From positions 1,478 through 42,922 of the IMG/VR virus record IMGVR_UViG_3300005293_000010: a stretch of 41,445 nt of DNA; one strand, 5' to 3'. Positions 1 to 41,445 of this stretch are shown one piece after another. This DNA comes from a virus. How positions within the stretch are numbered: position 1 is the first letter of the stretch; each line of letters begins with the position of its first letter. The notes beneath the pieces are model-generated. The model was not told where the DNA came from, ran no database searches, and saw only the letters and a list, made by a program, of their open reading frames with translations. A program made the translations under genes and the position numbers.

Positions 1-151
1 CGAAGTCGTTGCTGCCGTCCATCGGTTGAAAGGTGTGCAGGCACTCGCGGCAATTGATGGCGCGCGCTATGTTTATGAGGACGATCCCAAGGCGCTTGAG
101 GTCTTGGATTATGTGAAAGCCGTTATCGACAATCCGAAGGAGTCAGCATGA
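1..151 (+). CDS. Hypothetical protein, 3' fragment
   Basis: An open frame enters the window at base 2 and ends at the TGA at 149-151, giving about 49 residues ending in the sequence DNPKESA. Its stop overlaps the next start as ATGA (148-151), the coupling style used throughout this genome, so I treat it as the C-terminal part of a real gene. I recognise no domain. If the window ends are adjacent, the gene could instead start at the TTG at 26-28 and be only 41 residues long. Confidence 0.5.
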   Translation, partial: EVVAAVHRLKGVQALAAIDGARYVYEDDPKALEVLDYVKAVIDNPKESA

Positions 152-1686
152 AATCCCCCGCACCAGCGGTTCAGGTAGAGCAGAGCGATGCGCCGATCCT
201 GACTTGGCAAGAGCGTGCCATCAAGTACGGCGGCAACATGAACATGACCTACGAATCGCGGTTGATTTTCATGAAGGACGAAATAGCCGACCTTCGCGCT
301 GCCCTTGCTGCGCAGCTTCCCCGCATCCGGCATCTAGAGCATGAGCGAGACCATGCCCGCGCTGCCATTGCTGGCCGTGCGCCGGTATCTGGTGCGCTGC
401 TCCCGGCTCTAGCCGAGGATGACGAAGTAGTGTTCCCCAACGACGCCGGTCTAGCTGTTATCCATGCCGAACGGTACTGGAACCTTCGCGGCTGCGAGGA
501 CGTTTGCGCCGCTCTTGGAGCAAAGCCGGTATCTGATGCGCCAGAATTGCAGCAGGCCCAACTCGAAGCGGCGCGTAACGAGGCATATCCAGTTCCCGAC
601 AGCTCGCACGCCTCGGTGATGCAGCGCGCAGTAGAAAATCGCACCGCATTCAGCAGGGGCTTCAAAGCCAGGCATACCGCTGCCGGGGTTGCGTCATCTA
701 GTACGCCCTGCGACCTGACCAAGCACGTTCCAGTGACGTATTCGAACAGCGCACAGATCGTCGGCGCGATGTCGCCAGGCGATGTCGAGGAACTGGCGGA
801 ATGGCGGCGCCTGAAAGACCCTGCGGTGCTGCATGCGAGTCTGCTGCGTGGCCTTCCGGCTAAGTTGCCTGACTACGTCTTCCGGCATATTGCTGGTGGC
901 GAGGTTGCGGCATCTGGTACGGCAAAATTGCAGCCTGCCGACAACAGCGAAGTGCCGTATCTGATCGTGTTCGAAGACCATGACCGCGAGAACGAACTCG
1001 TTATTGGAGACTGGCGCGCAGCGATCCGATTCAAGCAGATTTCGGCATCGTGGAATGCGCACCTGTTCGGCAAGATCGCCAGCAATAGCCGCGACGACAA
1101 AGTGCCGTGCTATACCGCTGCCGGGGTTGCGGTATCGGTAGCAGAGCAGGCGGAGCCGGTAGAGTACCAGTACCGTACACGCGCAGACTGGCACAAAGGA
1201 TGGCCGGAGTGGGATAGATGCACCAAGGAGCAGGCTGCCGACTACATTGCCACGCCATTGCTGCACGACTGGCATTACGAGGTGCGTGCGCTGGTTGTAG
1301 CCGCTGCCGGTACGCCAGCCATCCTGCCTCAAAAAACGGATACAGAACTGTTGGATGCCGTGCAGTCGGTAATTTCCGAGTTCAATTATATGGATGCTCG
1401 ATGGCTTGACGACGCTCGGCAATTCGGTGTGCGCACGGCTATTGCTAAAGCCTTGACGGCGCATTCTGTAATAACATGGCCGGACGGATTTGCGCCGACC
1501 ATCCTGCCTCAAGGTGGCGCCACACCGACCAAGGATCAACTGAACGAGGCGATCAGCGAGTACGTGCGCGCAGCCGAAGACACGATGGCCGCGCAGCCGA
1601 CGAATGATGCGGGCAAGCGCTGGAAAGAGGCGCGTGCAGCACTCGACACTGTCATTGATGCACTGTTTCCGGGAGAGAAACCATGA
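148..1686 (+). CDS. Large modular accessory protein (Ea22-like style)
   Basis: This 512-residue protein is made of short blocks joined by Ala/Gly/Pro-rich linkers such as TAAGVA (two copies, near residues 177 and 323) and AILPQ/TILPQ. A charged helical N-terminal part is followed by a segment with the Trp-rich pattern YRTRADWHKGWPEW near residue 345. No catalytic motif is visible. It looks like the mosaic Ead/Ea22-type proteins of phage accessory operons, whose roles are mostly unknown. The start is fixed by ATGA overlap with the upstream gene, and its own stop overlaps the next start at 1683. The linkers are also repeated at DNA level, which suggests module exchange by recombination. Confidence 0.7.
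   Translation: MKSPAPAVQVEQSDAPILTWQERAIKYGGNMNMTYESRLIFMKDEIADLRAALAAQLPRIRHLEHERDHARAAIAGRAPVSGALLPALAEDDEVVFPNDAGLAVIHAERYWNLRGCEDVCAALGAKPVSDAPELQQAQLEAARNEAYPVPDSSHASVMQRAVENRTAFSRGFKARHTAAGVASSSTPCDLTKHVPVTYSNSAQIVGAMSPGDVEELAEWRRLKDPAVLHASLLRGLPAKLPDYVFRHIAGGEVAASGTAKLQPADNSEVPYLIVFEDHDRENELVIGDWRAAIRFKQISASWNAHLFGKIASNSRDDKVPCYTAAGVAVSVAEQAEPVEYQYRTRADWHKGWPEWDRCTKEQAADYIATPLLHDWHYEVRALVVAAAGTPAILPQKTDTELLDAVQSVISEFNYMDARWLDDARQFGVRTAIAKALTAHSVITWPDGFAPTILPQGGATPTKDQLNEAISEYVRAAEDTMAAQPTNDAGKRWKEARAALDTVIDALFPGEKP
674..1131. repeat. Two exact 20-bp in-frame linker repeats
   Basis: The sequence ataccgctgccggggttgcg occurs at 674-693 and again at 1112-1131, in the same reading phase of the large modular protein, where it encodes TAAGVA. 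A second pair, ccatcctgcctcaa, lies at 1319-1332 and 1499-1512, also in one phase. Exact DNA repeats at linker positions are what linker-mediated module shuffling would leave behind. Confidence 0.75.
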
Positions 1687-2066
1687 GCGCTGACCTGAAA
1701 GACCGTGAGCTGGAATTGGCCGCAGAAGCCTTGCGCGTGAACGCCGGCCGCAAGCCGAAGTTTGGCGACTTGATGCGCAACCCGTGGGCGAGCGAAGGCA
1801 ACCCAAAGCGCGACGGCTATTTCGTCAGATCGCGGCGCGGGTCGGGCCGCTTTAATCCGGGCCTCTGGTACGAATTCACCGACCGCAACGGGGAGTTTTG
1901 GGAAACGAGCGGCCAATACGCCGTGTTTGTTGCCGCTGTCGACCATGAGGCGCCCGAGCCATGCAAATACCCGGCGTGCGATTGTGGTCCGGACCACGCT
2001 TGCGGGCTGGCTGGGCCTACCCTCAGCCACCATGATCGGCGCGCCACTGGAAAGGATTCGGCATGA
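1683..2066 (+). CDS. Hypothetical protein, 127 aa
   Basis: The N-terminal half is charged. The middle is aromatic and basic (GYFVRSRRGSGRF, then YEFTDRNGEFW). A Cys cluster CKYPACDCGP lies near residues 94-103 and could bind a metal, though this is a weak inference. I do not recognise a family. It is coupled on both sides by ATGA overlaps (1683-1686 and 2063-2066), so it belongs to the same accessory transcript. Confidence 0.65.
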   Translation: MSADLKDRELELAAEALRVNAGRKPKFGDLMRNPWASEGNPKRDGYFVRSRRGSGRFNPGLWYEFTDRNGEFWETSGQYAVFVAAVDHEAPEPCKYPACDCGPDHACGLAGPTLSHHDRRATGKDSA

Positions 2067-2218
2067 AGCCATCGCCGTTAGTTTGGGTAATCGCCGCTCT
2101 AATGTTCGGCGCCGGGGTCCTCGGCATCTTGGCGGTACTTCAAGACCGCGATTATTACCGAGTGCGTCGTTGCACGCCAATACCACAATCGGAGATTCAT
2201 AATGCCCCTCACCTCTGA
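2063..2218 (+). CDS. Small single-pass membrane protein, 51 aa
   Basis: The ATG at 2063 overlaps the preceding stop as ATGA. The product has one clear hydrophobic segment (about residues 5-27, VWVIAALMFGAGVLGILAVL) followed by a charged, Arg-rich tail. It overlaps the next gene by 17 bases. It is too short for many gene finders. The function is unknown; it is one of several membrane microproteins in this genome. Confidence 0.6.
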   Translation: MKPSPLVWVIAALMFGAGVLGILAVLQDRDYYRVRRCTPIPQSEIHNAPHL

Positions 2219-2639
2219 ACAGGAAGCGCTGCGACAAACGGCGCAGGACTATCTCGCCCAAATGGAATCGACGCGCACATTGCCCGAGCGATTTCACGAT
2301 CAGGCGCAATTTTTTGCCGAAGTCACTCCTTCCGCTATCCTCGCCCTTCTCGCCCAAGTGGAGGCAGCAACCGCGCCGAGCGAGGCGAAACTTTTTCTAG
2401 CAGCCAAACAGGTTATCGCAAACTACGACTTCGCACAGGTTGAGGGGATATGCGATGAGGAACATTGGGCAGCATTCGATGGCGTGCAACCTTTGCGAGA
2501 CGCCATCGCGGCCGAAGTTCATGACCGGCAAAATATGACGCATGCGGAAATGAAGGCTATTGCCGAGCCGTGGACCGAAGCCATGCGCGAGACGTTCCGC
2601 CGCAACATGAAAGGAATCGCCGATGTCCAAGGGAAGTAA
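2202..2639 (+). CDS. Hypothetical protein, 145 aa
   Basis: This is an acidic, mostly helical protein. A GGAG sequence lies 8-9 bases before the ATG. The stretch TPSAILALLAQVEA near residue 42 resembles the segment common in Ea22-like phage proteins. No catalytic motif is seen. It follows the small membrane protein and sits in the accessory operon. Confidence 0.65.
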   Translation: MPLTSEQEALRQTAQDYLAQMESTRTLPERFHDQAQFFAEVTPSAILALLAQVEAATAPSEAKLFLAAKQVIANYDFAQVEGICDEEHWAAFDGVQPLRDAIAAEVHDRQNMTHAEMKAIAEPWTEAMRETFRRNMKGIADVQGK

Positions 2640-2817
2640 CAGCCGCCCGCTCAGCGTGCCATACGACCGCTTCAGCAGCCAGTTTGAAGCGATCTTCGGC
2701 AAAGTCCGCGCAATACCTGCGCCATACAAAAAGGAGATTTGCCATGCAACCGATGCAGATAAGGCTACTGGAAACACGCAGGCTGTACCGTCCGTGGGTG
2801 CTGTGGATCAGGAATGA
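2623..2817 (+). CDS. Hypothetical small protein, 64 aa
   Basis: The ATG at 2623 has an AAAGGA ribosome site 7 bases upstream and overlaps the preceding gene by 17 bases. The second half lies over the start of the 2744 gene in another frame, and it looks less protein-like there. I do not recognise it. Only one of these two overlapping frames may be expressed. Confidence 0.4.
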   Translation: MSKGSNSRPLSVPYDRFSSQFEAIFGKVRAIPAPYKKEICHATDADKATGNTQAVPSVGAVDQE

Positions 2818-2869
2818 GCGCCGCAGCGGGTTCGACCGCAGGCAGCGCCGCGAAGGAATGAAGCTCTAG
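2744..2869 (+). CDS. Very basic 41-aa protein
   Basis: It starts at 2744 behind a good AAGGAG site at 7-base spacing. The product is strongly basic, with the pattern RRSGFDRRQRREG near its end, a motif I associate with small phage proteins of unknown role. Nucleic-acid binding is possible from charge alone. It ends in CTAG, and that same palindrome holds the stop of the convergent gene on the minus strand. Confidence 0.55.
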   Translation: MQPMQIRLLETRRLYRPWVLWIRNERRSGFDRRQRREGMKL

Positions 2870-3063
2870 GCTTCGGGCGCGGCCAGTTCGGCGCACTCTT
2901 TCTGAAACTCCGAAGCGCATTCACCGCAGCAATATAGGGCAGGCTTCGGCAGACTCCACGCGCAATAGTGGCATTCACCCTTGGCGATGATCGGCGCATT
3001 GGCAAGGATGGATGCTTTGCGTGCAGCGGCGATATCGGAATAAGCGCGTGGTTTGAAGTTCAT
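2866..3063 (-). CDS. Small Cys-rich, probably zinc-binding protein, 65 aa
   Basis: Two Cys pairs (CHYC near residue 32 and CCGEC near residue 45) form a plausible zinc knuckle. The N-terminus is basic. The start overlaps the Rz stop as ATGA (3060-3063), so it is the last gene of the lysis/late transcript. Its stop shares the CTAG palindrome with the convergent plus-strand gene. I know of no defined role for such proteins behind Rz. Confidence 0.65.
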   Translation of the reverse strand: MNFKPRAYSDIAAARKASILANAPIIAKGECHYCAWSLPKPALYCCGECASEFQKECAELAAPEA

Positions 3064-3554
3064 GGGGCGAGTCCGTTATCATGGATAAACTTCTGAGCCG
3101 ACCGGCCGGACGCCAGCGAGTTGGCGACTTCCAGCTCTAGCGCTTTAAAATCTCGTTCAGCCGCGTCACGAACTCCTGCGGCGACATGATCGGGGCCATC
3201 GCTTCCGCTGGCGCTTGCGGCTTGGGCGGTGGCGGTAAATCGACTGGGACATAGAGCTTTTCCGATGCGCAGGCCGTCAGCAGCAATAGCGGCAACAACA
3301 GGGGCGAGGTCTTCATTCTTGGCTTTCTTGATGGCGAGGTTGAATCCGGCCTGTTCGGCGGCGGTCTTGGCGTTGTCAGCGAGGCGATTATCGACAGCAG
3401 CAGCTTTAGCGACGACGATAGCGGTCTTGGAAGCCTCCCAATCGCGCTGTACGCCATTCGCGCCCTGATGGTGGCCGATTACGTACATCGACAATGCAAG
3501 CGCCGCCACGAGGCCGATACGGTACGCCAGCGGGATCAGCGACAGGCCGATCAT
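3060..3554 (-). CDS. Rz: i-spanin, Rz-like inner-membrane subunit
   Basis: One N-terminal membrane segment (about residues 12-28 of the 164-residue form) is followed by a long charged, Ala-rich periplasmic helix. This is the Rz architecture; with Rz1 it fuses inner and outer membranes at the last step of lysis. I prefer the ATG at 3554, which forms an ATGA overlap with the upstream small gene, over the in-frame GTG at 3563. A proline-rich lipoprotein is nested in another frame, as expected for Rz/Rz1. It lies downstream of holin and endolysin. Confidence 0.8.
   Translation of the reverse strand: MIGLSLIPLAYRIGLVAALALSMYVIGHHQGANGVQRDWEASKTAIVVAKAAAVDNRLADNAKTAAEQAGFNLAIKKAKNEDLAPVVAAIAADGLRIGKALCPSRFTATAQAASASGSDGPDHVAAGVRDAAERDFKALELEVANSLASGRSAQKFIHDNGLAP
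3137..3316 (-). CDS. Rz1: o-spanin, Rz1-like lipoprotein nested in Rz
   Basis: This 59-residue protein has a signal peptide rich in Leu and Pro and a lipobox LTAC, with the lipidated Cys at residue 16. A proline-rich stretch PPPPKPQAP follows, then a short amphipathic tail ending NEILKR. It lies wholly inside Rz in another frame, the classic nested spanin arrangement. A longer open frame extends upstream, but MKTS is the natural start because it begins the signal peptide. Confidence 0.85.
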   Translation of the reverse strand: MKTSPLLLPLLLLTACASEKLYVPVDLPPPPKPQAPAEAMAPIMSPQEFVTRLNEILKR

Positions 3555-3670
3555 CGACGCCACCCACGCCGGAGGTCAGGCAGTAGGGCAATCACCGTGA
3601 AGATGACGACGACCAGCATAGCGCCAGCACCGCAGGCGCAGCCGAGCAGATACCAGTGGGTCGCGGTCAT
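3551..3670 (-). CDS. Small membrane protein, 39 aa
   Basis: Its ATG (3670-3668) overlaps the upstream stop, and its TGA (3553-3551) overlaps the Rz start, both as ATGA. One hydrophobic segment (about residues 6-30, with the core GAMLVVVIFTVIALL) is followed by an Arg-rich end (DLRRGWRR). It sits between holin and spanins, so a lysis accessory role is possible but unproven. Confidence 0.6.
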   Translation of the reverse strand: MTATHWYLLGCACGAGAMLVVVIFTVIALLPDLRRGWRR

Positions 3671-3900
3671 CACAATGCCCCCATCAATTTAAGCCGTGCT
3701 GTTTCGATTTCCCATAGCACATCGCCGCCATCGCTCTTGCTCGACGCGAAATAGAACTCGCCGTCAGCGGTGCGCCCGATGACGATGGCGATGTTTAGTT
3801 GAGCATCTAGTGCAGCCTGCACAACGCGCTGTGCGTCCAAGTCGAGGCAGGTTATGACAGGCAGGACAGTAACAGGCGCAAGTTTCAGGTGATCGCTCAT
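3670..3900 (-). CDS. Hypothetical protein, 76 aa, in lysis cassette
   Basis: The start at 3900 overlaps the holin stop as ATGA. A much longer open frame upstream (to 4167) overlaps the holin and endolysin and is not needed. The protein has hydrophobic strands and the pattern GRTADGEFYFASS, with no signal peptide. It looks like a small cytoplasmic alpha/beta protein. Function unknown. Confidence 0.6.
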   Translation of the reverse strand: MSDHLKLAPVTVLPVITCLDLDAQRVVQAALDAQLNIAIVIGRTADGEFYFASSKSDGGDVLWEIETARLKLMGAL

Positions 3901-4115
3901 GCCTTGCTCGCCAGTGAGGTATGAGTTTTGAAGCGAAGCCCGATGTTCGCCACCACGACGAACAGGCCCACCCATTTGTAAATCCCCGGCGCGAGGTACT
4001 GGCCGAGGTCGGGCAGCGCATCCTTTGCCATTTCCACCAGAGGGAATGCGGCCAGCATCAGGCCGTTGAGCCAGATGACGGTAGAGCGCATCGCGCCACG
4101 AAGTTTGTCCATCAT
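3897..4115 (-). CDS. Putative holin
   Basis: This 72-residue protein has two hydrophobic segments (about residues 12-28 and 45-60) separated by an acidic loop, with a basic C-terminus. It directly follows the endolysin with ATGA overlap. Size, topology and position match small phage holins that form the inner-membrane lesion releasing the endolysin. The second segment (YKWVGLFVVVANIGLRF) resembles the DUF7940-type holins. The family call is by resemblance only. Confidence 0.65.
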   Translation of the reverse strand: MMDKLRGAMRSTVIWLNGLMLAAFPLVEMAKDALPDLGQYLAPGIYKWVGLFVVVANIGLRFKTHTSLASKA

Positions 4116-4630
4116 GCCAATACCTCCTTCGCCACTTCGTACAGCGCCAGCCGGTCGGCCAGCCCATTAAGGCCGCCGTTTATCCGGCGCGTGATCTTCT
4201 CCATGTCATCTTCGTCGGCCAGCCACGACAGATGCTTGAGTGCCCAAAACCAACCCGCCGAGCGGCAAGCGTTCATCGGCAGTTCCAGCAACTCAGGATG
4301 ATCGATCAGGTCGAGGCCGAGCGCTTTCCCGCACGCCGCATAGTTGGCCCTGCCGGTGATCTGGAGCAGGCCGCGCCCCTTGAACTTGATGCCATCCCCC
4401 GGCCATGTGTTGCCAAGGTCTTTGCGGCCCTCGTAAGCGGCCCCACTGGCGATTTCCTGCACGTAGCGCAGTTGGCCCGACTCGTGGCCGATCTGCGCGA
4501 GAAATGCGGCCTGGCGCACTGGCGTGCTGATGTCGAATTCTGCCATCGTGGCGTTAATGCCATCGAGGAAAAGAGGCGCGCGGGGTTTAGCCCATGGCAT
4601 GATTTTGATTAACTGCGCGAGCGTAATCAT
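4112..4630 (-). CDS. Endolysin, glycoside hydrolase family 19
   Basis: This 172-residue single-domain enzyme cuts the glycan strands of peptidoglycan. The family 19 core is clear: HESG at residues 49-52 with Glu50 as the likely general acid, Glu59 as a possible partner, then FKGRGLLQITGRANY around residues 84-98 and the C-terminal GWFWALKHL and RINGGLNGL blocks. No signal peptide is seen, so it depends on the adjacent holin. It overlaps both neighbours by ATGA. Confidence 0.92.
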   Translation of the reverse strand: MITLAQLIKIMPWAKPRAPLFLDGINATMAEFDISTPVRQAAFLAQIGHESGQLRYVQEIASGAAYEGRKDLGNTWPGDGIKFKGRGLLQITGRANYAACGKALGLDLIDHPELLELPMNACRSAGWFWALKHLSWLADEDDMEKITRRINGGLNGLADRLALYEVAKEVLA

Positions 4631-4911
4631 TTACGAACACCCCGCTCCAGCGCATCGACGCGCAATTTCAGGTTGTCCGTGGTGCGGTCGAAGTTGAACA
4701 TCTTGTCGCGCATGTCCTCGACCTTCGTATCGCGGTCATCGAACCGCTTTTCCATCTTCGTCTGCGTCACGAAGATCAGGTCGAGCTTGTTGCTCTGTCC
4801 CGCCACCGTCCACAGCGTGGTGCATAGCGTGGCAAGAATGACCCCCGCCGTGGTCAACAGCCATGTAAGGGGAATTCGCATATCCACGATGCGCTGCGGC
4901 GGGTTTGACAT
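4627..4911 (-). CDS. Membrane-anchored coiled-coil protein at head of lysis cassette
   Basis: This 94-residue protein has one membrane segment (about residues 14-34) followed by a charged helical region with coiled-coil character (TKMEKRFDDRDTKVEDMRDKM onward). It is coupled to the endolysin by ATGA overlap and has an AGGA-type site upstream. Position suggests a lysis role (antiholin or second holin), but many phages carry such proteins without known function. Confidence 0.6.
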   Translation of the reverse strand: MSNPPQRIVDMRIPLTWLLTTAGVILATLCTTLWTVAGQSNKLDLIFVTQTKMEKRFDDRDTKVEDMRDKMFNFDRTTDNLKLRVDALERGVRK

Positions 4912-4983
4912 TGGGCAAGTCCTGTAAGAGTTGGTCGATTAATTCAGTGAGGCAATTTTACCTGACTTCTGTTCAGAATCTAA

Positions 4984-7161
4984 TCATTCGTCTTGCGGCT
5001 GATGTACGGATTGAAGATATTGCCCAACGTCCTGCGTGAATTGCGGATCGTTGGTGAGTCGCGCATTGGCGATCAGGCGCTGCGAATAGGCGAGCGCTTC
5101 CGCCTGCGTCCGGACTGGAGGAGCTTTTGCCAGCCAGTTGACGAACTTCGGATTCAGCAGCAGCCGTTGTGAAAGCTGGTTTGCGCCGACCAGACCGCCA
5201 GCCGCGACCGCTGCCGGTGCGATCAGGGGCGTGTAGAAGATGCCGCCGATTGCGCCCGCGCCGATGGTGCCGATGGTGCCGCGCGCCACCAGTGCAGGAG
5301 CGGTGCCGGATGGATTCGACCAGATTTTAGAGCTTTCACTGAGCATTTCGGCAGTCTTGGCGATCTTTCCGAGATTCCCACTCATGGTGTCGCCACCTGG
5401 AATGCGCTTGAACAGCGCCGCGCGTGCGCCGTCTTCCATCTTGCTGTAGTTGGTCAGGAAGGTGCGTGGCGACCACACATCGCCTGCGGCGTTCTGATTG
5501 CCCGGTGTTGCCGCGCCAAGGTCGTCAATCACGGTAGCGACTACCTTCTGCCGCGCATCGGGCGTCAGCGCGCCGCGCAGACGGTCATAGACGGTCGATC
5601 CGGACTTGAGCGAGGACGCGACGGCCTTGTATGCGCCTTCTGGCGTATCACGGTTCGCCAGCGAATCGAGGTCTTCCATACGGGTCATGCCGCGCTTGGT
5701 GTACGTGTTGGCGCGGTTGAATGCCTGCGACGCCTGCGGCCCGGTCGAGTTCGCAACGCCGCGCATATCCTCCGATAGGCCAGCGTAAAGCTGCTTCCAC
5801 TGCCCGCGCGGAACGTCCGATACCAGCGAATTGCTGTTCAGTTCTGCGCCGACTTCGGAGCGCAGTTGCTTGACTGCCTGATACGGCAGCATCGGCGTTT
5901 CTGGCGGCTTCCACGTTCCCTCGCCAGCGTTCGGGTAATAGGGATTGATCGAGCGCTTGACCGTCATGGCAGGGCGGGCAGGCATCACTAGCGGTGTACC
6001 CTCGCCACGCGGGATCACTTGTTCGGGCGACGCCGGGCGCGTGTCGGTCGTGGTGCGGCGTGGGCCGCTTGGCATCTCCAAGCCGGAATCAAGCCGGAAT
6101 GAATCGTTGATGCCGCTGATCCGGCCATTGATGAAGCGCTCGCCAAGGTTCGGTGCACCCTCGATGCCAGCGGTAAGCCGTTGCAAGGCGTCGGCGCTGC
6201 TGTTGACTGGCATGCGTGTATTCTTCGGGATCAGCTTGTCGAGCGCGTCATACAGGTTGCCTTGCGTCGATTTGAAGCGGTCAACGAAGTTGTTCTTGAT
6301 GCTGCCCTGAATCGCCTCGCCAGTCACTTGCGCGCCATATTCTGGTGACAGGGAATCGCGTAGCGCCGCTGTCTTGGCCTGCATTCCGGCCACGTTCTTG
6401 GCGCTCGCACGCTCGTACAGGCCAATCGACCCCGGCGTTTGCGACAGCATGTTTTCCAGCCCCTGCACCGTGCGATTGCCGGTGGCGAGGCCGACCGATG
6501 GATCGTCAATGCCGCCAGCCTTGAGGTCAGCCATGCGCTGCTGCATCGTGGCGCGGCCCTTGTCGCCACCGAATGCGGCGCGGGTTGCCCACGGAGCCGC
6601 AGCGCCGAGAACTTGCGGTGCCATGCCTGCCAGCCCCGCCCATTCAGGATTATCCTCACCGACAGCCCCGGCGATCATGCCGCTTACGCCGCCCTTCGCC
6701 ATGTTCGCTGCCTGCTGTGCGCCAGTCAGGCCACGAACAGGAAACACGGATGCACCGGCCACGCGCCCGCCAGTGTGGACAATGCGCGACGCCTTGTCGT
6801 CCGGATTCGGATTGTTGACCGCCGCGCCCACGCCAACATCGTTCAGCTTGCGCTCGATCCATTGCGAACTGCCGACGACTTTTGCGCGGTCTGTGAGGTC
6901 AGGGGCAAGGTCGTGCCGCCCAACTGCTGACGCTGCCGTGCCGACAGCAGCTTTGCCAAGGTCGATCACGTTGGCTACGGTATCGACCGGCAGGCCGAGC
7001 AGGTCGGCATAGAAGCCCTTGTTAACGCCAGTAACGCCCGCCTTGATGCGGTCGAACAGCCCCGGCTCCTGCTTCGGGAAAAGTTCAGCCGACAGGTCGC
7101 GCCCACCGGACTTCGACGCTTCGGTGCCGAACAGTTCGGCGGATAGGTCGCGTCCTGACAT
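4984..7161 (-). CDS. Large ejection / internal virion protein
   Basis: A 725-residue protein last in the virion gene block, in the position of P22 gp16-like ejection proteins, which leave the capsid with the DNA. The N-terminus carries the motif GRDLSAELF twice (residues 3-11 and 20-28). Gly/Ala-rich amphipathic segments and a hydrophobic stretch near residues 635-665 could insert in membrane. I chose the ATG at 7161, which has GGAGG at 6-base spacing and a TGATG junction with the upstream stop. The GTG one codon earlier is too close to the ribosome site. Confidence 0.7.
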   Translation of the reverse strand: MSGRDLSAELFGTEASKSGGRDLSAELFPKQEPGLFDRIKAGVTGVNKGFYADLLGLPVDTVANVIDLGKAAVGTAASAVGRHDLAPDLTDRAKVVGSSQWIERKLNDVGVGAAVNNPNPDDKASRIVHTGGRVAGASVFPVRGLTGAQQAANMAKGGVSGMIAGAVGEDNPEWAGLAGMAPQVLGAAAPWATRAAFGGDKGRATMQQRMADLKAGGIDDPSVGLATGNRTVQGLENMLSQTPGSIGLYERASAKNVAGMQAKTAALRDSLSPEYGAQVTGEAIQGSIKNNFVDRFKSTQGNLYDALDKLIPKNTRMPVNSSADALQRLTAGIEGAPNLGERFINGRISGINDSFRLDSGLEMPSGPRRTTTDTRPASPEQVIPRGEGTPLVMPARPAMTVKRSINPYYPNAGEGTWKPPETPMLPYQAVKQLRSEVGAELNSNSLVSDVPRGQWKQLYAGLSEDMRGVANSTGPQASQAFNRANTYTKRGMTRMEDLDSLANRDTPEGAYKAVASSLKSGSTVYDRLRGALTPDARQKVVATVIDDLGAATPGNQNAAGDVWSPRTFLTNYSKMEDGARAALFKRIPGGDTMSGNLGKIAKTAEMLSESSKIWSNPSGTAPALVARGTIGTIGAGAIGGIFYTPLIAPAAVAAGGLVGANQLSQRLLLNPKFVNWLAKAPPVRTQAEALAYSQRLIANARLTNDPQFTQDVGQYLQSVHQPQDE

Positions 7162-8828
7162 CACATGCCTCCAATCGTATAGCCCCGGTCTTTCAAGGCT
7201 TTGGTAACTTCCGCAGTGCTCTTTCCGCTGGCCTTAGCGGTGGCAGTGATGTCGGACAGCGTGACTGTTTTGCTCGCCGCTTGTGGCTGCGATGGCTCGC
7301 GCCCCGTTACTTCGGAGTTGAACGCATTGCGAACCGTTTTTGGGGCGGCGCGCGCAGCGGTAATTTCCTTCTGCATCTGCTGCGTGACCGCCATGTAGGA
7401 TTGATGGTCCATTGCCGTGCCGATCATTTCGCGGGCATGCTCTTTGTCGGCTACGGTCGGCACGCCTGATGGCGATATTGCACGAGCATAGACATTGACA
7501 AGTGCGTTGTTGGCCGCTGCGAACTGGCGCAGTTTTGGGTCATTCGTCTGGTTGTCGAACATGACATTCATCTTGCCGAACGGTAGCAGTCCGGAGCGCG
7601 CGACTTGCGCCGATGCCTGCTGTGCCAGCGGGATCAGACTTTCAGCTTCGCTTGCAGCCATTTCGACGTTGGCGATGCGAGTCCCTGCCGTGCGCTGCCC
7701 AGCCTTCGTGCCGAAATACTCGGCATTCTTGGCCGCGAGGTCTGCCCCGCCCTGCCCGCCGTCGCGCGTCTGCTTGGCGATTTCATTGCGCAACTTGATG
7801 ATGTTCTGCGCCCCCTGTGCGCCGCGACCAAGGTTCTGCATCACGCTGGTATCGCCCGCGCGGTACTGCTGCGCCATCATCTGTACAGTTTCATCCGGCA
7901 GCGTGCCGTCAGGCCCGGCCTCTTTTGCTGCCTGCTCCGCCCTCCAATGGCGCTCGCTCTGCGCACGTGCTGCGCGCTGATCCTGCGATTGCAGTGATTC
8001 ACCCGGCGTCACGGTCTTGCCGGTCGAGGCCAGTACCTTACCTGAATACTTGTCCATGCCTACCAATGCACCGCCCGAGTCACCGAAATGCAGTTCGCTG
8101 GCAGCGCCATAACCGCCTTGGATCGGGCGCACGGTGCCGTCATCGGCCATCTGAACCAGCGTTGGCCTGCCATCTGCGCCCATCACGGTACGCGGCTCGT
8201 TGGCGAATTTCGGGCGCACTTCAAGCGCCTGCTTGACCAGCTCCTTCGCCTGCGTCGGGAAGCCCGCCTTCATCGTGCGCTCTGCCTGCGCCATCAGGTA
8301 TTCATAGGAGCCAAATGCCGGCCCAGCCTGCTGCGTCTGCTGCTGTTGCGGCGCGGCCTGCGGCATCGCTTGCGCCCCTGCTTGCGGCTGGCTGGCCTGA
8401 TACGACTGAATCCAGTCAGGACCGCCAACCTTCGGCGACATCGAGCCACCCGGCATGGCCGACGCCATTGGCTGCTGCGGCATTGCTGGCGCTGGTGATG
8501 CATCCTGCTGCCCCGCAGCCGGCATCATGAACTGGCGGAATCGCTCGGCTTCCGCGCGGGCCGTGTCGTGATCCTGTAGCGAGCCGGTAGCGTCCTTGAT
8601 CTGCAAACCGCGCAACTGCGCCATCTGCGCCGCCTGCTCCTCGTCAAGCTTGCGTTTGCGGGCGGCGTAGCTGCCCTCCTGATACGCGCCAAGCCCGCCG
8701 CCGATAATCTGGCCGAGCGAGGTGGGCCGCAAGGATGGGCCTGATTGCTGCATCATCTGTGCAGCGGCAGCAAGCAAGCCCTGCGTCTGGTCGTCGCTCA
8801 TTCCTGAGAACTGGTCGAGTAATCCCAT
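7161..8828 (-). CDS. Ejection / internal virion protein, 555 aa
   Basis: An N-terminal Gly/Gln-rich helical segment leads into a Gln/Pro/Met-rich low-complexity region (about residues 110-170). Next come a lipase-like but non-catalytic stretch and a helical C-terminal half. No enzyme motif is seen. Its place between the 384-aa and 725-aa proteins matches the three-gene ejection set of P22-like phages (gp7, gp20, gp16). The assignment rests on order, size and composition. Confidence 0.6.
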   Translation of the reverse strand: MGLLDQFSGMSDDQTQGLLAAAAQMMQQSGPSLRPTSLGQIIGGGLGAYQEGSYAARKRKLDEEQAAQMAQLRGLQIKDATGSLQDHDTARAEAERFRQFMMPAAGQQDASPAPAMPQQPMASAMPGGSMSPKVGGPDWIQSYQASQPQAGAQAMPQAAPQQQQTQQAGPAFGSYEYLMAQAERTMKAGFPTQAKELVKQALEVRPKFANEPRTVMGADGRPTLVQMADDGTVRPIQGGYGAASELHFGDSGGALVGMDKYSGKVLASTGKTVTPGESLQSQDQRAARAQSERHWRAEQAAKEAGPDGTLPDETVQMMAQQYRAGDTSVMQNLGRGAQGAQNIIKLRNEIAKQTRDGGQGGADLAAKNAEYFGTKAGQRTAGTRIANVEMAASEAESLIPLAQQASAQVARSGLLPFGKMNVMFDNQTNDPKLRQFAAANNALVNVYARAISPSGVPTVADKEHAREMIGTAMDHQSYMAVTQQMQKEITAARAAPKTVRNAFNSEVTGREPSQPQAASKTVTLSDITATAKASGKSTAEVTKALKDRGYTIGGM

Positions 8829-8837
8829 TTCCGCCCC

Positions 8838-9992
8838 TTATTCCGAAAACCAATTGTTGTTGGCATACGTCGAGGTGCTTGGAACACTGCCGCCCTGCCC
8901 GAACACGTTACCAATCTGCTTGGAAAGGCCGAGTCCCGCCGCCGCGCCGCCGATCGCATTGCCCATAGGGTTGCTGTAAAGCGGCTGGCTGGTCGTACTC
9001 GATGCATTGGCCGACAGGTACGGCGACAGCAGCCCGTTGACCTTGCCAGCCTGATTCAACGCATACGAGTCCTGATTCTGGCCGACGTTGTACGCTTGGC
9101 CGAGCAAGCCGCCGAGATTCGCCACGCCCTGCTGCTGATTCGCCACGTTCAGCCCGTTTGTCTGCAACTGCGCGCCAACGTTGGTCTGGTTCGCGCCCTG
9201 CGTAAAGGCGGCGTTTTGGCCTGCCACACCGTACTGCTGCGCGCCGAGTCCCTGCGTTGCCGAAAGCGCGCGGTCCTGGCCTTGATTGAACGCAGTTGCC
9301 TGCGCGCCGACCGCCTGATTCGTGTTGTTCTGGCCGAACTGCGTTTGCGCCTGCGCCTGCTGCCGCGTGAAGTCGCTGATGGCGTTACCTTCTGCCACGC
9401 CCTGACGCGATCCGCCATATTGGCCAGCCAACACCGCGTTGCTGCGGACACCGGGCAGTATGTTGCGCTGCAAATTGTCGGTGGCATCGCTCTGCATCTG
9501 GCGGAATTGGTTGGTTGACTGGTCGAGTGCGCCGCCAATGGCTTTGGTGAGGTACGGATTCGCACCAGCATCGCCGTTGATGAACTTGTCGTAGGAGCCG
9601 GACAGGTTCATGCCGTTCTGGTCGGGCGCATTGATGGATGTTCCCGGCATGACCGGCGATGGCGTGTTGCCCTGCATCTGACCATAGGCCGTTTCGCGGA
9701 TATGGTTCTGATCCTGCCCAGCGTTGTAGCCAAGATAGCCGTCCTGCTGCGCGCCAAAGTTGGCGATGCCAGCGTTCTGCTTGTTGTCTAGCATCCCGGT
9801 GTACTTGTTGACCAAGCCGGAATTCGTGCCGCCATCGCCAAAGATCGCGCCAGAAATGCGCGGATCAAGCTGGCTCTGGTTCGTGACCGTTTGCGTGCCA
9901 GATTGCTTTGATCCACCACCAAGTGCCCCAGCCGCTAGGCCCAAGCCGCCGCCGATCAGGGATACCGCGCCTGCCGAAAGTCCGAATGCCAT
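8838..9992 (-). CDS. Gln/Asn-rich virion protein, probable DNA-transfer protein
   Basis: The N-terminus is hydrophobic and glycine-rich (about residues 4-27), as in pilot/DNA-transfer proteins. The rest is unusually rich in Gln, Asn, Gly and Ala, with long stretches such as QQAQAQTQFGQNNTNQ. It has 384 residues and no catalytic motif. It is the first of three consecutive proteins in the ejection-protein position, so I read it as an internal virion protein. A tail-tip role is the alternative. Confidence 0.55.
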   Translation of the reverse strand: MAFGLSAGAVSLIGGGLGLAAGALGGGSKQSGTQTVTNQSQLDPRISGAIFGDGGTNSGLVNKYTGMLDNKQNAGIANFGAQQDGYLGYNAGQDQNHIRETAYGQMQGNTPSPVMPGTSINAPDQNGMNLSGSYDKFINGDAGANPYLTKAIGGALDQSTNQFRQMQSDATDNLQRNILPGVRSNAVLAGQYGGSRQGVAEGNAISDFTRQQAQAQTQFGQNNTNQAVGAQATAFNQGQDRALSATQGLGAQQYGVAGQNAAFTQGANQTNVGAQLQTNGLNVANQQQGVANLGGLLGQAYNVGQNQDSYALNQAGKVNGLLSPYLSANASSTTSQPLYSNPMGNAIGGAAAGLGLSKQIGNVFGQGGSVPSTSTYANNNWFSE

Positions 9993-9993
9993 G

Positions 9994-10431
9994 TTAGTTC
10001 TCCAATGCTTCTAGGGTGATGTTCGGCAATGCGGCCTGCCGGTTTTGCAGCCGTGTACTGTCGTCGGTCATTTCGTCTTCAATTGCCGCCTGATCCGTCA
10101 ATTCGGTGTGCCAGAGCGTCGTCCATACCGTGTCTTCGTGCGCCACGCCAGCGCGTTTGGTGCCTGCCAGTGACGGCAATACGTGGTAGCCAATGAAGCG
10201 CTGCGGCCCGTTATCGGTCGTCACGGTGATGTCGCCGCACACGATGTTGACGGAATCCTTGTTATGCACCGCTCCGGTCAGTACCGTCCCAGCAGGAATG
10301 CGGATCGTGCGCGCCGCAACTTTGCCGTTGACGATTTGATCTGTGTTTAGATCGACCTGCGGCCCCTGCAAAATTGCAGATTCCAGTCGCTCAATGTCAC
10401 TTCTTGTCGCAATATTGCTCATAAGCCTCAT
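9994..10431 (-). CDS. Conserved virion-region protein, possible cupin-like fold
   Basis: I start it at the ATG at 10431 (MRLMSN); MSN at 10422 is also possible. A longer frame overlaps the upstream gene. The centre (RTIRIPAGTVLTGAVHNKD) has the alternating beta pattern and glycine turns of a small barrel. A helical tail follows (DDSTRLQNRQ). It lies between the tail-hub gene and the ejection proteins. A structural or assembly role is likely from position; the fold is inference. Confidence 0.6.
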   Translation of the reverse strand: MRLMSNIATRSDIERLESAILQGPQVDLNTDQIVNGKVAARTIRIPAGTVLTGAVHNKDSVNIVCGDITVTTDNGPQRFIGYHVLPSLAGTKRAGVAHEDTVWTTLWHTELTDQAAIEDEMTDDSTRLQNRQAALPNITLEALEN

Positions 10432-10444
10432 TTTACAGGTAGTT

Positions 10445-10714
10445 TCATCCAAGAAACGCCCAAATCGTGCCATTGAATCTATAAAGGCCCGCGCCGCTGC
10501 CAGGATCAATTACCGTGCCATCGAAATTGCGCAGCATCCCCTCGCGCGGCTTGGCAGGGTAGGCGTACACGACTGGCGCGAAGCCATCGGCAACCGCGTC
10601 AATCGCCGCCTTGAGCTTGGCCGATTCTTCGCGCCACCAGCGCTGCATTAACGCCGGATCGGTCGGCGCATCGCTTGGGTTGTAGCCGTTTGCGGCGCTG
10701 TTCAATGGCCTCAA
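10445..10714 (-). CDS. Hypothetical protein, 89 aa, TTG start
   Basis: The reading frame begins with TTG at 10714, overlapping the upstream stop as TTGA, and has a GGGGGC ribosome site 8 bases before it. The helical middle (MQRWWREESAKLKAAIDAV) is followed by a short beta region ending in YRFNGTIWAFLG, a pattern common in small phage tail-associated proteins. It sits between the hub/nozzle gene and the cupin-like gene. Confidence 0.6.
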   Translation of the reverse strand: MRPLNSAANGYNPSDAPTDPALMQRWWREESAKLKAAIDAVADGFAPVVYAYPAKPREGMLRNFDGTVIDPGSGAGLYRFNGTIWAFLG

Positions 10715-12261
10715 AATTCGCCCCCATCCGTTACCTCAAGCGTGTATGCGTCCAATTTCCAACTGAACGCGGTGCCGGATTCGAACCGGATCGCCAAGTA
10801 TCGCCCGCTGGTCATTGGGTCGAGCCGCAGCGTTTGCCCGATGGTGTAGACCATGGCTGTGCCGTAGGTAGGAGCTTTGGACACGTCATCCGACCAGCCG
10901 ACACGCACAAGCACGGTGCCGCCGACGTTGCCGACGATGCGCGGGCGGATTTCCTTGATGAGCTTGATTCGCTCCGGTGCGTCGAAGGTCAGGCCGGTGC
11001 GCTCAAGGTAGGCGTCGGGGATCGCGCCGTCGAAGCTGGCCGAGGCGTCCAGCAGGTACAGCTTCACGTTGGCGCTACCCATCATTACGCGGGCCGTATC
11101 AGGCGTGAAGTCCGGCCCATTCCACGCGGTCAGGTCGGTATCCCACGGGTCGCTGTCCTGATTCCAGTTGCCCGACAGCGAGTTGTCCACAGGCCCATAG
11201 GCGGCGTGATTCACTGCTGGCAGAGTGCGGAATGATACCGTCTTGTCCACAAAGTTATACACAAGCGCGGTGTCACAAGACGTTGCGCCGATGGACGGAT
11301 AGCACACGAAAATCTCATTCAGGAACGGGTTCTTGAAGCAGAACACCTTGCCGAGCGATTCAACGTCAATGTTCTGGAAGAAGAATCGCCGCGCTTTCTT
11401 GTCCAGCACCGACGAGGCCGAAAAACCGTCATGGATGACGATGTCGGAGCCGGTGACCGCGAAGTGGAAAGCGTCGAATTCAACCGCGCAATTCTTGTTC
11501 AGCAGTCCGGACATACCAAACACCTTGCGGCTTTTCAGGACGAACGCGCCGCCAATGTAGTCGATAGCGTAGGTGGACGACTCCTTGTAGACGATCAATG
11601 AATCTTTCAGGCCGAGGCCGTCAACGATGGGGTCTTGGCCTTCTGCGAGGTCGAACTCGCCCGCGTCCTGCGTCTGGTCGGCTTCGTTCCAGGTGGACGG
11701 CAGCGAGCCGGGGACGGCGAGGTTGGACCACTTGACCATGAACGGGTAATCAACGCCTGCTTTCGTGACGCCCAGCGCGACGATCAGGGTCTTAAACTGG
11801 CGCAGCGTGCGGCATGAGGTCGCAGCTGGCCACGCGGGGAGGTCGAGGAACTTGTGCGTCAAGTCCTGATCCCAGTACATCGGCGCTTTGCCGTCGTTGG
11901 CGTTCAGCACAGGGATGCCGCCGAACACGAAGCCGCTCCACTGGTTGACGGTGCCCGCGCGTGCGGTGGCGTGCGTAATGTCGGTGTGGGTGGTGACCCC
12001 GGAGGCATTGGAGGTAACGTATTGACCTGCTGCCGTGGCGTAAAGCCAGTATCTAGCCCCTGCCACATTGCAGGGCATGACGTATTGGGGGGCGGTGACC
12101 GGATCGTTATAGACGGACCCGTGCCCAAGGAACTGCATCGCAGCGCCGTCAAGGAAGCGGATATTCTTCGCGTCAGACCAAGCGCCTATTGCGATTTCGG
12201 TCGCGGACGAATCCTTGATGACGCCAAGCGCGCCGCATTGTGGGACCGGTACTTTTGCCAT
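10711..12261 (-). CDS. Tail hub / nozzle protein (P22 gp10-like)
   Basis: This 516-residue protein is rich in beta strands, with repeated YxxxxxG and W motifs typical of the beta-propeller nozzle proteins that close the portal channel (P22 gp10 / packaged-DNA-stabilisation family). Examples are IVYKESSTYAIDYIGG and FVFGGIPVLNANDGK. The order (adaptor, fibre proteins, then this) fits a short tail. The assignment comes from pattern and position; I see no catalytic residues. Confidence 0.7.
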   Translation of the reverse strand: MAKVPVPQCGALGVIKDSSATEIAIGAWSDAKNIRFLDGAAMQFLGHGSVYNDPVTAPQYVMPCNVAGARYWLYATAAGQYVTSNASGVTTHTDITHATARAGTVNQWSGFVFGGIPVLNANDGKAPMYWDQDLTHKFLDLPAWPAATSCRTLRQFKTLIVALGVTKAGVDYPFMVKWSNLAVPGSLPSTWNEADQTQDAGEFDLAEGQDPIVDGLGLKDSLIVYKESSTYAIDYIGGAFVLKSRKVFGMSGLLNKNCAVEFDAFHFAVTGSDIVIHDGFSASSVLDKKARRFFFQNIDVESLGKVFCFKNPFLNEIFVCYPSIGATSCDTALVYNFVDKTVSFRTLPAVNHAAYGPVDNSLSGNWNQDSDPWDTDLTAWNGPDFTPDTARVMMGSANVKLYLLDASASFDGAIPDAYLERTGLTFDAPERIKLIKEIRPRIVGNVGGTVLVRVGWSDDVSKAPTYGTAMVYTIGQTLRLDPMTSGRYLAIRFESGTAFSWKLDAYTLEVTDGGEF

Positions 12262-12267
12262 GTGCGC

Positions 12268-12879
12268 CTAGCGGTAATAGGTGATGGTGATGGACGAGCC
12301 AGCCGGAACGGTGAGCGGGTAGCTCGCGCCCGGTGCAATAGCAATGTTCGTCAGCGAAACAGGCGTTGCCGGCCCGCCGATACCGCCCGCGAAGGTCTGT
12401 CCGAAGCCGGTAGCGTCCGCGCCATTGCTGCGGGTATAGATGATGTTGGCCGAACCGCTGTTGGTGATCGGCCCCGAAGTGTGCCAACCGGTGTCGTAAC
12501 TGATCGCCGCCGAACCTGCCACGGCGTTGTTATAGGCGGTCGCCGTGCTGACGATGGATTCGGTGCCATCGGCGTATTTAAACAGCGTCAGGGCGCTGTA
12601 CGACCCGCTGCCGCCGCCATTGACGGTAGACAGCGCCGCCGCCGCGACAGGCTGCACGTTGCTCCAGTCGTTCGCCGCAGGGCCGTTGCCCGATCCGCTG
12701 CCGACATAGAACACATTCACCGCGAGGATGGACACCGACAAGCCGCCCGCCTGCCCCTGCCCGACCAGCGTTTCAAGCTGGTAGGTCGAGGTCGGCGCGA
12801 CCCACGTTGTATCAGCCGTGAAGGTCTGCGACACAAGGATGCGCGGCGCGAATACCGCCAGCATCATGGCCGGGTTCAT
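12268..12879 (-). CDS. Tail fibre / tip protein, 203 aa
   Basis: I start it at 12879 (MNPAMM), where ATG overlaps the upstream stop as ATGA. A longer frame to 13005 lies inside the neighbouring gene. The protein is Ser/Gly/Ala/Thr-rich and beta-like throughout, with TFTADTTWVAP near residue 18. This resembles the C-terminal domains of tail fibres and ends in a strand-rich tip ITITYYR. It is probably an accessory or terminal part of the fibre encoded just upstream. Confidence 0.55.
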   Translation of the reverse strand: MNPAMMLAVFAPRILVSQTFTADTTWVAPTSTYQLETLVGQGQAGGLSVSILAVNVFYVGSGSGNGPAANDWSNVQPVAAAALSTVNGGGSGSYSALTLFKYADGTESIVSTATAYNNAVAGSAAISYDTGWHTSGPITNSGSANIIYTRSNGADATGFGQTFAGGIGGPATPVSLTNIAIAPGASYPLTVPAGSSITITYYR

Positions 12880-13733
12880 CGCACCAGCCCGTAGATCGTG
12901 CCGTCGCCGTAGGACATCAGCAGGATAAAATTGCTGCCCGACGATTGCAAGGTGATGCCGGCGCTGGAAAACGTCGTCGTTTCGGTGCCGTCGGCCTTCT
13001 TCCACACGATGCCGGTCGAGGCCAGGGCGATTGCCCCGCCGTTGGTCAGTTTCAGCATGACGGCGGCGAAGCGGCCAGCCGGAAAGCCGGTAGCCGACAG
13101 CGAAAACGAGCCGGTGGCGGTGAGCTTCTGGCCCTCGCCGTTGGCGTAGTTGACCACTTGCGCGGTGGTGCCGCTGTTGCCCATGTCATAGATCGGATCG
13201 CCCCGGCCATCAATCGCCGCCCAATAGCCCGTGCTGCCGTTGGTGGTGTAGAACTTGCCCGCGTTGGCCGGGGTCGTCACGCCCGGCAGCAGGCCGGTCA
13301 CGGCGATCTGGTCGATGTAGTTCTGCGTCACCGCTTCGAGCTGGAACGATGTGCCGTTGTAGATGGCCGAGTACAGCCGCCCCACGACCAGGTCGCCCGA
13401 CGCCAGCGCCGCGCCCGATACGCTCGTCACCGCCTTGGCAGCGAGGCCGGAAATGTTCAGCGTGACCGGGCCGGTGTTGGTGGCAATCGGGGAGAACACC
13501 GCCACCATGCGGGAGCCGTATGCCGTCAGCGTGGTGGCCGGCGTCAGCGTGTAGACGTTGGCCGCGCCGCCGTCCGCACCGGACACGACGACCGCGCCGG
13601 TCAGCCCCGCGAAGGCCTGCCGCAGCGCTGTCTTGATGTTGCGGATATGGTCGTCGCCGTTGGCCTTGGCGTCCGCACCGGTCGGGTTGGCCGGGTTCAG
13701 GTCGATGATGTTGGTGACTGTTTCGAGACTCAT
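12876..13733 (-). CDS. Tail fibre / needle-like protein, 285 aa
   Basis: The N-terminus (SLETVTNIIDLNPANPTGAD, then DDHIRNIKTALRQAF) is a recognisable phage tail module that precedes a shaft. The rest is Gly/Thr/Ser-rich beta repeats such as GPVTLNISGLAAKAV, typical of trimeric fibres. It is transcribed between the adaptor and the tip protein, so it should be part of the short tail. Confidence 0.7.
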   Translation of the reverse strand: MSLETVTNIIDLNPANPTGADAKANGDDHIRNIKTALRQAFAGLTGAVVVSGADGGAANVYTLTPATTLTAYGSRMVAVFSPIATNTGPVTLNISGLAAKAVTSVSGAALASGDLVVGRLYSAIYNGTSFQLEAVTQNYIDQIAVTGLLPGVTTPANAGKFYTTNGSTGYWAAIDGRGDPIYDMGNSGTTAQVVNYANGEGQKLTATGSFSLSATGFPAGRFAAVMLKLTNGGAIALASTGIVWKKADGTETTTFSSAGITLQSSGSNFILLMSYGDGTIYGLVR

Positions 13734-13742
13734 GGTGGTTCC

Positions 13743-14387
13743 TTATACGGGGCGAACGTCGGAGCGAACGCGCATGCTTGATCCGCTGAACCAGTCGGGC
13801 CGGTTAACCGACTGGATGGCGTCGGCGTACTTCTTTTCCCATGCGGGCAGCTCGGCCCAATTCTTCGTATAGCTCAGCGCCTCGCACATGGCGGCGGCGA
13901 GATACACGTTCGGATGTTGCTCGATCAGCCAGTTCGACCCTGCGGAATCGGCCAGCGGAGGCACGTAGGCGCGATACGCCGCGCCCAAGCTGATATCGGC
14001 GTCCGGTGTCGGGTACAGGTAGATCGCCGCGCCGATGCTGGTGAAATAGCGCGGCGTGCCGGCGCTGATGCTCGACGCGCGGGCGTTGAACTGGTCCGGC
14101 GTGATGTAGTCAAGCGGCGGGTTGTTCGGCACCGACAGGCTGCGGATTTCCGCGAAGTCGTCCGGGATCGCCACCGAGGGATTGCCGGCTGTCGCCGCCA
14201 GTGTGGCAATCGACTCCTGCAAGCGCGCCTCCAGATCGGCATTCAGGCGCTTTTCGGCCAGCATGACGAAATCGGGGATCATCGGCGCGAGGTCGGCGCG
14301 GTTGCCGTTCCACTTGCCGATGGCCGTCAGCAGCCAGTCGTAATCGCGTGCTGCCGCGCTGGCGGTGGTTTGTACGATGATGGTCAT
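13743..14387 (-). CDS. Head-tail adaptor (P22 gp4 / tail tubular A-like)
   Basis: This 214-residue helical protein has features of the adaptor ring that binds below the portal: an N-terminal amphipathic helix (DWLLTAIGKW), the segment FVMLAEKRLNADLEARL near residue 40, then beta strands (PRYFTSIGAAIYLYPTP) and a C-terminal helical bundle with MCEALSYTKN. This layout matches tail tubular protein A / gp4-type connectors. It follows the tailspike gene in the minus-strand order. Confidence 0.7.
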   Translation of the reverse strand: MTIIVQTTASAAARDYDWLLTAIGKWNGNRADLAPMIPDFVMLAEKRLNADLEARLQESIATLAATAGNPSVAIPDDFAEIRSLSVPNNPPLDYITPDQFNARASSISAGTPRYFTSIGAAIYLYPTPDADISLGAAYRAYVPPLADSAGSNWLIEQHPNVYLAAAMCEALSYTKNWAELPAWEKKYADAIQSVNRPDWFSGSSMRVRSDVRPV

Positions 14388-14393
14388 ATGCGC

Positions 14394-16208
14394 TTAGCGG
14401 TTGTACATGATGATGGTTGGCGCGCTGCCCGGGTAAGTAAAGATGACCTGATCGGTGGGATTCAGGTCAATCAATCCCAGCACAGGAACCGCGTCACCGA
14501 AATTATTCCGCACGAAGACAGCGGAAGTGACCGTGACCCCAGGCTGCACGTTGAGCGTTTGCTTGTTGCCGCTATTGTTCGTGTACGTCCATGGCGAAGC
14601 GCCAACGGTCAGCGAGGTGCGTGCGCGGATCGGCGCTTCCAGTGCGCTCGCGTACATGTTGCCGGCTTCGTGAAACGTGATGAGCGACGGATCGGAGAAG
14701 CTGAAATACGGTCGCGCCGCGTTAGGCGCGTAGTCGTTCAGGTGCTTGAACCCGCAGCCAGTGACCGACACGGACGCCTTGGTTTCGCTGTCGATGCGGA
14801 TATTGTTGGTGACGAATTGCGTGCTGCTAATGCGGCTTAACCCGACGCCAACAAATGAAAACGCGACTGCCCCACCGCTACCTGTGCTGACACTATAGAA
14901 ATCGGCTATGCCTCCCTGCCACTCACAGTAAGTGCCGTCAATAGCTACTCCAACGGCACCCTCGATACCCGGATTCGTGATCTTCATGCCGCCGCGCGAT
15001 GGCGTGCCAGTATCGGTCCCGTTGCCCTCCATGCTCCCTGCCGTCATCACAATAGAAGAAGGCGAATTAAAAATCATGGCCCAATACTTTTGAGCGCTAA
15101 AAACGCAAGCGTTAAGCGAAATAGCATTCGGATGCGAGAAATCCGAGCGGTCAAGCTGGATGCCGTAGGCATTCCCCCTGAAAACGCAGCGCTGCAAATG
15201 CGTTGAGAGTACATCCGTTCCTTTGATGCCGTATTCGTAATTCTCGATCACGACATCATCGAAGGTGCCAAGCGAGCAGTTATCCATCGAAATCGCTGTG
15301 CCGACAAATGATCCGCCAAGCGCGCGCAAATGGATGCCGCGCACATGCTGGTAACTGTGGACGCCCGCGCCGGCATAACCCTTGATCCGGATGGCGTTCC
15401 CGCTTGGGACATTCGAAACGATCTGTGATGCTCCGCTACCGCGCCCGACCAGCGATACCCGCGTGAAGTCGTCAGTTTCGCGGCCCGCTGCATGGTCGAT
15501 CAACAATTCCGCGCTGGTATAAAAAGTACCAATGCCACTCTCTGCCTCGCCGCCAGTCGGCAGTAAGGCATTGATGCATTTTTGCGCAGCGGCCCAGTCA
15601 TCGGTTCCGCTGAACGTGGTCAGATTGTAATCACCCTTCGCTCCGAACTGGCGAAACGTCAGATAGCCCGCCCATTTTAGTTTCCAGCGCCCGCCATCGG
15701 TGGCGACGATGACGGTGCCGCCGTTGTCTGCGCTGGCCGTGTCGGACGCATCGAGATAGTAGTTACCGCCACCGCCATCGCCGGAAGCGTAGTAGCCAGT
15801 GACCAACACATGCTTCGAAGGCCGCGAGGAATTGAGGGCGCGCAGAGCGGCAATCGAAGTCGCAACAGCAATGCTGCCACCGATCAGCCCCGCCCCGCTT
15901 GGCGCTGCCAACTGCGCCAGCGTCGCGTTCGGGTTGTCCGAGGGATCGGCTTGGATGATCTTGCGTGTGAATGGCGCAATCCGCACGCTGGCAAAGTGCG
16001 CGGTGTATTCGCCGTTCGGGGCATAGAAGCCGAAATGGCCATTGTCGTCGGTGATGATCGGCCCGAGGATCGGCGTCACGCCCTCGTCGGAGTACAGCGC
16101 AGCAGGCAAGCCCGTTGCGTCATCCGTGACGGTCACAGCGACGCCGGAAAGCGCTTGCAGGCCGTTGCCGTTGATGCGGGAAGCGAGGTTATCGTCGTAT
16201 CGTTGCAT
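14394..16208 (-). CDS. Tailspike with parallel beta-helix domain
   Basis: The 604-residue protein starts with an Ig/carboxypeptidase-like domain (about residues 18-85, SGVAVTVTDDATGLPAALY) that probably binds the virion. A linker follows, then a module with FRQFGAKGDYN near residue 180 that marks the start of pectin-lyase-type spikes. Repeating rungs (for example SLGTFDDVVIENYEYGIKG) run to about residue 500, and a distinct C-terminal domain follows. Such spikes bind and often cut surface polysaccharide. No catalytic pair can be assigned from sequence alone. The ribosome site GGAG lies 6 bases upstream. Confidence 0.82.
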   Translation of the reverse strand: MQRYDDNLASRINGNGLQALSGVAVTVTDDATGLPAALYSDEGVTPILGPIITDDNGHFGFYAPNGEYTAHFASVRIAPFTRKIIQADPSDNPNATLAQLAAPSGAGLIGGSIAVATSIAALRALNSSRPSKHVLVTGYYASGDGGGGNYYLDASDTASADNGGTVIVATDGGRWKLKWAGYLTFRQFGAKGDYNLTTFSGTDDWAAAQKCINALLPTGGEAESGIGTFYTSAELLIDHAAGRETDDFTRVSLVGRGSGASQIVSNVPSGNAIRIKGYAGAGVHSYQHVRGIHLRALGGSFVGTAISMDNCSLGTFDDVVIENYEYGIKGTDVLSTHLQRCVFRGNAYGIQLDRSDFSHPNAISLNACVFSAQKYWAMIFNSPSSIVMTAGSMEGNGTDTGTPSRGGMKITNPGIEGAVGVAIDGTYCEWQGGIADFYSVSTGSGGAVAFSFVGVGLSRISSTQFVTNNIRIDSETKASVSVTGCGFKHLNDYAPNAARPYFSFSDPSLITFHEAGNMYASALEAPIRARTSLTVGASPWTYTNNSGNKQTLNVQPGVTVTSAVFVRNNFGDAVPVLGLIDLNPTDQVIFTYPGSAPTIIMYNR

Positions 16209-16216
16209 TTGTTCTC

Positions 16217-16231
16217 CGGCGCTTCACAGCG
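16217..16231 (-). promoter_or_regulatory. 15-bp leader motif, copy 1 (upstream of tailspike)
   Basis: On the minus strand CGCTGTGAAGCGCCG lies just before the tailspike start. It can fold as a 4-bp CGCU/AGCG stem closed by a GUGA (GNRA) tetraloop. The identical 15 bases occur in the portal leader at 24878-24892. One such pair is expected by chance in a genome of this size, so only the shared leader position makes it notable. Confidence 0.3.
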
Positions 16232-16251
16232 GTGAGAGTTGATCGGTTACT

Positions 16252-16539
16252 TCAAAGTTTTCCGGGCCAAATCCTGAAAAGCGAGTTATCAGGATGCTCG
16301 ACCACGCGCTTGATGTGCGCCGGGTCATCCATGAAGTCCGCGAAACTGACCTGATTGTCGTTGCAATACTTTTCCACGATGACCATCGGGATCGACGCCG
16401 CGTGCTTGACCTCACTGCTACCGTGGAAGCCAGCGTTGTGCTGCGCCTTCGCAAACTCGGCAACCGGCGTGCAGTCCTGCGACCGGTTGATGATCAGTTC
16501 ATCGCCTTGCGCGTGGTAGCTGGTGGAAAGGTCGAGCAT
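16252..16539 (-). CDS. Conserved virion-associated protein of the RSQD type, 95 aa
   Basis: The pattern NRSQDCTPVAEFAKAQHNAG followed by HAASIPMVIVEKYC resembles a small protein found near head-closure and tail genes in many short-tailed phages (RSQDVxPI... then ASIPxVVxEKW). The role is unknown to me. It sits between tailspike and FN3-like protein. It is soluble and has no signal peptide. Confidence 0.65.
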   Translation of the reverse strand: MLDLSTSYHAQGDELIINRSQDCTPVAEFAKAQHNAGFHGSSEVKHAASIPMVIVEKYCNDNQVSFADFMDDPAHIKRVVEHPDNSLFRIWPGKL

Positions 16540-16547
16540 GCAATCCC

Positions 16548-16970
16548 TTATGTGCTGTAACGGTGACGACCGCCGCCACCAATGCGTCGCGAACTGTTCG
16601 CGCCACCGGCTGCGCTGACATACGCCGAGGTGGTCACATCAAGCAGCAGCGGGTCGGATACGTTGCCTGCCGCGTCGTACGCTACCGCCTGACAGTGATA
16701 CAGCGTCGATGGCGTCTTGCCCGTTGCGGTGAAGGTGCGAACTACGCCGGTATCGGTAAAGGTGCCGCCGTTATCGGTGCTGAACTTGTACCCGGCCACG
16801 CCGACATCATCGGTTGCAGCCGGTACCGACAGTATAAACGAATTGAAGGCAAGATTGCCGTATGACAATGGCGAAACCATCACCGGTTTTGTGGTGTCGC
16901 TCACTGGCGCTCCTGCTGTCTGGTTGATGGCAGCAATGGGAGTGCTGCCGATAGGTGAGAATCCGAGCAT
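16548..16970 (-). CDS. FN3/Ig-like tail accessory protein, 140 aa
   Basis: A short N-terminal anchor (MLGFSPIGSTPIAAI, a form common in phage tail proteins) is followed by one fibronectin-III-like domain (about residues 25-118). That domain begins DTTKPVM, has the core strand GYKFSTDNGGTFTDTG, and ends with the YDAAGNVSDP turn. The C-terminus is Gly/Arg-rich. It is probably a surface-exposed binding module next to the esterase and Ig-like proteins. Confidence 0.65.
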   Translation of the reverse strand: MLGFSPIGSTPIAAINQTAGAPVSDTTKPVMVSPLSYGNLAFNSFILSVPAATDDVGVAGYKFSTDNGGTFTDTGVVRTFTATGKTPSTLYHCQAVAYDAAGNVSDPLLLDVTTSAYVSAAGGANSSRRIGGGGRHRYST

Positions 16971-16979
16971 GCTCGCCCC

Positions 16980-18182
16980 TTACGAAACGGTGATTGCTGC
17001 AAGCGGCTGCATCGGGAAGCCGTTCAGGCTGCGGAAATAGGTCGCATTGTCGTATGGCACCGTTGCCAGATTGGCCGCGCTCAACGTGCCATGTGGCGCA
17101 TTCATCATGCCGTAAGAGAGAGTCAGCGCACCCACCGGGCTTGACGCCAGCGTGTACTGGATCGTGTTGCCGGCAATTGCTGTTGCCGTCGTGGCGATCA
17201 CCGCACCGCCCGCGCCAGCGTCATTGAACTCGTGCCCGGTCAGCGCGCCGCCTGAACCGCCAATGCCATCAAGCAGCGCCGTGCCGCCGGAGTGGGCTAT
17301 CTGCGCCGTCACGACTAGGCCGGAACGTGTCGCGCCCGTGATGCGCGGCCCGGCTCCGCCGACCCCGATGCCGAGCGCAGTCAGCGCTGCTTGTGCTTCA
17401 CGGCGCCCACCCTTCGCGTGGCTGACCCCGTCGATGTGAATACCATCGCTGGTTTGCATATCGTGGTTCGCGCCAGCGAGGAAAGCGCCTGGCGTCGTTG
17501 TCGCATACTCCACATGGGCTGCGCGCATACGGCCCATGTCTCCCTCCACGATGCCCGCGTAGCCGCCACCGGTCGCAAGGGAAACGACACCGAACTTGAA
17601 GCTGGCGTTGTCGTTACCAAGCACTGTCTTGCATTGCGCGTGCAACTGCGCCAGCTTGGTTTTCATCGTGGCCGTGCTCATGGTGTGGGCGTCGTTCTCG
17701 CCCTGATACCAGATCACCATGTCAAGGTAGCCGCCCGAGGCGTTGAACTGCGTTAGGTAGCTTGTCCAATTGTTTCCGCCCACCAGCCACGAGTCGATGG
17801 CCGAGCCGCCAACCGCCCCTTCGACAATGACGACATCACGCCCGGTTCCCGACGCCATGAGATTGGCGAAATACACGAAGCCATCACCGATCCGGCTGTC
17901 GCCATTGTTCGTGTAGGCACCGCCGTAGCCGCCCGAAGAAATGGTGTTCGGCGGGAAGCTGTCGTTAACGTTGCCGATCCGCTTAAGTGCCCCGGCGTTG
18001 TATTCCTTCACGGCAGGGGACCCGAGCGGATACTCGTATGGTATGGTTGGAAAGTTTGCCATGTTCGACTGACCGATCAGGCCAATGCGCAGCGCACCTG
18101 CTGCCGGCGTCGCCGCCCCGGTCAGCGCGAACTTACCGTTTTGCAGCAGCGCCTTACCCGCCCCTGTTAGACGGAAACTCAT
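16980..18182 (-). CDS. SGNH / sialate O-acetylesterase-type tail protein
   Basis: The 400-residue protein carries the three signatures of SASA-family carbohydrate esterases: GQSNM with the nucleophile Ser39 (residues 37-41), WYQGEND near residue 157, and DGIHIDGVSH near residue 245 with the catalytic Asp/His. The first 30 residues look like a virion-attachment segment. The C-terminal third is a beta-rich domain. It likely removes acetyl groups from host surface polysaccharide during adsorption. I start it at 18182, where ATG overlaps the upstream stop; a longer frame reaches 18221. Confidence 0.82.
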   Translation of the reverse strand: MSFRLTGAGKALLQNGKFALTGAATPAAGALRIGLIGQSNMANFPTIPYEYPLGSPAVKEYNAGALKRIGNVNDSFPPNTISSGGYGGAYTNNGDSRIGDGFVYFANLMASGTGRDVVIVEGAVGGSAIDSWLVGGNNWTSYLTQFNASGGYLDMVIWYQGENDAHTMSTATMKTKLAQLHAQCKTVLGNDNASFKFGVVSLATGGGYAGIVEGDMGRMRAAHVEYATTTPGAFLAGANHDMQTSDGIHIDGVSHAKGGRREAQAALTALGIGVGGAGPRITGATRSGLVVTAQIAHSGGTALLDGIGGSGGALTGHEFNDAGAGGAVIATTATAIAGNTIQYTLASSPVGALTLSYGMMNAPHGTLSAANLATVPYDNATYFRSLNGFPMQPLAAITVS

Positions 18183-19738
18183 GACAGCGTAACCACGCAA
18201 GGCGACGATGCGTTGACGCACACCGCGACGCCATCAACCGGCTTGATCCAGAAGTACCAGTTGGCCGTGCCTGGTGTATCGCGCACCCACATGTATTGCG
18301 AATTCATCAGGAAATACTGACCGTTGGTGAATGTTCCGCTCCCCGTTGCAAGTTGCAGCGTGCCGGCGTCAACCTTGACAGCATCGGCGGTCGCGCTCGT
18401 CGCGTCAGCCACTTGCGTGGGGGCGACGGTGCTCGACGTTCCCCACCCCATGTACACCTTTGCCGGTACTGGAGACACGCCCCAATATTGTTCCGCGCTG
18501 ATGCCGACAGTCGGGCTGAACGCGATGTAGTTGACGGACGTTCCAGAATTGGCGAATGTTCCTGAGTTGGTTGATGCGCGCGTGATCGGTGTGCCGGGCG
18601 TGGTGGTTGCCGCCGCGCCGTTGCTGTTGCGCGTCAGTGTGTAGCTGGTGCCTGCTGCTGCTACGTTGTTGGTGACGGCAGATGGCCCGAAGCTGGCTGT
18701 CTGGTTGCCCGCCGCATCTTGCAGCATGTTGGTCCCCGGCTTCGTGTAGGTCACAGTGATCGTATCGCCGTTGACGTAGGCCGCGCTGCATGTCAGCGTG
18801 ATGGTCGCGCCGCTGCGTGCGACACTCGACACCGTCTTGCCGCCCGATACCGCAAATGCTGCCGCTGCTGGCGTGAACGCGGCCAGCGTTTCGCTCATGG
18901 TGATGACGATCAGCGTCGGCGCGGCGTCCGCCACTTGGGCGCTGGCAAACGTCGGTGCGGTGGTATCGGTGGCTGCGACGTTGTTGGTGATCGCCAGCGC
19001 GGTGAAGTTCGCCAGCAGGTTGCCCGCCGTGTCGCGCACGTTGTTGGTGCCTGGCTGCGTGTAGGCGACGGTGCGCGCAGCCTCGCCGTTGACGAATGAC
19101 GCCGAGCAGGTCAGGCTGATGGTGCTGCCGGAAATCGCCACGGAGGACACTGTATGGCCCGACACCGTGAAGGCGGAAGCCGCCGGAACGTAACTGCCGC
19201 TCATCGCCTCGCTCATGGTGATGGCAACGACTGTCGGCGTTGCATTGGCAACGGCGGCGGACGATGCGGTTGGCGCGGTGACATCGCCGCCGCCGTTGAT
19301 TGCTGCCACCGCCGCCGCAATCGCGGTCAGTGTGGTCTGCACATCGACGCCGCCTTGATTGACAACGACGATATCGGAACCGGACAACGCGCCAGCCGCC
19401 GGCAGGGCGACTGTGGTCACGCCGTCAGCGAGCGTCAGGAATGCCGATATTTGCGCTGCCGACACCGTGCAGAAGAAGTCCGCACCTGCCGGAAGGCTAA
19501 CCAGCGCGCCGCCGCTGGAGCTGGAAGTGGGCGCACGCGATACGGTGTTCGCTGCGGTGATCGTGCCGACGCCAATTTCCCACAGGTTGCCCGACGAGGC
19601 ACCGTAGATGAACGTCGTGCCGATTGCGCCGATTGCGCTGATGGGCTGATAGCCACCTGCTGGCGGCGTGCCGGACAGCGTGAAAGCGTCGGTCCCGGTC
19701 GAGGTCGTTACATCTTTGACGCGGTCGGTAAAAATCAT
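18179..19738 (-). CDS. Tail protein with two SWM-type Ig-like repeats
   Basis: This 519-residue protein has an N-terminal attachment region (about residues 1-150). Two Ig-like repeats of about 105 residues follow (roughly 153-258 and 259-360), each beginning TAPT and containing ITMSE, TVSSVA and AYTQPGTNNVRDTAGN / TYTKPGTNMLQDAAGN. A distinct C-terminal domain with WYFWIKP follows. These repeats match the SWM_repeat type seen in bacterial and phage surface proteins. The role is probably binding or spacing of the adsorption apparatus. It is translationally coupled to the esterase. Confidence 0.72.
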   Translation of the reverse strand: MIFTDRVKDVTTSTGTDAFTLSGTPPAGGYQPISAIGAIGTTFIYGASSGNLWEIGVGTITAANTVSRAPTSSSSGGALVSLPAGADFFCTVSAAQISAFLTLADGVTTVALPAAGALSGSDIVVVNQGGVDVQTTLTAIAAAVAAINGGGDVTAPTASSAAVANATPTVVAITMSEAMSGSYVPAASAFTVSGHTVSSVAISGSTISLTCSASFVNGEAARTVAYTQPGTNNVRDTAGNLLANFTALAITNNVAATDTTAPTFASAQVADAAPTLIVITMSETLAAFTPAAAAFAVSGGKTVSSVARSGATITLTCSAAYVNGDTITVTYTKPGTNMLQDAAGNQTASFGPSAVTNNVAAAGTSYTLTRNSNGAAATTTPGTPITRASTNSGTFANSGTSVNYIAFSPTVGISAEQYWGVSPVPAKVYMGWGTSSTVAPTQVADATSATADAVKVDAGTLQLATGSGTFTNGQYFLMNSQYMWVRDTPGTANWYFWIKPVDGVAVCVNASSPCVVTLS

Positions 19739-19887
19739 CGTTTATCCCTAATGCTCTGTTCGTAGGTGCGCAAGGCGGCAAGCAATGTGAGCAAGTCGTC
19801 CAGCAGTCGATATATGCTGGATACAGCAGCGCGCCGCGTCATCCCTTCGCGCCGGAATACGCGATAGGTATTGATGACGGGCCACAT
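19735..19887 (-). CDS. Small basic Leu-rich protein, 50 aa
   Basis: The ATG at 19887 follows the preceding stop by five bases. Its TGA overlaps the next start as ATGA (19738-19735). The product is basic at the N-terminus (RVFRREGMTRRAAV) with an amphipathic Leu-rich helix (YRLLDDLLTLLAALRTYEQ). I know no function. The tight fit between two virion genes supports expression. Confidence 0.5.
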   Translation of the reverse strand: MWPVINTYRVFRREGMTRRAAVSSIYRLLDDLLTLLAALRTYEQSIRDKR

Positions 19888-19892
19888 TGGCG

Positions 19893-20186
19893 CTACAGCC
19901 CTTCGCCGCTGGTGAAATACAGGTTGGTGGTTCCGGTCGCCGTTAATGCCGCGACGAAGCCATACGCGCCCTTGGTGAACACTTCGGTTGCGCCCGAACG
20001 TATCGGCATACGCGATGTGGTCGAGGCCACGGTGACATCGCCAAACGCGATGAACGCGGTGTTCGCGCCATCGTTGACAACGCGGACGTTGGAACTGTAC
20101 TGGTCGATAGCCACGCGTGCGGTGGTCGTAGTGACTGCCAGCGTGGCGGTATCGGCCCCGTTCGGCATGAATGTTTTGATGGTCAT
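19893..20186 (-). CDS. Small virion protein, possible head decoration, 97 aa
   Basis: This is a beta-rich Thr/Ala/Val protein with the pattern VRVVNDGANTAFIAFGDVTV followed by TSRMPIRSGATEVF and a YFTSGEGL end. Small proteins of this form lie behind the capsid gene in many phages and are usually listed as minor structural proteins. It follows the strong terminator behind the capsid gene, so it should be made at lower level unless it has its own promoter. Confidence 0.55.
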   Translation of the reverse strand: MTIKTFMPNGADTATLAVTTTTARVAIDQYSSNVRVVNDGANTAFIAFGDVTVASTTSRMPIRSGATEVFTKGAYGFVAALTATGTTNLYFTSGEGL

Positions 20187-20202
20187 GGGTATCCTTGATG
20201 CG

Positions 20203-20230
20203 TGAAGAAAAGCAGCCCCGAAGGGCCGCT
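20203..20230 (-). terminator. Intrinsic terminator behind major capsid gene
   Basis: In the minus-strand RNA an 8-bp GC-rich stem (AGCGGCCC with GGGCUGCU, one G-U) is closed by a UUCG tetraloop and followed by UUUUCUUC. It lies 17 bases past the capsid stop. This is a textbook rho-independent terminator. It probably limits transcription into the downstream tail genes so that coat protein is made in excess. Confidence 0.85.
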
Positions 20231-20246
20231 ATCCGTTTGAACCAGA

Positions 20247-21173
20247 TCAGTTCACATCAAGTACCGCGCCGTTAGCCTTCGGGTTGACCGCTTCCAGCGC
20301 GTATTCGACTACGATCTGCTTGCGGTCGGCGTCGCCGGTCTTGGCGAGGTCGGTCACGGCCCATGGGCGCAGCATCGACAGCTTCCACTTGTCCGCTTGC
20401 AGGACAAAGATGTCGCGCGAACGCTGTTGCAGATTGATGACGGTCTTCAGCGTGCCGAAGTCGCCCACGTACACATCGATGGATGCGACCAGCTTCTGAT
20501 CGACTGCATCCTTCTGGCGCGTGGCGTTACCGGTGAAGGTCGAGAAGGTCTGTTTCTGCGTCGCGCCCATCATCAGCACGGTAGGACGACCGCCTGCCGA
20601 ATAGGTCTTTTGCAGCGTGTCCTTCAGCAGCGTTTCGGTGAAGTTGCGCAGCGTGCCGTCGGTCTGCGCCACGTTGGCGACGTAGTCCGGTGCGACATAC
20701 GAAGCGCCGGACGACACGTTCGCGCCGACCATCCAGCCGACCAGACCGCGAGTCTGACGCGGCGCGGTAGCGGTGACGTTGTTGCGGGTCAGCGCGTATT
20801 CGATGTCGAGCTTCAGTTCAGCCGATTTCAGGGCCATCTGGTAGCCCATCTCCGACTTGCGACCAGCCGAATCGACGGCTTCCTGGGTGCCCGACACGCT
20901 GGCGACTTCCTTGGAAATCTGCGTGCGGTTGCCCAAGCGGACGGTCGGCGTCACAGCGGTCGCGGTCGAATCGTCGCCCTCAGCCTGCGCATTGGCAGCG
21001 CCAGCGCGCAGAGCTTGGGTTTGCCATTCGTGCAGCGTGTTCGTCGCTTTGCCCTTGGCGATCATCGAGTAAAACGGCGTCTCGAAAGGCGTGATGCGGT
21101 CGATCCAGTCCGCGAGGTCTTCGCGGTTGCCGATGGCAGAGGTGGAAACGTAGGTATTGGTTGGTGCGCCCAT
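20247..21173 (-). CDS. Major capsid protein (SU10/DUF5309 type)
   Basis: The 308-residue protein has the marks of the DUF5309 coat family: the N-terminal REDLADWIDRITPFETPFYS block (residues 17-36), the helical KSEMGYQMALKSAELKLDIE segment in the spine-helix position, and the C-terminal DIFVLQADKWKLSMLRPW strand block. It should form the icosahedral shell with an HK97-like fold. The scaffold gene is immediately upstream, a GGAG site lies 7 bases before the ATG, and a strong terminator follows. Confidence 0.9.
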   Translation of the reverse strand: MGAPTNTYVSTSAIGNREDLADWIDRITPFETPFYSMIAKGKATNTLHEWQTQALRAGAANAQAEGDDSTATAVTPTVRLGNRTQISKEVASVSGTQEAVDSAGRKSEMGYQMALKSAELKLDIEYALTRNNVTATAPRQTRGLVGWMVGANVSSGASYVAPDYVANVAQTDGTLRNFTETLLKDTLQKTYSAGGRPTVLMMGATQKQTFSTFTGNATRQKDAVDQKLVASIDVYVGDFGTLKTVINLQQRSRDIFVLQADKWKLSMLRPWAVTDLAKTGDADRKQIVVEYALEAVNPKANGAVLDVN

Positions 21174-21188
21174 GGTGTAGCTCCTTGG

Positions 21189-22145
21189 TTACTGCATGAA
21201 TTGAGAGAAGATGGCTGCGGCGTCGTTGATAGAACCCGACTCCTTCAGCCGCTTCATAGCGGTAGTGCGGCCATCAGGGCGGTTCGCTTCGGCGGTGCCG
21301 GAACGTTCAACCTTGGTCGGCAGCTTCGCCACCTTGCCAACGGCGTCTTTCGCGCGTTGCATCAGGGCGTCGTACTGCATGGCCTTGTGGGCGAGGACAA
21401 TCGCGCGGTGGTCGGTGAAATCGGCCTCACCCGCTGCGAATCCCTGCCCGCCGAGATATTCCTTGATCGCTGCCGCTGCCGCCTTGGCTTTTGCCGGGTC
21501 TTTGAAGTCGGGGAGCTTGGCAAGCAATTGCGCCTGCTGCTCTTCGAGGTAAGACTTTCGTGCGTCTGCCTGCTCCTGCTGCTGCTGCTGTCCGATCTGC
21601 TGCAATTCGCCTTGGGCCTTCGCCAGATTCGCCTGTCTCTCTTCAAAGATGCTTTTCTGACGCAGGTACTCCATTGGGTCGCTGTCGAGCAATTCCCGCG
21701 TGAGCAATGCGGCTTGCTCTTGCAGGTCGCCATTGATCTTGATGGCGTAGTGATTCAGCTTCTGCGCGTAGTCGTCGCGCTCCGTGCGGGCCTTGGTGGA
21801 TTCCGCATCAGCCGATTTCTTGGCCTCTGCCGCCTCCATCGTCTTGCGCGTGTAATCCGCCTGGCGCAGGCCGTTCTTGTAGTGCTCGGCCATTTCCGCC
21901 TTGGTCAGTTCGACGTTCTTGCCATCGACTTCGATGGTGAACTTGTCGGCTGGGGCGTCAACGTCCGTTACTTCATCCTTCGGCGCTGCGTCTTCCGCTG
22001 CCAGCCGTTCTGCCGCTGCTTCTGGCGTGTCGGTGGCAGGATCGACGGCATCCTTCTTTTCTTCATGGCTCTCACCGCCATCAAGGGAAGCGAATGCCTC
22101 CGCTGCACTGTGCATATCGAGTGGTGCGTTGTCGCTGCCTTCCAT
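21189..22145 (-). CDS. Capsid scaffolding protein
   Basis: The 318-residue protein is highly acidic at the N-terminus, then a long charged Gln/Lys/Glu-rich helical region (about residues 80-190) with coiled-coil character, and a basic C-terminal end (TTAMKRLKESG). This is the usual scaffold layout, in which the C-terminus contacts coat protein. It sits between portal and major capsid genes and has a strong AGGAGG site 6 bases before the ATG. Confidence 0.85.
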   Translation of the reverse strand: MEGSDNAPLDMHSAAEAFASLDGGESHEEKKDAVDPATDTPEAAAERLAAEDAAPKDEVTDVDAPADKFTIEVDGKNVELTKAEMAEHYKNGLRQADYTRKTMEAAEAKKSADAESTKARTERDDYAQKLNHYAIKINGDLQEQAALLTRELLDSDPMEYLRQKSIFEERQANLAKAQGELQQIGQQQQQEQADARKSYLEEQQAQLLAKLPDFKDPAKAKAAAAAIKEYLGGQGFAAGEADFTDHRAIVLAHKAMQYDALMQRAKDAVGKVAKLPTKVERSGTAEANRPDGRTTAMKRLKESGSINDAAAIFSQFMQ

Positions 22146-22188
22146 TTACTGCCTCCTATTTGGATTCCTCGCGGAGTGTCCAAAACTT

Positions 22189-22208
22189 AGCCAGCGGGAT
22201 CGCCGGCC
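22189..22208 (-). promoter_or_regulatory. GC-rich hairpin between portal-side gene and scaffold
   Basis: The minus-strand RNA can form an 8-bp stem, GGCCGGCG with CGCUGGCU, closed by AUCC and followed by AAGUUUUGG. The two G-U pairs make it stable only in that strand's RNA. It could be a weak terminator or an mRNA-stability element in the scaffold leader. Confidence 0.4.
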
Positions 22209-22213
22209 AATCC

Positions 22214-22504
22214 TTACCAGCCGACCGCTTGTTTTGCGCGATCCGCCAATGTCTGCTTGTGCTTCAACTCGGCCCGCGCCAACTGCCCATCTTCGAGCGA
22301 CGCGCGCAGCACGGCTTCAAGCTTCTGCGCCATCTTCAGCATCATGTGCAGCTTCTCGCGCCCCTCGGCGTCACGCGCTGGCGATGCGGCCCACAGGTCG
22401 GTGCATTCCTGCTTGATGTCCGCGAACGCCTGCGAGAAAGCCTCGTTGTCGAGGACTTGGCGCGCTTGGTCACCGTTATAGATGCGCTGCTCAGTCGTTG
22501 CCAT
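22214..22504 (-). CDS. Small conserved protein between portal and scaffold, 96 aa
   Basis: I start it at MATTEQ (22504), which overlaps the portal end by 14 bases. A longer frame lies inside portal. It is a helical protein with the pattern LDNEAFSQAFADIKQE and SPARDAEGREKLHMML. This resembles a small protein commonly found at this place in phage head clusters. A head-assembly role is likely from context; the mechanism is unknown. Confidence 0.7.
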   Translation of the reverse strand: MATTEQRIYNGDQARQVLDNEAFSQAFADIKQECTDLWAASPARDAEGREKLHMMLKMAQKLEAVLRASLEDGQLARAELKHKQTLADRAKQAVGW

Positions 22505-24869
22505 TGCCGGCCTCCTGCGCGTCATCCTGCTTCTGTTCGGCCAGTGCGTCAGCGCGGTCAGCAGCAAGGTGCGCGGTGTCGAGCTTGACCTTGTTGGTCA
22601 GTTCAGCGATGTAGATGGCGGTGTCCGATGCCAGTTGCGCCTTCCAGCGCTCCAACTCGATGCGCGCCGACTCCTGCGCGTGCCGGTTCGTTTCCTTCAT
22701 CTGTTCAAGATCTGCCTCGTACTGGATTTTCAGCGCGTGCTGCTGCGCTTCTGCCTCCTGGCGATTGCGGTCAACCTGCATCTGCATCTGTGCCTTCATC
22801 GACTCGACCTGTCCGCCGTGCTGGCGGTCGGCTTCGGCGTTCTGCTGCTTGAATTGCAGTTCTGCGGAGTGCTTCTGCTGGTCGAGTTGCGCCTTGACGA
22901 TGTTCGGATCGGGCGGTGGCGGCGGCTTCGGCGGCGCGTTCGGGTCAGGCGGCGCGTCAGGATCGTGGAAGAACTGGTCGGCGTTCTTGAAGCCAAGCGC
23001 TTCGGCCAGCTTCGACTGTGCGTTGAATACGTTCTTCGGCGTCACGGTGCCGATTTGTAGGCCCGCCAACTGCTGTTGGTGCAGCGCCATCAAGTGTTGG
23101 ACCAGTTGATCCTTGTTGCCGGTGCCAAGGCCAACGTTGATCGTCAGGTCAAACTGATTGGTCCACTCGCGCGGATCGATGTTCGCCCACTCGCGGCCCA
23201 GTTTGACCGTATCGGCCTTGTTCTGGTACTGCGTGACGAGTCGCAGCATCTTCTTAAACAGCGTCGTGAAGCCGGTTTCCGCCATCGTGCGGCTGATAAT
23301 CTCGACACGCGAATCAGCGCGGTTCGTGACCACGTTGACCTGAGTCGCGGTCTGGTCCAACTGCATGCCGTTGCCGCCCTGTGACTGGCGCGTCCATCCG
23401 GTCGATTCTTCGGCGTCAAGTTCGGTCGCTTCCATCATCGACATCGCGCCGGCCATATCGCCCATGCCCTGCTCAAGCCGCGCGACTGCCCCGGCCTGCT
23501 TGATGCGCACCACGCCGCCTGGGACGTTGTTGAGCATGTCGTCCAAGTTCACCTGACCATCGATGACCGTGTTGCGGCCATTGACTTGCAAATAGATGTT
23601 GTCGAGGACGGAGCGCTTCAGGCTGGTCTTGAGGCGCTGGTGCTCAAGCGCGAGGTCGGCAGGGCACAGGCCGAACAGCATGTGCGGCATCGGGATCGAC
23701 GGCAGCGCGACGAACGGGTGATCGTCCACTTCAACCGCTGCGTCTTCGCCCTTGCGGGTCAACATGCGGTCGCCAGCGCGTACGATCTTGTACCATGAGG
23801 CCAAGCCGTTGCCGTTCACATCGGCGTGGACGTAGCATTCGGTGATCCACACCTCGCGGTTGCCGGGATCGACTTCGGCCCCGCTTGGGCGGTTGATGCC
23901 ATTCAGTTCGTTCAGCCAGTTGCTTTGCGCGGCCTCGCTGGTCGTGTCAAGGCTGTCGTCAGACGGCAGGTCATCGACGTTCAGGTAGCCAGATGCGCGC
24001 AAGGCGGAAATCGTCCGCTTGATGCGCCGGCCCTTGAACGTCTTGTCATCGATATCCTTGCAGCGCGTCGAGATCAGCATTTCGTGCGGCGGAATGTTCT
24101 CGATGCACAGCTTGCCACCAGACTTCACTCGCTTGACGGTGATGTCGTACAGCATTGGCACAGGCTGCGCCTTGAATGCCTCGTACTGCTGCTGCGCCTG
24201 CGCTACCTGCGTCAAGCCCTGAATGGCCGCGATGTGGTCAGGCTGGGCGCTGGCCTGCGCGTGCATCTGCTGAAGCTGCGCTTCCATCTGCTCGATGGCC
24301 TTGGCCTTCTGCTTTTCCGCTTCGGGATCGGGATAGGAGCGCTGTTCGGTTGGCGTGATTTCGTCGTCGTCCAGCAACAAGGCAAGCTGCACATCAGTCT
24401 GACCGCGATACTCTTCGGTCGATTCGATGTCGCTGTCGTCCCACCAGACCTGAATGAAGCCAACCTTTTTCAGCAGCGAATCACGAATCCACGACGAAAT
24501 GATCGTGTAGCCGGGATTCTTCTTGCGCAGCAGGTAGTTCAGGTAATCGGTAGCCTGCTTGGCCTTGTCCTCGTCATCTTCGGTCGTCGCGGCGAACTCA
24601 ACCACGTTATCCGTGCCGCAGAACGTCTTGATGAGCGGCGCTTCCATGCCCAGCACGGTATTGCGCACAGTGGTGTCAACGACAGACGAGCGTCCGTCAA
24701 TCTCAGGGGGAGCGAGATCACCAATTGCCATTCCGAGGAAATAGGCTTCGTTCTTGGAACGGGCCATGGACAAGCGCCCACCCGTGCCGCAGTAGCCGGT
24801 GGCGTCCTGCATTTCGGCATCGGTGAGAGTCTTTAACTGCTCGTCGGTCAGGGCTACAGGTTTTGTCAT
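22491..24869 (-). CDS. Portal protein (P22-like)
   Basis: A 792-residue protein in the size range of P22-type portals (about 725). The N-terminal region has GMAIGDLAPPEIDGRSSVV and the wing/stem block DYLNYLLRKKNPGYTIISSW near residue 110. The clip and crown regions follow. The C-terminal 180 residues are a long Gln/Glu/Lys-rich helix that could form the barrel inside the head. It acts as the dodecameric DNA channel and docks the terminase. It is preceded by a promoter-like sequence. The start lacks a strong Shine-Dalgarno. Confidence 0.88.
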   Translation of the reverse strand: MTKPVALTDEQLKTLTDAEMQDATGYCGTGGRLSMARSKNEAYFLGMAIGDLAPPEIDGRSSVVDTTVRNTVLGMEAPLIKTFCGTDNVVEFAATTEDDEDKAKQATDYLNYLLRKKNPGYTIISSWIRDSLLKKVGFIQVWWDDSDIESTEEYRGQTDVQLALLLDDDEITPTEQRSYPDPEAEKQKAKAIEQMEAQLQQMHAQASAQPDHIAAIQGLTQVAQAQQQYEAFKAQPVPMLYDITVKRVKSGGKLCIENIPPHEMLISTRCKDIDDKTFKGRRIKRTISALRASGYLNVDDLPSDDSLDTTSEAAQSNWLNELNGINRPSGAEVDPGNREVWITECYVHADVNGNGLASWYKIVRAGDRMLTRKGEDAAVEVDDHPFVALPSIPMPHMLFGLCPADLALEHQRLKTSLKRSVLDNIYLQVNGRNTVIDGQVNLDDMLNNVPGGVVRIKQAGAVARLEQGMGDMAGAMSMMEATELDAEESTGWTRQSQGGNGMQLDQTATQVNVVTNRADSRVEIISRTMAETGFTTLFKKMLRLVTQYQNKADTVKLGREWANIDPREWTNQFDLTINVGLGTGNKDQLVQHLMALHQQQLAGLQIGTVTPKNVFNAQSKLAEALGFKNADQFFHDPDAPPDPNAPPKPPPPPDPNIVKAQLDQQKHSAELQFKQQNAEADRQHGGQVESMKAQMQMQVDRNRQEAEAQQHALKIQYEADLEQMKETNRHAQESARIELERWKAQLASDTAIYIAELTNKVKLDTAHLAADRADALAEQKQDDAQEAGNGND

Positions 24870-24877
24870 CGGGTAAT

Positions 24878-24892
24878 CGGCGCTTCACAGCG
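24878..24892 (-). promoter_or_regulatory. 15-bp leader motif, copy 2 (upstream of portal)
   Basis: Identical to the motif at 16217-16231: CGCTGTGAAGCGCCG on the minus strand, with a potential CGCU-GUGA-AGCG hairpin, 8 bases before the portal ATG. It occupies the place where a Shine-Dalgarno would be expected, which portal lacks. It could be an mRNA feature affecting initiation; chance is not excluded. Confidence 0.3.
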
Positions 24893-24910
24893 TACGATTC
24901 AATCAGTGGG

Positions 24911-24946
24911 TAGACGAATTATAGTAGCTTTTGGGAAAGTTTCACT
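24911..24946 (-). promoter_or_regulatory. Promoter-like sequence upstream of portal
   Basis: A consensus -10 hexamer TATAAT lies at 24923-24918 on the minus strand, inside an AT-rich stretch, about 50 bases before the portal start. No good -35 hexamer is seen at 16-18 bases. It may serve as an extra late promoter for the portal, scaffold and capsid genes. Confidence 0.45.
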
Positions 24947-24952
24947 AAATAA

Positions 24953-25048
24953 TTATGCGCTGACCCAAATCACATGCAACCGAACAAAACCAGCCTTCCA
25001 GTGCATGAACACTCTACCCCACGGTTTTACCCACATTTTCGACTTCAT
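24953..25048 (-). CDS. Possible 31-aa microprotein behind large terminase
   Basis: An ATG with an AGGAGG site 4 bases upstream follows the terminase stop by 12 bases. The 31-residue product (begins MKSKMWVKPWG, ends VIWVSA) is Trp-rich and hydrophobic at the end. The ribosome site is the best evidence. I do not recognise it. Confidence 0.42.
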   Translation of the reverse strand: MKSKMWVKPWGRVFMHWKAGFVRLHVIWVSA

Positions 25049-25059
25049 TCCGCCTCCTG

Positions 25060-26304
25060 TTATGCGTGGCCGAGACTGCGATAGGCAATTTTGCCTCCCC
25101 AGTCCTCGTTTGTTAGCTGATCGGCATTGATCGACAAATACCTCAGCGCGTCTGCTCCATGCGAATACTCGTCATGCACCGGAGCGCCTGGCTCGTTCGT
25201 TTGTAGGCTGATGGTGCGCCGGAACCTCTTGGCGCACTCGACCAGCCTCGCCGCCTTGGTCTTGTCGAAGTACATGCGCCCAAACGTCATGCGCGTGGCC
25301 CTGATGCCTTCTTCGACGCTCATGCTTGGCGTGGTCTTGACCGACCAGCCGAGCGCCTGCATGACCTCGCGGGCGCTCTTGCCGGTCTGTATGTTCTTGT
25401 GCTCACCATCGTGCGGTAGGTAGACATCGCCCCAGTTGTAGCGCTTGTCCTTGAGGTCGGCGGAATAACTGTCGAGCGTGCGATGGCTGTCCTCGATGTA
25501 CTCAATCAGGCGCAATTCAGACGCGCTGCGCTGCACCAGGATGATTGCCATGGCGTCATTCCAGCCAAGGTCAAAGATCACGTGGACCTTGAGCATCGGA
25601 TCGTATGGCAGGTTGCAGACGCGCTTCTCCGCTTCCATCTTCACCACTTCGTTGTAGTAGATCGCGCCGGCCACGGCTGGCTTGCACTTGCCGAGCCAGA
25701 TGTTGTCGTAGTCCTCAGGCGTGCGCTGCTGGCACTTGATGCGCTCCTTTTCCAGCACAGGCGAGAACCAGGGGTTGTCGGTAAAGTTCATTTCGACAAC
25801 TTCTGTATCGTCGTCGCTGGTCAAAAAGCGCTGGTGAGTCTCGTCGGTTTCAAGCTCAGGGTTGTACGTTACCCAAATCTCCGAACCATCCTTTCGGATC
25901 GTTGGGATCAGAACGTCCCATGACCGCTTCTTGACCGCGTGGCCTTCCTCGACCCATACGCGGTCACAGCCTTCGAATGACTTCACCGTGTCGATAGTGT
26001 GGCTCGCAAGGCCAGCGAACACGAACGATGTGCCGTTCTTGCCGCGAATCTCGGCTTCCAGTACCTCATAGAACGATTCCAGTCCAAGCGCCGCGATCTG
26101 GTCAGAGAGCAGGCGGTGAACGGAATCCTTTATCGACTTCTGCACCTCGCGCGTACAGAGGATGCGCAGCTTGGAGGCGCGGCCTTGCAGCAGCAGCGCG
26201 CGAGCAACGCCCCATGACTTACCGGAGCCGCGACCGCCGCGAATGATCTTGTAGCGCTTGGGAGTGAACAGGAAGCCTAGCTTGTGTGGGAACTCGGCTT
26301 CCAT
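25060..26304 (-). CDS. Terminase large subunit (PBSX family)
   Basis: The 414-residue packaging motor has an N-terminal ATPase: Walker A GGRGSGKS (residues 23-30) and Walker B DRVWVEE (114-120). The C-terminal RNase H-like nuclease domain begins at FDLGWNDAMA near residue 247. This pattern matches the PBSX-type large terminases. It cuts and pumps the genome through the portal. It overlaps the small subunit gene by one base. The length is near normal for the family. Confidence 0.93.
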   Translation of the reverse strand: MEAEFPHKLGFLFTPKRYKIIRGGRGSGKSWGVARALLLQGRASKLRILCTREVQKSIKDSVHRLLSDQIAALGLESFYEVLEAEIRGKNGTSFVFAGLASHTIDTVKSFEGCDRVWVEEGHAVKKRSWDVLIPTIRKDGSEIWVTYNPELETDETHQRFLTSDDDTEVVEMNFTDNPWFSPVLEKERIKCQQRTPEDYDNIWLGKCKPAVAGAIYYNEVVKMEAEKRVCNLPYDPMLKVHVIFDLGWNDAMAIILVQRSASELRLIEYIEDSHRTLDSYSADLKDKRYNWGDVYLPHDGEHKNIQTGKSAREVMQALGWSVKTTPSMSVEEGIRATRMTFGRMYFDKTKAARLVECAKRFRRTISLQTNEPGAPVHDEYSHGADALRYLSINADQLTNEDWGGKIAYRSLGHA

Positions 26305-26582
26305 CAGGCCGGCTGGACAAGCTTGATGGTAATGGTCGCGTCGATGAGGTGTTCGCCGTCAGCGCCAGCGCCGATGATGGTTTGCGCCACTTTGCCGTCG
26401 AGCCGGTCGCCTATTTCCTTGATCGCGCCGATATCGCCAGTTTCCGCCTTATCAAGCAAAGCCTCAGCGATGCGACGTAAGCGGTCAGGATCAGCCTGGA
26501 TGACGGCACGGCGGATTGTATCAGTCCACAAGCGGTTGTTTTTGCTTGAGTTTGTGTTCCCCTTCGGTGCGCCGGCCATCAT
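26304..26582 (-). CDS. Probable terminase small subunit / DNA-packaging protein
   Basis: The 92-residue protein starts AGAPKGNTNSSKNNRLW, a basic N-terminus seen in small packaging proteins located directly before PBSX-type large subunits. A helical middle follows (RLRRIAEALLDKAETGDIGAIKEIGDRLDGK). It should recognise phage DNA for packaging. It has two adjacent ATG codons, and the first overlaps the endonuclease stop as ATGA. Confidence 0.7.
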   Translation of the reverse strand: MMAGAPKGNTNSSKNNRLWTDTIRRAVIQADPDRLRRIAEALLDKAETGDIGAIKEIGDRLDGKVAQTIIGAGADGEHLIDATITIKLVQPA

Positions 26583-27085
26583 GCGATCCGAACATTGAAA
26601 CGTGCAAACTCTGTTGCAACTACACCAACACCATACCGCTCTATCAGGCCAATGAATGTACCCTTTGCCATCTTGACTAAGTCCAATGGCCCAAGATGAA
26701 CCGAGTAGCCGCGAGCATGGCGCTTGAGGATATCCGCTAAGGCAGGAACCATAACCTTATCCGTCCGCCATGTTGGCGTTACGATTCGCACTGGCCACAC
26801 ACCGCCGCCGCCGGGAACCATATTTGTTAGATTTTTCAGACCTATCTGTTCGACTAAGGCCTTCTCTCTCGCGTATGCTGCCGTTTCGTCTGAATGGCGA
26901 GAGTCGATGGCGTACACGATCTCATGCCCGCCCTCGATCAACTCGCGGATCAAATCGCATTTACGAGACTCAACGCCAGTACGTGCCTGCTTCTCGTGGG
27001 CATACATACGGTTTCCCTGGCCTTTGCCGATGTAGAACGGCTCCCCGTTGCGAGGATCGACCAGCTTGTAGATATAGAACTTCAT
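26579..27085 (-). CDS. GIY-YIG endonuclease, probably free-standing homing type
   Basis: The N-terminal 100 residues of this 168-residue protein match the GIY-YIG nuclease fold: FYIYKL (residues 3-8), PFYIGKG (16-22), the catalytic-type Arg25, His30 and a downstream Glu. The C-terminal part may bind DNA. I start it at 27085 (MKFYIY). The frame stays open to 27199 but only with TTG starts and a non-conserved leader. It lies in the late operon and is coupled by ATGA to the small terminase gene. No intron is evident around it. Confidence 0.8.
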   Translation of the reverse strand: MKFYIYKLVDPRNGEPFYIGKGQGNRMYAHEKQARTGVESRKCDLIRELIEGGHEIVYAIDSRHSDETAAYAREKALVEQIGLKNLTNMVPGGGGVWPVRIVTPTWRTDKVMVPALADILKRHARGYSVHLGPLDLVKMAKGTFIGLIERYGVGVVATEFARFNVRIA

Positions 27086-27143
27086 CTTTGCTACCGGGTT
27101 CCGAGGATTATCCGGCCTATGTGATTGAATCGGGTTGCTGATA

Positions 27144-27263
27144 CTACCGTTCTTCGTCCATCCCGCCAATGCCAATCTCGATGATGCCAAGGTTGACAAG
27201 CACGAGCGCCAGGACGACTGCGCCAGTGACTACCATTCCGATAACCTGAAACACGATGTCCAT
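27144..27263 (-). CDS. Small membrane protein, first gene of late operon, 39 aa
   Basis: The ATG at 27263 has AAGG five bases upstream, and that site directly follows the U-tract of the terminator at 27273-27307. One strong hydrophobic segment (about residues 4-28, with MVVTGAVVLALVLVNLGI) is followed by an acidic end GGMDEER. The function is unknown. Its expression would depend on readthrough of the terminator. Confidence 0.6.
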   Translation of the reverse strand: MDIVFQVIGMVVTGAVVLALVLVNLGIIEIGIGGMDEER

Positions 27264-27272
27264 ACGCGCCTT

Positions 27273-27307
27273 AAAAAAGGGCCGCGCCAGCTTGTGACCA
27301 GCGCGGC
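27273..27307 (-). terminator. Strong intrinsic terminator at the head of the late operon
   Basis: The minus-strand RNA forms an 11-bp stem (GCCGCGCUGGU with GCUGGCGCGGC, three G-U pairs) closed by CACAA, followed by CC and six U. The wobble pairs show that the structure belongs to minus-strand RNA. It separates the leftward early genes and the leader RNA from the terminase and virion genes, so late expression needs readthrough or another promoter. Confidence 0.88.
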
Positions 27308-27592
27308 AAACGTGCTACCGGAGAAGTAGTCGGTTGCGGAGCCCATTTCCGCGTGCAGGGGTTCGGTAAAACTGGTGGACTGCGTACGCCAATCCCTGCG
27401 GGCCAAGCTATCGGACGGGCTACCCCTACCACCGAATGCGCTTCCAAGCTAAGGCCATCATCGGGAGTCGAACCCGTCTTCTTGTGCTGCCCTGCCGTTC
27501 TCAGCCATCCTCCGTAGATCGTGGCTTACCGGTAGTGACTGCGAATTCTGTCTCCGGCCAGCGCATCTTTTGAACGCGCCAACCAGAGACTA
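27273..27592 (-). ncRNA. Candidate structured leader RNA upstream of late operon
   Basis: Between a promoter-like site and the terminator lies about 315 bases without a convincing gene but with strong RNA structure. A 15-bp stem with an 11-nt loop (27550-27590, four G-U pairs) stands at the predicted 5' end. A CGGG-UUCGACU-CCCG arm lies at 27462-27476. GCGGA/UCCGC forms a hairpin with loop AAUGGGC, and GCAGGG/CCCUGC can pair. A possible long-range pairing joins CUACCGG near the 5' end with CCGGUAG near the 3' end. It resembles no RNA family I can name. It could be an attenuated late leader or a separate small RNA. Confidence 0.45.
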
Positions 27593-27593
27593 T

Positions 27594-27622
27594 AAAATAG
27601 CATGACTGTTGCTAATGCGCAA
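27594..27622 (-). promoter_or_regulatory. Candidate promoter for the late leader RNA
   Basis: On the minus strand TTGCGC (27622-27617) is separated by 17 bases from TATTTT (27599-27594), which carries the extended -10 TGC just before it. An overlapping hexamer TATAGT (27594-27589) is an alternative -10. Transcription would start at or just before the 15-bp hairpin of the leader. Confidence 0.5.
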
Positions 27623-27631
27623 TCTGTTTCG

Positions 27632-27721
27632 CTAATCGTCAGCATTCCATTCAGCAGCCAGCCATACGATAAGGTAGGTCAGTGCAGCGCCGAGCGCGAT
27701 ATAGACGATGCAGTCGATCAT
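27632..27721 (-). CDS. Membrane microprotein, 29 aa
   Basis: The ATG at 27721 overlaps the upstream stop as ATGA. The product has a single hydrophobic helix (about residues 4-21, IVYIALGAALTYLIVWLA) and a short acidic tail (EWNADD). It ends just upstream of the candidate late promoter. The function is unknown. Confidence 0.5.
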   Translation of the reverse strand: MIDCIVYIALGAALTYLIVWLAAEWNADD

Positions 27722-28215
27722 TTGACCGCATCTATGACATTTTGCAACTTAAACGGAGCAACGCCATACGAATGCGATGGGTTGTTGAGGTTTCCATAAA
27801 CGGCATTCTGGACCGCGATGGCAATCTTCATATCGCGATTATCTCGATCTATCTTCGCCAGTTCGCGCGCCACTTCCTGCACCTTAGCCATCGGCACTAC
27901 GTCTTGCACTTCGCACGCATGCGCCAAAGCCGCGTTAGCAATCGCATTGGCTACGTGGCCGTCAAAGCGCGGCGCGAACTTGTCGCCAGCCCCATACACT
28001 TCGTCAACGGCTTCCGCCCATACCATGCTTAGGTGGGTGTCGGTGATGGTAGAAAGTGGATATTCGGCATGAGGCTTGATTCGGTATTCATAATCCTCTC
28101 CGAACATTGGCGTTCCCGTTGGGGTCCACCATGACCCATCATCTTTACGCCGCTGAATTTCAGCCCCATCGGCCCAAGCGTGGATTATCTCTGCATGTAC
28201 GTGCTTTCGTGCCAT
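27718..28215 (-). CDS. Hypothetical protein, 165 aa
   Basis: I start at 28215 (MARKHVH), which has GGAG six bases upstream. The N-terminal 55 residues (HAWADGAEIQRRKDDGSW, then EYRIKP) match a short module frequent in phage early proteins. The rest is a helical domain of unknown type with VANAIANAALAHACEVQ. The frame stays open to an ATG at 28368, which would add 51 residues and give a form coupled to NinB. See the separate finding on this region. Confidence 0.65.
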   Translation of the reverse strand: MARKHVHAEIIHAWADGAEIQRRKDDGSWWTPTGTPMFGEDYEYRIKPHAEYPLSTITDTHLSMVWAEAVDEVYGAGDKFAPRFDGHVANAIANAALAHACEVQDVVPMAKVQEVARELAKIDRDNRDMKIAIAVQNAVYGNLNNPSHSYGVAPFKLQNVIDAVK

Positions 28216-28216
28216 T

Positions 28217-28345
28217 CTATTCTCCGGTAGTGGTTTTATGGTTCTTTGCGGCAATGATCGCCTTGTATTCGGCGCTCTTGTACAGCGTGCTGGTGGAAAT
28301 TCCCCGCTCCAGATGGCAGTTCCCTGCTTTCCCAATACTTCCCAT
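28217..28345 (-). CDS. Hypothetical small protein, 42 aa
   Basis: This frame begins MGSIGKAGN and contains ISTSTLYKSAEYKAIIAAKN, which looks like a short DNA-binding helical motif of small phage proteins. It ends one base before the next start. No clear Shine-Dalgarno is seen. The alternative is that the region is the N-terminal part of the 27718 frame, or that one base is missing or extra here. Confidence 0.45.
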   Translation of the reverse strand: MGSIGKAGNCHLERGISTSTLYKSAEYKAIIAAKNHKTTTGE

Positions 28346-28364
28346 GGTGATGGTGAATGCTTGC

Positions 28365-28769
28365 TCATTCAAAATACCCCTTTTCGGTGAATTTGACTTC
28401 GTTTTGTGCGCCCCAAGCAGCCACGTATTCGATCAGGCTTGCCATGCGCTTGATTGACATCCCCGCCGAACTCTCGCGCAGGTTCACAAATTCACCCGTG
28501 AATCCCGCCACGATGTCCGAACCTTCGCCCGCTTCGATCATGTGTGCGCTGATGAACAGGATTTTCCATTGCGCCAGCTTTAGCGTGCGGCCCATGTATT
28601 TCTTTTGCTTCGCCACATCACCGCACATCGCATGGAACCTAGCGTTTTGAACTAGCAAGCGATCAGGCGGCCCGACACGCATCTGATCGCCAACCTCCAT
28701 TTCATCGACCACGTAGCGCAGATACGCCGCGTTGGTCGCGCTTTTCAGATAAAGGCGCTTGGTCGTCAT
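28365..28769 (-). CDS. ninB: NinB-like recombination protein
   Basis: The 134-residue protein matches lambda NinB (Orf): LRYVVDEMEVGDQMRVGPPDR, then RTLKLAQWKILFISAH and the C-terminal GFTGEFVNLRESSAGMSIKRMASLIEYVAAWG block. NinB binds ssDNA and SSB and helps phage recombination by taking over RecFOR functions. The start at 28769 overlaps the upstream stop as ATGA. It lies in the leftward early operon near the Sak4-like ATPase. Confidence 0.88.
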   Translation of the reverse strand: MTTKRLYLKSATNAAYLRYVVDEMEVGDQMRVGPPDRLLVQNARFHAMCGDVAKQKKYMGRTLKLAQWKILFISAHMIEAGEGSDIVAGFTGEFVNLRESSAGMSIKRMASLIEYVAAWGAQNEVKFTEKGYFE

Positions 28770-29095
28770 TTCAGCACCCCATGCCGCCGCGCCTGCTTGA
28801 CATACGCTTCCAGCCGCTCGCCCCATCCCTGAAGCGTGTAGCCAGCCTCCCGCCCCATGTTGGCTATATCGGCGTCAGTCAGGTCAACCGGATCGCTGGG
28901 CGCTGCCGTGAAGGCGTTCAGCACGGCCAAGACTTCTCCGGTCGGCTGGTCGGACACCAGCGTTGCAGCCCCGGCGAATGCCATCGCCTGCTTGCGCTGC
29001 TGGTCGTAGTTGGCCTGCTCGATCAGCCGAAGCGTGGCTATCTCGGCAAGCTCGGCGTCATCGGATCGGCGGTTGTGTTCTGCTTCCATGTTCAT
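28766..29095 (-). CDS. Hypothetical protein, 109 aa
   Basis: An acidic helical protein with a conserved-looking middle (QPTGEVLAVLNAFTAAPSDPV) and a C-terminal DIANMGREAGY segment. A GAAAG site precedes the ATG by a few bases, and it lies just before ninB with ATGA coupling. I recognise no family. Recombination context suggests, but does not prove, a role in DNA metabolism. Confidence 0.6.
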   Translation of the reverse strand: MNMEAEHNRRSDDAELAEIATLRLIEQANYDQQRKQAMAFAGAATLVSDQPTGEVLAVLNAFTAAPSDPVDLTDADIANMGREAGYTLQGWGERLEAYVKQARRHGVLK

Positions 29096-29098
29096 CTT

Positions 29099-29407
29099 TC
29101 AACGGGTTTTCGGCCATGCTGCCGGTTTGATGGAGGCTCGCTTAGCAGCCAAGCCGTGAATATCAGATGCGCAGTCGCCCATTTTCTCGACCGTATGGCT
29201 GCACACGGACAGCAGATTAAAAACCGCCTCCAGGTCCGGCAAACCGTTGCTGTCAGGCTGCACAGCGCGCAACACTTGCGCAGCACTCGCGCCCAAACTG
29301 CCGCACATCATTTGCATCTGCTTCTTGGCGTCCTCGTGTGCGCTGCGAATTGTCGCGTACTGACCACGAGCAATCAGCAGGTCTTGCGGAATGGAAGCGA
29401 GGTCCAT
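29099..29407 (-). CDS. Hypothetical protein, 102 aa
   Basis: A helical protein with two Cys (MMCGS near residue 35 and VCSHT near residue 69) and the pattern LPDLEAVFNLLSVCSHTVEKM. Its start overlaps the Sak4-like stop by one base (TAATG), so they are probably co-translated. The function is unknown. Confidence 0.6.
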   Translation of the reverse strand: MDLASIPQDLLIARGQYATIRSAHEDAKKQMQMMCGSLGASAAQVLRAVQPDSNGLPDLEAVFNLLSVCSHTVEKMGDCASDIHGLAAKRASIKPAAWPKTR

Positions 29408-30291
29408 TACGCCACCTCTTGGGTTGCGGTTTCGAATTCAGCCTTGCGACCGTTGTAGATATTGGTTGCTGCCGTGACCGCATCAACGTTGTTAAATCCC
29501 TTGGCGTACTTGAAAGCAACCGCAAAAGCCTTTTGCAGCCCTTCCAGCGATTCGGCGTCGAGCATCGCCATCTGGCTATCCTCGAACTCGGCGTCGCTGA
29601 ACGCTGGCGGTGCTACGCCCATTTCCAGCCACTCCAGCAGCATCTTCCCTGTGTCTGGCGTGATCTTCATGTACTGACCGTCAAACAGGCTTGTACGGTC
29701 CTTGCTGGCGCTGGCGATGTGCTGCATATCCACATCGAGCATGACCGTGAATTCGTACTCCATGCCTTCGCGCTGCACCGGAGCCATGCCGACCTTCTTC
29801 GGCTCCTGTTTGCCCTTCGCATTGACCTCAAGGACGTACTCCTGCTTGGCGCGCATCGTGGCGATAATATGGCAAGGCGATGACAGCATTGCATCAACCA
29901 GCGCGTTATGTTCTGGCGTAATCGTGCGCCATGCCGCGAAGCTGTTTGTGCCACGGTCGGCCATTTTGCCCTGCTTGTCGAGCAAGCCGCCATCGCCGCT
30001 CCATGCGTGGGACAGGCTGTCAATAATGACCGTGTTGTAACCAGCCTTCTCGAATGCCTTGATCGCCTGAATATACTTGGCGACGGTGTACGGCGCTTCG
30101 ATGCTGATGATGTCGTAATCGCCCAAATGCGCGTACAGGTCGCCGCTGCCGTGTTCAGTGTCGATCAGGCCTACTTTGCCGCCAAGCCCGAACGCCAGCA
30201 ACAATGCGCTGTAGGTCTTGCCTGCGCCGCTTGGTGCTGCGATACCAAGCCGCAATTTGGCCTTTTTACGCTCTGCTTTTCTGATTTCCAT
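29407..30291 (-). CDS. Sak4-like RecA-fold ATPase for recombination
   Basis: The 294-residue protein has Walker A APSGAGKT (residues 19-26), an acidic switch DTEHG (44-48) and Walker B TVIIDS with Asp91. The layout fits the phage Sak4 group of RecA-like ssDNA-annealing or recombination ATPases. The C-terminal 60 residues are helical and may contact partners. The start at 30291 has GGAG seven bases upstream; a longer frame to 30393 has no good ribosome site. ninB lies downstream in the same operon. Confidence 0.78.
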   Translation of the reverse strand: MEIRKAERKKAKLRLGIAAPSGAGKTYSALLLAFGLGGKVGLIDTEHGSGDLYAHLGDYDIISIEAPYTVAKYIQAIKAFEKAGYNTVIIDSLSHAWSGDGGLLDKQGKMADRGTNSFAAWRTITPEHNALVDAMLSSPCHIIATMRAKQEYVLEVNAKGKQEPKKVGMAPVQREGMEYEFTVMLDVDMQHIASASKDRTSLFDGQYMKITPDTGKMLLEWLEMGVAPPAFSDAEFEDSQMAMLDAESLEGLQKAFAVAFKYAKGFNNVDAVTAATNIYNGRKAEFETATQEVA

Positions 30292-30317
30292 TTTTCTTCT
30301 CCAGTTGATTTGCCAAT

Positions 30318-30488
30318 TTAAAACGGTGTGCCGCTTGCTTGTGCCTCTGCCACTTCGCGCAGATGGCGCTCTCGCTCGGATTGCGTATCCCAAATGCGGA
30401 CGGTTCCAACTGCTTGCGCGGTCGCCTTGCGGTATTTTTCGCGGTACGCCTCCGCTTGTTGCTTACTCATTACGTGTGGCAAATTCAT
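30318..30488 (-). CDS. Hypothetical small protein, 56 aa
   Basis: The ATG at 30488 overlaps the upstream stop as ATGA and has GAAAAGAAG just before it. The product is charged and helical (KQQAEAYREKYRKATAQAVG, then RHLREVAEAQASGTPF). It may be a small coiled-coil protein. The end SGTPF resembles the tails of SSB-interacting proteins, but this is weak. Confidence 0.55.
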   Translation of the reverse strand: MNLPHVMSKQQAEAYREKYRKATAQAVGTVRIWDTQSERERHLREVAEAQASGTPF

Positions 30489-30715
30489 TCTTCTTTTCCT
30501 TGGTTGATTATTCCCATCGCCGCCAAGTGCGCGGCCATCGTGTCAGCCTTGAACGGATGCTTGGCGCGGTATTCTTCGCCAAACTCGGCATCGTATTCCT
30601 TCGCCTGGGCGGCTATGTTGGCGTCAAACGCTTCGATGTAAGCCTCGGCGCGCTCGTCGCTGATGCGGTCGGCGTGGGCTTGCTTGGTATCGCGGCGGTA
30701 GAATTCGCGGGTCAT
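30485..30715 (-). CDS. Hypothetical protein, 76 aa
   Basis: A charged helical protein (HADRISDERAEAYIEAFDAN near residue 14) with no recognisable motif. ATGA overlaps on both sides place it firmly in the leftward early operon. Confidence 0.6.
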   Translation of the reverse strand: MTREFYRRDTKQAHADRISDERAEAYIEAFDANIAAQAKEYDAEFGEEYRAKHPFKADTMAAHLAAMGIINQGKEE

Positions 30716-31068
30716 GGCTTAGCCTTGCCAATTTCAGCAGCGGCGCGAACGATGGTGCTTCGTACAGCGCTCGCCGGGTCTTTTGCGTCGATCTGCCAGA
30801 ATGGCGGATAGAACTCGCTGTCTCCAGGGGTCCAGACGCCGATGCCAACGCCGCTTGTTGGGTTCGGGCGGTAGTTCAGATCGACGCGAAGGCCAAGCTT
30901 CATCGCCAGGCGCAGCGCGTCGCCGTCGTCGATAAGCGGGTTCCAGAGCGGCACATCGACCTCGCCGATATTGATGCCGCGCCCGAAAATTTCGCTGTCA
31001 ACGTAGGCGTGATATTTGAGCCCGGCCGCTTTCGCCGCCATCTCCAGCAGTTCGCGGTCGGCGCTCAT
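30712..31068 (-). CDS. Conserved phage early protein, 118 aa
   Basis: I start at 31068 (MSADRELL), which overlaps the upstream stop as ATGA. A longer frame runs to 31104. The pattern RELLEMAAKAAGLKYHAYV followed by WNPLIDDGDALRLAMKLGL is one I recall from many uncharacterised phage early proteins. The C-terminus (TIVRAAAEIGKAKP) is also typical. The function is unknown. Confidence 0.65.
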   Translation of the reverse strand: MSADRELLEMAAKAAGLKYHAYVDSEIFGRGINIGEVDVPLWNPLIDDGDALRLAMKLGLRVDLNYRPNPTSGVGIGVWTPGDSEFYPPFWQIDAKDPASAVRSTIVRAAAEIGKAKP

Positions 31069-31298
31069 GGCTTGGCTTTCGGATCGGAGGCAAGGCCGCG
31101 CCACTCGGCATACTGCACGTTGCTTTTGATGTGCTTATTGCACTTGGCCGAATACGGCGTTGAGCAGTACGCGCGCCAATATTTACCATCCCAGTATGAA
31201 TACGCTTCACGCCCATTTATCGGAAACTTGCGCTTAAATACGCCTTTCTGCCCCGGCACAGTTTTGCGGCCATCGTGCCACTTCGTCAGCTTAGCCAT
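31065..31298 (-). CDS. Hypothetical protein, 77 aa, Trp/Tyr-rich
   Basis: I start at 31298 (MAKLTKWHDG), with a TAATG junction to the small membrane gene upstream. The protein has repeated aromatic turns (AYSYWDGKYWRAYCSTPYSA), and two Cys near residues 46 and 54. Similar W-D/N-G-K-W proteins are frequent in phage early regions. No function is known. Confidence 0.6.
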   Translation of the reverse strand: MAKLTKWHDGRKTVPGQKGVFKRKFPINGREAYSYWDGKYWRAYCSTPYSAKCNKHIKSNVQYAEWRGLASDPKAKP

Positions 31299-31411
31299 TA
31301 CACGCACCTCACAAGCCATTGGCCGATAACCGCGCAAGCAGCAACCGCAGCAAGCACGATCCCCTGATTGCGGTCTGTGTAGGCGATTGCGCCGAAAAGA
31401 ATGGTTTTCAT
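31298..31411 (-). CDS. Membrane microprotein, 37 aa
   Basis: AAGGTG lies five bases before the ATG at 31411. A single hydrophobic segment (about residues 18-32, IVLAAVAACAVIGQWLV) is preceded by a polar turn. Its stop overlaps the next start as TAATG. The function is unknown. Confidence 0.55.
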   Translation of the reverse strand: MKTILFGAIAYTDRNQGIVLAAVAACAVIGQWLVRCV

Positions 31412-31420
31412 AGTGACACC

Positions 31421-31768
31421 TTAAAACGGGATATCGGATTCGTCGGAAGCGCTGACATTCAGCGGTGAATTCTCAATGCACAGAAGCTGCTGAATCAATC
31501 CTTCAATCTTTGTGCATTTAGCGGTGGAATCGGCGCGGATTGTTGCGGCCTCTTGGCGCAAAGCTGAAACCTTGTTATCAACAAGCGTATTTATATCCAA
31601 TACATCAACTGTTATCTCTGCTGTACCTGCCAGCGTCCACCCAGCAGTCGCCATATCATTATTGGAATAAATGAGGGTGGCAATACCTTCTGGCGTTTGC
31701 AATTCCTTCGGCGTCACGCTGTTGTACTGCGTAATCCATGCCTTAACTGTCGTCGTTACTTTTGCCAT
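31421..31768 (-). CDS. First gene of leftward early operon, 115 aa, unknown
   Basis: I start at 31768 (MAKVTTTV) behind GGAG at 8-base spacing. It is a mixed protein with beta-like N-terminal strands (TVKAWITQYNSV), a central TAEITVDVL strand and a C-terminal helix with LRQEAATIRADS. It ends DESDIPF, an acidic tail like those of ssDNA-binding proteins, but no OB fold can be confirmed by eye. It follows the leftward promoter directly, so it is the earliest gene on this strand. Confidence 0.6.
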   Translation of the reverse strand: MAKVTTTVKAWITQYNSVTPKELQTPEGIATLIYSNNDMATAGWTLAGTAEITVDVLDINTLVDNKVSALRQEAATIRADSTAKCTKIEGLIQQLLCIENSPLNVSASDESDIPF

Positions 31769-31822
31769 TTCATCTTCTCCGGTTGTGCTTCTGGTTGCCG
31801 GCTGTTCTGCGCCGATGAACAA

Positions 31823-31851
31823 ACTATGCCATGCCTAAAATAAATTTGCAA
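31823..31851 (-). promoter_or_regulatory. Leftward early promoter
   Basis: On the minus strand TTGCAA (31851-31846) and CATAGT (31828-31823) are separated by 17 bases. This matches sigma-70 spacing with four of six positions in each box. Transcription would start about 50 bases before the first leftward gene. Confidence 0.6.
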
Positions 31852-31890
31852 GAATTTTCGTGCAGGTTCGATGCAGATTCCTGCTTGCGT
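31847..31890. promoter_or_regulatory. Operator-like repeats between divergent promoters
   Basis: TGCAGGTTC (31861-31869) and TGCAGATTC (31872-31880) are direct repeats 11 bp apart, one helical turn. A related TGCAAGAATTTTC lies at 31847-31859. GCAGG and CCTGC flank the pair as an inverted repeat. The position between the two divergent promoters makes them candidate binding sites for the Cro-like protein encoded next to them. Confidence 0.4.
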
Positions 31891-31913
31891 TCAAAATCAT
31901 ACTGAGGCATACT
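31885..31913 (+). promoter_or_regulatory. Rightward early promoter
   Basis: TTGCGT (31885-31890) and CATACT (31908-31913) are separated by 17 bases. TACTAT at 31910 is an overlapping alternative -10. The promoter lies 35 bases before the Cro-like gene, which has a GGAGATAAGA site before its ATG. Confidence 0.55.
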
Positions 31914-31947
31914 ATCAGGGCGGATTCCCCGCTTTGGAGATAAGAAG

Positions 31948-32160
31948 ATGGATACAACACTGGAGTATGTACGTGCTCAACTTGACCGACGAGCAAGCGA
32001 AAAACAATTGGTATTGGTCGCTGCTGGCGCTTCGGTCAGCCTGCGCACGCTTCAAAATATCCGTGCTGGCAAGGGCGCGCAGTTCGGCACCGTCGCCAAG
32101 CTGGACGATTACCTGAAACGCACTACGCGCCGTAAGCGGCTGGATGAGGTGGGAGTATGA
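31948..32160 (+). CDS. Cro-like helix-turn-helix regulator, 70 aa
   Basis: The core LVAAGASVSLRTLQNIRAGKGAQFGTVAKLDDYLK (helices about residues 22-56; quoted in part: SLRTLQNIRAGKGAQF) is a small HTH with a recognition helix like those of Cro/C1-type regulators. The C-terminus is basic. As the first gene behind the rightward promoter, it probably binds the repeats between the divergent promoters. No CI-type partner is found in the window, so it may be the only transcription switch here. Confidence 0.7.
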   Translation: MDTTLEYVRAQLDRRASEKQLVLVAAGASVSLRTLQNIRAGKGAQFGTVAKLDDYLKRTTRRKRLDEVGV

Positions 32161-32501
32161 GCGCCGTTGTCATAGGCCAAACCCTGTATGAGCCGCGTAG
32201 CGGTGGTGCATACTTTAGAGAGCATACCGTTGTCGGCATCGGCAGGAAGTGGATTATGCTTGACGGAAAAGCCCGGTGCAGTATTGATGGTCTTATGCTT
32301 GACTGCGGCGGATACGGCCCGCGTCAGCTTTATACTGACATCGAAGCGTATCGCGCCGAAGGCATGTTGTCTGCTGCGTGGCGCGATTTGAGTCGGGATT
32401 TACAATATTCGAATCGGCCAACATCGATGACGGTCGAGACGATCAACGAAATCCGCGCTCAACTCGGGCTGCGAGTTCTCGCGAAGACTGACCCATCATG
32501 A
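32157..32501 (+). CDS. Hypothetical protein, 114 aa
   Basis: It begins with a beta-barrel-like stretch (VIGQTLYEPRSGGAYFREH, VVGIGRKWIMLDG) and ends with a helical tail typical of proteins just behind Cro in phage early operons. It has ATGA overlaps on both sides. The role is unknown. Confidence 0.6.
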   Translation: MSAVVIGQTLYEPRSGGAYFREHTVVGIGRKWIMLDGKARCSIDGLMLDCGGYGPRQLYTDIEAYRAEGMLSAAWRDLSRDLQYSNRPTSMTVETINEIRAQLGLRVLAKTDPS

Positions 32502-32890
32502 CCGCCTTCGACCTCATCGCGCGGAAGCAGGTGGTCGGCCAAGAGGATGCAGAGCCTACGATCATGGCGCTGTCCGTCTACCTGGACGCCGCCAAGCGCG
32601 GCCAATGCCCACCAGTCGGAGCCAATACGCTTACCTCAAACATGATCGTCGCCTGCTATCTGGCAAAGGCGCTGAAATTGCCGCTGCTGCACAAGCAGAC
32701 GATGGCAGGGTTCGCGGCATTGACCAAGGCCACGGAGCGTGAAGGCGAGTTCCTGAACCTGACGACCGGCGAACACAAGGCGCTGAGTGAAGTGCTGCGC
32801 AGTTATTTCAGGATATTGCCGATGGTGCAGGTTGGAACGCTAACGGATGCGAGTCGGGAATCAGCCCGATTAATGGGAATTTCGTTATGA
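32498..32890 (+). CDS. Hypothetical protein, 130 aa
   Basis: A helical protein with TIMALSVYLDAAKRGQCPPV near residue 21 and AGFAALTKATEREGEFLNLT later. No metal or nucleotide motif is seen. It is coupled by ATGA overlaps within the rightward early operon. Confidence 0.6.
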   Translation: MTAFDLIARKQVVGQEDAEPTIMALSVYLDAAKRGQCPPVGANTLTSNMIVACYLAKALKLPLLHKQTMAGFAALTKATEREGEFLNLTTGEHKALSEVLRSYFRILPMVQVGTLTDASRESARLMGISL

Positions 32891-33159
32891 GCGCGCCCAC
32901 CTACAATATCGAAAAGATCAGTGACTTTCATGCCATCCCTGCTGATCGGCTCGATGACTGCATTGCCGATTTCGCGTACTGGCTGCACGTCTGCCGCAAG
33001 CATGCCGAACTTACCGCAGCGGCAACGACAATGCTTGGTGCTCCTGCTACGTTTTGCACCGACACTATGCAGTGGTGCGATGACGGTATTCGCGGAATCA
33101 GCGAGCTAAACGTGGTCTGCGAGGGTAAAACCATCGCCACTATACCGATTCGGCCATGA
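32887..33159 (+). CDS. Hypothetical protein, 90 aa
   Basis: A helical N-terminal half (RLDDCIADFAYWLHVCRKHA) is followed by a short beta end (LNVVCEGKTIATIPI). It contains five Cys, but not in a clear zinc pattern. The gene overlaps ninG by ATGA. Confidence 0.6.
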   Translation: MSAPTYNIEKISDFHAIPADRLDDCIADFAYWLHVCRKHAELTAAATTMLGAPATFCTDTMQWCDDGIRGISELNVVCEGKTIATIPIRP

Positions 33160-33749
33160 AGCGCTCACCGATGGTCCGTACAGCCTTCGCCAAGAAACCA
33201 GCCGCAGAGCCAAAGGTTCGCCTCCGTCGCTGCGCTGTGAAATCCTGCCGCTTGCCGTTCGCGCCGCGCAGCATGACGCACAAGTGCTGCTCCCCGGCCT
33301 GCGCAGAGACTTTAGTGATTTCCGATAAAGTCCGTAAATTGCGTATAGAACGGCAGGAAGGACTCGCCAAGCTAAAGACACGCGCCGATTACTTCAAGGG
33401 CGCACAAGCCGCTCTAAACGCTTGGATAAGGCTAGTGCGCGACAAGGATAAGCCGTGCATTTCCTGTGGCCGGCATCATCAGGGGCAATTCCACGCCGGT
33501 CACTTCCTGTCGCGTGGCGCGCATCCGAACCTCGCGCTGGTCGAAAATAATCTGGCCAAGCAATGCCAGCCCTGCAACGTCCATTTATCTGGCAACGCTT
33601 TGAACTACCGGCGCGGACTAATCGAGCGCATCGGCTTGGAGGCGGTCGAGGCGCTGGAATCTGACGACACGCCACGCAAGTACAGCATCGAAGACCTGAA
33701 AGCAATTACAGCCCATTATCGCAAAGAACTGAAAGGAGCATCAGCATGA
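33156..33749 (+). CDS. ninG: NinG-like recombination protein
   Basis: The 197-residue protein fits the lambda NinG/Rap family: an N-terminal zinc-like Cys set (CAVKSC and CCSPAC), then CISCGR near residue 103, the HAGHFLSRGAHPNLAL block and KQCQPCNVHLSGN, ending in a helical DLKAITAHYRKEL segment. Rap-type proteins resolve branched DNA in phage recombination. The paired gene ninB sits in the leftward operon. Confidence 0.9.
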   Translation: MKRSPMVRTAFAKKPAAEPKVRLRRCAVKSCRLPFAPRSMTHKCCSPACAETLVISDKVRKLRIERQEGLAKLKTRADYFKGAQAALNAWIRLVRDKDKPCISCGRHHQGQFHAGHFLSRGAHPNLALVENNLAKQCQPCNVHLSGNALNYRRGLIERIGLEAVEALESDDTPRKYSIEDLKAITAHYRKELKGASA

Positions 33750-34198
33750 CCGAGCCACTGGCAATCCCTAGCTTCACCGAACTTGACCGCGATCCGTCGT
33801 TTGTCGCGCTACCGCATAGCGGGTCAATCCACGCACGCGCAGAAATGGGCAGGCAGCGCCAGCAGCAGATATTCGACTGCTTGGCGAATGGGCCGCTAAC
33901 GGTCGCGCAACTGGTCGCCAAGACCGGCATCGGCATCACATCGGTGGGCTATTACTTGCGCCGCATGATGACCGCACCGCGCGTTGTTCGCGTCACAGGC
34001 TTTGCGCCAAGGATGGTAGCCGGTCGCCGCGCCGTGTTCTACGGCCAAGGTTCCGCGCCTGACGCGCAGCCGCCAGTGATGACGGATGATGAGCGCGACT
34101 CGTTAATCGACCGCAACGCCGTACAGCGCAGCGTCGCCAAATCCATCGCGCTTGCCACCAGCCGCCCGCATTCGTGGCTTTCCTCGCTGGGACTCTGA
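33746..34198 (+). CDS. Winged-helix DNA-binding protein 1, 150 aa
   Basis: A winged-helix domain is visible around residues 40-95 (QIFDCLANGPLTVAQLVAKT, then SVGYYLRRM, then a wing strand with GRRAVFYGQG). The C-terminus ends SRPHSWLSSLGL. It is paralogous to the next gene, which shares the domain, the linker GSAPDA and the SWxSxLGL end. It probably binds DNA as a regulator or replication accessory. Confidence 0.65.
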   Translation: MTEPLAIPSFTELDRDPSFVALPHSGSIHARAEMGRQRQQQIFDCLANGPLTVAQLVAKTGIGITSVGYYLRRMMTAPRVVRVTGFAPRMVAGRRAVFYGQGSAPDAQPPVMTDDERDSLIDRNAVQRSVAKSIALATSRPHSWLSSLGL

Positions 34199-34200
34199 CC

Positions 34201-34590
34201 ATGGCCGCGAAAAAAGGCCTCCCCACCTATGCCGAGCAGACCGGGCGCATCCTGGCAGCGCTGCAAAAGGCCGCCATGACCACAGCCGAACTACGCGTCC
34301 TGATGGGCGTATCGGATCGTTCAGTCAACAATTATCTCAACCAGCTTGGCAATGAGCCACGACTGGTCCGCATTGCCGCATACAGGGGCCGTGCGCCGCT
34401 GTACGGCCTTGGCAGTGCGCCTGATGCACCGTTCGCAAACAAACGCCTCATGGCGCTTCCTGCGAAGGATGAGGACGAGCTAGACCTGTGCGACCGGCGC
34501 GATGCTCAGATGCGCGCTGATCTTGTCCGGCAAGCGGTCGAGCAGGCCACCAGCAGGCAGCAGTCATGGGCCAGTGCGCTGGGTTTGTAG
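34201..34590 (+). CDS. Winged-helix DNA-binding protein 2, 129 aa
   Basis: I start at 34201 (MAAKKG), just after the upstream stop; a longer frame begins inside that gene. The domain (RILAALQKAAMTTAELRVLM, SVNNYLNQL, wing APLYGLGSAPDAP) and the end SRQQSWASALGL mirror the preceding gene, showing tandem duplication and divergence. It is the last gene before the intergenic inverted repeat. Confidence 0.65.
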   Translation: MAAKKGLPTYAEQTGRILAALQKAAMTTAELRVLMGVSDRSVNNYLNQLGNEPRLVRIAAYRGRAPLYGLGSAPDAPFANKRLMALPAKDEDELDLCDRRDAQMRADLVRQAVEQATSRQQSWASALGL

Positions 34591-34603
34591 CACGCTTGTA
34601 TCG

Positions 34604-34640
34604 CGGACTTTGTGACCAGCATCACAAAGTCCGTTGTTTC
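34604..34640 (+). terminator. Perfect 12-bp inverted repeat, probable terminator
   Basis: CGGACTTTGTGA (34604-34615) and TCACAAAGTCCG (34622-34633) are perfectly complementary with a 6-base loop, and TTGTTTC follows. It stands 14 bases behind the rightward early operon. The U-tract is only moderate, so it could also serve as a protein-binding palindrome. Confidence 0.65.
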
Positions 34641-34672
34641 CTGAGAACATTTGATCGGCGTCAACAAACAGC

Positions 34673-34700
34673 TTGCGTATTGTCATAAATAGTCTAGAAT
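34673..34700 (+). promoter_or_regulatory. Promoter upstream of replication operon
   Basis: TTGCGT (34673-34678) and TAGAAT (34695-34700, five of six to consensus) are 16 bases apart in an AT-rich stretch. This promoter would drive the genes from 34884 onward with a leader of about 175 bases. Confidence 0.6.
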
Positions 34701-34743
34701 TATCTGTGTCGAATCACTCGGCGCAAGGCTGTAGCGGCCTATT

Positions 34744-34824
34744 ACACAAAGACAATCATCTATCCATGAACCATCCTGGCAGTCCATCTTTTGAGACCCT
34801 TCAAGGCGCCCGCCGTCTTTGTGT
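34744..34824 (+). promoter_or_regulatory. Leader inverted repeat (10-bp arms) in replication operon
   Basis: ACACAAAGAC (34744-34753) and GTCTTTGTGT (34815-34824) are perfect inverted arms around 61 bases, which hold a small TTGA/TCAA hairpin. In the leader RNA this would close a branched domain. The core CACAAAG also occurs in both arms of the palindrome at 34604-34633. It is a candidate cis-regulatory RNA or iteron-like origin element. The 34591-34883 stretch shows no other gene. Confidence 0.45.
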
Positions 34825-34883
34825 GGGAACGCTACCTCATTAGGTGGGCTGCCAAAATGGCTTATGGCCAAGAAAGAATAAAA

Positions 34884-35093
34884 ATGACAACCGTTACTTT
34901 AGTGATCCCAACTCAATTTGAGACGCATGTTTTTGTCAGCGATTGTGGAAATGAAATTGTCATTAGTCAAACTTGCGCACAAGGCGGTGACGACGACATT
35001 GTAATAATTCAGCCAATGCACGCGCGGGCGATAGCCAAAGCCATTATCGCGGCTCGTGATGCTATTGCTGGAAAAGGCGTCAACGATGCGTGA
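34884..35093 (+). CDS. Hypothetical small protein, 69 aa
   Basis: I start at the ATG at 34884 (MTTVTL); in-frame starts at 34857 and 34791 lie in the structured leader. The ribosome site is weak (AAGAAAG). The protein has a beta N-terminal half (FETHVFVSDCGNEIVISQT) and a helical end. It overlaps the replication gene by eight bases. The function is unknown. Confidence 0.55.
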   Translation: MTTVTLVIPTQFETHVFVSDCGNEIVISQTCAQGGDDDIVIIQPMHARAIAKAIIAARDAIAGKGVNDA

Positions 35094-36057
35094 CTATTCC
35101 AAAGTCGGCCCGCAGTTCTGGATCGGAAAAACCGGCAAGGCATTGCGCCGCGCTGGCATCGAGGCGCAACTAGTCGGCCTGTACTTACTGACCAGTCCGC
35201 ACGCCAACATGCTTGGCCTTTACTACCTAGCACAAGAAACGATAGCACACGAAACCGGACTCGGCCTTGCGAAATCGCAAAAGGGAATGCAGGCGTGTAT
35301 CAGTGCCGGGTTTTGCTCATACGATGCCGAAACCGAAATGGTGTGGGTGCATGAAATGGCCTTCTACCAGATCGCGGATAACCTCGTTCTGACGGACAAG
35401 CGCGCTAAGGGCGTGCAGAACGAATACAACAGCTTGCCGGATAACCCGTTCCTCGCGCGCTTCTTCGGCAAGTATTCTGCTCCGTTCTCGATGACATGCC
35501 TTCGAGGGGACTTCCGCTCGGAAGATCGGGGCTTGGAAGCCCCTTCGAAGCCCCTTGCAAGCCAAGAACAAGAACAGGAGCAAGAACAGGATCAGGAAAA
35601 GGAAAAAGCACACGATCAGGAAAACCTTGCCCCGGCTGTCGCCGTCGCCGCAAAAAAGGTCGAGCAGAAGGAAGACCCGAACCCGTTCAACTTGCTGACA
35701 TGGCAAGCCTACAAGCAGGCCTATACCGAGCGCTATTCGGTGCCGCCGATCCGAGACGCGGCGACCAATGCCAAGATCAAGTCTATCGTCAAAGGGCTTG
35801 GCGCGGAAGCGCCGATGGTGGCGACGTTCTTTGTTTTCCACAGCGGATCGCGCTACGTGGCTGGAATGCACCAGATTGGCTTTCTGGCGACCGACTACGC
35901 CAAGCTGCGCACCGAATGGGCGACCAATACCCTGATGACGCAGGCCAAAGCGAACATGACCGACAAGACCGCGACGAATCTGGATGCGTTCGCGCCATTG
36001 ATTGCAGAGGCAAAGGCTCGTGAAGCTGCCGCCAACTACGTGAAGGATTGGGAATGA
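35086..36057 (+). CDS. Replication initiation / helicase-loading protein (winged-helix type)
   Basis: The 323-residue protein begins with a DnaT/O-like winged-helix region (YSKVGPQFWIGKTGKALRRA, LTSPHANMLGLYYL) seen in phage replisome organisers. An extreme Glu/Gln linker follows (about residues 160-185). The second helical domain has NPFNLLTWQAYKQAYTERY and FVFHSGSRYVAGMHQIGFL. Such proteins bind the origin or load helicase. It is followed by a co-translated gene of unknown replication role. Confidence 0.7.
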   Translation: MRDYSKVGPQFWIGKTGKALRRAGIEAQLVGLYLLTSPHANMLGLYYLAQETIAHETGLGLAKSQKGMQACISAGFCSYDAETEMVWVHEMAFYQIADNLVLTDKRAKGVQNEYNSLPDNPFLARFFGKYSAPFSMTCLRGDFRSEDRGLEAPSKPLASQEQEQEQEQDQEKEKAHDQENLAPAVAVAAKKVEQKEDPNPFNLLTWQAYKQAYTERYSVPPIRDAATNAKIKSIVKGLGAEAPMVATFFVFHSGSRYVAGMHQIGFLATDYAKLRTEWATNTLMTQAKANMTDKTATNLDAFAPLIAEAKAREAAANYVKDWE

Positions 36058-36692
36058 CATCGAGCCGAGTTATCGAAGCAATCGCCGTGACTGCCGAGCT
36101 GTGCGGGCGCACCTTTTCCCCTGCCGCTGCAATGATGTTTGCCAGCGACCTTGACGGCTTTCCTGAAAGCGCCGTGCTGCTGGCTTTGACCCGCTGCCGC
36201 AAGGAGGTGCGTGGCATGATGACGATTCAGGACGTTATCTCGCGCATTGACGATGGCCGTCCAGGCGTCGAGCAGGCTTGGGCGATGATCCCGCAGGACG
36301 AGAACACATCCGTGGTATGGACCGACGAAATGGCGGCAGCATGGGGCACGGCGGCATCGCTGCTGCGTGAGGGTGACCGGATCGGCGCGCGCATGGCGTT
36401 CAAAGAGACTTACGCCAAACTGGTATCGGATGCGCGCGACCAGAAGGAGCCGCCGAAGTGGACTCCATCGTTCGGGGATGACCGGTACGGCAGGCAGGCA
36501 GCAATGGCCGAAGCGGTACGCATGAACCGACTGACGCTCGATCATGCCGTGCTGGTGCTTGGCGACGAGCTTGGGGAGGGCTTGATTCGCACGCTAGGAG
36601 TGACAAAGCATCCACTGCTTGCACCGCCTAGCGCGGAAGGAAAAGAGCGCATGAAGGCCCTGATGCTGACCTTGAAAGCGATTGTCACATGA
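36054..36692 (+). CDS. Replication-associated protein, 212 aa
   Basis: The ATG at 36054 overlaps the upstream stop; an in-frame TTG at 36048 is unlikely. The helical protein has the pattern RVIEAIAVTAELCGRTFSPA, then GVEQAWAMIPQDENTSVVWT and AASLLREGDRIGARMAFKE. I recall this pattern from proteins next to phage replication initiators. There is no Walker motif, so it is not a DnaC-type ATPase. The role is inferred from position only. Confidence 0.6.
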   Translation: MTSSRVIEAIAVTAELCGRTFSPAAAMMFASDLDGFPESAVLLALTRCRKEVRGMMTIQDVISRIDDGRPGVEQAWAMIPQDENTSVVWTDEMAAAWGTAASLLREGDRIGARMAFKETYAKLVSDARDQKEPPKWTPSFGDDRYGRQAAMAEAVRMNRLTLDHAVLVLGDELGEGLIRTLGVTKHPLLAPPSAEGKERMKALMLTLKAIVT

Positions 36693-36883
36693 GTCGCCTT
36701 GCGCAAGCAGAAGCCGAGGCGCGGCACCCATTGCGGTTTGCCGCTGGTGGCCGCGATGAAAAGTCATGGGCCAAGCGCTTCGTGTACCGGTATGAGAACG
36801 GCGACAAGACGTTGACCACTGTGCAAATCCACTTCGCCTACATGGCACTGGAATTGCCGATCCCGACCGGAGGACAGCCATGA
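36689..36883 (+). CDS. Hypothetical small protein, 64 aa
   Basis: A basic protein with FVYRYENGDKTLTTVQIHFA in its second half. ATGA overlaps on both sides. No family is recognised. Confidence 0.55.
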   Translation: MSRLAQAEAEARHPLRFAAGGRDEKSWAKRFVYRYENGDKTLTTVQIHFAYMALELPIPTGGQP

Positions 36884-37110
36884 GCAGCCACCTTTCAAGC
36901 GACGCCGAGCTACGCGCAGAGCGGCAGACCGAGCGCCTGACGCTGATAGCGATGGGTCTAGGCGATCCGCAGACTGAAACGCGAAAACTTGCAGAGCAAG
37001 CCTGCGAGATACTTTGGCCGCACGAACTTGACACGCTGGCGGCAGCGCGGAAAACGATGGCGCTGCTGATGCTCAAGCTGGCGGTGTGGCACGTAACGGG
37101 GAAATCATGA
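36880..37110 (+). CDS. Hypothetical small protein, 76 aa
   Basis: A helical protein (ELRAERQTERLTLIAMGLG, then EQACEILWPHELDTLAAARK). It is coupled by ATGA to both neighbours, including the Dcm gene. The function is unknown. Confidence 0.55.
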   Translation: MSSHLSSDAELRAERQTERLTLIAMGLGDPQTETRKLAEQACEILWPHELDTLAAARKTMALLMLKLAVWHVTGKS

Positions 37111-37871
37111 ATAACAACGGAGAAAAGAATGGCATGGTCAATCAGCAACGCAATGATGAGAAATTACGAGTCCTTGAGCTATTCGCGGGAGCGGGGGGGG
37201 GCATCCTTGCCGACGAATTACTCGGATGGAGAACCATCTGCGCTGTCGAATACAACGCCTATGCCAGATCAGTATTACTGGCCCGACAGAACGACGGAAC
37301 ACTCTCGGCTTTCCCGGTTTGGGATGACGTGCGAACGTTTGACGGAAAACCTTGGCGCGGAATTGTTGATATGGTATCTGGCGGGTTTCCATGCACGAAC
37401 ATCAGCGCATCGGGCGACGGATCGGGAATCGACGGAGAAGCCAGCGGGCTATGGGGCGAAATGCGGCGGGTTATTGGCGACGTACAGCCGCGATATGTCC
37501 GCGTGGAAAACGGCCCAATGCTCACTTCTCGCGGACTCGGACGAGTTCTCGGAGACCTGGCCGCGATGGGGTTCGATGCGGAGTGGGGATGCCTATCAGG
37601 CGGGAGTTTCGGCGCCAACCATGTACGAGATCGAATCTGGATCATTGCTACCCACTCCGACGTGCCACAACTCGAAAGAAGGAGCATATCCAGCCGAATA
37701 TACAAGGAATACACCAACCTTGGCCACTCATGTTGGTGGGAAAATCCACCCGAACTTCACAGAATGGATGATGCGGTGGCCTTTGGACTGGACCGACTTA
37801 AAGCCATTGGCAACGGGCAAATTCCGGTCGTGGCGGCTACAGCATGGCGAATCCTATCCGGTGAGCCATGA
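37107..37871 (+). CDS. C5-cytosine DNA methyltransferase (Dcm type), overprinted
   Basis: The 254-residue frame carries the C5-methylase motifs in order: motif I VLELFAGAGGG (residues 22-32), motif IV GGFPCTNIS with the catalytic Cys, motif VI VENGP, motif VIII RDRIWIIA, and motif X-like RLKAIGNGQIPVVAATAW. The target-recognition part between VIII and X is very short. It probably protects phage DNA from host restriction. A GGGGA site precedes the ATG, and the start overlaps the upstream stop. A second long frame covers nearly all of it (37129-37884). Nine G at 37193-37201 lie in motif I. Confidence 0.88.
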   Translation: MNNNGEKNGMVNQQRNDEKLRVLELFAGAGGGILADELLGWRTICAVEYNAYARSVLLARQNDGTLSAFPVWDDVRTFDGKPWRGIVDMVSGGFPCTNISASGDGSGIDGEASGLWGEMRRVIGDVQPRYVRVENGPMLTSRGLGRVLGDLAAMGFDAEWGCLSGGSFGANHVRDRIWIIATHSDVPQLERRSISSRIYKEYTNLGHSCWWENPPELHRMDDAVAFGLDRLKAIGNGQIPVVAATAWRILSGEP

Positions 37872-37884
37872 TCCGAGGCGGTAG
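37129..37884 (+). CDS. Overlapping second protein in +1 frame of the methyltransferase, 251 aa
   Basis: This frame is open for 251 codons with a near-ideal ribosome site (GGAG, 6-base spacing), better than expected by chance. Its sequence resembles a phage protein family I know from methylase neighbourhoods: the start MAWSISNAMM, LSRFGMTCERLTE near residue 61, AGFHARTSA (the shifted reading of the methylase GFPC block), CSLLADSDEFSETWPRWG, a PTPT linker and a C-terminal HPNFTEWMMRWPLDWTDLKP. Those features suggest a genuine dual-coding gene. The function is unknown. The alternative is that conservation comes only from the methylase frame. Confidence 0.6.
   Translation: MAWSISNAMMRNYESLSYSRERGGASLPTNYSDGEPSALSNTTPMPDQYYWPDRTTEHSRLSRFGMTCERLTENLGAELLIWYLAGFHARTSAHRATDRESTEKPAGYGAKCGGLLATYSRDMSAWKTAQCSLLADSDEFSETWPRWGSMRSGDAYQAGVSAPTMYEIESGSLLPTPTCHNSKEGAYPAEYTRNTPTLATHVGGKIHPNFTEWMMRWPLDWTDLKPLATGKFRSWRLQHGESYPVSHDPRR
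37193..37201 (+). repeat. Nine-G homopolymer in methylase motif I
   Basis: Nine consecutive G lie where both overlapping frames are read. Loss or gain of one G would join the N-terminus of one frame to the C-terminus of the other. Such tracts are prone to slippage during replication or transcription. Confidence 0.9.
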
Positions 37885-38065
37885 CGCAACATGCGCGTCG
37901 TGCGCCAGCTTTCCGCGCGAATCGCTGCAAGGCGCTGGCATGGGAGTTTGCGCGATCTTCGGCAAGCCGCAAGCCTATTTCGATAGCGCTTGCGTGCTGC
38001 ACGATCCGGCAAAGGATAGGGCGCAGAGGCGGGCGCTGGCGGTGCGGCTGATGCAGTCGAAATAA
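37868..38065 (+). CDS. Small Cys-rich protein, 65 aa
   Basis: The ATG overlaps the methylase stop as ATGA. Cys residues at CASCASF (near 9-12), GVCAIFG (near 27) and SACVLHDPA (near 42) form a likely zinc site. Proteins of this form are frequent beside phage methylases. The role is unknown. It also overlaps the last 17 bases of the second methylase frame. Confidence 0.65.
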   Translation: MIRGGSATCASCASFPRESLQGAGMGVCAIFGKPQAYFDSACVLHDPAKDRAQRRALAVRLMQSK

Positions 38066-38100
38066 CGCTTGCGCGCATTAAACACATGTGCCACACTTGG

Positions 38101-38126
38101 AGCCTCAATAAGCAATCAAAGAGGCT
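38101..38126 (+). promoter_or_regulatory. Hairpin that may mask a ribosome site
   Basis: AGCCTC (38101-38106) can pair with GAGGCT (38121-38126). The AGAGG ribosome site of the following gene overlaps the 3' arm. The stem is only 6 bp, so translational control is a modest possibility. The gap 38066-38131 holds no other clear signal. Confidence 0.35.
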
Positions 38127-38131
38127 AGCAA

Positions 38132-38314
38132 ATGAAAATCAAAGTTCGCATCACCAGCAAGTATGGCAAGGAAATGATTTACCCGGCGTGCGAGAAGGCA
38201 GAACTGTTTTGCAGTATCGCCAGCGCCCGGACGCTGACGCGCGCCAACATCAACTTCATCAAGCAGCTTGGCTACGAGATCGAAATCGTAGCCGAAGCTG
38301 CGCCCAGTCTGTAG
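38132..38314 (+). CDS. Hypothetical small protein, 60 aa
   Basis: A basic N-terminal beta part (MKIKVRITSKYGKEMIYPAC) is followed by a helix (SARTLTRANINFIKQLGY). AGAGG lies seven bases before the ATG. It looks like a small phage protein of unknown role that is separately initiated after a short gap. Confidence 0.6.
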   Translation: MKIKVRITSKYGKEMIYPACEKAELFCSIASARTLTRANINFIKQLGYEIEIVAEAAPSL

Positions 38315-38342
38315 TTCAACAATAACGAAACCGGAGAAGAAA

Positions 38343-38729
38343 ATGACGCCAGAACAGAAATTGAAGCACATGATCCTGATTCACTCTATGGGGTATCAGG
38401 ATTTGCCAGCGCCGGAAAGCGTGACCGCCGAGAACATCGATGAACTGTACGAGGCTGGCGATGATGACTATGCGCAGGATGCGCGGTACGAAGTGCGTGA
38501 AGGCGAAGTGGAAACTGACATTGACGCTCCATCATCGCGCCACTACGAATCGAAGTCGGTAGCCGCCAAAGCGCCGGATGGCTCGTGGGTCGGCTGGACG
38601 TACTGGTACGGCGGCGGCAAGCACGGCGAGCCGGAGGCTATCGACTGGATGGATTCGGCCTACGATCTGACATGCGTTGAAGAAGAAAAAGTTGTTACCG
38701 TGCGCACGTTTTCCAAGGTGTCAGCATGA
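38343..38729 (+). CDS. Hypothetical acidic protein, 128 aa
   Basis: The acidic N-terminal half leads to a beta-like part with WVGWTYWYGGGKHGEPEAID, which resembles a small domain shared by several phage early proteins. GGAGAAG lies just before the ATG. It overlaps the next gene by ATGA. No function is known. Confidence 0.6.
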   Translation: MTPEQKLKHMILIHSMGYQDLPAPESVTAENIDELYEAGDDDYAQDARYEVREGEVETDIDAPSSRHYESKSVAAKAPDGSWVGWTYWYGGGKHGEPEAIDWMDSAYDLTCVEEEKVVTVRTFSKVSA

Positions 38730-39349
38730 TCCCCCGCAGCCTGGCAGACATCGAAGCTGCCGACCGTGTGTCCGAACTCTTGAACGAAGTTGCCGATGTG
38801 TTGATTAGCAACAACTGGCGCGGCGATCTGATCGAGAGGTTACGTGACCTTGCCTCGTCCCCTGCTGCTGCGGTAAGCCAAGCCCCGACCGACCTGTCGA
38901 AGCGGCTGCGCGATATCGCACAGGAATTCGGTGGCGGTGGCTCGACCACCCTTTGCACGGATCAGGTCATGGATGCGGCTGATGAAATCGAGCGCTACTA
39001 CGGCGGAATGATGGCATGGAAGCAGACCGCAGAGAAGAAGGACCGCGACTGGCAGAACGAAGTCACGACATCACACGAAGCCATTGCCGGGGCCGTTGCG
39101 CGCGGCTGGTGCCACAAATCATGCGCCCACAAGGTCATGGACGAGCAACTGGCCTATGCCATCGTCCGCGAAGTCGAGGCACTTTTTGTAGCGCCAGCCG
39201 ATGCAGGCATTCGCAGCGCGGCACTGGAATCCGCAGCGCAGCTTGTCGAATCGTTCTGCGCATCGGACGACAGCGACACCGAAGAAGCTATCAACACAAT
39301 ACTGTGCCAGCGCGCGACGCGCATTCGCGCTTTGAAGGAGGCAAAATAA
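38726..39349 (+). CDS. Hypothetical modular accessory protein, 207 aa
   Basis: A helical protein with ADRVSELLNEVADVLIS at the start, DLSKRLRDIAQEFGGGGSTT near residue 75 and a Cys/His pair in WCHKSCAH near residue 128. It appears to be built from the short blocks typical of Ea22-like accessory proteins. Its stop overlaps the next start (TAATG). Confidence 0.6.
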   Translation: MIPRSLADIEAADRVSELLNEVADVLISNNWRGDLIERLRDLASSPAAAVSQAPTDLSKRLRDIAQEFGGGGSTTLCTDQVMDAADEIERYYGGMMAWKQTAEKKDRDWQNEVTTSHEAIAGAVARGWCHKSCAHKVMDEQLAYAIVREVEALFVAPADAGIRSAALESAAQLVESFCASDDSDTEEAINTILCQRATRIRALKEAK

Positions 39350-40446
39350 TGGACAAGATCAATACTGCGGCCCCTGTGGGTAATTTAGGGGATGGCGATC
39401 GAGCCGAGTTCGAGCGCGAAATGCTGCGGCTCGATATTTGCGACGACGAAGGCTTAGAGCGTTGCAATGGAAACTACGTCGATGAGCCTACGCAGGCGGC
39501 ATGGGGATCATGGCAAGCCCGCGCCCTGCTTGCCGCTCGTGCTGCGCCAGGTGTGCCAGCACCAGTAGCGAGGAATTTGCAGCCCGATCAGTCGAATGTA
39601 GTTCCGCCCTTCGCGGAACCCGCTGCGCAACACGATGCGGCTCGCGCGGCATGGGAATACAGTTTCATCCATTCCAGCGCGACAGAGCGCGGCGATGATG
39701 AAATCGGCCCATGCCTCACCTACGACAAAGCGATAGCCTACGGCACTGGCTGCATCAAACAACGCGCCATGCTTGTTGGCGCGACGGCAGATGTGCCGAT
39801 GCTGCTTGCGCCTCACTATCGCGGCTATGCAAAGCTCGGCACCGGCCAATACCTGCTGAACCACAGCGAAGCGGGCCAAGAGCCGGAATTCATCATCAGT
39901 GTGGCTACCGACGCGGAGAAGGCTGGCCGCGTAGTGGGCGATTCGCGTGCAAACCCGCCTGACGCGCTGTTGCAGCCTGAGGCGATGGCCGTTCGAATCG
40001 CGTTCGCCAGCGTCGCCGGACTGGACGCGATGGAAGACCAGTTGCGCAAGATGCGCGTTGAACATTTCGCCGAGTCTATCGCCCCTAGTGCAGCAGCACC
40101 GACCACCGACTACGATTCACTGCGCCGCACGATTCACGAATTGCGCACGTATAGCCCTGCTGGTGATGCCTACCACGGCGCGCATGTGCATAAGGCATGG
40201 GCGAATTTAATTGAAGCCGCTATTGTCAATGCCCCGGCAGCACCGATAGACCGGGGCTCGGCGTTCATGCAGGCCGCGATGGATTTTGCGCAGGCGCATA
40301 TCAATTGCGATGAAGTCGAGGATGAATATGAGGCCGATCCGACGAGTGGCAGCGAGGCCGATACTGCCGAAGTGGACGGAATGTACAACGTGACCAAGAA
40401 GCGCCTAGTCGAAGCGTATCGCGCCCTGAAAGGATCGTCGAAATGA
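39349..40446 (+). CDS. Modular accessory protein (Ea22-like), 365 aa
   Basis: I start at 39349 (MDKINTAAPV) behind GAAGGAG; the longer frame to 39016 lies inside the upstream gene. Blocks include an N-terminal EREMLRLDICDDEGLERCNG, a WGSWQARALLAARAA module, APHYRGYAKLGTGQYLLNHS near residue 163 and a helical DYDSLRRTIHELRTYSPAGD part. Linkers are Ala/Pro-rich. The function is unknown. Confidence 0.65.
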   Translation: MDKINTAAPVGNLGDGDRAEFEREMLRLDICDDEGLERCNGNYVDEPTQAAWGSWQARALLAARAAPGVPAPVARNLQPDQSNVVPPFAEPAAQHDAARAAWEYSFIHSSATERGDDEIGPCLTYDKAIAYGTGCIKQRAMLVGATADVPMLLAPHYRGYAKLGTGQYLLNHSEAGQEPEFIISVATDAEKAGRVVGDSRANPPDALLQPEAMAVRIAFASVAGLDAMEDQLRKMRVEHFAESIAPSAAAPTTDYDSLRRTIHELRTYSPAGDAYHGAHVHKAWANLIEAAIVNAPAAPIDRGSAFMQAAMDFAQAHINCDEVEDEYEADPTSGSEADTAEVDGMYNVTKKRLVEAYRALKGSSK

Positions 40447-41445
40447 GCACATGCAAAGGATGCGGCGGCGTAGTTGGCCGTGACTGCTACAACCCACAAG
40501 AATGCGAATGGATATCGCGCGACCAGCAAGCGCGAGCCTTGGCGCAGCAATATGCGCAGCCTGACGATGCTCGCATTAATGCGCTGGAAGCTGAGGTCAC
40601 GGAGTTGCGCGAGGCTATTGCAACTCTTTCCGCTGCCCCGCTCGCGGTGCCACAACGCCCCATCGATGACGAACTGTGGGACGCGACGATGCGCGACCGC
40701 GACACATACCACGAATGGGCGGATAGGCTGGCCGAGGCAATTTCACAGCATTTCGACGCGCACATCGGGGAGCACAGCAACATGAATTGCCCATGGGCTG
40801 AGGCGCTGCAAGTCATTGAAATGGCCGATCCGGACCCGCTCGCGGTTCCGCTACCAGCCTGCACTTGCCCAAGTGGTGATGGCTCGCTTTGCTTCCCATG
40901 CCCTGCGCATCCTGCGGTGCCGCTACCAGCCGACCAGGGCGAGGCAATCCTGCACGATGCACTTACCCGCATCAAGGGAATGACCGATGCGGACGATCCC
41001 GAATCGTACCGCTGCGACGACCGTGAAGGATGTCTTGATACGGTGTTTTCGGTTGCCAGTCGCGCCCTTTCTGCCACACCCTTGCCGCTACCAGCAGGGC
41101 CGAGCGACTGGCAGCCGATGGCAACCGCGCCGAAAGACGGCACCATGCTGTGCCTGATGGTCGATTTCCTGGACAACGCGACCGAAGACAGCCGCGAAGC
41201 GTGCGCGACCATCGGCGCAAACAGCTTCGATCACACTAACATCGACCAGTGGCAGTTCGCGGGCTGGAACTGGCAGCAGGACTGCTTCACCGAAGGCGTC
41301 GGAACACCTGTTAGCTGGATGCCTCTTGCCGCTGCCCCTGTTATCCCACCAGCAGCGCCAAGCGAGCCAACCGTTACCGCCAGTGATATCGGCAAGACTG
41401 CAATGGGCCTGATCCGCGAGTTGACATCTGACGAGGATTCCGATG
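40443..41445 (+). CDS. Modular accessory protein, 3' end outside window
   Basis: This frame is open for 334 codons to the window end and starts with ATGA overlap. The N-terminus has a Cys cluster (CKGCGG, CYNPQEC). A coiled-coil-like block and two Pro-rich PLPA linkers follow. The C-terminal half has SDWQPMATAPKDGTMLCLMV and FAGWNWQQDCFTEG with SWMPLAAAP, the form of the DUF551 domain. Its role is unknown. If joined to position 1 the gene would end at 27-29. Confidence 0.7.
   Translation, partial: MSTCKGCGGVVGRDCYNPQECEWISRDQQARALAQQYAQPDDARINALEAEVTELREAIATLSAAPLAVPQRPIDDELWDATMRDRDTYHEWADRLAEAISQHFDAHIGEHSNMNCPWAEALQVIEMADPDPLAVPLPACTCPSGDGSLCFPCPAHPAVPLPADQGEAILHDALTRIKGMTDADDPESYRCDDREGCLDTVFSVASRALSATPLPLPAGPSDWQPMATAPKDGTMLCLMVDFLDNATEDSREACATIGANSFDHTNIDQWQFAGWNWQQDCFTEGVGTPVSWMPLAAAPVIPPAAPSEPTVTASDIGKTAMGLIRELTSDEDSD
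40848..41095. repeat. Three in-phase 11-bp linker repeats
   Basis: CCGCTACCAGC occurs at 40848-40858, 40920-40930 and 41085-41095, all in the same reading phase and encoding PLPA between protein blocks. Like the repeats at 674-1131, they may be sites where modules are exchanged. Confidence 0.65.

Follow-up and report, generated by a model that had tools for sequence, protein, structure and literature searches.

C5-cytosine methyltransferases assembled from two polypeptides are the closest described counterparts of the locus reported here. M.EcoHK31I recognizes YGGCCR and belongs to a restriction-modification system. Lee, Kam and Shaw are said to have described in 1995 an alpha chain of 309 aa and a beta chain of 176 aa, both needed in vitro, with beta reportedly encoded in an alternative frame overlapping alpha. 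M.AquI (CYCGRG) is one C5 methyltransferase made from two polypeptides, and in M.EcoHK31I the large subunit holds motifs I–VIII and X while a small polypeptide holds motif IX (PMC3404938). EcoHK31I is also mentioned in PMC3439449, PMC4574080 and PMC6456624. A literature search for the alpha/beta overlap described below returned no paper.

The locus lies in a window of 41,445 nt (the whole stretch of DNA analysed), which is included in a viral contig of 42.9 kb. As in M.EcoHK31I, the alpha chain of the window holds motifs I–VIII and X, motif IX falls on the smaller polypeptide (in the window copy in a degenerate form) and the small-subunit frame overlaps the large-subunit gene, here by 743 nt. 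The likeness to M.EcoHK31I thus consists of the motif split plus a gene layout that is reported for that enzyme. Unlike M.EcoHK31I, the window locus is carried by a phage and has no recognized nuclease neighbour, and its beta is 251 aa long and covers nearly all of alpha. As in M.AquI, two polypeptides are here proposed to make one C5 methyltransferase; however, motifs IX and X both lie on the small subunit of M.AquI, whereas the window keeps motif X (GNGQIP) in alpha. Beta as an AquI-type subunit was rejected on this ground.

Gene layout and occurrence of the overlap

Head, portal and terminase genes occupy the minus strand of the contig, while the plus strand forms the replication region, with a NinG/Rap-like nuclease and a DnaD-like helicase loader. 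Both methyltransferase-locus frames were found where the original prediction had placed them, in +1 relation and overlapping on the same strand at 37129–37871, and the two ribosome-binding-like sites that it named precede the respective starts (Table 1). The alpha ATG at 37107 overlaps the stop codon of the upstream ORF (36880–37110) as ATGA. Among relatives the beta start codon is ATG in 89% and GTG in 10%, and in 97 of 123 loci an alpha-frame start lies exactly 4 nt upstream of the beta start (NTGnATG, mostly ATGAATG, GTGAATG or TTGAATG). The window belongs to an N-terminally extended subgroup in which the alpha start lies 22 nt upstream of the beta start.

Table 1. Features of the methyltransferase locus (window positions) and, in the last row, the related nested ORFs (locus handles and positions within the locus)
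Feature	Position	Strand	Basis or remark
Alpha, C5-cytosine methyltransferase large subunit, 254 aa	37107..37871	+	motifs I–VIII and X, without IX; PF00145, HhaI/HaeIII by sequence and fold
Beta, +1-frame product, 251 aa	37129..37884	+	open and conserved beyond alpha's shadow, 123/125 relatives
Alpha ribosome-binding-like site GGGGA	37098..37102	+	sequence
Beta ribosome-binding-like site GGAG, before ATG 37129	37119..37122	+	sequence
Alpha motif I (RVLELFAGAGG)	37167..37199	+	
Alpha motif IV (GGFPC, catalytic Cys)	37380..37406	+	
Alpha motif VI (VEN)	37500..37520	+	
Alpha motif VIII (VRDRIWII)	37620..37649	+	
Alpha motif X (KAIGNGQIP), near alpha end	37800..37826	+	
Beta conserved middle W/G element (SWKTxQCSLL..FSETWPRWGxMRNGE)	37471..37608	+	excess conservation; A1 vs A3 hhalign E 1.8e-10
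Variable-length region in both frames, candidate target-recognition region	37609..37734	+	+1 open in 124/124 despite variability
Beta motif IX, GGKIHPNFTEWMMRWPLDWTDL; consensus GGxLNPxWVEWLMGWPxGWTDL	37735..37800	+	pattern counts, peak excess conservation
Nested-ORF loci, Firmicutes phages	L258 928-1392, L309-L336, L256, L257, L357-L360		

The whole viral genome contains a single PF00145 match. A PADLOC scan of eight proteins assigned no family except methyltransferase models for alpha, and no restriction enzyme was recognized among the neighbours scanned. Further along the window, the ORFs 38726–39349 and 39016–40446 also lie on the same strand in different frames, with a 334-nt overlap and no PHROG or PADLOC match; the 476-aa ORF of this pair may have a later true start.

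By sequence, hundreds of phages and bacterial genomes have the alpha/beta arrangement. Each of the 80 bacterial-genome loci retrieved by a search with beta carries alpha and the same +1 overlap; they come from Proteobacteria, Verrucomicrobia, Acidobacteria, Planctomycetes, Patescibacteria and others; Leptospira and Acinetobacter plasmids show the same overlap. More distant relatives in which beta scored above the shadow of alpha were found in mycobacteriophage SG4, a Synechococcus phage, a Stenotrophomonas phage, a Porphyromonas phage, a Nostoc plasmid and a plasmid of the archaeon Methanomethylovorans. Two further candidates, L254 (Picosynechococcus) and L251, were rejected as clear members with scores within the null range. 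Among sampled genomes the arrangement is occasional, occurring in 11 of 199 Pseudomonas and in 2 of 198 genomes of the order of the Pantoea genome, the seed genome being included in both counts. In the 14 annotated public records checked, alpha alone was annotated in 11, beta alone in 3 and both in 0, and because each record names one frame, the second subunit is absent from protein databases.

In mycobacteriophage Llama (L246, 1341–2257) an indel swaps the frames, such that the N-terminal part of alpha ends early, the N-terminal part of beta runs into the C-terminal part of alpha, and the C-terminal part of beta forms a separate ORF. In the Llama record the locus is entered as two adjacent 'DNA methyltransferase' genes (74 and 75), and the same type of split was seen by tblastn in several related phages.

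Coding in the +1 frame

The relatives comprised 125 distinct alpha genes, drawn from 80 IMG/VR loci selected via beta and 80 selected via alpha. As a null model, synonymous codons were reshuffled such that neither the protein nor the codon content of any alpha gene changed. The +1 core frame was open in 123 of the 125 genes, where 3.9 were expected, and contained 2 stops against 428 expected; the third same-strand frame had 1440 stops and was open in 0/125. When five segments were considered separately, each had 0 or 1 stops in the +1 frame (22–117 expected), and the frame was open in 123 or 124 of 124 genes per segment, the N-terminal and length-variable segments included. All 80 of the best alpha-selected IMG/VR loci carry beta, so its presence is not an artefact of beta-based selection.

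Conservation of the beta protein was then compared with the shadow cast by alpha, using a beta HMM from which the window was left out. The window +1 frame scored 341.6 bits, against 171.3 (sd 14.5) for the null, an excess of approximately 12 sd. About half of the score (171 of 342 bits) is consequently a by-product of alpha conservation. Raw tblastn E-values for beta are inflated accordingly; they were set aside, and the excess over the shadow was taken as the evidence for beta. Across the protein, 93% of beta positions were more conserved than under reshuffling. The beta-specific excess was highest over beta residues 203–240, which hold motif IX (0.92 bits per column), followed by residues 111–160, which hold the W/G element (0.72 bits per column), and was 0.37–0.56 bits over the N-terminal 110 residues. 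Third positions of alpha are second positions of beta, and their rate of change is close to that of first positions; the pos3/pos1 ratio was 1.32 in alpha, whereas neighbouring ORFs compared over the same pairs, a noisy control, gave 2.63.

Purifying selection beyond the shadow of the other frame was therefore found in both members of this same-strand pair, and on the sequence evidence the overlap is real coding. A dual-coding locus had been inferred in the original prediction, which proposed looking in homologues for +1 stops and for neutral +1 substitution once the methylase constraint is removed. The frame proved intact and beta conserved well above the shadow of alpha, and together with the conserved starts these results strongly support that inference.

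One pair of loci, L110 and L135, shows a 1.7% difference in the overlapping gene but near-identical neighbouring genes (0–0.2% at each codon position), possibly reflecting an exchange of the methyltransferase locus.

Motif IX, fused relatives and nested frames

Alpha matched PF00145 with an E-value of 6.2e-23, covering only profile positions 2–180 of 324. The motifs I, IV (PC), VI (ENV-like), VIII and X that mark C5-cytosine DNA methyltransferases were all located, as anticipated for a Dcm-type frame, whereas motif IX in the same polypeptide, which also belongs to the PF00145 definition, was found in 0/125 alphas. The AlphaFold model of alpha was good over the catalytic domain and of low confidence past motif VIII, and approximately 170 residues matched the HaeIII and HhaI methyltransferases (TM 0.59). 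The very short recognition part first noticed from the sequence is a real property of alpha, and the small-domain part absent from it most likely sits in beta.

Beta matched PHROG 1008 (5e-17) and had no match in Pfam, NCBIfam or PDB searches. Its AlphaFold model was poor (pLDDT 59, pTM 0.28) and had no match among PDB folds. The phage family signature originally given for this frame was only roughly right, though the window reads FHARTSA and WMMRWPLDWTDLK and not FARTSA and WMMGWPxGWTDLK. When the C5 motif IX pattern L-x-P-x6-[MQ]-G-[FYW]-P was applied, it was found in 75/122 betas, 0/125 alphas and 12/22 single-chain enzymes, compared with 1/24,400 shuffled betas, and the distance from the end of beta motif IX to alpha motif X was 26 nt in 71 of the 75. 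The window's own motif IX (IHPNFTEWMMRWP) is a degenerate form that departs from the consensus at R216, where 91% have G, and also at I206 and D220. When the profiles of beta and of single-chain C5 methyltransferases were compared, motif IX was picked out at an E-value of 0.54, which is not significant and makes this comparison suggestive. These sequence patterns are best explained if beta carries motif IX together with some of the small DNA-recognition domain.

Relatives in which both parts occur in one chain were found on Vibrio and Alteromonas plasmids (L253 and L340–L342; e.g. WP_240306742). Like the window locus, they combine alpha-like motifs I–VIII and X with a beta-like domain holding motif IX; unlike it, they are single polypeptides in which the beta part lies downstream of motif X at the C-terminus, ending in motif IX (e.g. 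LHPEFCEVFMGYP), and the genes do not overlap. The beta HMM matched L253 strongly (i-E 2e-9) and the other three examined weakly (4e-5, 5e-4 and 0.7). HMMER placed the LHPEFCEVFMGYP segment on HhaI residues 268–288, LHPRECARVMGYP, with 0.4 bits, which is not significant alone. The plasmid search for fused forms yielded 28 records in Vibrio, Alteromonas and Aliivibrio, while a viral scan for more of them found nothing. Stops in the +1 frame of the fused genes were ordinary (14 vs 15.8 expected); judged by these counts, the +1 overlap has decayed where the beta-like domain sits in frame. Fused relatives without the overlap are the best evidence for beta as a working part of the enzyme.

Firmicutes-phage methyltransferases were chosen as a negative control, failed as a clean control and became a finding in their own right. 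These enzymes are complete, with motifs IX and X in frame, and a stretch of approximately residues 49–190 is open and under constraint in the +1 frame. Over the stretch from PCQ to motif VIII, 0 stops were found in 22/22 genes, against 55.9 expected, with ordinary numbers before and after it. The nested product is ~140–150 aa long, has C-terminal ends such as CSLSDILEDEVDEKYFLS and SLSDILEDEVDEKYFLS (alignment A3), and belongs to PHROG 16143, with a weak match to PHROG 1008, the family matched by beta. Comparison of the nested family (A3) with the middle part of beta (A1) gave an hhalign E-value of 1.8e-10, part of which is possibly shadow.

Among the records viewed, the nested ORF was annotated only in pneumococcal phage MM1 (NC_003050.2), where a +1 ORF14 lies inside methyltransferase ORF13 and both are called DNA methyltransferase. 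The ORF14 family is related to the middle part of beta; in contrast to the window locus, ORF13 is complete with motif IX in frame, and ORF14 (141 aa) stops before motif IX. Because a related nested ORF overlies enzymes that have their own motif IX, supplying this motif is not the whole role of the beta family. The overlap is accordingly wider than the motif IX split, and beta is, by sequence comparison, probably more than a motif IX carrier.

A proposed split enzyme and the alternatives

From the sequence features of the locus and by analogy with M.EcoHK31I, we consider it likely that its two overlapping frames together specify a single split C5-cytosine methyltransferase. Alpha would contribute motifs I–VIII, including SAM binding and the catalytic Cys, and motif X, and beta would contribute the W/G element and, after a variable segment, motif IX. 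One mRNA would serve for both chains, each translated from its own start, and since these starts lie 4 nt apart in most relatives, roughly matched amounts may be produced. Beta is predicted to dock on alpha and complete the small DNA-binding domain, such that neither chain would be active alone. In DNA order the motifs run I to VIII, IX and X as in ordinary enzymes, with IX in the +1 frame, which suggests descent from a single-frame enzyme. The location in the replication region and the absence of a restriction enzyme among the neighbours scanned point to an orphan methylase, which may shield phage DNA from host restriction or mark DNA. The second product had originally been proposed as an accessory to methylation, acting for example in specificity or inhibition; a role in methylation is favoured by motif IX and the in-frame fused relatives, while nothing was found in support of an inhibitor.

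The alternative that survives best makes beta an accessory or regulatory protein in its own right, such as a chaperone, a modulator of specificity or activity, or a counter-defence protein, overprinted on the methyltransferase gene and resembling motif IX only secondarily. The constrained nested ORF in the complete Firmicutes-phage enzymes, related to the middle of beta, is consistent with such a protein, as is the beta-specific constraint over the N-terminal 110 residues. The strongest constraint, however, lies exactly at motif IX, which is absent from every alpha relative, and the plasmid relatives join a beta-like domain and alpha in one chain; we therefore regard a separate protein as unlikely.

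Programmed frameshifting from alpha into the +1 frame would give a hybrid methyltransferase, and could draw on the position of motif IX between VIII and X in DNA order, as in single-chain enzymes, and on the natural frame swap in Llama. Two shifts would be needed, however, with motif X back in frame 0, and beta starts at a conserved codon of its own, with Shine–Dalgarno-like sites. Its N-terminal part, which would be useless to such a hybrid, is open in 124/124 genes, and frameshifting is accordingly very improbable.

That the +1 ORF is a by-product of conservation and composition in a GC-rich methyltransferase gene can be dismissed almost entirely: synonymous reshuffles do reproduce half of the beta HMM score, but the openness is far past a null of fixed protein and codon content, the remaining half of the score lies 12 sd over that null, the starts are conserved and the fused relatives show ordinary +1 stops, so that such an artefact is rejected barring an unknown DNA-level constraint that mimics a reading frame.

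For the split methyltransferase, the new findings are that the overlap is deep and widespread, takes in nearly the whole gene and is missing from annotation, that fused counterparts exist and that complete enzymes hold a nested ORF. A broader proposal, which we consider evenly balanced, is that beta represents a subunit, ancient and generally overlooked, which is shared by a large clade of phage and mobile-element C5 methyltransferases and encoded inside the catalytic gene. It would be the carrier of motif IX in split enzymes and occur as a shorter nested form in apparently complete ones. A single stretch of DNA would then encode both halves of an enzyme, in a range that takes in archaeal plasmids and the phages of actinobacteria, Bacteroidota, Firmicutes and proteobacteria.

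It is rare for a long same-strand overlap to encode two deeply conserved proteins that act in one enzyme, and the one proposed here would be old, widespread and testable. If the proposal is correct, expressing the annotated gene of an orphan phage methylase with changed codons would in many cases give an enzyme that is inactive because beta is lacking, and specificity predictions based on motifs would be searching the wrong frame. The locus would also provide a natural system for the evolution of subunits and recognition regions in which each change touches both.
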